Shown here piece after piece: positions 1 to 39,186 of a stretch of 39,186 bases of DNA (positions within the stretch are counted from its first letter, which is position 1; each line of letters starts with the position of its first letter). The notes under the pieces were generated by a model. It made no database searches, had not been told where the DNA came from, and worked only from the letters and a program-made list of their open reading frames with translations. Both the position numbers and the translations under genes were made by a program. Origin of the DNA: Candidatus Peregrinibacteria bacterium (GTDB lineage: Bacteria > Patescibacteriota > Gracilibacteria > CAIRYL01 > GCA-016699755); NCBI GenBank assembly GCA_024762935.1, contig JANTGK010000010.1:1-39186 (forward strand). The letters are read 5' to 3'.

Positions 1-621
1 GAAACAACTGTATATACTATGACTGCCAGTGGTCCTGGTGGAACAACAACATGTCAGGCGACTGTTGTCGTAGAAGACACTCCTATTGATGAACCAGATC
101 CTATTTGTGAACTCGGATTTTCTCCCGGAACTATCAAAAAGGGAGAAGGAACAACACTCTGGTGGTGGACACAAGACGTCGACGGTGGATCTATCAATAA
201 TGGTATGGGGAGTGTAAACGTTCCAGAAGGATATACATATATATATCCGACTGAGACTACTACCTACACCATGACTGTAAACTCTGAGAAGGCAAGTGGA
301 GAGCTCTGTGAAGCTACATGCCAAGCAACAATCGTAGTAGAAGAGGCAGAAACCCCACCCCCTTCTTGTGAAATTGGATTTGCTCCCGGGTCTGTAAAAA
401 AAGGTGAGGGAACAACTCTCTGGTGGTGGAGTGACAATGCTACGAGCGGAAATATGAGTGGTGGTATTGGAGAAGTGAGTGTCCCAGAAGGATACAAATA
501 TATTTATCCAGAGAACAATTCTACCTTCACTCTTGAGGTATCAGGCCCAGGCGGAAATGCAAGCTGTAAAGCAAGTGTCGAAGTACGGGATGAATGGTGT
601 ACTCGTGAAGGAGATTGCTAA
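1..621 (+). CDS. Ig-like repeat surface protein, 5' end cut by window
   Basis: The frame is open from base 1, so the N-terminus lies outside the window; the visible part ends at TAA 619-621. It holds the end of one module and two full modules of about 85 residues, starting near bases 109 and 367. Each module opens with Cys-Glu, has a GEGTTLWWW core, a VPEGY turn and a YIYP strand, and ends with a second Cys before a VxV strand. The alternating cysteines suggest one disulphide per module. The pattern resembles the Ser/Thr-rich Ig-like modules often found in tandem in CPR surface proteins (family knowledge). It is probably an extracellular or wall-associated stalk or adhesin. No anchor is visible: the protein ends soon after the last module, at DEWCTREGDC. 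Exact ligand unknown. Confidence 0.8.
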   Translation, partial: ETTVYTMTASGPGGTTTCQATVVVEDTPIDEPDPICELGFSPGTIKKGEGTTLWWWTQDVDGGSINNGMGSVNVPEGYTYIYPTETTTYTMTVNSEKASGELCEATCQATIVVEEAETPPPSCEIGFAPGSVKKGEGTTLWWWSDNATSGNMSGGIGEVSVPEGYKYIYPENNSTFTLEVSGPGGNASCKASVEVRDEWCTREGDC

Positions 622-643
622 AAGCAGCATTCGTATTTGATGC

Positions 644-675
644 AAAAAAAGAGGCCCTTTCGGGCTTCTTTTTTG
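644..675 (+). terminator. Rho-independent terminator after the Ig-like repeat gene
   Basis: An A-rich arm and GAGGCCC pair with GGGCTTC across a TTTC loop, with one G-U pair, and a run of six T follows. It sits 22 bases after the stop codon. Confidence 0.9.
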
Positions 676-704
676 TAATGCATTACCCTTGGTGTTTGGG
701 TATA

Positions 705-751
705 AGATAAGAAGAAGGGGAAGACAAAAAAGTTTGTACTTCATCTTATCT
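705..751. repeat. Imperfect inverted repeat
   Basis: AGATAAGAAGAA (705-716) pairs with TTCATCTTATCT (740-751) with a single A-A mismatch; the loop is 23 bases. There is no T-run, so it is not a standard terminator. Function unknown. Confidence 0.5.
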
Positions 752-795
752 ATTGTAACAGAAGAGTTCATCACACTTCCGCATAACCTTATCTG

Positions 796-828
796 TAATA
801 ATGAAGCATTAATAATGCTTCATTATTA
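796..828. repeat. Perfect 16-bp palindrome upstream of the secreted TIM-barrel gene
   Basis: TAATAATGAAGCATTA (796-811) is followed by one base and then its exact reverse complement (813-828). It lies about 35 bp upstream of the TATAAT at 863, next to where a -35 box would fall. That position suits an operator. It could equally be a small mobile-repeat relic, since no T-run follows it. Confidence 0.6.
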
Positions 829-862
829 TAAAGACCACCTTTTATAAAAAATAAAAATATTG

Positions 863-868
863 TATAAT
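863..868 (+). promoter_or_regulatory. -10 box TATAAT for the secreted TIM-barrel gene
   Basis: A consensus TATAAT lies 24 bases before the ATG at 893. The -35 region (TTTATA near 841) is poor. The implied leader is about 17 nt and has no Shine-Dalgarno sequence. Confidence 0.6.
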
Positions 869-892
869 AGCAAGATATTATTTTAATTATAT

Positions 893-2215
893 ATGCGACG
901 CATACTTCTTTTTCTTCTGGTTTTTCTTTCTTTTTCTTCTGGCGCATTTTTAGTTTTAAATCGGACAATGGCAATGGAGTCATGTCATGGAATCACAGAT
1001 ACAAATGCCAATATTCCAAGTGAATTTTCTTCTCCCTGGAATATTTTTACAGATACTATTATGATGAAGGCTTCTTGTTTGAATACCAACAATGTTCAGA
1101 TAAAAATCGGGACAGGTGATAAATCTCAGTATATTTGGCATGAATTATATTACACAAAGGATGGGAAAACATGGGAAGTCCCAAAAGAGCTCACAGGAGA
1201 CTATGCACCAGAATCAAAAAAATGGATAGCAGGACAAGCAGCGGCAAATATAAATATTACAAAAAATATATCTAAAAAGAATTATATAGCCGCATATATT
1301 TGTGAATGGAATAACGAAGAATGGAAATGTGGGTGTACCAGTAAAGAAAAGTGTACCAGTAAAGGGAAATGGTCATTGCAATTTTTTGATACAAGTAGAA
1401 ATACACAAGATCAAGAAAATACTCAACAAGAAGCAGATGATCAGGAAACACAACCAGATGACAATGTTTCGACTCCAGGCAAAGATTTTCCCGTGTATGA
1501 CATGACAATGTATACAAATAAGCCCGATAATGTAGAAGAAATTGGCTTTAAGAAGCTAAATATCCTCTACGAAGCATCTTTTTATCCACAGGGAGGGGAT
1601 GTAAACAATGTTCCTTCAGAAGCGGCAATACGTGATTTGGCTCGATATTCATATGACGAAAAGGGTCCGATAGTGAATGTAGACCTTGAACGATGGAAAG
1701 TTCCTGAGGAAGTTGATAAATATAAGTACGTTCTCGATATTATGAAAGATGAGCGACCAGATTTGCAAATTGGTTTTTTCAATCTCCCACCAAAATTTGA
1801 CTATTGGAGAGCAATTAATGGTCCAGATGATTCAAAATACAAAGAATGGCAAAAGGTAAATGATCGGCTTCAAGGATTTGCCGATGCGGTCGATATACTT
1901 TTTCCAAATGGCTACACTTTTTATGAAGACGTAGAAGGATGGAAGAAGTATGCCAAAGCACAAATTGATGAAGCAAGACGACTTGCTCCCAATAAGCCGG
2001 TGTATCTTACCATTTGGCCACAGTATCACGATTCTGAACCTATAGGATGGCAATATGTTCCTGCTGACTATTTTCGCGCACAATTAGAATTGGCAAAACA
2101 GTATGCCGATGGTGTTGTCATTTGGGGAGGATGGACAATAGACAGAAAGGATCCTTGGGATGAAAATGCTCCTTGGTGGCAAGAAGTAAAGGATTTTTTG
2201 GGGAGTATGGAGTAA
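893..2215 (+). CDS. Secreted protein with hyaluronidase-like (GH56-like) TIM barrel
   Basis: 440 residues. A hydrophobic segment at residues 3-23 acts as signal peptide or anchor. Residues 50-165 form a Cys-containing beta domain (IWHELYYTKDGKTW, a C-x-C and two more Cys) of a kind that recurs in CPR surface proteins. An acidic Gln/Asp-rich linker covers about 168-195. Residues 200-440 look like a TIM barrel. The motif NVDLERW (D264, E266) resembles the catalytic DxE of GH56 hyaluronidases (IDFERW). Late in the barrel, GVVIWGGW resembles their GVVLWGS strand. Inference: an extracellular glycoside hydrolase acting on a host or matrix polysaccharide. It could also be a binding-only barrel, as overall similarity cannot be measured here. 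Monocistronic, with its own promoter. Confidence 0.6.
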   Translation: MRRILLFLLVFLSFSSGAFLVLNRTMAMESCHGITDTNANIPSEFSSPWNIFTDTIMMKASCLNTNNVQIKIGTGDKSQYIWHELYYTKDGKTWEVPKELTGDYAPESKKWIAGQAAANINITKNISKKNYIAAYICEWNNEEWKCGCTSKEKCTSKGKWSLQFFDTSRNTQDQENTQQEADDQETQPDDNVSTPGKDFPVYDMTMYTNKPDNVEEIGFKKLNILYEASFYPQGGDVNNVPSEAAIRDLARYSYDEKGPIVNVDLERWKVPEEVDKYKYVLDIMKDERPDLQIGFFNLPPKFDYWRAINGPDDSKYKEWQKVNDRLQGFADAVDILFPNGYTFYEDVEGWKKYAKAQIDEARRLAPNKPVYLTIWPQYHDSEPIGWQYVPADYFRAQLELAKQYADGVVIWGGWTIDRKDPWDENAPWWQEVKDFLGSME

Positions 2216-2640
2216 GAGTAAAAGAGGAATAAGAGAGCGTTTTAATATTTTTTTCTTTCCCATTTCAGTAATATTAGAGCTATAGATATTAGAGCTATAG
2301 CGCATGCATTACTTATCAGTAAATATGAAAAATAGGAAAAGTGCCATTGGATGCCCAGATTCTGCTGATGCTATTCATCAGAATTAAATCAATAATATAT
2401 AAATATTGTTGTGAAAAAATGAGAGATAATTCAGAAAAAGGAGATAACCATCTTTCTGATTCTCTCTGACTCCTTACTCCTGCCCCTCACTCTTGCTGAT
2501 CACAAAAAGAGAGAGTATCAAATATACCGTTTCGGTACTTCTCGTACTTTGATGGAGTAGAGATGGGAGCATTTATTGATGATTTGAAACAGTGTCTCAT
2601 TATTCACAAAAAGGAAGCAAGAATACGTTCTTATGCCCTC
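2216..2640. other. 425-bp intergenic stretch with repeats and hairpins, no gene seen
   Basis: It separates the TIM-barrel gene from the converging DUF11 gene, and no convincing coding frame is present. It holds a perfect 15-bp tandem duplication (2271-2300), a hairpin CTGATG-5-CATCAG (2365-2381), an inverted repeat at about 2421-2468, and a nested stem at 2517-2553 (TACCG-TTT-CGGTA inside ATCAAA/TTTGAT). None is followed by a clear T-run. It may end both transcripts or encode a structured RNA. Confidence 0.45.
2271..2300. repeat. 15-bp tandem duplication
   Basis: The unit ATATTAGAGCTATAG occurs twice with no mismatch, at 2271-2285 and 2286-2300. It is in non-coding sequence just after the TIM-barrel gene and is consistent with recent slippage. 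Confidence 0.9.
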
Positions 2641-3822
2641 TTATATTTTTCTTCTTCGAAGAAAGAGAATACCGAGAGACCCAAGAAGTGAAACGATGAG
2701 GAGAATATACAGCTCCGGTCCTGACCCAATGAGAGTGAGAGGAGTTGGTGTAGTGACTGTTTTGGGGACTTGTGTTACTGGCGGAGAAACTGGGGGAGGA
2801 GTGACATCTTTCTTTTTTACGACATGAGGAAGAAAAAGTGTTTTCTTTGATACAGTTTTTGCAGTGATGTCTTCATTCTGAGAAGAAACTGAGAGGGATG
2901 TTACAAATTTTTTTGCCTGAGTCACGTCTGACTTTGCCCGAGCAGTGACAGAAAAGCTCCATTCTTCCCCTGGAAGAAGAGATTTTTTTGAAAATGTCAT
3001 CACATCACCTTTAATAACTGGATTTGCATCACCAGTAGAAACGAGAGAGAGATACTCACCAGGAAAGGAGTACTCGGCGAGAAGCCCTTCTGTTTTTTTA
3101 TCTGTATTATTCGTAATTGTTGCGGTGAATACAATAGTGTCACCTTCTTTTACAGAAGATTTTCCAGGGGTAAAAGAAAGAGAGAGTGGCTCTGCCGATT
3201 TTTCTTGTGTTGTCACTTCGGAGACAAGGACAGGGGCATCTTTTGGAAGAGTTGACTTGTTGGATGCTCCCTCTTCTTCTACGACTGCCTCTGTTGTAGT
3301 AATGGAAGTTTCATCAGTAGTAGTAACTTTTTCCTCCTCTTCTCCTGAGGCCTGAGAACCTGATGAAATAATTCGAAGTGGAAAGAGTGCGCTGTTGTTT
3401 GAAGTGTTCCTATCCTCTTGAGCTGATGTTATTCTTACGAGAAGTGCAGAAAAATCAGGTGATTCATCACTGATAACTGTCGAGTATGAAAATGACTCCT
3501 TCTGATTTGGGGCCATATCTCCAATAAAACAAATAAGTTTCCCCTGCCTATCTTCACAGCCCTCAGGAACTGCAACAAGTGTTTGTATTCCGTTGAGACC
3601 ATACTGATCCTCTATAATAACGACCTTTGCACTTTCACTTCCAATATTCTGATATGAAACCGTATACTCAACCGTTTCCCCCCGCTCTACTCCAAGAGTT
3701 GGCTTAACAGTGGCTGATTTTGAAACCACAAGATCAACACCTGAAACCTCTTCTCCATAAACAGGAATACATGCAAAAAGGAAAAATGCCAAAACAAATG
3801 CAGGGACATACTTTTGAATCAT
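2641..3822 (-). CDS. DUF11-repeat surface protein with sortase-like C-terminal anchor
   Basis: 393 residues. A signal peptide is present (residues 1-23, ending VYG). Two DUF11-type beta modules follow, at about 27-152 (GVERGETVEYTVSYQN) and 213-325 (VKEGDTIVFTATITNN). An acidic Thr-rich linker separates them. A Pro/Thr-rich spacer (335-360) leads to the tail LIGSGPE, a hydrophobic helix and RRRKI. That order (motif, helix, basic end) is the layout of a cell-wall sorting signal, with LIGSG in place of LPxTG. Inference: exported and anchored at the envelope as a structural or adhesive protein. The ATG start fits the promoter just upstream. The gene is probably monocistronic, since the tgt stop and a strong promoter lie behind it. 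Confidence 0.75.
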   Translation of the reverse strand: MIQKYVPAFVLAFFLFACIPVYGEEVSGVDLVVSKSATVKPTLGVERGETVEYTVSYQNIGSESAKVVIIEDQYGLNGIQTLVAVPEGCEDRQGKLICFIGDMAPNQKESFSYSTVISDESPDFSALLVRITSAQEDRNTSNNSALFPLRIISSGSQASGEEEEKVTTTDETSITTTEAVVEEEGASNKSTLPKDAPVLVSEVTTQEKSAEPLSLSFTPGKSSVKEGDTIVFTATITNNTDKKTEGLLAEYSFPGEYLSLVSTGDANPVIKGDVMTFSKKSLLPGEEWSFSVTARAKSDVTQAKKFVTSLSVSSQNEDITAKTVSKKTLFLPHVVKKKDVTPPPVSPPVTQVPKTVTTPTPLTLIGSGPELYILLIVSLLGSLGILFLRRRKI

Positions 3823-3841
3823 ATAATAAAAAAAGGAGTTT

Positions 3842-3869
3842 ATTATATTTTATTACAGTTTTTAGTCAA
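3842..3869 (-). promoter_or_regulatory. Strong promoter for the DUF11 gene
   Basis: Read on the minus strand: TTGACT (3869-3864), a 16-base spacer, TATAAT (3847-3842). This is the best sigma-70-type promoter in the window. The start codon at 3822 gives a leader of about 13 nt with no Shine-Dalgarno motif. Confidence 0.8.
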
Positions 3870-3893
3870 GTCTATTCTTTTACTGAATATAAG

Positions 3894-5027
<1,134 letters not shown>

Positions 5028-5091
5028 TTATTTTCTTCATTAGAAAAAGTACTCATAGCCATTCCTTGTCTCTAGAGAGTTTTCAAAACTT

Positions 5092-6522
5092 TTACTGTTC
5101 TTTCTTCATAAGCTTTTTTACCTCATTAAGTGCTTTTGGCGCTTTTTGATGTTCCGGATATTTTTCCACTATCTCTGAAAAAACTTTCTCCGCATCAGAA
5201 AATTTTTTTTGTTGGAGCAACAAAAGCCCCTGTTGATATTTTTTCTCAGCATTATGATTCCCAGAAAAATTTAAACATTTGGAGATATCTTTTTCACTTC
5301 GGAAAAAATAGCATATGTCGGAATTTTTTCGGGATTTTGCAAAATTAAAAATACACTCGGAATAATCTTCTTCACTTTCTTTTGTACTACAACCATACAT
5401 AGGTTCTCTCTCTAACGAATCCAATCTTTTAAGCATAGCGGAACTGTTTTTTTCTTCTGTGATATCTTCCGGCCTGATATTTTTCATAATATAAAGCATT
5501 CCTCCTTCTTTGATATAAACACTGTTTTTATCCCTGAAAAAGTAATATAAATTATGCAGACAGTCTAAACTTTTTACATCTATAACTGGTGCGGAATAAG
5601 AAGCTTCTTTTTTTCCACTAATAGAAATGGAGGCGGAAATATTATCGTGAATGATTAGTCCACAAAATTCGATATTGTCTTCCTTTATACCATCACGATA
5701 ATAAGAATTCTTATCTTTTGCTATTCCATGATCACTCATAGTATTCCCCACATATTCAAATGTCTTAGGGTCAGCATTTTTTACTTCTTTAATACCCCTA
5801 ACGTAAAGACGATGATTAAATTTAATCAGACTTGTATATACCCTGTCTTTATCTTTCCAATATCCGCCTCCTATAGAAATAAAAGTAGACGGGTCAGCAT
5901 TTTTTACTTTTTTTATAGATACGCTTAAAAAGCCAGAGTCTTCATGAAACATAAAAAATACATGATTCTTGTCTTTCCAATATCGATAGCCGTCTTCCGG
6001 TGTTATCTCTTCAAAAGTATTTGGGTCTGCGTCTTCGATGATTACGCCTTCCTGATACATATGATTTTTATCTTTAGCAATATCTCCGTATTCGTTAAAA
6101 ATACTTAAGGTTTTTATATCTATATTTTCTATTTTTTGAGCTTCAAAAAAATTTTTATCCGTTTTGTTATATATTTTTTTGAGATAGTATACTCCATTTT
6201 TATCCATTACATAATAACTGCAATTAATATCTTTAAAAGAAGAAATATCGATGCCAATAACTTTTTCTGTTCCAAGTAACAATTCTCCATCAATAACCTC
6301 ATATTTTCTTTCTGCACGAGAACAATCGTTTGAAGTTTGATTTGGTATTTGAGGTACGACACCTCTTTCTTTTTGCCCTACATTTTTTTCCTCTTCGGAA
6401 GACACCTTCTCTGATATATCCATCCTCGTTTTATAACCTTCATGTTTTTCACTATTGTCTACCAGAAGGCAACCCGAAAGCGTAAACAAAAGAATAACTC
6501 TGATGAAAAAAATTCGATTCAT
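5092..6522 (-). CDS. DKNYY-repeat lipoprotein with C-terminal TPR-like helices
   Basis: 476 residues from the ATG at 6522. That start is preferred over upstream in-frame codons because it begins a lipoprotein signal: MNRIFFIRVILLFTLSGC, with lipobox LSGC. The central part carries repeated DKN/DKD motifs (DKNGVYYLKK, DKNHMYQEG, DKNHVFF, DKDRVY, DKNSYY, DKNSVY), the hallmark of the DKNYY family. Many repeats are joined by phrases such as NADPSTF and NADPKTF. The last 55 residues (YQQGLLLLQQKKFSDAEKVF, then EKYPEH) look like one TPR unit as in CpoB/YbgF. Probably a membrane-tethered envelope protein. It starts 31 bases after the VirD4-like ATPase gene, so the two are likely cotranscribed. Molecular role unknown. 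Confidence 0.75.
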   Translation of the reverse strand: MNRIFFIRVILLFTLSGCLLVDNSEKHEGYKTRMDISEKVSSEEEKNVGQKERGVVPQIPNQTSNDCSRAERKYEVIDGELLLGTEKVIGIDISSFKDINCSYYVMDKNGVYYLKKIYNKTDKNFFEAQKIENIDIKTLSIFNEYGDIAKDKNHMYQEGVIIEDADPNTFEEITPEDGYRYWKDKNHVFFMFHEDSGFLSVSIKKVKNADPSTFISIGGGYWKDKDRVYTSLIKFNHRLYVRGIKEVKNADPKTFEYVGNTMSDHGIAKDKNSYYRDGIKEDNIEFCGLIIHDNISASISISGKKEASYSAPVIDVKSLDCLHNLYYFFRDKNSVYIKEGGMLYIMKNIRPEDITEEKNSSAMLKRLDSLEREPMYGCSTKESEEDYSECIFNFAKSRKNSDICYFFRSEKDISKCLNFSGNHNAEKKYQQGLLLLQQKKFSDAEKVFSEIVEKYPEHQKAPKALNEVKKLMKKEQ

Positions 6523-6553
6523 TTTTTCAAAAAAGAAGTTTGTTATTTTGAAA

Positions 6554-9175
6554 TTATTCAATAATCCCCAACCTCGCCTCGATTTCCTGGTCCACAAATT
6601 CACGACTTCTTCCATACCGAAGACGAGAATATTTTTTCACAATTTCTGCTATTTTATCCTTCTTTCCCGTTTCATCCCAAATAGTCTCCATAGAAAATGG
6701 TCTGCTTGTAGCGTTATCGATATTTAACTTGCAGTAGGCTTTATAGTTCGCAATACCGATAATATCTTGCTGCGTCAGTGCTGGAGAATATTCTTTTTCG
6801 AGATACTCTGCATCTTCTGCTCCGACCTTAAAGCTCATCATTGTTCCCACATTTCCAAAAACAGCATCACGAAGTTTTGATTGTTTCTCATACCCCTGAG
6901 TTGTCTGAAGCTGTGCAATATACTGATGCGCCATGATAAGCGAAAGGTGATACTTTCGTGCCTCACTCAAGATTTCAGCAAATGCATCGGTCGCAAAATT
7001 TTGAAACTCATCGACATAGAGGAAAAAATCTCGTCGCTCACTTTCAGGAATGTCAGCACGACTCATTGCCGCCATAGAAATCTTATTTACAAAAATAAGC
7101 CCTAAGAGTTGTGCATTAATATCTCCGACTTTTCCCTTTGAAAGATTAACGAGTAGTATTTTTCCGTTATCCATAATTTCTCGAAGATTAAAGGCAGATT
7201 TTGGCTGCCCTATAATATTTCGCATGGTCGTATTGGTAATAAACGGACCAAATTTACTGGAAAAGTATGGAATCATTTCTTCTTTCTCACGTGCACCAGT
7301 TTTTGCCATTTCATTCTCCCAGAATTGTTTCACCACTGTGTTTTTACACTTGCTCACCTTATATTTTTGGAAGGCATCGTCTACGAAGAGCCGAGGGAGA
7401 TCAATAAGCGTTGCCCCTTCTTCTTCGTCATCCATAAGGGTTAAACACCCATTTCTGAAGTAGTGCTGAATACGTGGTCCAAAAATCTCATTCCCAAAAA
7501 GTTTTATAAAAATATTCATCGCATCGAGACTTGCTCGGTCTTTTTGCTCGGGAGAATTTGCCTCTAAAAGATTCAGTCCCATGGGGCGATCCGTATCAGC
7601 GGGATTAAAAACAATAACATCTCGTGCCCGCTCTTTGGGAACATATTTGAGAATATCTTCTATGAGGTCTCCATGCGGATCAACAACACAGACTCCTTCG
7701 CCATTGTTAATATCTTGTCGGGCCATAGCACTTAAAAGAGCAGATTTACCCGCACCAGATTTTCCCACGATATAGTGATGTCGAGAACGGTCATGTTTTT
7801 TCATAAATACTTTCTTCTCCTCTCCTCGAAACCGATTGATCCCCAAAAGCAACCCTTGTTTTGGAGCGTTCACAGGAAGAGGAAGAACCTTGTATTTGAG
7901 CCATTTAATAATCGGAATGGGATTATATTTGATATCTGGAAAATGAAAAATAGTGGCTAATTCATCTGGCACTAAGAGAGATGTTCTCCCGAGATAGAAT
8001 TTTCCGAGACGCCTTTTGAATCCATGAAGAATAAGTGGTGCATTGATAAAATCGATAGGTATAATACGTCGATTCTGGAACCAATTACTGAGGGCATCTT
8101 TATACACCGTCATCCCCACAACAATATTGTTGAGAATCTCCTGAGCCCGGGATGAAGACTTTGCAGATGCAAGGATTCGAATTGATACATCAAACCCAAA
8201 CTGTCCCGCTTTTGCCCCCATTCGTTTTGCGACTTCTTCTTCGGTCTGCACCATACGGATATAATGGTCACCACTACTTGCACCCGGTGCAGTAGAAATT
8301 CGATCTTCACCACCTGGAAGAAAAATAGCTGAAAGGACATTAAAAAATGTTCCAAGAATAGGAATATCTCCCAGAAAAGAATCTTTTTGTCTCTTGAAAT
8401 ATTTTTCTGCTTTTTTCTTTGCTCGTTTTCTCCATTTCTCATCAGATACTGGATTAATCACCATTTGCAGCACTGCTTTCTCATTTTCCTGAAGTTTTGA
8501 AAACACATTGGCAAGGTCATTGAGAGGATCATTCTCCATCTCTTTCGTCCCTTTAATGGGAAACCACTCCGGATTGACGGTGTGCATATAATACCCTCGA
8601 ACAATATTTCCCTTTGTTTTAAAATCATAGTCTTGAATCCTCTCAATATTTGCAGATGGAAAAAAAGATGTCACCTGTTTTTCAATAATAGATTTATAAT
8701 ATTCATCTATCACAATGATAAATCGAAGTTCCCGTTTGCTCATCAACATTTCAAATGAGACTTTATCAAAGTCCCAAAGAGCACTCCTGAGGTAATTCCA
8801 GAGGTTTATTTCTGAGAGTTCAGTAAGTGCCCGATAGAACTGCACCATAGTAGTAATTTTTTCTCGGAAATCTTTTTCTTGTTTTTTCTCATAATCGACT
8901 TTGCTGTCGAGCCGAGGAACCGTTACTTCTAAGAAAACAAGATCTTCTACTTTGCGTTCATGATACCACCAGCGCATCATGTACATGCCAGCAACAATAG
9001 AGAGATAAATGGTTGTCATATCTACCGCAAGTTGTGCTTTATTTGCCCAGAGAAAATCAAAAAGAGAGATACTGACATCTTCATAATTAATCTTTCTCAA
9101 AAAGAATATGAGCAGAAAAATGGCAAGAACCACTAGATATCTCAGCCGAATCAGAAGAGAAAAGAGATTCTTCAT
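6554..9175 (-). CDS. VirD4/TraG-like membrane ATPase
   Basis: 873 residues from the ATG at 9175, which overlaps the TGA of the upstream gene as ATGA. An in-frame codon at 9205 would add ten residues but has no better signal. Two N-terminal membrane helices (about 10-28 and 45-68) precede a long soluble region. The AAA-type motor then has Walker A GKSGAGKS near residue 470 with VVDPHGD downstream, and Walker B FFLYVDEFQNF near residue 717. The phrases VVDPHGDL, FNPAD and MAHQYIAQL are typical of the type IV coupling-protein/TraG family. No other type IV secretion genes are in the window. Inference: a DNA- or protein-pumping ATPase at the cytoplasmic membrane, working with the PrsW-like protein encoded just before it. 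Confidence 0.85.
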   Translation of the reverse strand: MKNLFSLLIRLRYLVVLAIFLLIFFLRKINYEDVSISLFDFLWANKAQLAVDMTTIYLSIVAGMYMMRWWYHERKVEDLVFLEVTVPRLDSKVDYEKKQEKDFREKITTMVQFYRALTELSEINLWNYLRSALWDFDKVSFEMLMSKRELRFIIVIDEYYKSIIEKQVTSFFPSANIERIQDYDFKTKGNIVRGYYMHTVNPEWFPIKGTKEMENDPLNDLANVFSKLQENEKAVLQMVINPVSDEKWRKRAKKKAEKYFKRQKDSFLGDIPILGTFFNVLSAIFLPGGEDRISTAPGASSGDHYIRMVQTEEEVAKRMGAKAGQFGFDVSIRILASAKSSSRAQEILNNIVVGMTVYKDALSNWFQNRRIIPIDFINAPLILHGFKRRLGKFYLGRTSLLVPDELATIFHFPDIKYNPIPIIKWLKYKVLPLPVNAPKQGLLLGINRFRGEEKKVFMKKHDRSRHHYIVGKSGAGKSALLSAMARQDINNGEGVCVVDPHGDLIEDILKYVPKERARDVIVFNPADTDRPMGLNLLEANSPEQKDRASLDAMNIFIKLFGNEIFGPRIQHYFRNGCLTLMDDEEEGATLIDLPRLFVDDAFQKYKVSKCKNTVVKQFWENEMAKTGAREKEEMIPYFSSKFGPFITNTTMRNIIGQPKSAFNLREIMDNGKILLVNLSKGKVGDINAQLLGLIFVNKISMAAMSRADIPESERRDFFLYVDEFQNFATDAFAEILSEARKYHLSLIMAHQYIAQLQTTQGYEKQSKLRDAVFGNVGTMMSFKVGAEDAEYLEKEYSPALTQQDIIGIANYKAYCKLNIDNATSRPFSMETIWDETGKKDKIAEIVKKYSRLRYGRSREFVDQEIEARLGIIE

Positions 9176-10020
9176 TTTTCTATCAATAAACCTTTTTGGG
9201 ACCATCGTCGCTTTTTATCCATGAGGTTAAAAAAGAGAATGGTCCCCCCTTTAAAAATAAGAAAAGCAATCAAAAGAATGAGCTGCTCATCAACAGAAAG
9301 AGAGGGAATCCCAAGCCAATGAAACACATCTGAAACCATATAATTTTTGTGATAGATGCTAAAAAATATACTGTAGGAAAGAACTGAAAGAGTTGTTCCT
9401 TGTGCAATCTTAATAGTCTTAAATCGAAATGATTTTGGAATAAAGAAAAAAAGAAGAGTATACAGTCGAAAAAAGAAATCCTTCTTATTGTTTTCCTGAA
9501 GCTCCTGACTGGCAAAGAGGGCTATTCCATAAAAGTATCCAAACAGACCAGCGGCAAAGAGATGAATCGGAAGGATAAAAAACTCTCGAATCAAGAAATA
9601 TTTCAACATCAGAACTGGTTCTATTACATCTGGATTATTTCCAGAAAAGGTGAGTGAAAATGCAATAAGATTTTCAGAAAATGTAAAACCAAGGGCTGCT
9701 GCAAAACTGAGGTCGATGACATCGTCAACGCTTCGAAAAAAACCAAACCCCGCTATCCGCACCATAAAATTTATGAAGTACTCAATACAGAGCCCTATCA
9801 AAAGAAAGACAAGAAAAAAAGAAGAAATATATCTTGTCAAAAACCCAATAGTGTCACTTTGAATCAATGTAAATATGAGCCCACCGATAGAAGCCAGGAT
9901 AAATGCCATAAGAAATCTCCCTCTCATACCCTTTCTGTTTTTTCGGCGAAGAATGGCAAACCATGCAAGAATCGGCAAAGTAGCTGATATAAAAGCCAAA
10001 AGAAGAATCGTCGGTGACAT
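9172..10020 (-). CDS. PrsW-like polytopic membrane protein with altered first motif
   Basis: 282 residues from the ATG at 10020 (MSPTILLLAFI), chosen because a membrane helix begins there; an upstream start would add a charged 13-residue leader. About seven or eight membrane segments are visible. GFTFSEN (residues 111-117), the His in PIHLFAAGLFGYFYG (H153) and SIYH (H224) match the later motifs of PrsW-family intramembrane proteases. The first motif, normally EExxK, reads EYFIN here (E80). So the protein may be a variant protease or an inactive relative. It overlaps the VirD4-like ATPase gene by 4 bases (ATGA), which suggests translational coupling and joint function. It lies 158 bases after grpE. 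Confidence 0.65.
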   Translation of the reverse strand: MSPTILLLAFISATLPILAWFAILRRKNRKGMRGRFLMAFILASIGGLIFTLIQSDTIGFLTRYISSFFLVFLLIGLCIEYFINFMVRIAGFGFFRSVDDVIDLSFAAALGFTFSENLIAFSLTFSGNNPDVIEPVLMLKYFLIREFFILPIHLFAAGLFGYFYGIALFASQELQENNKKDFFFRLYTLLFFFIPKSFRFKTIKIAQGTTLSVLSYSIFFSIYHKNYMVSDVFHWLGIPSLSVDEQLILLIAFLIFKGGTILFFNLMDKKRRWSQKGLLIEK

Positions 10021-10178
10021 TTGTTTTTCTGTTTTTTGAGGTCTGTGCAAAAATCGCACTTTATCTCATTATATTAACAAAAAATAGTGTTTTTCTCAAG
10101 AAAAAGATGAGCCTCTCAAATATAGAATATATATCTGAGAATACCACCTCTTTAATAATCCTTTTCTTGTTTCGCTCC

Positions 10179-10673
10179 CTATGCGCCCCCTTTCACTTTT
10201 GCGGCTCGAATAACCTTGCCCCGAAATTCATATCCAAATTGTAAAATTTCACCAACTTCCCCTTTTTTCGCTTTCTTATCAACAGCAATAACCTCATGCT
10301 TTTCAGGATCAATCGGTACGCCTGTCTTGTCGATCCTCTGCAATCCTTCGGCAGAAAGGCTTCCAAGAAGTCCTGTAAAAACTGATTCAACACCTTTTGT
10401 CCAATCATCTTTCTTTTTTGGCATGTTCTTAATAGCCAATTCAAGTGTATCAAGTGTTGGGAGGAGCGCAGTAATAATCTGCTCTGATCCTATTTGGGGA
10501 AGTCTCAGACGATCATCCTCTGACCTTCTCCGAATATTTTGCAAATCTGCAATAGAACGAAGAAGTTGCTCATCCTTCTCCTTCAGAGTTTCTTGAAGAT
10601 CCTGCAGTTGCTTCTGAGGATCTTGTTGTTGATTCTGTGCTGGCAGCTCGGCCGGATTTTTCTTTTTTTTCAT
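10179..10673 (-). CDS. grpE: Nucleotide exchange factor GrpE
   Basis: 164 residues. GrpE releases ADP from DnaK during chaperone cycling. The N-terminus (about 1-35) is Gln- and Lys-rich and probably disordered. A coiled coil with ADLQNIRRR follows, then ALLPTLDTLELAIKN. The C-terminal beta domain has DPEKHEVIAV and GEVGEILQFGYEFRGKVIRA, classic for the family. The first 104 bases overlap the end of the upstream solute-binding protein gene in another frame, and no later Met is available before the coiled coil. No dnaK or dnaJ is in the window. Expression is likely coupled to hrcA through the shared operon. Confidence 0.95.
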   Translation of the reverse strand: MKKKKNPAELPAQNQQQDPQKQLQDLQETLKEKDEQLLRSIADLQNIRRRSEDDRLRLPQIGSEQIITALLPTLDTLELAIKNMPKKKDDWTKGVESVFTGLLGSLSAEGLQRIDKTGVPIDPEKHEVIAVDKKAKKGEVGEILQFGYEFRGKVIRAAKVKGGA

Positions 10674-12066
10674 ATTTTGGTAAATAAGAAAGAATAAAAT
10701 CTGTCATTTCTTCCATGGTTTTCTGACCGGAGAGAAAGGCGGTAAAATTTTCCGGGAATTCTTGCTCAAAAGCAAATGTTCCAATCTGACCAAGAGGATT
10801 TTCTGCTAAAAGAGAAACTTCACGAAAGACATCAAGATCAGCAACTGCCATTCGAGCTGAAGTTTTTCCTGAACTTTTTGAAAAAACATCACTGCTTTCC
10901 TCTTCAGCCATATATGTTGCCAATGCAATAGCCTGTTTTTTATTCGGCGCTTGACGCGGAACAGCCAATGCCCACACTTCTCCAATAGAAACAGGAGCAT
11001 CATCTTTAGAGATGCCTGGTACAGGAAAAATTCTGATATCAGATTGGTTCACTTTTGTCTTCTTATTCTTTAAAAAATCTTGAAGCATAGACTGGTATGT
11101 AGCTTTTGTTCCAAAGAGTACTGCGGCTTCTCCAGAGAAAAATCGATCATAAGGATCTTTTTCATAATTACGATTTCTCTTTGCGTTTTCTTTTCCAATA
11201 AAGGCCAAATCATCTATTTTTTTCATAAAGTTTAGGATTTCCTCAATAGAGCCTCGGGAAATTTCTTCCTTTTTTGCCCCCTGTAGCAAAATCGTTGAAA
11301 AAAGTTTTGAAATGTTATGATTTTTTGTGGAAGGTTTTATTGCCGTAAGAATAGATTTTTCTGAGTAATATTTTGGAAGCTTGACACCATTAATGAGAAA
11401 GCCTGGCCATGATTTTGCAGGCCTATCACTCAGTGCGACCCTGTCATCTTGAAGCATTTTTTGATTGGCAATCATGACAAATGGCTCAACAAACATTGGT
11501 ATAGCATACATTTTTTCTTGCCTCTGAAATGCTTCACAAGTAAAAGGAAAATAAAAATCACTACATTCTTTTGTGCTAAAAAATTCAGAAGGAAAAGGTT
11601 CGAAAAATGTTTTGAAATCTGTCCACCAACCGTTGTTCATAAGAATTATGTCTGGAACCTCTTCTCCGCGAAAAATCCCATCAAGAGCAGCGATATACTC
11701 TGTTTCTTTTGTAAAGATTTTTATGTTCACTGTAATTTGCGGAACATTCTTCTTAAAACTCCTTAACGCAGTATCGAAAGAACTCTGCAGATCCTGAAAC
11801 ATCCAAATAGTGAGTGTATGCTTTTTTGTTCCCAGATACTTGCTAATATTTTTTTCTCGCGCAGGTTTCCAGTCCCGTGAAACAGCGGCGATGTTCGCAC
11901 CAATATTTTTTAGGGTCTCTTCTTGGTCTTCGCGAAAATATTCCAACACAAATGAGATGCGAGAATCATAAAGTGCCTCTCGCATCAGTCCCGGAAGTGG
12001 ATCTGAAAAAGAGGATGGATACAGAGCCATTAATAAGCCGAATGCAACCGATACAATACCATTCAT
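10570..12066 (-). CDS. Family 1 extracellular solute-binding protein
   Basis: 498 residues. An N-terminal hydrophobic segment (residues 2-20) serves as uncleaved anchor or signal. The MalE-like fold starts near residue 80 (HTLTIWMFQDLQSSF), followed by VPDIILMNNGWW, YAIPMFVEPFVMIANQ, FFSGEAAVLFGTKATY and GEVWALAVPRQAP, which are typical of sugar-binding proteins. About 80 residues between anchor and domain form an extra helical region. The last 30 residues are a Ser/Thr/Arg/Glu tail made by reading through the start of grpE. The ATG overlaps the hrcA TGA (ATGA). No ABC permease or ATPase is nearby, so the ligand and partner are unknown. Its place in a heat-shock operon is unusual. Confidence 0.8.
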   Translation of the reverse strand: MNGIVSVAFGLLMALYPSSFSDPLPGLMREALYDSRISFVLEYFREDQEETLKNIGANIAAVSRDWKPAREKNISKYLGTKKHTLTIWMFQDLQSSFDTALRSFKKNVPQITVNIKIFTKETEYIAALDGIFRGEEVPDIILMNNGWWTDFKTFFEPFPSEFFSTKECSDFYFPFTCEAFQRQEKMYAIPMFVEPFVMIANQKMLQDDRVALSDRPAKSWPGFLINGVKLPKYYSEKSILTAIKPSTKNHNISKLFSTILLQGAKKEEISRGSIEEILNFMKKIDDLAFIGKENAKRNRNYEKDPYDRFFSGEAAVLFGTKATYQSMLQDFLKNKKTKVNQSDIRIFPVPGISKDDAPVSIGEVWALAVPRQAPNKKQAIALATYMAEEESSDVFSKSSGKTSARMAVADLDVFREVSLLAENPLGQIGTFAFEQEFPENFTAFLSGQKTMEEMTDFILSYLPKYEKKEKSGRAASTESTTRSSEATAGSSRNSEGEG

Positions 12067-12782
12067 GACTGTGTTTCTAAAAAATCTTTTACCGCATCTA
12101 TCGCAGCAATATTTTTGGCATAGTCGGTACGCATTGGACCAAGAATACCTATATATTCTTTTTTCTTCTTTATAGTGAAACTAGAGACGATCAAGCTACA
12201 TGATTTAATCTCTGGTATAATGTTTTCACTCCCAATAAATATTTTTGCCTCATCTGAAATATCGAGAGTATGAAGAACCGAATGAAAATTATTTTCTAGT
12301 ATTTGAAACACACCACTTGCTACATCAGGATTCCCTGAAAATTCTGGTTGTCTGAGCACATTGGAAAGACCAAGAAAAAATGTTCTTTCAGCACTCGGAA
12401 CAGTAGCGAATACAACATTTGGTGTCATGCGCGTGAGTACTGAAACAGCATCATAAACAGTCTCATCTGCCTTCTTTTCGTTTATGTATTTTTGAAACTC
12501 ATCAATAAATTCTCGTTGCACTACCGGCCTCATTTTCTCAACATCCTCATAACAATGTGCTACAAAATACCGAAATCCTCGCTCTGTCGGAATACGACCA
12601 GCTGAGGTATGAGGTGAATCGAGGTACCCCTCCTGCTCAAGATTTCCCATTTCACTCCGAATGGTTGCTGGTGAACAAGAAAATTCAAATGTTTCCTGAA
12701 GAAATTTTGATCCCACTGGGGAAGCAGTGGAAATAAAACTTTTTACAATGGCCTGCAAAATCGTTGATCTCCTTGGTTTCAT
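12063..12782 (-). CDS. hrcA: Heat-inducible transcription repressor HrcA, short form
   Basis: 239 residues against the usual 340 or so. The N-terminal winged helix carries the signature SPATIRSEMGNLEQEGYLDSPHTSAGRIPTERGFRYF (written here in parts: SPATIRSEMGNLEQEGYL, then PHTSAGRIPTERGFRYF). A GAF-like C-terminal part follows (RTFFLGLSNVL, then GILGPMRTDYAKNIAAI). The middle insert domain is much reduced. HrcA normally represses chaperone genes by binding CIRCE. I found no TTAGCACTC-N9-GAGTGCTAA element between 12783 and 12914. The ATG at 12782 lies only 9 bases after a TATAAA box, so the transcript may be nearly leaderless. First gene of the hrcA/solute-binding protein/grpE unit, with ATGA overlap to the next gene. 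Confidence 0.93.
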   Translation of the reverse strand: MKPRRSTILQAIVKSFISTASPVGSKFLQETFEFSCSPATIRSEMGNLEQEGYLDSPHTSAGRIPTERGFRYFVAHCYEDVEKMRPVVQREFIDEFQKYINEKKADETVYDAVSVLTRMTPNVVFATVPSAERTFFLGLSNVLRQPEFSGNPDVASGVFQILENNFHSVLHTLDISDEAKIFIGSENIIPEIKSCSLIVSSFTIKKKKEYIGILGPMRTDYAKNIAAIDAVKDFLETQS

Positions 12783-12914
12783 CTTTTATATTTTATACTC
12801 AATTCCATTTAAAAATCTATAAAAACATTCATTATTACTCCTCTTTTTTACTAATAAGGCGTTGTCTTTTTACATCACTTTTGAAACAATCCTTTTGGTA
12901 TTTTTTATACATCA

Positions 12915-13523
12915 GTGAATTTCGATCGACTCTTAAGAGATTTTCAAAGACTTGACTCTGGTGCAAAATTTGTTTTTCTTGGAAGCATACTTGCCACCAT
13001 TTTTATTTTTCTGCCTTGGTTTCAGGTTGATCAATTACGTGCGGAGGAAGGGCTTCGGCTCATTCGAACTCCTGAAATCAGTAATGGTTTTGGGGTGTAT
13101 CCTGTTTTTGGATTCCTTTCCCTTTCATTTGTCGCTGCTACTCTCGCTTTTTTTGTTCAGTATTTCTTTGGAGCCAAAAAAGTGTTTGGAGTAAGTCACG
13201 GAAACCTTTGGATGATTACTGGAGGACAGGCAATCTTTACACTCTTTATTGCCGTGTCTATATTCTCTTCAGAGATAAGGAGTGACTCAACAGCTCAGAT
13301 GCGGTTCGGAATATTCGCTGCTCTCGCTGCATTTGCCCTGATTGCTTTTGGAGGATATCTTTTTGAAAGGTCTCGAAAAGAAGAAGAGGCACGAGAGGCA
13401 CTCTCAAATCCCTTTTCAAAAGAACTTAACCACTTGAATATCCGACCAGAAGAACCAAGCGTAAATGCTGATCAACTTTCTTTATCTGACACACATGAGC
13501 GGAAGCAATCAATTTTACGCTGA
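12915..13523 (+). CDS. Four-helix membrane protein of unknown function
   Basis: 202 residues from a GTG codon at 12915. Four hydrophobic segments are visible at about 17-36, 60-85, 97-117 and 131-150, with a charged tail (RSRKEEEAREAL) on the likely cytoplasmic side. There are no catalytic motifs. The gene is divergent from hrcA across 132 bases and overlaps the following zinc-ribbon gene by 29 bases, so the two are probably one unit. I do not recognise the family. Confidence 0.6.
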   Translation: MNFDRLLRDFQRLDSGAKFVFLGSILATIFIFLPWFQVDQLRAEEGLRLIRTPEISNGFGVYPVFGFLSLSFVAATLAFFVQYFFGAKKVFGVSHGNLWMITGGQAIFTLFIAVSIFSSEIRSDSTAQMRFGIFAALAAFALIAFGGYLFERSRKEEEAREALSNPFSKELNHLNIRPEEPSVNADQLSLSDTHERKQSILR

Positions 13524-13800
13524 CAACGAAAAAAAGAGTGAGATTCATGAGTCAGAAATTGACCTTTCCATTGCATATGAAATCAAACCAAACGCTCTTT
13601 CTGAAGAGGAGTGGGAAAATCAGAATGTCGTCTTTTTTTGTCATGATTGTGGAAAGCTTGTAAACGCCACTTCACACAAGACAAAAAAAGGAATGAAATT
13701 TTCATGTTCTGAATGTAATGGAAAGCGGATTTCTTTTGGAACATTGAAGTCACTCCAAAATTTCTTCCACCTCAATGATGATGGAGTTCGCAAAGAATAA
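13495..13800 (+). CDS. Small zinc-ribbon protein
   Basis: 101 residues from the ATG at 13495 (MSGSNQFYADNEK). A more upstream in-frame codon exists but would lengthen the overlap with the membrane-protein gene. Two cysteine pairs, CHDCGKLV and CSECNGKRISFG, are separated by about 23 residues and form a zinc ribbon. The first half is acidic and probably disordered. It could act in nucleic acid binding or as a protein adaptor. Not a recognised family. Ends 134 bases before recA. Confidence 0.6.
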   Translation: MSGSNQFYADNEKKSEIHESEIDLSIAYEIKPNALSEEEWENQNVVFFCHDCGKLVNATSHKTKKGMKFSCSECNGKRISFGTLKSLQNFFHLNDDGVRKE

Positions 13801-13888
13801 ATAAAGAACCAGAGATTCCCCCAAGACACCATCAGAATAATTTTCAAGCACACTTTTCAAAAAGGTCTCGCTTTTTCTGAAAAGAATT

Positions 13889-13897
13889 TGGCATAAT
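13889..13897 (+). promoter_or_regulatory. Extended -10 promoter of recA
   Basis: TGG followed by CATAAT is an extended -10 element; no good -35 is visible, as often happens with that class. The leader would be about 30 nt with no Shine-Dalgarno sequence before the ATG at 13935. No SOS-box palindrome is evident. Confidence 0.5.
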
Positions 13898-13934
13898 CAC
13901 CTTCCAAAAGCCCCTTTCATTTTTTACACAACAC

Positions 13935-14981
13935 ATGGCTACGAACAAAGCAAATCCTCGACAAGAGGCCCTCAAAACCGCTCTCTCTCAAATCGAAAAA
14001 CAATTTGGTGAGGGGGCTATTATGAATCTTTCTGATGCCGGAAAAATGAAAGTAGAGACGATTCCAACTGGGGCGATATCCCTTGATCTTGCTCTTGGTG
14101 GAGGAGTTCCTCAGGGGAGAATCGTTGAAATATATGGACCAGAAAGTTCAGGGAAAACAACACTTACACTCCATATTGCCACAGAATGCCAAAAGAAAGG
14201 AGGCCAAGTAGCCATTGTTGATGCAGAACATGCTCTTGACCCCGCATATGCAGAAAAAATTGGTCTTGATCTTGCCAAATGCATGATTTCACAACCGGAC
14301 TCTGGAGAAGAGGCTCTTGAAATCACAGAGATGCTCGTTAGAAGTGGTGCTGTGGACCTTATTATTGTTGACTCTGTTGCTGCCCTTACCCCAAAAGCAG
14401 AAATCGAAGGTATGATGGGGGATAGTCACATGGGACTTCAGGCTCGACTTATGAGTCAAGCACTTCGAAAACTCACTGCTGCTTCTAGTAAATCTGGATG
14501 CACCATTATTTTTATTAATCAAATCCGACACAAAATTGGTGTTATGTTTGGCTCTCCAGAAACAACAACTGGTGGTAATGCTCTTAAATTTTATGCCTCC
14601 GTTCGAATGGATATTCGCCGAATTGCAAAAATTGAACAAGGAACTGGTGATGATAAACAGGCCACTGGAAACAGAGCTCGCGTTAAGGTAGTAAAAAATA
14701 AAGTGGCACCACCGTTTAAACAGGCAGAATTTGATATTATGTTTAATGAAGGAATCTCTAAACTGGGAGACATACTTGATACTGCAGTCAAATTTGAAAT
14801 TATCAGAAAAGCAGGAGCATTCTACTCATTTGGAGACACGAAACTTGGGCAGGGTCGGATGAACTCTATTAGATTTCTCAAGGAAAAACCTGAACTCGTA
14901 CAGGAGATTAAGCAACTCGTAACAGCAAAAGCATTTGGAGACATAGAAGATTTCATAGAAGAGAAGGAAGAAAAAAAGTAA
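13935..14981 (+). CDS. recA: Recombinase RecA
   Basis: 348 residues, full length. RecA forms the ATP-dependent filament for strand exchange in recombinational repair. Walker A is GPESSGKT (68-75), Walker B LIIVD (142-146), and the L2 loop [21 protein letters not shown] spans about 194-214. The N-terminus ([20 protein letters not shown]) and the acidic C-terminal tail ([11 protein letters not shown]) are as expected. It has its own extended -10 promoter and a strong terminator right after the stop. There is no recX and no intein. Conservation leaves no serious alternative. Confidence 0.99.
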
Positions 14982-15002
14982 TAACGACAATATTTTATAT
15001 GC

Positions 15003-15034
15003 AAAAAAAAGCAGCGATGTATCGCTGCTTTTTT
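15003..15034. terminator. Bidirectional terminator between recA and the small gene
   Basis: GCAGCGAT pairs with ATCGCTGC around a 2-base gap, flanked by eight A on one side and six T on the other. It can stop transcription from recA and from the converging gene at 15057. Confidence 0.92.
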
Positions 15035-15056
15035 AATATAAGATATTCTCCAGAAA

Positions 15057-15419
15057 TCAGTCAGCAGTATATTGTACTACACCCTCTTTGATGACAAGAT
15101 CATCTATGGTGGGTGAAGTAAAAAGAGTACGCAGTGCTTCTTCTGGGGATTGATTTGTATCCAGCACGTACCTAAGTCCATCCGGAGACATTTCAAGCCT
15201 ACTCAACTCTTGAGAAATATGCTGAGTGACGTATACGTCAGTTGGTGAAAACTGAGCCATTATACCTGCTATTCTTGCTGCACCTTCTCTCTGAATAAGA
15301 TTAGCAGGGTCTTGTGTAACATTCCAAGCAGCAAGTTCAGTGATTAATTGAGCAGGAGGTGCCTGATTACTCGAGTCCTCTAAAAAGGCTGGTGAATCGG
15401 AGTTTTTTTTGAGTGGCAT
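15057..15419 (-). CDS. Small protein of unknown function
   Basis: 120 residues, not recognised. The N-terminal 25 residues are polar and Pro/Ser-rich (MPLKKNSDSPAFLEDSSNQ). The rest is predicted mixed helix (PPAQLITELAAWNV, GAARIAGIMAQF, EEALRTLFTSPT). It has no Cys, signal or membrane segment. The C-terminus ends IKEGVVQYTAD. The coding bias looks real, and the start is preceded by AT-rich TATATT and TATAAA elements 10 bases or fewer away. A shared terminator with recA closes the gene. Confidence 0.55.
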   Translation of the reverse strand: MPLKKNSDSPAFLEDSSNQAPPAQLITELAAWNVTQDPANLIQREGAARIAGIMAQFSPTDVYVTQHISQELSRLEMSPDGLRYVLDTNQSPEEALRTLFTSPTIDDLVIKEGVVQYTAD

Positions 15420-15577
15420 TTTTTATAAAAATATAAAATGGATTTGATTGTATTTATCCATTAGCCCTTTTACAAGAAAAATATGACAACAATATCTTGT
15501 TAACAATAAATCTAATCGAAGAAATTCCTATTTTTAAAGAGCTCTTTTTCTGAAACAATACAAAAGAATTTTTTCAG

Positions 15578-16363
15578 ATGAATATGATACATGAAGCTCT
15601 TCGTCCACTTGGAATCGGAAAAAAAGAAAGTGATCTCTATAGAAAACTCCTCTCTCTTGGTCCACAGCCAGCCTCAGTCCTTGCTCGAAAAATGAATATT
15701 CCACGAAGTAGCACACAATTTCTAGCAGAATCACTCGTTCAAAAAGATATCCTCCGGAAAATTAAACGAAAAAATAGCACCTATTACCATGCCCTTCCGC
15801 CAGAAGAGCTCCCTCACCTCCTCAAAGCAAAAAAAGAAAAATTTCTCTATGAAATAGAACAAGAGGAAAAAAACCTGAATGCTATTATTGCTCTGCTGCA
15901 AAAAGAAACCCTCTCCGAATCACACATGCCTCAAGTCAGCTTTTTTGAGGGTCTTGACGGCCTTCAAAATCTTTACGAAAGCATTTTTAGTGCCAAAGAA
16001 GATGTTCGCTCTCTTGTGAATTTTGAAGATCGTCAGAAACATCTTCCAGAGTATTTTAATACATATTATCAGCGCCGAAAAAAAGAAAAAATTTTTATGA
16101 AAGCAATTTATCCAGATACAAAATTTGGAAGAGAAAGACAGAACAATGACAAAGAAGATTATCGAACCTCACACCTTGTCGATACGAAAAAATATTTCTG
16201 GCTTCCAGAAATCCAAGTCTATGATAATAAGGTCTCAATTGCGTGTGGCAGTAAAAAAATTGGAATCATCATCGAAGGAAAAGAAATTGCTGATGCCATA
16301 AAAGTTCTTTTTGATCTCGCATGGGAGGGACTTGAAAGAAAGAAAAAAACAAAGGAGAAATGA
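15578..16363 (+). CDS. TrmB-family transcription regulator
   Basis: 261 residues. The N-terminal winged helix (EALRPLGIGKKESDLYRKLL, then GPQPASVLARKMNIPRSSTQ) is typical of TrmB, with the recognition helix around RSSTQFLAESLVQK. A coiled region follows at about 85-115 (KAKKEKFLYEIEQEEKNLNA). The C-terminal half contains FFEGLDGLQNLYESIF and DNKVSIACGSKKIGIIIEG, which resemble the PLD-like effector part of TrmB proteins. TrmB regulators usually sense sugars (family knowledge); the target here is unknown. Its TGA overlaps the mutY ATG (ATGA), so it may regulate its own operon with mutY. Confidence 0.8.
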   Translation: MNMIHEALRPLGIGKKESDLYRKLLSLGPQPASVLARKMNIPRSSTQFLAESLVQKDILRKIKRKNSTYYHALPPEELPHLLKAKKEKFLYEIEQEEKNLNAIIALLQKETLSESHMPQVSFFEGLDGLQNLYESIFSAKEDVRSLVNFEDRQKHLPEYFNTYYQRRKKEKIFMKAIYPDTKFGRERQNNDKEDYRTSHLVDTKKYFWLPEIQVYDNKVSIACGSKKIGIIIEGKEIADAIKVLFDLAWEGLERKKKTKEK

Positions 16364-17427
16364 AAGAATATACAAAAATCACCAAAGCAATACTTCATTG
16401 GTATGAGAAAAATGCACGGGATCTCCCATGGCGACATACACATAATCCATACAAAATTTGGGTATCTGAAATTATGCTTCAGCAAACACAGGTAAGCCGC
16501 GTCATCGTATACTACAAACGATTTTTGGAAAAATTCCCAAATATAGGGACCCTTGCACAAGCACAATGGGAAGATTTTTTACCGGTTTGGAGAGGACTTG
16601 GGTTTTATTCTCGAGGGAAAAACATGCTCAAAACTGCAAAAATTATTGTGCAAGAGCATGATGGGGAATTCCCTACAGCATTAGAATCACTTCCTGGTAT
16701 AGGACCCTACACAGCAGCAGCGATGAAAAGTTTTGCGTATGGGCAATCAGAACCAGCGATTGACACCAACTTAGAACGAATTTTTCAGAGATATTTTGGT
16801 TGTAGCAAGAAAGGCGTCATTCCTCGAGCAAAAGCCCTTTTCAGCACAAATAAAAAGGAGGCACCAAGTATGAATCATGCTCTGATGGATTTAGGATCAG
16901 AGATATGCAAAAGTCGAAAAGTAAACTGTAAGCAGTGTCCTTTGCATGAAGATTGTTATTTCCTTCATTCTGAACAAAAAGAGAAATGGCAGCAATCGCT
17001 GATTTCTGGGCGAATTGGAAAAAAAGTGATATCAAAAAAAATTCCCATGGAAGTCGCCGTTGCCTGTATTCAGAAAAATGGGAAATATCTCATTGCCAAA
17101 CGCCGAAAAGAAAAGGGTGGAAACTGGGAGTTTCCCGGTGGGAAACGAGAAAAAGGGGAAGATTGGAGACATTGCATCAAACGAGAAGTTCAAGAGGAGC
17201 TTGGCGTAGAGATATCTGCTCGTCCCCACTTTTTTGAAGAAACATGGGAGGAAGGTGACTATTTTTGGAGACTCAGATTTAGTCGATGCCAAATATTAAG
17301 TGGTCAGATAACACTCCATGAACATACTCAAATACAGTGGGTGCTCCCATCAGAATTTAAAAAATATTCACTGCCCGAAGCAAACAAAAAGGCTATTACA
17401 AAGCTCATGAAAATGAAAATGTCATGA
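16360..17427 (+). CDS. mutY: A/G-specific adenine glycosylase MutY with intact Nudix box
   Basis: 355 residues. MutY removes adenine mispaired with 8-oxoguanine. Catalytic E37 lies in SEIMLQQTQV, the helix-hairpin-helix is LPGIGPYTA (111-119), and the catalytic Asp is D135 (AIDTNLERIF). The iron-sulphur ligands are C183, C190, C193 and C199 (spacing 6, 2, 5). The C-terminal domain (230-355) is MutT-like. Its residues 261-283 fit the full Nudix pattern Gx5Ex7REUxEExGU, which MutY proteins usually lose. It may therefore also hydrolyse an oxidised nucleotide. AAAGGAG lies 7 bases before the ATG, one of the few Shine-Dalgarno sequences here, and the start overlaps the regulator's stop. Next gene: an HD phosphohydrolase. 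Confidence 0.95.
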   Translation: MKEYTKITKAILHWYEKNARDLPWRHTHNPYKIWVSEIMLQQTQVSRVIVYYKRFLEKFPNIGTLAQAQWEDFLPVWRGLGFYSRGKNMLKTAKIIVQEHDGEFPTALESLPGIGPYTAAAMKSFAYGQSEPAIDTNLERIFQRYFGCSKKGVIPRAKALFSTNKKEAPSMNHALMDLGSEICKSRKVNCKQCPLHEDCYFLHSEQKEKWQQSLISGRIGKKVISKKIPMEVAVACIQKNGKYLIAKRRKEKGGNWEFPGGKREKGEDWRHCIKREVQEELGVEISARPHFFEETWEEGDYFWRLRFSRCQILSGQITLHEHTQIQWVLPSEFKKYSLPEANKKAITKLMKMKMS

Positions 17428-17463
17428 GAAAGTGATATTCTTCTGTTGGATTTTTTATGCAGT

Positions 17464-18030
17464 ATGAATGAAAAGGCTATAGCTGACTTTATTTTTGAAC
17501 TTTCTGTTCTTAAAAAACTTCCTCGATCAGGAAGCTTTATTGCTGGAGTCGCTCGCCCAGATACTGTCGGGGAACATGTATTTCGAGCCTCAGAAATTGC
17601 GTATATTCTTGCTGAAATTGAAGGAGGAAACGGGGAACACAGCTCCTTTCTTGCCATGATTCATGATAATGGAGAAGCTCGTATTGGAGATCATCACCGG
17701 ATTATGAATGCATATTTTGATGCTGGTGATGCAGAAATGAGGGCATTTTTTGACCAGACCAAATGCCTTCCAGAAAAAATCGGAGAAAAATTTCGAAAAG
17801 GATTTGAGGAATTTGAAGAACAAAAAACAACAGAGGCACAGTGTGCAAAAGATGCAGACTATTTAGAACTCGCCTTTCAAGCAAAGGAATTTTTAGAACA
17901 AGGTTTTACTGGAAAACAAAATTGGCTTGATAACATTGAAGGTCATCTCACAACGGAATCGGCACAAAAACTCTTTAGTACTCTCCAAGAAAAATCTGCA
18001 AATGATTGGTGGAAAAATCTAAAAAAATAA
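17464..18030 (+). CDS. HD-domain phosphohydrolase, YfbR/HDDC2-like
   Basis: 188 residues from the ATG at 17464 (MNEKAIADF), preferred over an in-frame TTG at 17446. Metal-binding residues are H38 (TVGEHVFRA), H67-D68 (MIHDNGEARIGDHHR) and D130 or D132 (AKDADYLEL). This is the HD pattern of small 5'-deoxynucleotidases such as YfbR and HDDC2. Likely role: dephosphorylation of dNMPs in nucleotide-pool control, a sensible partner for mutY, whose stop is 36 bases upstream. Substrate not provable from sequence. Confidence 0.8.
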   Translation: MNEKAIADFIFELSVLKKLPRSGSFIAGVARPDTVGEHVFRASEIAYILAEIEGGNGEHSSFLAMIHDNGEARIGDHHRIMNAYFDAGDAEMRAFFDQTKCLPEKIGEKFRKGFEEFEEQKTTEAQCAKDADYLELAFQAKEFLEQGFTGKQNWLDNIEGHLTTESAQKLFSTLQEKSANDWWKNLKK

Positions 18031-18085
18031 AAATATTTTTCTTTTTTAATACCAATTTTTGTTTAATATTTTGCTTCCTTTCCTC

Positions 18086-18091
18086 TAGAAT
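18086..18091 (+). promoter_or_regulatory. -10 box with leaderless geometry before the exchanger gene
   Basis: TAGAAT is followed by seven bases and then the ATG at 18099, so transcription would begin at or next to the start codon. No good -35 box is seen at 16-18 bases. Confidence 0.35.
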
Positions 18092-18098
18092 ACAAACT

Positions 18099-19037
18099 AT
18101 GGATTTACTCCTTTGGATTGGACTTTTTTTGGCTTCCCTCATTGGACTGGTGTATTCAGCAGACAAATTTACTGAATCTGCAGAAAAAATTGGAATTGCC
18201 CTTGGTCTCTCGAGCTTTATTGTAGGAGCTACCATTGTTTCTATCGGAAGCTCTATGCCAGAAATTGCCACCTCCCTTATGGCTGTTTTTAGTGGAGATC
18301 CAAATGCCCTCAACTTTCCTATTGAAAATATTATCGGTTCAAACATTGCGAATTGTCTTCTGGTGGGGGGAGTTGCTGCTATTGCTGTGGGAACGCTAAA
18401 AGTAAAAGAACGGCTTATCGACGTAGATCTCCCTTTTTTCTTCATATCCAGTTCGCTTTTTCTCCTCTTTATTATTGATGGGGCATTCGATTGGAAAGAA
18501 GGTATCGTCAGTATGCTTCTACTGATTCTTTTTATTACTTACACTATTTCTGAGTCTGATGATGAAGAAAAAAAGGAAAAAAAAGAAAGAATCACACCAG
18601 GAACTCTTGCATGGCTTGTTACTAGTATTGTCGGGATATATTTTTCATCAGATTATACTATTGAATCTATTCAACATATTTCGGCACTTCTCAACATTGA
18701 ATCTGCTGTTTTGACCATGATTGTTGTAGCGATTGGAACCAGTCTCCCTGAGCTTGTCGTTTCAGTACGAGCCGCTCTTGCAGGAAAGCATTCTGTGGCT
18801 CTCGGTAATATTTTTGGCTCTAATACGTTTAATGTATTAGCCGTGGCTGGAATCCCCTCTTTTTTTGGAACGCTTACTGTTTCAGAAACCGCTGCAAAAA
18901 TAGGTATTCCATTTTTTATTGTTGCCAGTCTTGGATTCATTTTTACCACTACTGATGATAAGATAAAAAAATGGGAAGGATTTGCTCTTCTTGTTATTTA
19001 CATTGCCTTTTGCGGAAAACTGGTAGGAGTGCTGTAA
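18099..19037 (+). CDS. Na+/Ca2+ exchanger-family (CaCA, YrbG-like) antiporter
   Basis: 312 residues from the ATG at 18099 (MDLLLWIGLFL). Upstream in-frame codons would add an unconvincing Lys/Phe-rich 31 residues overlapping the HD gene. The protein has two homologous halves with the alpha repeats GATIVSIGSSMPEIATSL and VVAIGTSLPELVVSV, each holding the ion-binding Glu. Each half also carries GSN motifs (NIIGSNIANCL and NIFGSNTFNVLA). A charged cytoplasmic loop (SESDDEEKKEKKERI) lies between. It probably extrudes Ca2+ in exchange for Na+ or H+ at the membrane. Confidence 0.92.
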   Translation: MDLLLWIGLFLASLIGLVYSADKFTESAEKIGIALGLSSFIVGATIVSIGSSMPEIATSLMAVFSGDPNALNFPIENIIGSNIANCLLVGGVAAIAVGTLKVKERLIDVDLPFFFISSSLFLLFIIDGAFDWKEGIVSMLLLILFITYTISESDDEEKKEKKERITPGTLAWLVTSIVGIYFSSDYTIESIQHISALLNIESAVLTMIVVAIGTSLPELVVSVRAALAGKHSVALGNIFGSNTFNVLAVAGIPSFFGTLTVSETAAKIGIPFFIVASLGFIFTTTDDKIKKWEGFALLVIYIAFCGKLVGVL

Positions 19038-19122
19038 AAATGCACTTCAGGGATTTTTGTAAACTCAATAGACTGCTAAAAATGAAGGAATGCACCATTT
19101 TTACAAATTTTTTTCACCCACG

Positions 19123-19929
19123 ATGCACACTGAAAAACTCATTACTACCGATCCTCCTATCAATACCCTGATAGATACTCATTGTCATTTGGATTTTCCT
19201 CAGTTTGATGAAGACCGAGAAGGTGTCATTGCACGTGCCCATTCAGCGGGAATAATGAAAATGGTGTCTATTGGATGCCATGTAGAAGCGGCCGAAAAAG
19301 CTATTGAGATTGCTAATACACATGAAGGAATATCTGCCGCAATAGGGATACACCCCTGCGACATTTCGGAGAAATTTCCGGAAGAATTTAAAGTTATCAA
19401 AGAACTTGCTCACGAAAAAAAAGTAGTTGCCATCGGTGAAACAGGCCTTGATTTTTTTCGTGAGGAGAACCCCTCAAAAATGGCCCAATTTGATGCTTTT
19501 GAAAAACATTCCGAACTCGCAAAAGAACATGAAAAACCAGTAATTGTCCATCTGAGAGATGCGACAAAAGAGGCAAAAGAGTTTTTTACAGCTCACCACG
19601 ATTTTTCGTTTGTGACTCATTGTTTTTTGGGGGACTGGGATTTTGCAAAAAGCATATTTGATCTTGGCGGAATGATTTCATTTACCGGAATCGTGACGTT
19701 TAAAAATGCAGATCAAGATTTATTAGACGTTGCCAAAAGAGCTCCCATAGATCGGATTATGGTTGAGACTGATTCTCCATTTCTCGCCCCTGTGCCGAAC
19801 AGAGGAAAGCGATGTGAACCTGCCTTTACGGCTGATACTGCACGATTTTTGGCAGAACTGAGAGGAGAAGATTTTCAGTTTTTTGCCAAAGAAACCACAA
19901 AAAATGCAGAACGATTTTTTGGGATTTAA
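19123..19929 (+). CDS. tatD: TatD-family metal-dependent deoxyribonuclease
   Basis: 268 residues from the ATG at 19123 (MHTEKLITTD). An earlier ATG at 19090 would add 11 Phe-rich residues and is less likely. Metal and catalytic motifs in order: DTHCHLDFPQF, IGIHPCDI, IGETGLDFFRE, VIVHLRDA, VTHCFLGD and METDSPFLAP (seen as VETDSPFLAP). Family length and motif order are complete. TatD proteins act as 3'-5' exonucleases in DNA repair or turnover. The gene stands 85 bases after the exchanger. Confidence 0.93.
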   Translation: MHTEKLITTDPPINTLIDTHCHLDFPQFDEDREGVIARAHSAGIMKMVSIGCHVEAAEKAIEIANTHEGISAAIGIHPCDISEKFPEEFKVIKELAHEKKVVAIGETGLDFFREENPSKMAQFDAFEKHSELAKEHEKPVIVHLRDATKEAKEFFTAHHDFSFVTHCFLGDWDFAKSIFDLGGMISFTGIVTFKNADQDLLDVAKRAPIDRIMVETDSPFLAPVPNRGKRCEPAFTADTARFLAELRGEDFQFFAKETTKNAERFFGI

Positions 19930-20178
19930 AATGCAAATCTTTGGCGTAAGTAAAAAATCCTGGAGTAGATTCAAGAGGAAAGATTCATGATTTCAGAAGA
20001 AGTAAAGTCTTTTGGTAGTATAATCTCATGTATCAATATTACTCGAGAAAAGCCTGCAAAATGTTGCGAGACAAGAAGATAAAACAAAAAAACCGTAGAT
20101 GTCCTTAATAGTGCATTGATGATTTTTTGGTGAAATTGACCCCACATCTTAGTGCAGAGCAGACTCTTCCTTTTGCAC
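19930..20178. other. Convergent intergenic region without a recognisable feature
   Basis: 249 bases between tatD and the V-type ATPase subunit D gene. No coding frame or clear hairpin terminator is visible. On the minus strand a TTTTTTT run follows only a weak stem. Confidence 0.5.
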
Positions 20179-20826
20179 TTATTTTGTAGTAGCGGCTTCT
20201 TTTTCTTTTGCTTCGATCATTGCCTTAATCCGCATAACAGAAACAAGAGAATCACGAGCAGATTCTTCGAGTTTCATAGTAATAAATCGAACAGTATCCT
20301 TAAGATCTGGAATCATTCGGTGCTCAAGTGTATTTACGCGTCGTCTTGTTTTTTCTATTTCGTCAGCGAGGGCTTCTGCTGCCTTTTCATATTCTGCGAG
20401 CCTTAGGAGTTTTGGAAAAAGGTCCTGAAGCTTTCCAAGGGCAAGCTCCAAAGCGCTGCTTGTTCCAATAGTCGTAAAGCCAATAGACTTTCCGGAGAAC
20501 TCTGCGGCAAACTGTGGAATATGAACACTCATCACATTTTTTGTCTCTACCGAAAGATCAAGTTTTGAAGTACTGGAGAGCAGAGCTGCTGCCAGTGCTG
20601 ATGGACTCATGATGGCACCCGCTTTTAAAAAATCTGCAAAGACTGCACTCATTTGTTTTTCAAGATCTTCACGAAGAGTTTTTGTCTCTCGAATTAATTC
20701 CATAAATTGTTTCATAAGACCATCTCGTTTATCTTTTAAAAGTTTATGCCCACGCTGAGCAGTTTTGACTCGCTTTCTGAGGGAGAGGAGGTTTACTCTC
20801 GTTGGGTTCACTTTTAGTATGGCCAT
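20179..20826 (-). CDS. atpD: V/A-type ATPase subunit D, stand-alone gene
   Basis: 215 residues from the ATG at 20826 (MAILKVNPTRVNLLSL), the normal N-terminus of the family. In V/A-type ATPases subunit D is part of the central rotor shaft that turns inside the A3B3 head. The sequence is two long helices with a short globular middle: KRVKTAQRGHKLLKDKRDGL at the start and RRRVNTLEHRMIPDLKDTVR near the end, both hallmarks. AAAGG lies just upstream of the ATG. The genes on both sides (tatD convergent, topA divergent) are unrelated, so no other ATPase subunit is visible. They may lie elsewhere in the genome. The symbol here means V/A-type subunit D, not the F-type beta subunit. Confidence 0.9.
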   Translation of the reverse strand: MAILKVNPTRVNLLSLRKRVKTAQRGHKLLKDKRDGLMKQFMELIRETKTLREDLEKQMSAVFADFLKAGAIMSPSALAAALLSSTSKLDLSVETKNVMSVHIPQFAAEFSGKSIGFTTIGTSSALELALGKLQDLFPKLLRLAEYEKAAEALADEIEKTRRRVNTLEHRMIPDLKDTVRFITMKLEESARDSLVSVMRIKAMIEAKEKEAATTK

Positions 20827-21008
20827 TGCCTTTATAAAAAAATTCCTGCTGATAGTACAGAACAAAGGAGTAATTGGCAATTCTTTCTTTTCTTCTTGAA
20901 AAAAATTTGCTACTATGACCCGAAAATCAACAGTGAAACATCTGAAATAGAGAGGAAATTTTGACAGACAAAGATGTTTTGTGAAACACTCCCCGCTGTT
21001 TAGAAAAT

Positions 21009-21014
21009 TATAAT
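21009..21014 (+). promoter_or_regulatory. -10 box TATAAT close to the topA start
   Basis: Consensus TATAAT lies nine bases before the ATG at 21024, leaving a leader of only about 1-3 nt. A TTGACA at 20961 is too distant to pair with it. Confidence 0.45.
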
Positions 21015-21023
21015 TTCCTTCTT

Positions 21024-23363
21024 ATGGCTAAAAATCTCGTAATTGTCGAATCACCGACCAAAGCAAAAATGCTTACTAAATTTCTCGGAAAAGACTATGT
21101 AGTAGAGAGCTCTTTTGGTCATATTCGTGACCTTCCCAATAAAAAAGCAGAACTGACTCCTACTCAACAAAAATTACCCTACGCTTCTTTGGGAATAGAT
21201 GTTGAGAACAAATTTTCTCCTTTATATGTTATTCCACCAAAAGCAAAGAAACATGCCCTCAAGCTTCGGAAATTAATGGAAAGTGATACGACTATCTGGC
21301 TCGCGAGTGATGAAGATAGAGAAGGAGAGGCTATCGCTTGGCATCTTTTAGAAGTACTAAAACCAAAAAAGGCAAATTCTATAAAGAGGATTGTTTTTCA
21401 TGAAATTACAAAAAATGCCATTTTAGAGGCCATCAAGACTCCACGCACAGTTGACATGGATCTCGTCGAGGCTCAACAAGCACGCCGAATTCTTGATCGC
21501 CTGGTCGGATATGGGCTCTCACCTCTGTTATGGAAAAAAATCAGATTTGGTCTTTCTGCAGGACGAGTACAGTCTGTTGCTGTGAAAATAATTGTAGACA
21601 GAGAACGAGAAATAAATGCCTTTGTCCCTGATGAATACTGGACACTAAGTGCTCAAATCGAAAAGGAAAAAAAATCATTTACTGCACATTTTACAAAACT
21701 TGACGGAAAGAAATTTGTTCCAAAGTCAGCAGAAGAAGCAGAAGCCATCTACTCAGCAATCAAAGGACAACAATTTACGGTAAAGGATATATCTGAAAAA
21801 GAATCAAAAAGAAGTCCTTCTCCACCATTCACAACATCAACCTTGCAACAAGAGGCAGCCCGAAAACTCGGATTTTCCGTAAAGAAAACGATGACTCTTT
21901 CTCAGAAACTCTATGAAGGTATTGATATGGGAGGAGGAGAAGCTGGAGGACTTATTACATACATGAGAACTGACTCTGTGAATCTTTCTCAAAAAGCCAT
22001 AAACGATTCAAAATCAGTAATCGAAAAAAAATATGGAAAAAAATACAGCCAAACAAGAACGTACACCAAAAAACAAAAGGGGGCTCAAGAAGCACATGAG
22101 GCGATTCGTCCTACTGAACTCTCAAGAGAACCAGATGAGGTCTACTCTTGGGCTAAAACAAAGCTTGATGCTGATGCGAGAAAACTCTATGAACTCATCT
22201 GGAAACGAACGATTGCCAGTCAAATGACTGATGCAAAACTTCTTCAAACTGGAATTGATTTTGAAGTACTCGGAAAATCAGGAGCAAAGAAATCGCATAT
22301 ATTCAGAGCGACGGGACAACGCATCCTTTTTCCTGGTTTTATTAAAGCATATACTGAAGGAAGAGATGATGATATCAATGAAAATGAAGAAGCTATTCTC
22401 CCAGAGATGAAAAAAGGGGAATCAATAAAACCAAAAAAATTAGAGAAAAAACAACACTTCACCAAACCTCCTGCCCGATACACAGAAGCAAGTCTCGTAA
22501 AAAAAATGGAAGCAGAAGGTATTGGTCGACCATCAACATATGCTCCGACAATTACTACTGTCATGTCTCGAGGATATGTTCAAAAAGAAGGACGACAACT
22601 CAAGCCCACTGATACTGCATATGCTGTCACTGACATGCTTGCTAGTCATTTCAAAGATATCGTTGACTTAAAATTCACTGCAAAAATGGAAGAAAAGCTT
22701 GATAGCATAGCGGAAAAGAAGGTCGATTGGGTGAAGTTTATGAAAGATTTTTATGGTCCATTTTCTGAAAAAATCAAAAAAGGAGATAGCATTAGTCGTG
22801 CCGAAGCAACAAAGGCAAGAAACTTGGGACCATGTCCTCATACAGGCCTTCCTATTTATGCAAAGATTGGAAAATATGGAGCTATGCTTCAGCGTGGTGA
22901 AACTGAATCAGAAAAAAAGCCAGATTTTGCACCACTTCTCAAGGGACAGACTATCGAAACCATCACTCTTCAAGAGGCTATCGAAAACTTTCAACTTCCT
23001 CGAAATATCGGAAAAGCAAAAGATGGAGAAGATATCATTGCCCATATTGGTCGTTTCGGACCATATCTCAAACATGGAAAAACTTTTGTATCTATCAAAG
23101 AAGAGGATCTTTTCACCATTGACCTCAAGACAGCACAAGCACAAATAGAAGAAAAAGAGGAAATGCAAAAAAATAGAATTATTCAAGATTTTGTAAAAGA
23201 AGGGATTCAAGTTCTCAATGGTCAATACGGTCCATATATTTCTGATGGAAAAAAGAATGCAAAAATTCCAAAAGATAAAGATCCCAAAAAACTCACTCTC
23301 AAACAGTGTCAAAAAATTATCAAAGAAGCCCCAGAAAAAAGGGGGAGGTGGAAGAGGAGATAG
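21024..23363 (+). CDS. topA: DNA topoisomerase I
   Basis: 779 residues. A type IA enzyme that relaxes negative supercoils. The TOPRIM domain opens with NLVIVESPTKAKMLTKFL, with metal residues in LASDEDREGEAIAWH (D96, D98). The catalytic tyrosine is Y313 in GLITYMRTDSVNL. The gate region includes SAGRVQSVAVKIIVDRERE and EGIGRPSTYAPTI. The C-terminus lacks a series of four-Cys zinc fingers. Instead it has two or three basic GPY/GRFGPYLKHG-type repeats (KIGKYGAML, HIGRFGPYLKHGK, LNGQYGPYISDGK), the non-zinc C-terminal repeat form, and ends in Lys/Arg-rich sequence. There is no Shine-Dalgarno motif before ATGGCT. A hairpin terminator follows. Confidence 0.98.
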   Translation: MAKNLVIVESPTKAKMLTKFLGKDYVVESSFGHIRDLPNKKAELTPTQQKLPYASLGIDVENKFSPLYVIPPKAKKHALKLRKLMESDTTIWLASDEDREGEAIAWHLLEVLKPKKANSIKRIVFHEITKNAILEAIKTPRTVDMDLVEAQQARRILDRLVGYGLSPLLWKKIRFGLSAGRVQSVAVKIIVDREREINAFVPDEYWTLSAQIEKEKKSFTAHFTKLDGKKFVPKSAEEAEAIYSAIKGQQFTVKDISEKESKRSPSPPFTTSTLQQEAARKLGFSVKKTMTLSQKLYEGIDMGGGEAGGLITYMRTDSVNLSQKAINDSKSVIEKKYGKKYSQTRTYTKKQKGAQEAHEAIRPTELSREPDEVYSWAKTKLDADARKLYELIWKRTIASQMTDAKLLQTGIDFEVLGKSGAKKSHIFRATGQRILFPGFIKAYTEGRDDDINENEEAILPEMKKGESIKPKKLEKKQHFTKPPARYTEASLVKKMEAEGIGRPSTYAPTITTVMSRGYVQKEGRQLKPTDTAYAVTDMLASHFKDIVDLKFTAKMEEKLDSIAEKKVDWVKFMKDFYGPFSEKIKKGDSISRAEATKARNLGPCPHTGLPIYAKIGKYGAMLQRGETESEKKPDFAPLLKGQTIETITLQEAIENFQLPRNIGKAKDGEDIIAHIGRFGPYLKHGKTFVSIKEEDLFTIDLKTAQAQIEEKEEMQKNRIIQDFVKEGIQVLNGQYGPYISDGKKNAKIPKDKDPKKLTLKQCQKIIKEAPEKRGRWKRR

Positions 23364-23365
23364 AT

Positions 23366-23396
23366 AATTAAAAATTCATAATTAAGAATTAAAAAT
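23366..23396. repeat. AT-rich repeated element after topA
   Basis: AATTAAAAAT occurs at 23366-23375 and again at 23387-23396, flanking CATAATTAAG. Only one such cluster is seen here. Confidence 0.5.
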
Positions 23397-23401
23397 GAAA
23401 T

Positions 23402-23434
23402 AAAAAGTCATAAGTAAATTACTTATGACTTTTT
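23402..23434 (+). terminator. Terminator after topA
   Basis: AGTCATAAGT and ACTTATGACT pair around an AAATT loop, with five A before and five T after the stem. Nearly symmetrical, so it could work in both directions, though only topA needs it. Confidence 0.85.
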
Positions 23435-23461
23435 ATTCTTTATTCAACGCCCCCCATTTTA

Positions 23462-23470
23462 TGCTACACT
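23462..23470 (+). promoter_or_regulatory. Extended -10 box with leaderless geometry before nadM
   Basis: TGC then TACACT forms an extended -10 element. Six bases separate it from the ATG at 23477, which puts the predicted transcription start on the A of the start codon. Confidence 0.45.
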
Positions 23471-23476
23471 CTGAGT

Positions 23477-24016
23477 ATGAATCCTCAGACGACTTCACTG
23501 TTTATCGGCCGATTTCAGCCATTTCATAATGGCCACCTTGATGCCATTCGGCAAATATTTGATCGTGGAGATACACAAATGCTCCTTATTGGAATTGGAA
23601 GTGCAGAAGAAAATTTCACTCCTGATAACCCACTGACAGCTGGAAATCGGTTTCAGATGATTTCGGAAAGTCTTCAAGAAGCAGGAGTATCTCGAGAAAA
23701 ATATAATATTTGCCCCATTCGAAATATAGGTCACTATGGCCTTTGGCCTCATCATGTACAACACCTTCTCCCCAAATTTAGTCGTGTTTTCTCGGGATCA
23801 CCACTCGTAAGAAGACTCTTTGAAGAACAAATTCCAGATATCGAAGTCATAGAACTAATAAACAGGACAAATATATCTGGCACAGATGTTCGAAAAAACA
23901 TTACGGAGGGTATATATCCAACTGATGCGCTCCCGAAGGCAAGCCTTGAATTTTTAAAAAAAATTCATGCAAAGCAACTCTTGCAAGATATTGAAAGAAC
24001 TGGATTTGACCCCTAG
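23477..24016 (+). CDS. nadM: Nicotinamide-nucleotide adenylyltransferase, archaeal NadM type
   Basis: 179 residues. It joins NMN and ATP to give NAD+. The nucleotidyltransferase signature is GRFQPFHNGH (HxGH at 17-20), and ISGTDVR (133-139) is the second ATP-binding motif. ENFTPDNPLTAGNRFQMI in between is typical of NadM rather than bacterial NadD, so this is the archaeal-type branch also found in some bacteria. No Nudix domain is attached. There is no Shine-Dalgarno, and the -10 box directly abuts the start. Confidence 0.92.
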   Translation: MNPQTTSLFIGRFQPFHNGHLDAIRQIFDRGDTQMLLIGIGSAEENFTPDNPLTAGNRFQMISESLQEAGVSREKYNICPIRNIGHYGLWPHHVQHLLPKFSRVFSGSPLVRRLFEEQIPDIEVIELINRTNISGTDVRKNITEGIYPTDALPKASLEFLKKIHAKQLLQDIERTGFDP

Positions 24017-24118
24017 ATACACAGAATTTAAGATATTCATTTCCTTTCCATTGTGTTTTTTCACTCGGAACGCCCCTTGTATTCCATAAAAACTGAAAAA
24101 ATATTTTACTTTTCATTT

Positions 24119-24730
24119 ATGCATTTTATTGACTTCAGCATTCAAAATTTTCAAAAGATATCCTCTTTTCTACAAAGTGGAGGTGTTGCCATACTTCCCA
24201 GTGACACCATCCCCGGCTTTACTGCTGACCCAGAAAAGGAACAATCCATAAAAAAAATATCAAAATTGAAGAAGAGACCTCCTTCAAACCCCTTCCTTCT
24301 TCTTGTCTCTGATTTTTCTACTGCAGAAAAACTCTGCATCTTTTCTCGGACTGCCCAAGAACTGGCTCATAAATTTTGGCCTGGTCCAACGACGTTGTTA
24401 CTCCCAAGGAAAGAAGGGGCACTCCCTCATTTTTTCCCAGAAGCAGAAGAACTGGCACTTCGTATTCCAGGAGATAAAAATGTACTCCACTTTCTTTCTG
24501 CTTTTGGCCGCCCACTCGTCTCTACCAGTGTGAATATTTCTGGGAAACAGCCACTTCTCACTAAAAATGAGATTCAAAACACGTTCCAAGCCGAAGATAT
24601 TCTTCTTTCACTCCCAATAAAATTTTCAACAACATCAAGAGAAAGTGCTATTATTCAGGTAAAAAATCATAAAAAAATAGTTATTCGAAATGGAAGTATG
24701 TCAAAACATGAAATAGAAAACATGCAATAG
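24119..24730 (+). CDS. tsaC: L-threonylcarbamoyladenylate synthase (YrdC/TsaC)
   Basis: 203 residues from the ATG at 24119 (MHFIDFSIQNF). An earlier in-frame ATG at 24053 is possible but adds 22 unconserved residues. The enzyme makes TC-AMP from threonine, bicarbonate and ATP for t6A37 in tRNA. Motifs: ILPSDTIPGFTADP (usually PTDTxYGL), KKRPPSNPFLLLVSD, FWPGPTTLLL, LALRIPGDK and PLVSTSVNISGKQP. The Ile-Pro in DTIPGF, for the usual Val-Tyr-Gly, is a mild departure. No Sua5 C-terminal domain is present. Confidence 0.9.
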   Translation: MHFIDFSIQNFQKISSFLQSGGVAILPSDTIPGFTADPEKEQSIKKISKLKKRPPSNPFLLLVSDFSTAEKLCIFSRTAQELAHKFWPGPTTLLLPRKEGALPHFFPEAEELALRIPGDKNVLHFLSAFGRPLVSTSVNISGKQPLLTKNEIQNTFQAEDILLSLPIKFSTTSRESAIIQVKNHKKIVIRNGSMSKHEIENMQ

Positions 24731-24838
24731 CTTTTCTTTCATGAGAGAAATCCTGGTTTTTTTTCCAGAGGAAAGCGAAAAATTAGAATTGATGAATACA
24801 AAAAATGAACGACAAAAGATAAAATTTATTTAAAAATC

Positions 24839-24867
24839 TTGACGAGATAATTTGTTTAGCCTAAGGT
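24839..24867 (+). promoter_or_regulatory. Promoter of rsmH-ftsL
   Basis: TTGACG (24839-24844), a 17-base spacer and TAAGGT (24862-24867). The predicted start near 24874 leaves about 19 nt before the TTG start codon. Confidence 0.6.
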
Positions 24868-24892
24868 AAAAAAAGATATTTTCAGAGAGTCA

Positions 24893-25855
24893 TTGAGTAC
24901 AAAAAATATTCAAAAGCACACTGAAAGTCCTTTAAAAGCCACGTTGCCACAATTTGAACTTGTGCATGCTCCTGTTCTTCTTCAAGAAATAGTAGAACTT
25001 CTTCCCCTTACTCGTGGAGCAACAGTTATTGATGCCACTCTCGGCCTTGGGGGACATAGTCAGGAAATTTTAAAAAAAATTGGTCCCACTGGTCACCTCA
25101 TTGGATTTGATTGGGATCAGAGAAATCGAGAAATTGCTCGAGAAAATCTTTCAGATTTTCCAAATAAAACCATTATTGCTGCTGGTTTTTCTCATTTAGA
25201 GGAAGAGTCTCATCGCCACGGTATTGAAAAAGTAGATGCAATACTTTTTGATATTGGAATTTCTTCAGCACATCTTGACGATGCTTCTCGCGGATTTTCG
25301 TATCGAAAAGAAGGTCCCCTTGATATGCGCATGGATACAACAAAAGAAATATGTGCTGCAGACCTTGTTCATGGTCTTCCAGAAGAAGAACTCGCACATA
25401 TTATCTGGAAATATGGAGAAGAACGACAATCACGAAAAATTGCAAAAGCTATTGTTGAGAGGAGAAAAAAAGAGTCCATCAGAACAACTGAAGCTCTCTA
25501 CCAGATTCTTGAAGAAACCTGCCCAAAAAATCCAAAAAAGGTTGCTTCTCGAGTGTTTCAGGCCCTAAGGATTGCTGTCAATGGTGAGTTGAAACAATTA
25601 GAATCAGCACTCCCACAAGCACTGCGACTCTTAAAAGACGGAGGAAGAGTAGCGGTAATCTCTTTTCATTCGTTGGAAGATCGAATTGTAAAAAATTTTT
25701 TCCGAGATACAGAAAAAAAAGGAAAAATTGGAAAAAAGAAAAGCTGGCAACGTGTTAATAAGAAAGTTATCATTCCTCGAGATGTTGAAATAGTCAGCAA
25801 TCCTCGTTCTCGCAGTGCGAAATTACGAATCCTTGAAAAATCTCTCCCTCAATAA
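24893..25855 (+). CDS. rsmH: 16S rRNA (cytosine-1402-N4)-methyltransferase RsmH
   Basis: 320 residues, normal length. It methylates N4 of C1402 in the ribosomal P site using S-adenosylmethionine. Motifs: HAPVLLQEIVELL, VIDATLGLGGHSQEIL (SAM site), AILFDIGISSAHLDDASRGFSYR written in parts (AILFDIGISSAHLD, RGFSYRKEGPLDMRMD), and VISFHSLEDRIVKNFF. The end has NPRSRSAKLRILEK. The start is TTG: the only in-frame codon choice after a TAG, since no ATG or GTG occurs before conserved sequence. A promoter sits upstream. It heads a two-gene unit with the ftsL-like gene, the remnant of a division and cell-wall (dcw) cluster. Confidence 0.97.
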   Translation: MSTKNIQKHTESPLKATLPQFELVHAPVLLQEIVELLPLTRGATVIDATLGLGGHSQEILKKIGPTGHLIGFDWDQRNREIARENLSDFPNKTIIAAGFSHLEEESHRHGIEKVDAILFDIGISSAHLDDASRGFSYRKEGPLDMRMDTTKEICAADLVHGLPEEELAHIIWKYGEERQSRKIAKAIVERRKKESIRTTEALYQILEETCPKNPKKVASRVFQALRIAVNGELKQLESALPQALRLLKDGGRVAVISFHSLEDRIVKNFFRDTEKKGKIGKKKSWQRVNKKVIIPRDVEIVSNPRSRSAKLRILEKSLPQ

Positions 25856-25860
25856 TCATT

Positions 25861-26238
25861 ATGGCACAAGCCATTATTAATCTATCGGCTTCATCTAAAA
25901 AGCGACCTCCCCAAAGGCCACTCTCAAAAAGAATAGAGATTAGTGTCGGAGCTTTTCTTTTCATCAGCATTGCCCTGATTTGTGTTTTATCTCTCCTTTT
26001 TCTCTCACATAGCAATCGTGTAGCGACCAAAGGATATGAACTAAAAATGCTTCAATCTAACAGGAGTGAGCTCATCAGAAAAAATGAAGTTCTTTCTATG
26101 CAAATTGCCGATCTTCAAACTCTTGATGCAATGGAAAATGATTCCATTATTAAAACTATGGTAAAGGCAGAACGACCACTTTACATTCGTACAAACACAG
26201 CCGTTGCGAAAAATAATTCAACAACACCAGATTCATAG
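25861..26238 (+). CDS. ftsL: FtsL-like cell division protein
   Basis: 125 residues. A basic cytoplasmic N-terminus (residues 1-30) is followed by one membrane helix (32-54) and a heptad-like helix (VATKGYELKMLQSNRSELIRK split as GYELKMLQSNRSELIRKNEV). This is the layout of FtsL/DivIC, single-pass proteins that link the division septum enzymes. It starts 5 bases after rsmH, the normal place of ftsL in dcw clusters. Sequence conservation in this family is low, so position and topology carry the call. The ftsI gene that usually follows is absent. Confidence 0.7.
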   Translation: MAQAIINLSASSKKRPPQRPLSKRIEISVGAFLFISIALICVLSLLFLSHSNRVATKGYELKMLQSNRSELIRKNEVLSMQIADLQTLDAMENDSIIKTMVKAERPLYIRTNTAVAKNNSTTPDS

Positions 26239-26499
26239 AATTGAATCACTTCTCTTGACAAACAATATAAATTATTAAAAAATTTCCAGAAGCCTTCACA
26301 GCAGATGATGCGAGAACAGAAAAATACATAGCTATCTGTCGTCTCTTTCAAATGGGAGAGAGAAGCATCCACTGATGAGGGGAGACAAATAATGTTGTTT
26401 TACAGTCTGTTATTAGTTCTTCTCGAAGGTTTATTCAAAAATGCGGGTCTTCCTGTAGAAATCAACGATTGGTAACGAAAGCTCAGCCATACTGCGACT
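26239..26499. other. Convergent intergenic region without a gene
   Basis: 261 bases between the ftsL-like gene and purQ. A TTGACA at 26257 has no good -10 partner. A CTGATGAG at about 26373 resembles a hammerhead ribozyme core but fails elsewhere. No RNA gene or terminator is assigned. Confidence 0.45.
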
Positions 26500-27768
26500 C
26501 TACACCTTGAGAATTTTCCAACTAATAGGGTTTCCAAAAAGAGCTGACTGTGCAATTTGCTCCTCTGGAACATTCTCAGAAAAACCCCAGAGAACTCCAG
26601 AAGATATCTTTACTGATAATCCAGAATGCTTCATAAGTGATTCTTGTTTTTCTTCTCCCAAAACGTCGTCTCTCTCTGAGGAGAGAAGTGCTAATACAGG
26701 TTCTGAAGGGGGGCTTATTGGCTTTAATTTTGCATTCTGAACTTCATACCAATCAGAACCAATTTTACAGAGAGCTTCCTCTTTATTCTCATTAAGAAAT
26801 TGCTCAGACTCAATGAGTGAAAGGGCAACCTCTTTTGGGTTCCCATCTGACTCAATTCCCCAAAAGACCTGTCGCGAAAGCGAGAGATTTGGCAGGGAAA
26901 AAATTTTTTGTGCCGCTGTTTCGAGAGTTTTTTCCGTATTATCGGTAATTTTTAAAGAGACATAGAGCTCAATTAGGTAGTCTTTCTTTTTTAAAAAAGC
27001 ACTATATACAGGAGCTGATGGAGTTTGAGAAATTTTTCTGGAAAGACCTTTTTCAAAAAAAGCATGAAGTGACTGAAAAACCTTTTGCCCCCCCTCGATT
27101 CGTTCGGGATGAGGCATCATTGCCATAACATTTCCATCGGGATTACAAATGGCCGCTGCATTTAGAAGTGACCCGTTCGGATTAACGGGAAAATGAGGAT
27201 CTATATTCCCTTTTTCATCACAATAGGTCATTACGTTTTGCCCATTTGCCTGAATGGCAGCAATAACATCATCGTTTGCAAAAAACCTTCCCTCTCCATG
27301 TGCTATTGGAAGACGAATAACGCCATCAAACATAGTCCATGCACACTTATTCTGACCTATGGAAAGGAAAATAAAGTCATGATAAAAACCACTTCCCAAA
27401 ATCCCCTCTTTATTTTGCCGTCTATTTCGAGCGAGAGACATTTCAATTTCTCCCACATAGTATCCGGGGACCAATCCTGTTTCTACCAAAACCTGAGCTC
27501 CATTACAGATACCAAGAATCGGCTTCCCTTCATGAGCCATTTTTCGAATAATATCTGATACCGGATCAGAAGCAGCAATTACCCCACTTCGTCCACGATC
27601 CTCAAAAGAAAATCCCCCGGCAATGACAAGCCCATCACTGGCAGAAATTTTTTCTGGAGAATCATTCCACCGAAAAATTTGAGAGTCAAAACCAGCTTCA
27701 CGAATTGCTCTTGCTGTTTCTGTTTCACAATTTGTTCCGGGGAACATAAGGACATTAATGGATTTCAT
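26500..27768 (-). CDS. purQ: PurQ glutaminase fused to PurS-like modules (FGAR amidotransferase)
   Basis: 422 residues from the ATG at 27768 (MKSINVLMFPGTNCE). An upstream in-frame TTG is rejected because PurQ starts at VLMFPGTNCETETARA. PurQ releases ammonia from glutamine for FGAM synthesis in purine biosynthesis. Catalytic Cys lies in ILGICNGAQVLVETG, His and Glu in MAMMPHPERI, with RLPIAHGEGRF nearby. Usual PurQ has about 225-270 residues, and this one continues for about 160. The tail contains two stretches like PurS: KKDYLIELYVSLK to LNENKEEA, and LALLSSERDDVLGEEKQ to LFGNPISWKI. Large PurL enzymes carry a paired PurS-like domain at the other end. No purL is in the window. Confidence 0.85.
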   Translation of the reverse strand: MKSINVLMFPGTNCETETARAIREAGFDSQIFRWNDSPEKISASDGLVIAGGFSFEDRGRSGVIAASDPVSDIIRKMAHEGKPILGICNGAQVLVETGLVPGYYVGEIEMSLARNRRQNKEGILGSGFYHDFIFLSIGQNKCAWTMFDGVIRLPIAHGEGRFFANDDVIAAIQANGQNVMTYCDEKGNIDPHFPVNPNGSLLNAAAICNPDGNVMAMMPHPERIEGGQKVFQSLHAFFEKGLSRKISQTPSAPVYSAFLKKKDYLIELYVSLKITDNTEKTLETAAQKIFSLPNLSLSRQVFWGIESDGNPKEVALSLIESEQFLNENKEEALCKIGSDWYEVQNAKLKPISPPSEPVLALLSSERDDVLGEEKQESLMKHSGLSVKISSGVLWGFSENVPEEQIAQSALFGNPISWKILKV

Positions 27769-27960
27769 AGTCTCTGAGAAGGAAAGGAGATTGTTTGTCA
27801 ACGAACATGGATACCATAACGAATTTTTTCCCGTCCGTTAATCTCTCCTTTTCAAAAAAGGAAAAATCTAAAGAATGCTCTCTGACACAGTATTTTAGAA
27901 GTTCTTCTGAAATAAGATTTCATCGCAGTTGACACTGTATTTTGAGGCTTCTCAGCATCT

Positions 27961-29043
27961 CTAAAAGTATTTTACAGGATTACGTTTTGTCCCATTAACC
28001 GTCACTTCAAAATGCAAATGTATACCTGTTCGACCATAGACTCGGCCGCTGTTTCCCATTCCAGAGATGGGCTGTCCTCGTACGACATTTTCTCCTACAT
28101 GAACGTAAATAACATTATTATGTGCATAAAGAGTTTGCATTCCATTTCCGTGATCGATTACTACTACGTTTCCATATCCTCCGTTCCACCCAAAGTCTGC
28201 CCGAACAACTGTTCCACTTTCAGCCGCATAGATTGGTGTATTCATCGAGGAAGCAATATCAACAGCATAATGTCCGTAATGAAAAAATTGAGTATATACT
28301 CCATGCGTTGGCATAAGAAGGGTCCCCGCTGTTTCTACTGAATATGGTACTCCTGCTGCTGAAACATAGCTTCCTGAAACACGAGGAGTTGGCTTTGGTG
28401 CCGTTTTTTTTGCTCCCGGAATAATCAGTTCTTGCCCCTCAAAAAGAACAGATTCTTCGCTGAGTTCATTTTGTGTAAGAAGCTTTTGTTGATCAACTTT
28501 ATACTTTTTTGCAATCTCCCCAATATTTTCTCCTTTTTTCACTGTATGAACAAGTCCATCAGCTGCTGGAATCTTTAATACTGCCCCTGGTTTTATTTTT
28601 TTAGGATCAACGAAGTTATTATTTTGAAGAATTGTCCTTTGTGTCACACCAAATTTTTTCGCAATTCCAGAGATTGTATCTGATGGTACAACTACATAAT
28701 CAATAACACCTCCAACATCACTTCGGTCTCCCACCTCCGTCCACACCTCTGGCTTCATGAGGAATCCCCCTTCCAAAAAAACAAATTCATCTCGGGGCGT
28801 ATTATTGACCTCTTGAAAAGAGTTGTATTGCAGTGGTGCTGAAACGGCAAATTTATGAACAATAGAGAAAAAGAAAAGACCAAGGGTAGCTATTGTAAGT
28901 ACTCGCCAAAAAAATACTCGTTCTGCATGACGGTTTGTTTCCTGCAAAAAAATGCTTTCTTGTGGTCCGAGAACTTTTGCATGACGCTTTTTTCTTGCTC
29001 TCTCAATTTCGCTATTTTTTAAACCAAAAAGGTTGAATTTCAT
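27961..29043 (-). CDS. Membrane-anchored double-LysM M23 peptidase
   Basis: 360 residues. A membrane helix (47-67) follows a charged cytoplasmic leader. Two LysM domains lie at about 113-159 (YVVVPSDTISGIAKKFGV) and 163-209 (HTVKKGENIGEIAKKYKV). The M23 (LytM/lysostaphin-like) catalytic domain spans about 240-358, with zinc ligands H258 and D262 (HYGHYAVD), H308 (LYAHNN) and H344 in HLHFEV. All catalytic residues are intact, so it is probably an active peptidoglycan endopeptidase used in wall remodelling or division. It has its own promoter at 29091-29119 and is not coupled to comEC. Confidence 0.93.
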   Translation of the reverse strand: MKFNLFGLKNSEIERARKKRHAKVLGPQESIFLQETNRHAERVFFWRVLTIATLGLFFFSIVHKFAVSAPLQYNSFQEVNNTPRDEFVFLEGGFLMKPEVWTEVGDRSDVGGVIDYVVVPSDTISGIAKKFGVTQRTILQNNNFVDPKKIKPGAVLKIPAADGLVHTVKKGENIGEIAKKYKVDQQKLLTQNELSEESVLFEGQELIIPGAKKTAPKPTPRVSGSYVSAAGVPYSVETAGTLLMPTHGVYTQFFHYGHYAVDIASSMNTPIYAAESGTVVRADFGWNGGYGNVVVIDHGNGMQTLYAHNNVIYVHVGENVVRGQPISGMGNSGRVYGRTGIHLHFEVTVNGTKRNPVKYF

Positions 29044-29090
29044 TCATTTATTAAGAAAAACTCCTCCCTCACCCCCTACATATCGCACGA

Positions 29091-29119
29091 ATTTTAATAG
29101 GATTTCTCTGAAAAATCAA
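29091..29119 (-). promoter_or_regulatory. Promoter of the LysM-M23 peptidase gene
   Basis: On the minus strand: TTGATT (29119-29114), 17-base spacer, TAAAAT (29096-29091). The predicted leader is about 40 nt and holds AGGAG, though 17 bases from the ATG, too far to be a good ribosome site. Confidence 0.65.
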
Positions 29120-29154
29120 GAAGTGTCTCTGATCCCTACTCGATTAAAGTTTCT

Positions 29155-30594
29155 TCAACTCTCTGATCTCCGGTAGAGAAGGAATATGCCAGAAACACTC
29201 AAAAGAAAAAGGAGGATAAGAAATCCTATTATGCCTGTCTGAAACGGTATGCTTGCACCTGGAATATTTCCTAAAAATTGCACTACTACGAGACCCACAT
29301 GTAAAATATTCCATGAAACAAAAGCAAGAATATCTCCCATCAATGGAAAAAACACTCCCATTACGACAGATAAAAACGAAAAAAGCATTGCCATAGGAAT
29401 AAGTGGAACGATACAGAGATTTGCAAGAGGAGAGACAATTGATATTTGACCAAAGAGAAAGGTAATAAGAGGAAATACTCCAAGCTGTGCCCCAATGGTC
29501 GCTGTTAATATCTCTGTCCAATATCTGCTCGTAATAAAACGTCCAAAAAAAATTCCTAATGGTTCAGAAAAAAGAAGGAGTCCAAGGACACCTGCAATAG
29601 AGAGTTGAAATGAGGGGTCATATGCGAGAATAAGCGGCCGAAAACCAACCATCACCATGCTTGCCAAGAAAAGCAGACTAAACCCCTCTGCTTTTCTCCC
29701 AGAATGAACAATAAAAAGACCTATTGATCCCATGATTGCCGCGCGAATAATACTGGCACCACCACCAACAAACAAAACAAAAAGAGAAAGAAATACAATA
29801 GTGATGATAATTCGGATGATTTTTGGAAGCCAAATAGTCATAAAAAAAACGGCCAAAGCAATAATCGTAATATTGTATCCAGAAAGAGCCAAGAGATGAG
29901 AGAGTCCTGTTTTTTGAAATGATTGAGAAAGATCTGGAGAAAAGCCACTCCTGTCTCCGATAAGAATACCGGCTGCAAAAGCTGACTCTGGAGCTCTTAT
30001 TCGCCATCTCAGCTCTTGATCGAACCACACCCGAAGATGGTATAGAGGACCCAAAAAAATATGTCGAGACGTCTCTCCTGTTTTTTGAAATTTTGGATAG
30101 TTCATAACCGAGAAGATTCCGTCTTTAGAAAGATAATCTCTATACGAAAAATCATCTGACTGAAAAGGAATCTTTAGGGTTCCCGATAAAAGGACCTTAT
30201 CACCAAAAGATAAACCATTTTCATGAGGAATTCGCACCAGAAGAAGACCTTCTGCTGGAATCCACTGATGTTCTTTTTTATATTTTTCGACTGTTACAAT
30301 CCATTTTTCGTGATCATATCTTCTATCGGGAAATGCCGAAAGTTCGCCAATAATATCGACAGAAACACCTTTTTCTGTCGCAACCGTCCCGATATTTGAT
30401 CCCATTGGGAAACGAGGCACGATTTCTACCCGAAAAATTCCGAGCAGAAAAAAAACAACCCAAATAAGGCTGATAAAAAAAGATATTTTTTTATGAAAAC
30501 TGAACACAAGAATCATTCCCACTATGAGCACCGACGGAAAGACATAAGGGGCCAGTGTTCCAAAAAGAACACCTATGAGAAATGAAAGATACAC
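29155..30594 (-). CDS. comEC: ComEC/Rec2-type DNA-uptake channel without metallo-beta-lactamase domain
   Basis: 479 residues against about 700-800 for full-length ComEC. A membrane-rich N-terminal part is followed by an OB-like soluble segment (residues 75-170, GDKVLLSGTLKIPFQSDDF). The competence domain then shows the diagnostic GLSHLLALSGYNITI and further membrane helices (SFQLSIAGVLGLLLF, VSPLANLCIVPLIP). There is no C-terminal beta-lactamase-like nuclease domain; it stops after the last helix. ComEC moves single-stranded DNA across the membrane in natural transformation. Other competence genes (comEA, comF) are not in the window. It starts about 25 bases after the terminator of the SPFH gene. 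Confidence 0.92.
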   Translation of the reverse strand: MYLSFLIGVLFGTLAPYVFPSVLIVGMILVFSFHKKISFFISLIWVVFFLLGIFRVEIVPRFPMGSNIGTVATEKGVSVDIIGELSAFPDRRYDHEKWIVTVEKYKKEHQWIPAEGLLLVRIPHENGLSFGDKVLLSGTLKIPFQSDDFSYRDYLSKDGIFSVMNYPKFQKTGETSRHIFLGPLYHLRVWFDQELRWRIRAPESAFAAGILIGDRSGFSPDLSQSFQKTGLSHLLALSGYNITIIALAVFFMTIWLPKIIRIIITIVFLSLFVLFVGGGASIIRAAIMGSIGLFIVHSGRKAEGFSLLFLASMVMVGFRPLILAYDPSFQLSIAGVLGLLLFSEPLGIFFGRFITSRYWTEILTATIGAQLGVFPLITFLFGQISIVSPLANLCIVPLIPMAMLFSFLSVVMGVFFPLMGDILAFVSWNILHVGLVVVQFLGNIPGASIPFQTGIIGFLILLFLLSVSGIFLLYRRSES

Positions 30595-30624
30595 ACCGAT
30601 AAAGATATATCGACGTTTCAGAAA

Positions 30625-30660
30625 AAAGAAAAAAGGGAAGTATCATACAGATACTTCCCC
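30625..30660 (-). terminator. Terminator after the SPFH gene
   Basis: On the minus strand GGGAAGTATC and GATACTTCCC form a perfect 10-bp stem with a 5-base loop, followed by two T-runs of six. Confidence 0.9.
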
Positions 30661-30690
30661 ATTAGGAACATATATTTTGTAGTATTCTTC

Positions 30691-31473
30691 CTATTTGCTG
30701 GCGAATGCCTTCCCAACACTTTCAATGGCCCGAAGAGTTTCGATTGGAACCATCCAGATAGTCGTATTGCTTTGATCTGAACTGAGATCATTGATGGATT
30801 GAAGGGTTCGCAAATGAAGAGCTCCGTCTGCATCAGAGAGCATTTTTGCTGCCTTTGTGAGATTATTTGCTGCTACAACCTCACCCTCTGCCTTAATAAT
30901 GACAGCTCGTTTCTCTCGTTCAGCCTCAGCCTGTTTCGCCATCACACGTTTCATCTCATCATTCAATAGAATATCTTTTAGTTCGACTGCAGCAACATCG
31001 ATTCCCCATGGATCACTCGCACGGTCTATTTCTTCTTTGATTCTTTGCGAAATTTCATTCCTATTGGAAAGGAGTTCATCGAGATCTGTTTCTCCAACAA
31101 TGTTTCGCATTGTCGTCTGAGCAAGTTGTGAGATGGCATACCAGAAATTTTCGACTTTTAGGAATGCCTTTCCAGCATCTTGAACCTGGTAATATATGAC
31201 TGCATTAATCTGACAAGAAATATTATCTTTTGTAATAGCCTCTTGTTCGGGAACATCAACTGCTTTTAAACGGATATCTATTTTTTTCATTTGTTGAAAA
31301 ATAGGTACAACAATCCGCCATCCTGGATCTTTAATTCCCGAGTATTTCCCAAATGTCATCATAACACCACGTTCATATTGATTAACCTGGCGAACAAAAA
31401 GGACAACAAAAACAATAGAAATAACAAGAATAGGTACGAGAGCTTCCATATTTTTTAAAAAAATCGTTTCCAT
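30691..31473 (-). CDS. SPFH (slipin/stomatin-like) membrane protein
   Basis: 260 residues from the ATG at 31473 (METIFLKNMEALVP). An upstream in-frame start would add 16 residues, and AGGAG lies 11 bases before the chosen ATG. One membrane helix (about 8-28) precedes the SPFH core: VNQYERGVMMTFGKYSGIKDP to ISCQINAVIYYQV, then RNIVGETDLDELLSNRNEI. It then has a helical coiled tail with the slipin signature AEREKRAVIIKAEGE and AANNLTKAAKML, followed by GALHLRTLQSINDL. Slipins assemble into membrane microdomain scaffolds. The usual partner NfeD protease is not seen next to it, so its role here is only inferred. Confidence 0.92.
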   Translation of the reverse strand: METIFLKNMEALVPILVISIVFVVLFVRQVNQYERGVMMTFGKYSGIKDPGWRIVVPIFQQMKKIDIRLKAVDVPEQEAITKDNISCQINAVIYYQVQDAGKAFLKVENFWYAISQLAQTTMRNIVGETDLDELLSNRNEISQRIKEEIDRASDPWGIDVAAVELKDILLNDEMKRVMAKQAEAEREKRAVIIKAEGEVVAANNLTKAAKMLSDADGALHLRTLQSINDLSSDQSNTTIWMVPIETLRAIESVGKAFASK

Positions 31474-31574
31474 TTTTTCAAATTCTCCTGAAATACACAA
31501 GCTCACTCCCCCCTCAAACAAAAGGAAAATATTTGAATATTTCCCTCATTTCCGTCAATATTCTTAAACTTTTT

Positions 31575-32006
31575 ATGTATCAGATGTCCAAAAAACTCTA
31601 TCACGAAGGAAACGACTACCAGCAAACTCCTCTTTCAGAAATCAGGAAAACTCTTAAAAAAAACACTCTCCTGGAGACATTCTCTTTTCAAGAAGAAACC
31701 CCAGGTGATCAAATTATCAGCATCTCTTCACCAGAGCTCACATGTATTTGCCCATTTTCTGAATTTCCTGACTTTGGAGTTGTATACATTAAGTATGCTC
31801 CGAAAAAAAAGTGCTTAGAGCTTAAGAGCTTCAAACTCTACATTGGAGCTTTTCGAAATATAAAAATATTTCATGAAGGAGTTACTGAAGTTATTTTAGC
31901 TGATTTTATCGAGGCAATAGATCCCAAGTGGGTAGAAGTGATAGTGGAAATGAACCCACGAGGAAACGTAACAACAGTATGCAAAAAACAATATTCAGAA
32001 AAATAA
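31575..32006 (+). CDS. queF: NADPH-dependent preQ0 reductase QueF
   Basis: 143 residues from the ATG at 31575 (MYQMSKKLYHEGN). Upstream only a TTG would extend it. It reduces preQ0 (7-cyano-7-deazaguanine) to preQ1 for queuosine. Catalytic C59 (ICPFSEFPDFG) and D66, the substrate motif LELKSFKLYI (E82-x-K84-S85) and FHEGVTEVILADF are all present, giving a single-domain, type I QueF. Together with tgt at 3894, two steps of queuosine synthesis are in the window. No queC, queD, queE or queA is here. The gene is divergent from SPFH. Confidence 0.93.
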   Translation: MYQMSKKLYHEGNDYQQTPLSEIRKTLKKNTLLETFSFQEETPGDQIISISSPELTCICPFSEFPDFGVVYIKYAPKKKCLELKSFKLYIGAFRNIKIFHEGVTEVILADFIEAIDPKWVEVIVEMNPRGNVTTVCKKQYSEK

Positions 32007-32022
32007 TTATTTTTTGCATATT

Positions 32023-32054
32023 AAAAACCCCAATCATACAATCGGGGTTTTTTT
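32023..32054. terminator. Bidirectional terminator between queF and HU
   Basis: AAAAACCCC pairs with GGGGTTTTT around a 13-base loop, with a T7 run on the plus strand and an A-run giving T5 on the minus strand. Confidence 0.9.
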
Positions 32055-32073
32055 GTATCCAAAAGAAAAGTTC

Positions 32074-32349
32074 TTATCGAACTGCGTCTTTAAGAGCTTT
32101 ACCAGCTTTAAAAGCAGGAATTTTCATTGCAGGAATTTTAATCTTCTCACTTGGATTCCGAGGATTAACTCCAGTACGTGCAGCTCTATTGCTAACACGA
32201 AAAGTTCCGAATCCAGTGATAGTAACACTGTTTCCTTTTTTGAGCTCGCCGGTAACGAGATCTACAACAGCTTCAAGAGAAGCAGCAGCAGCTTTTTTAG
32301 TGATTCCAGCAGCAGCTGCGATGGAATTTACCATATCTGCTTTAGTCAT
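32074..32349 (-). CDS. hup: HU-family nucleoid protein
   Basis: 91 residues, normal length. HU is a dimer that bends DNA and compacts the nucleoid. The helical N-terminus is MTKADMVNSIAAAAGITKKA, the beta core has VTITGFGTFRVSNRAARTG, and the beta-ribbon arm reads VNPRNPSEKIKIP with the conserved intercalating Pro. It ends VPAFKAGKALKDAV-like (PAFKAGKALKDAVR). No Shine-Dalgarno motif precedes the ATG. A 6-bp hairpin (32377-32393), whose loop side reads as GATAAT on the minus strand, may be its -10 region or leader. Confidence 0.97.
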   Translation of the reverse strand: MTKADMVNSIAAAAGITKKAAAASLEAVVDLVTGELKKGNSVTITGFGTFRVSNRAARTGVNPRNPSEKIKIPAMKIPAFKAGKALKDAVR

Positions 32350-32394
32350 GGTGAATGGGAAAAAGAAAAAATCTATCTGCGAGATTATCGCAGC

Positions 32395-32440
32395 AGAAAA
32401 ACGAAATCAAGCCGATTTTCACAGAAATGGCTTGATTTCG
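32395..32440 (-). terminator. Terminator after the 1084-residue PKD gene
   Basis: CGAAATCAAGCC and GGCTTGATTTCG form a perfect 12-bp stem with a 15-base loop (32402-32440). On the minus strand it is followed by TTTTT. It begins 24 bases after the stop at 32464. Confidence 0.85.
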
Positions 32441-32463
32441 TCAAAGGTGTATGGTCTAGCCAC

Positions 32464-35400
32464 TTATTCAGTATTTTTCTGAGAAGGCAAATCTGGTGGT
32501 ATAGGAAGTATAACCTCACCAGTAATATTTTTCTGTTTCTCTTGTACATTTTCATGTGCATGATCACTCTTAATCTCTTTCTCAGGGCTTATTGATGCAG
32601 GAGTGGTATTTGAAGAAATATGAACATTACCCGAGATACTCTCTTGCGGATTCATTTTTTTTTGTACAGAAAGTGTTGAACCTGATGGAGAATCTTTTTG
32701 TATCTGTATCTGTGGATTGTTTTTTGTTCTTGTTTCTCTTTTTTCTAGTGGAGAAGGAGAAATGTTACTCTTTTGAGTTCTATTTTTATGAGGATTTTGT
32801 GGCTGCTGAGAAGCAAGTCGTGGAGCCCCTGAAGGAATAAAGGTATCTTTCGGATTTTTTCGTGGTGCCTTTTGTGGTTTTCGGAACCGATCTTCTTTTG
32901 GCTTCTGAACAACTTTTTTTGTTTCACTTTGCGGTGGTAAAGAGGGGGAAGGTTTTTTTGGAGGAGTATTTCTCGGTGGAACTCCCTGTTTATTCTCTGA
33001 AGAGACAAAGGGGGGGGTACTCTTTTGCACTGAAGCATCTCTTCCTTCTTGTGCCACAGGAGATACAGCTTTTGGCACTGGAGGGGGTGTAGATTTTTGA
33101 ACCGGAGATGGTGCACTTTGCGGTGGTAAAGAGGGGGAAGGTTTTTGTTCAGGAGTAATACCCTGAGGAGTAACTGGTGGAGGAGTTTCTTTTATTCTGT
33201 CTGGAGTGGGATTCTCCTTAGGTGTTACCTCCTTAGCGTCCTGTACAGGACCTGGTTTAAGCCATTCGGGAAGATTTTCTTTTGAATCAAGAGATGGTGA
33301 TGGAATGACTTTATTTGATTCTGGAATTTCCTGACTCGCTTTTTCTCCCTCTTGTTTCTCAGGAGTTTTTAACCAATCTGGTATATTTTCTCTTTCGTTT
33401 AGAGAGGGGTTATCTGCAACTATTGATGGTTGCTTTTTCTCAATCAGTTTTTCAGGAGATGAAGAAATATCTGAATCTTCTTGTGCAATTTTTTGAAATA
33501 TATCTGAATCTGCTTTTTTTTCTTCAGCATCCTCCTGTTTTATTCCAGCAAAAGGAGATGACTCAATAGTAGGTTTCTCCTCTTTCTTTTCAGAATTACT
33601 CCCAATATTTCCTTCTCCAAACTCATCTTTCTCAATATTTTTAACTTTTCCCGTTTTTTCCATCCATTTCTCCATTTCTTCACGAACTATTTCACCAAAT
33701 CCAAGATCCGGAGATTCTACCTTTCTGAAAAAGAGAAGCAGGAGGACTCCTCCTAACAGAAACAGGGGAAGAAAAAAGAGAATTTTCCACCAAGAGAAAC
33801 TTTTTTCATCTGGTGCCAGTGGAAGATTTACGAGAGAGCCCTCTTCCTCAGAGGGAGATGCGGCGACATCTTCTTCTGCCACATGAACAGGAGTTGTAAA
33901 TTCTGATGTTTTTCCCAAAGCATCAGTAACCATTAGTAAAACTTCATAATCGCCTGCCTGAGAATATGTGTGATTGGGACTCACTTCTGAACTTGTGTTT
34001 CCATCACCAAAATCCCACTGATATGTTTCAACAAGACTTTCTGAGTCTGCTCCTTCTTGTGCTGAAAGTGGAAAAAAAGAAATACTATTCCCCTCCTTCT
34101 TGATTTCAAATTCCGCCAGTGAAGACCCTGCCTGTTCAGGTGCAACATCTTCTGCCAAAATAGTAACTGGTTCACTTTGTTTTGATGTAGTACCCATGGA
34201 ATCTGTTACTGTTAATAGAACTTCATATTCTCCGGCTTTAATATATTTATGTTCTGGGTTTTTTTCTGAGCTTGTGTTTCCATCACCAAAATCCCACTGA
34301 TAAAGAAGTGTTTGATCCTCCATTTTTTTATCAGGTGCAGAAAGGTTTACAAAATGAACATTATTGTCTTGTTTTTCTGTATTAAATGATGAAGTTGGCG
34401 GAGAAAAAAGAATCTCTTCTTTAATAACAGTAATAATGTGATCGACTGACTGTTCTATATCTCCAAGAATTGATGTTACCTCTACCACATATTGACCCGG
34501 TTCCTGGTATGTGTGTGTCATCTTTACTTCCGTGCCTGAGGCATCTTCTTGTCCATCACCATTAAAATCCCAAGAGTATTTTGTTCCTGGTGGTGTTCCA
34601 ATAATATGGAATTCTACAGGTTTCCCCACCTCTATTTCTGTTTGATCAACGAGAAGTTCAGGATTCATCTCTTGTTTTGGTTCTATCCATAACGGAGCAC
34701 CTCCTTCATCAAATATAATTTTTCTTTGAACAACACTTCCTTTTCCCTCTGCAGAAACAGCGATAAACTGAACAGTCTGCTCCACTCCATCAGACTTCAA
34801 AAAACGCACCTGAAGTGGCTCTCCTGTAACAAAAGAAGGATGATTTATATTATCAATATCTCGAGCCGGATCACCATCGCCATCTGAATCGACTAAGATA
34901 TTCTTGTCGAACCAATACTGAACAATATTCCCTTTGCTTCCTGCAAAGGAAAAAATGACATCTGCTTCATCATTGTAGAGAAAAATCTTTCCCTTCCTTT
35001 CCCCAGAAACTCCGGCTGGAGGAATCGATGCTATTTTTGCTGATAATGATCCTTCTTTTGGTGTTTCTAAAAACCGTATCACAACATCTGCTGTTGAAGA
35101 ATTCCCTTCCCTACTAAGTACTGTAAGGCGAGCAACAGGTGAGACTGAAGTATCAGCATATTCTAGAGGAAAAACAGAACCATCTTGAAAACTTTTATGA
35201 AACTTATTATCGACATCATTTGCAGGATTACCATCGCCATCTGAATCAACATGAATGTCTTGATCGATTCGATATTCCACGACCCCTCCCTGACTTGCTT
35301 CAGAATAAAATAAAATTTTTGGATTTTGAGGAGAGAGGATGACTTCACCAGACTCATCTCCAGCAGGAAGAGTATGCAGCACCGCTTTTAATGGTAGGTT

Positions 35401-35718
35401 TCTCTTTTTTACATCTCCCACTACTACATCAATATGGGTTCTCTCTGTTTCTCCCGAGCTATCTGTAATAGTTAAAAGGATTTGATATATTCCCGCATCT
35501 GAAAAAAGATATGAAAATTCTTCACCTTTTATTGTTTGTATCATTTCATCACCCTGAAACACTTCCCATACATATTTTTCTGGTGAAGGAAGGTCTGTTT
35601 CAGCATTCTGATGGAGTTCAGTTCCAGGATAAATAAGTACTTGTGCACTTGCAAAAGTGGCAACAGGAACTGTGAGTAAAAGAGTGAAAAAAGATAAGAA
35701 TGTAAGAATTTTCCTCAT
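32464..35718 (-). CDS. Large PKD-repeat membrane protein with proline-rich intracellular tail
   Basis: 1084 residues. A signal peptide (1-25, ending AFASA) leads into an outer part: one PKD-like module (22-110), two related beta modules each with a calcium-type loop (DSDGDGNPANDVDN and DSDGDGDPARDIDN), a PKD (378-418), and two closely alike PKDs (469-506, 564-601, YQWDFGDGNTSSE). A single membrane helix spans about 640-662. About 420 residues of low-complexity Pro/Lys/Glu-rich sequence follow, placed inside if topology holds. That tail repeats PSLxxxEN(I/L)P(D/E)WLK twice and KPSPSLPPQS twice. Inference: a surface or adhesion protein with a cytoplasmic docking tail. It starts 5 bases after the upstream PKD gene. 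Confidence 0.85.
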   Translation of the reverse strand: MRKILTFLSFFTLLLTVPVATFASAQVLIYPGTELHQNAETDLPSPEKYVWEVFQGDEMIQTIKGEEFSYLFSDAGIYQILLTITDSSGETERTHIDVVVGDVKKRNLPLKAVLHTLPAGDESGEVILSPQNPKILFYSEASQGGVVEYRIDQDIHVDSDGDGNPANDVDNKFHKSFQDGSVFPLEYADTSVSPVARLTVLSREGNSSTADVVIRFLETPKEGSLSAKIASIPPAGVSGERKGKIFLYNDEADVIFSFAGSKGNIVQYWFDKNILVDSDGDGDPARDIDNINHPSFVTGEPLQVRFLKSDGVEQTVQFIAVSAEGKGSVVQRKIIFDEGGAPLWIEPKQEMNPELLVDQTEIEVGKPVEFHIIGTPPGTKYSWDFNGDGQEDASGTEVKMTHTYQEPGQYVVEVTSILGDIEQSVDHIITVIKEEILFSPPTSSFNTEKQDNNVHFVNLSAPDKKMEDQTLLYQWDFGDGNTSSEKNPEHKYIKAGEYEVLLTVTDSMGTTSKQSEPVTILAEDVAPEQAGSSLAEFEIKKEGNSISFFPLSAQEGADSESLVETYQWDFGDGNTSSEVSPNHTYSQAGDYEVLLMVTDALGKTSEFTTPVHVAEEDVAASPSEEEGSLVNLPLAPDEKSFSWWKILFFLPLFLLGGVLLLLFFRKVESPDLGFGEIVREEMEKWMEKTGKVKNIEKDEFGEGNIGSNSEKKEEKPTIESSPFAGIKQEDAEEKKADSDIFQKIAQEDSDISSSPEKLIEKKQPSIVADNPSLNERENIPDWLKTPEKQEGEKASQEIPESNKVIPSPSLDSKENLPEWLKPGPVQDAKEVTPKENPTPDRIKETPPPVTPQGITPEQKPSPSLPPQSAPSPVQKSTPPPVPKAVSPVAQEGRDASVQKSTPPFVSSENKQGVPPRNTPPKKPSPSLPPQSETKKVVQKPKEDRFRKPQKAPRKNPKDTFIPSGAPRLASQQPQNPHKNRTQKSNISPSPLEKRETRTKNNPQIQIQKDSPSGSTLSVQKKMNPQESISGNVHISSNTTPASISPEKEIKSDHAHENVQEKQKNITGEVILPIPPDLPSQKNTE

Positions 35719-35723
35719 AAGTA

Positions 35724-38700
35724 TTAAAAATCAATAGTTTCAGAAATCAAACCAACCACTGTCTGTGCCGATACTTTTATTGTTACCGGATCTGAATTTT
35801 TTGTGTCGGGGAGATAGAATGAACTCGTTCTCCCTCTATCAAAAGCGATACGGTCTTCAGAAAATGAGCCCCCTCCACTAACAATTTCAAAAAGGGCATC
35901 ACCCCGAAGAAAACCTCTATCTGTATCAAATCCATAGGCAATTATCTCTATCGGACTTTCTGGTGAATCTACCGAAAAACGAGAAACAATTTCAAGTGTA
36001 GCCATGGGGGCATCTCCTTGTAATCGTATGGATCGACGTATGGTGTCATGATCAGAAAGACCCTCCTGGGAAGCTCCCACCTGCAGCTTTTGAACACGAA
36101 TTGATTCGATTCCAGCAGAATTCGTAACAGTAAGCTGAACAGAATATTCTCCTTTTTTCGGAAAAATGTAATCAACAACCTCTCCCTTTGCATCAACATC
36201 ATTTGAAGCATTACCATCGAGATCACTGTCTTGTTCCCCATTAACATCCCACACATAGGTGAGCTCATTGTCAGGAATTGTTTGATCATACTCAGAAATT
36301 CCAGCATCCAGATGAACAGATAGCCCCTTTGAAGAAAAAGAAAAATCTGCAAAAGGAAGTTCTTTTTCCTCGACAACATACACTGTGTGTGTTTTTTTAC
36401 TCGAATTTCCACGATGTTGGACAAGAAGCTCAACATTATACTCTCCCGTCTGATTATATGTGTGTGTAGCAGTTGGACCACTTTCTTGGTCATCTACAAC
36501 ACCATCACCATCAAAATCCCAACGAAATGCAGAGTTTGGAATAACATCCCCCAAGGGGTTTACCACCTCAGCTGTAAAAGTAATTTCATCACCAACAGAT
36601 ACAATAGTTCTCTTCATTGAAAAATCAACACTATGTGATGGATTTTCATTATTCTCTACTGTGACAACAGGGGGAGTTTTGAGGAGAGTATCTGAAAGTG
36701 TTTTTCCGCCATCATTATCAACAATCTCTGAGTGTATTGTAAAAATATTCTTCTTTCCTTTCGGTCCTCGTGGTGGAAGAGTGATGGTTGTGCTTGGTTC
36801 TACAGAGGAATGAAGATCAATCTTTTCAATCCCTCCTTCCATCTTAGCCCACCACCGATACTCTTGCAAAGTACCATCTGGATCATTTGCCCCCTTCATG
36901 GTTACAGAAACACTGCACGGAGAAAGACATGGTTGTTGTGGTGCTTGTACAAGAAGCTCGGTAAATGTTGGAGAGGTATTTTGTACAGAAACAAAAATTG
37001 GATCTGATTCTACCGATGTTCCTGTTGTTACATCTGTAACAGTAAGAAGAACTCTTTGGCACTCTCCCTCATCTGAAATCTGCATAAAACTCTTCTTTGT
37101 ATCAACTTCGTCAATAGATTCTCCACTACTAAAACTCCATTTATAACGAAGGTTTTCACTCTTTCCATCTTTATTTATAGAATCTTTTCCAGAAAAATCT
37201 AGAATATCATATCTATTAACCACAAAGGCAGATTCTCCTGACTGACATACATTTTGTGTCTTTTTTATTTGTACTCCATCTTTTGAAACAGATGCAACGG
37301 CAAGAGGATGTTCCCCATCTCCGACATACACATTTTTAGTAATGGTTATTTTTTCACCATCTCCATTAAATGCTGTAAGTGTTACTGAATGTTTCCCTGG
37401 TTGATCATATTTGTGTTTCTGGAATACTGATGCATCCTCTTCTTGCTGACCGTCCCCAAAATCCCACTGAAAACGTGTCCCTGTATTTGTTTGGATTCGA
37501 AAGTTCAATTCTTCTCCTTTTTGTATTACAAATGAATCAGCTAAAAAATCAGCAAAGAAAAGTGAAGTAATTTGGATTTCTTTTTGTTCTTGTTTTGATT
37601 GCGTATAATGATTAGAAACGATGAGTCGAGGAAAGAAGGTTTTCTTTTCTGTATACGTATGATGAACAATAGGGGTAGTAACATTACGAACATCAAATTC
37701 CCCATCTCCTTCAAAATCCCAACTATAAAAGAGCTCCTCTCCAAAAGGATCATAACTTTTTGTCGCATCAAAAATTACCTCTGCCGGTCGAGCAGGATTT
37801 TCTTGAGTATATGAGAAGTTAACCACTGGTGGTTTTGATGCAATCTCAAGTTGCTCTGTTGATGAAATTCCATTCCCTATATCAAGTTGTATTTCATACA
37901 TTCCCACCTCTTCAAATTTATAAGCAAATTGCGGTTTATCGGTAATCTCTTTTATGGGATTTCCTTGTGAATCAATAATCCTCCACTTGTACCGGCTCAC
38001 AGGAAGTCCATTTAATGATGAACGTTCCCCGTTAAAAACGACAATATCACCAACAAGGGGTTTTACTGTTTCGATATCTATAACCGCAATTGAATCTTCA
38101 ACATTAATTTTTAATTTTTTTTCAGATTTATTTCCAATATTATCTTTTACACGAAGGACAACTGAATATTGTCCTTTTTTTAAAAATGAATGTGTTACAG
38201 AATCAGACTCTGTATTTGTACTCTGTTTTTCACCATTAAAATCCCAAATGTATTCAATAATAGAAACACCTTCTGGAACAATAGTTTTTTGTGGATCAAA
38301 TCGAATACCTTTTTTGGCATCTTGAAGGGGGACTTTTAGTACACTTCCAACAGTTTTCCCCTCAACAAGAAAGTCTGCCGTTAGTTCTGGTGGGCCCACT
38401 ATTACATTTTCTGTTGTTATTCCTGGAAGAACACTTTTTTCCGCAAAAGAGAATACTTCCAATCGGATAACATAATTTCCCGGATGCTGAAATGTAACCA
38501 CTTTATGTGGACCAGTACCGAGATTTTTCTCTACACCATTATAATCGAGGTAGCTCCATTGATAATTTGCAGAAGGAATAGTTTTTTTTGTCGGATCAGA
38601 GGATTCAAGACCATTTAAGGTAACAGTAAGGGGAACACTACCATTATCAGGATTAAGTTTTATTCTTGCCTGCATTCGAGGAATTTTTTTTATCTTTTGA

Positions 38701-39186
38701 AGAATGACTCCAATTGATTTCTCTACTGACTTCCTTGCTGATTTAATTTCTCTTTCTTTTTGAGCATCAGATTTTTCATCATCAACTGTTTCTTGCTCCT
38801 CCATAAGGGAACGAAGATTCAATAAAGCATCTTGAAAAGCGCTATTGACCACATAGAGATCCCCTTCATAAAAATGATATCGAAAAGCTTCAACTGTCTG
38901 GGTTTGAGGAAGTTCATCAAAAAGAGCATTGTAGTCAGACTCAATATCATAAAGAGTATTGAGATCAAAATTATATGTATTTTTTATTTTCCCCTTCATC
39001 ACCTCTAGTCTTTTGTATATTTGCTCCTCTTGTTGACTAACAATACTTACAGATTTTGCATTTGCCTCTTGAGGATTTCCTCCTGCACGAATAAAAAAAT
39101 CCACTAACACCCAAGAAAAGAGAATAAGAAGGATTCCGAGAGCAACATAAATAACTCCTTTTTTTCCGGTCTCTAGTTGCTCTTCG
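35724..39186 (-). CDS. Very large PKD-repeat surface protein, N-terminus beyond the window
   Basis: The frame is open to base 39185, so the true start lies outside; the GTG at 39110 is only an internal candidate. The edge sequence encodes EEQLETGKKG, then a membrane helix (VIYVALGILLILFSWVLVDF), so the protein is anchored by its N-terminal end. Helical, charged sequence follows to about base 38650. After that come about nine PKD-like modules, centred near 38560, 38245, 37980, 37710, 37460, 37130, 36850, 36510 and 36235, several with WDF(D/N/E)G cores and one with a DSDLDG calcium-type loop. The last part, before the stop at 35724, is another beta module. The visible part is about 1154 residues. 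Same unit as the next PKD gene (5-base gap). Function inferred only: surface stalk or adhesin. Confidence 0.85.
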   Translation of the reverse strand, partial: EEQLETGKKGVIYVALGILLILFSWVLVDFFIRAGGNPQEANAKSVSIVSQQEEQIYKRLEVMKGKIKNTYNFDLNTLYDIESDYNALFDELPQTQTVEAFRYHFYEGDLYVVNSAFQDALLNLRSLMEEQETVDDEKSDAQKEREIKSARKSVEKSIGVILQKIKKIPRMQARIKLNPDNGSVPLTVTLNGLESSDPTKKTIPSANYQWSYLDYNGVEKNLGTGPHKVVTFQHPGNYVIRLEVFSFAEKSVLPGITTENVIVGPPELTADFLVEGKTVGSVLKVPLQDAKKGIRFDPQKTIVPEGVSIIEYIWDFNGEKQSTNTESDSVTHSFLKKGQYSVVLRVKDNIGNKSEKKLKINVEDSIAVIDIETVKPLVGDIVVFNGERSSLNGLPVSRYKWRIIDSQGNPIKEITDKPQFAYKFEEVGMYEIQLDIGNGISSTEQLEIASKPPVVNFSYTQENPARPAEVIFDATKSYDPFGEELFYSWDFEGDGEFDVRNVTTPIVHHTYTEKKTFFPRLIVSNHYTQSKQEQKEIQITSLFFADFLADSFVIQKGEELNFRIQTNTGTRFQWDFGDGQQEEDASVFQKHKYDQPGKHSVTLTAFNGDGEKITITKNVYVGDGEHPLAVASVSKDGVQIKKTQNVCQSGESAFVVNRYDILDFSGKDSINKDGKSENLRYKWSFSSGESIDEVDTKKSFMQISDEGECQRVLLTVTDVTTGTSVESDPIFVSVQNTSPTFTELLVQAPQQPCLSPCSVSVTMKGANDPDGTLQEYRWWAKMEGGIEKIDLHSSVEPSTTITLPPRGPKGKKNIFTIHSEIVDNDGGKTLSDTLLKTPPVVTVENNENPSHSVDFSMKRTIVSVGDEITFTAEVVNPLGDVIPNSAFRWDFDGDGVVDDQESGPTATHTYNQTGEYNVELLVQHRGNSSKKTHTVYVVEEKELPFADFSFSSKGLSVHLDAGISEYDQTIPDNELTYVWDVNGEQDSDLDGNASNDVDAKGEVVDYIFPKKGEYSVQLTVTNSAGIESIRVQKLQVGASQEGLSDHDTIRRSIRLQGDAPMATLEIVSRFSVDSPESPIEIIAYGFDTDRGFLRGDALFEIVSGGGSFSEDRIAFDRGRTSSFYLPDTKNSDPVTIKVSAQTVVGLISETIDF

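Follow-up and report, generated by a model that had tools for sequence, protein, structure and literature searches.

The window analysed here is a stretch of 39,186 nucleotides that makes up the whole of contig C10 of the source genome (GCA_024762935.1, Candidatus Peregrinibacteria bacterium). It contains two adjacent genes for large PKD proteins, called A and B below. Protein A (35724-39185, minus strand; 1153 residues) combines a T4SS-pilin hairpin with a PKD ectodomain and, as the window is an entire contig, is truncated at its 5′ end by the contig edge. Protein B (32464-35718, minus strand; 1084 residues) is made of a signal peptide, PKD modules, a membrane helix and a motif-bearing tail. 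Its start lies downstream of the A stop on the same strand, behind a spacer of only 5 nt (TAA-TACTT-ATG), as described in an earlier sequence-only reading. A promoter scan found fewer sites than in shuffled sequences. A ComEC-like competence protein (29155-30594) and a Band 7/SPFH protein (30691-31521) are also encoded near the pair; no evidence ties either gene to it.

In the window, A starts with the second half of a VirB2-like T4SS_pilin hairpin (39078-39185, minus strand), consisting of an EEQLETGKK loop and the second membrane helix. This part fits positions 42/43-71 only of the PF18895 model and is 54% identical over 39 amino acids to a standalone pilin on contig C68 of the source genome. 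The first hairpin helix and the signal peptide of A are situated past the end of C10. A pilin gene is located at the left end of contig C2; its stop overlaps with the start of an ORF, which runs off the contig. This ORF is interrupted within the first half of the hairpin (...FLWITS), and A of the window resumes with EEQLETGKK; the gap between C2 and C10 amounts to ~8 nt by homology, and the match is in frame. We infer from these sequence matches that the end of C2 would hold the missing start of A and, upstream of it, a separate pilin gene. Contig C34, likewise ending within a hairpin, was rejected as the start of A, because the two do not overlap and the model range of C34 conflicts with that of A.

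Complete A orthologues consist of a signal peptide, the hairpin, a variable linker and a PKD array. Against PF18895 (curated cut-off 26.6 bits), the orthologue in genome G002 scores 36.2 bits over model positions 4-71, and the one in G001 23.6 bits, slightly under the cut-off. Although A contains the PF18895 domain, its length of more than 1,150 residues and its PKD ectodomain do not allow it to be classified as a small stand-alone pilin. The hairpin is connected to the ectodomain by an alpha-helical linker (38688-39074, minus strand), supported by the alignment and by the AlphaFold2 model, which is helical at residues 38-166. In relatives this linker is hypervariable, with PDGT, GSNG/collagen-like, GTGG or Ser repeats. 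It is followed by an array of PKD/Ig-like beta-sandwich modules (35727-38675, minus strand; Pfam PKD_4, 3.6e-57), with a PKD score of 190.8 bits (PF18911/PF00801; curated cut-off 27; E about 4e-57). The AlphaFold2 model contains roughly ten such modules and a custom PKD profile detects eight. One relative of A (L142:1209-9209) has 2,666 residues and ~17 PKD modules, so that fibre length varies strongly.

Protein B begins with a signal peptide (35647-35718, minus strand; MRKILTFLSFFTLLLTVPVATFAS/AQ, ending at about ...ATFASA/Q, hydrophobic segment 3-25). The ectodomain (33889-35646, minus strand) is built of five modelled beta-sandwich modules, arranged like beads, and one PKD module recognized by sequence alone at residues 530-610; the custom profile finds four modules. 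Two of the modules carry acidic D-x-D-x-D-G motifs, DSDGDGNPANDVDN at 35206-35247 and DSDGDGDPARDIDN in the next one. With 177.2 bits (PF18911/PF00801; curated cut-off 27; E 6e-53), B is also well above the PKD threshold, so A and B share the module type attributed to both. A membrane helix at residues 641-668 (33715-33798, minus strand) is indicated by hydropathy and by a modelled helix at 643-668. Just behind it, a conserved juxtamembrane helix, FGEIVREEMEKWMEK (residues 674-688; 33655-33699, minus strand), is found by AlphaFold2 and has the counterparts LTFEELIDELK and GFQDFIIEK in relatives. A sortase or PEP-CTERM-like sorting signal was rejected, because ~416 residues continue beyond the membrane helix. 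A PHROGs search with B returned weak bead-like matches only. Sequence searches of the PDB gave only generic PKD domains of collagenases and similar proteins, and fold searches only unspecific strings of beta-sandwich beads, at low TM-scores. The two AlphaFold2 models had 4 and 6 sequences as input and reached a mean pLDDT of 74 (A) and 51 (B); for this reason they support the module layout and the disorder, and no fine detail.

The C-terminal tail of B (residues 691-1084; 32467-33648, minus strand) is unordered in the model, with a pLDDT below 50 throughout, rich in Pro, Lys, Ser and Glu, and free of Cys. Sequence, hydropathy and the model thus agree with the organization proposed earlier for B, a signal peptide, PKD modules, a late membrane helix and a disordered tail. 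The topology was assigned from hydropathy and the signal peptide. Taken with the layout of the hairpin, the signal peptides would place the PKD arrays of A and B outside the cell and the B tail inside. Since B has a signal peptide and a single helix, the tail is predicted to be internal and not exported, the placement that docking on the inside presupposes. In fused forms described below, the residues directly past the helix are mostly Lys/Asn/Arg-rich, in agreement with an internal tail. The anchoring of A and B at opposite ends, as first proposed, is retained; the simple N-terminal helix assigned to A turned out to be the second helix of the pilin hairpin.

The tail contains a repeated tryptophan motif with the consensus [LIV]P[DE]W[LM]K, present as IPDWLK (33367-33384, minus strand) and LPEWLK (33256-33273, minus strand). 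Of 23 B tails, 20 contain the pattern [LIVMF]P[DE]W[LMI], in 34 copies altogether, counts that are inflated by the relatedness of the tails; shuffled tails gave a mean of 0.03 copies and a maximum of 2 in 1,000. The motif persists while its copy number and position vary. At the DNA level, the pattern matches the source genome twice, both times in B. In 60 genomes, including the source genome, 79 matches were listed versus 9 for the reversed pattern, and about 45 of the 79 fall within A/B loci by manual count. Matches at G001:C44:236, G006:C59:4103 and G018:C58:9294 are on contigs with no identified A or B, and possibly represent further motif proteins or contig fragments.

A profile of B exceeded 260 bits in 25 of the 288 genomes of the class. 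Among the 24 B loci analysed, including the source locus, 23 have upstream sequence, and in all 23 A is located directly upstream of B on the same strand, at a spacing of -1 to 149 nt. The conserved neighbouring pairs that the sequence-only reading had suggested looking for among relatives are therefore found. Most complete loci show the order pilin-A-B; in locus L123 the upstream pilin was missed by the gene caller and found by eye.

Other families of the class, mostly with genetic code 25, which is also in use among relatives of known predators, encode A and B as a single chain of about 1,550-2,060 residues. In families f22 and f24, one protein of about 1,550-2,000 residues comprises the hairpin, the A core, a B-like acidic-motif module, the helix and the motif tail. 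L243 apart, these loci are read with code 25; the hairpin was not detected in L236, and the motif tail not in the contig-cut L243. Such single-chain forms with a tail carry 2-5 motif copies. The single chain of family f15 keeps the ectodomain, helix and tail, with no hairpin detected, and family f11 has the C-terminal helix and almost no tail. Two f6 proteins (L139, L140; ~2,050 residues) have the hairpin and the C-terminal helix; their tails of 86-97 residues each contain one motif.

The distribution of the C-terminal helix follows the presence of B. It is absent from every split A, because B supplies it, and present in most A proteins that have no B. Exceptions are L026, L027, L147 and the short L150; in the first three, with neither the helix nor B, the second anchor must be dispensable. 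In a tree of 52 A cores, obtained by a quick method and rooted at the midpoint, a single branch (SH-aLRT 96) separates the split forms from all others, as would be expected from one fission or fusion event, in either direction. The relatives with both halves fused argue that the A-B pairing is real, fusion and invariant adjacency being the usual comparative sign of a physical association.

A was detected in at least 195 of the 288 class genomes (E<=1e-60), approximately two thirds, code-25 lineages included; two candidates were scored per genome, so genome counts are lower bounds. In a sample of the phylum, all matches at E<=1e-30 belong to the Gracilibacteria class. Where records are named, they are Ca. 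Gracilibacteria, and also Ca. Peregrinibacteria in the case of A-type loci.

Several other families have, ahead of A, two proteins each containing three tandem pilin hairpins, and behind A a second PKD protein, which has three helices. Adjacent triple-hairpin T4SS_pilin proteins are also encoded in the source genome (L032:4238-5116 and 5113-6051, contig C9), and further such pairs are found in L026, L027, L028, L141, L143 and L146, in several families immediately ahead of A. VirB6 homologues are reported to be few or missing in Gracilibacteria (PMC12102498), and the triple-hairpin proteins may for that reason merit testing as a replacement platform. The source genome has 28 T4SS_pilin hairpin matches, several of which come from small pilin genes lined up in tandem; contigs C65, C34, C41 and C27 (L183, L182, L184 and L145) carry such matches. 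A further PKD protein of 727 residues, with three N-terminal helices and six PKD modules, is encoded on contig C1 (L002:631-2814); its relatives adjoin A in other families.

The invariant gene order, the fusions, the complementary anchors and the conserved motif in the tail point to the two-part surface complex with an inside-docking partner suggested earlier. The explanation we consider the likelier one is that A and B form a bipartite, pilin-anchored PKD surface stalk, with the B tail docking a cytosolic partner. A would be exported via its own signal peptide and held N-terminally by the VirB2-like (T4SS_pilin) hairpin, probably beside the pilin encoded just upstream or co-assembling with it. 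Its PKD modules would form an extended extracellular fibre. B, exported via its own signal peptide, would provide a second PKD fibre pairing with A outside the cell, as well as the C-terminal membrane helix missing from A. In the cytosol, its tail would use the copies of the [LIV]P[DE]W[LM]K motif to dock a putative partner, through which a contact made outside could be tethered to the cell interior or signalled into it. The pair probably has a role in gripping or sensing a host cell, as judged by analogy with the way of life of related bacteria (PMC8080830, PMC11452946) and with PKD surface proteins at large; the source organism and its relatives are presumed to be host-dependent.

The strongest competing explanation, which we nevertheless regard as unlikely, is that A is a modified pilin within a T4SS pilus, acting as a tip or side adhesin with a polymerising hairpin, and B an assembly or retention factor. 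The PF18895 hairpin of A and the pilin gene usually found directly upstream would fit, and Patescibacteria are thought to be able to make VirB2-like pili (PMC12102498; PMC12857230). However, the second, C-terminal helix of many A and fused proteins would tether such a subunit at both ends, and family f15 manages with no detectable hairpin. The source genome does have a VirB4-like ATPase gene, but on contig C12, away from A/B; the missing linkage of a VirB4-type ATPase also led to the rejection of the pair as a conjugative T4SS locus.

It is more improbable still that A and B are independent PKD surface proteins sharing only an operon and their expression. PKD modules are common on surface proteins, and in family f5 (L136, L137, L138) the gene behind a pilin encodes a short B-like protein, which has a motif tail, and no A was detected. 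B can accordingly exist without A, and these proteins are the main counter-evidence to a strict interdependence of the two. The invariant adjacency, the single-chain forms and the complementary C-terminal anchor nevertheless indicate one functional unit. The pair could also be a structural envelope scaffold that braces the membrane and the cell wall or S-layer and takes no direct part in contact with other cells. The anchoring at both ends and the presence in ~two thirds of the class would suit such a scaffold, and the length and disorder of the linker an element spanning the wall, but this reading is very improbable, as about a third of the class gave no match in the A search and the linker and module number vary strongly, which is more typical of surface-exposed proteins.

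The preferred bipartite stalk can be extended, tentatively and at less than even confidence, to a class-wide contact organelle of Gracilibacteria, in which pilin hairpins have become anchors of PKD fibres and the tryptophan-motif tail, bound to an adaptor, reports contact with host or prey. If true, this would be an undescribed organelle for attachment to host or prey cells across the class. Little is known of the means by which ultrasmall, host-dependent bacteria hold on to their hosts and sense them, and A/B represents a candidate of defined composition in ~two thirds of the sampled class genomes. With both fused and split forms at hand, the pairing can be tested, and the motif copies of the tail could serve as bait for the intracellular partner.

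In the limited open-licence literature, no account was found of a PKD ectodomain joined to a T4SS-pilin hairpin, of A-B forms that are split or fused, or of the tail motif. The closest family model is CPR_pilus_PamR (NF058578), in which positions 187-275, a PKD module followed by the helix region, align with B residues 570-653 (2.3e-14). B was rejected as a member, as its match covers 89 of 297 positions and reaches 53 bits, below the cut-off of 300 bits, which was passed in none of the 60 genomes searched; B is moreover over three times longer than PamR and has the motif tail. The best Foldseek matches of B are to the Aureispira grappling hook protein GhpA (PDB 9flw, 9flp, 9fly), part of a surface organelle and likewise a string of beta-sandwich beads; TM-scores of 0.07-0.14 and 13% identity limit the likeness to bead architecture, with no whole-protein homology. 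Vampirococcus lugosii, a related predatory CPR bacterium, has giant membrane proteins which, like A and B, carry PKD modules along with other interaction domains, and which are proposed to function in host attachment; unlike for A/B, the available parts of its description mention no pilin hairpin, two-gene pairing or tail motif (PMC8080830). A 2025 survey of T4SS in Patescibacteria found pilins and no PrgB-type adhesins, and its text does not mention PKD (PMC12102498). Pilins, PKD surface proteins and the T4SS of Patescibacteria are each known separately. The VirB2-like pilins of these bacteria (PF18895; PMC12102498) share their two-helix domain with A and, as the standalone pilin, precede it; the known PF18895 members are small single-hairpin proteins, whereas the hairpin of A is fused to a PKD ectodomain of ~1,000 residues.
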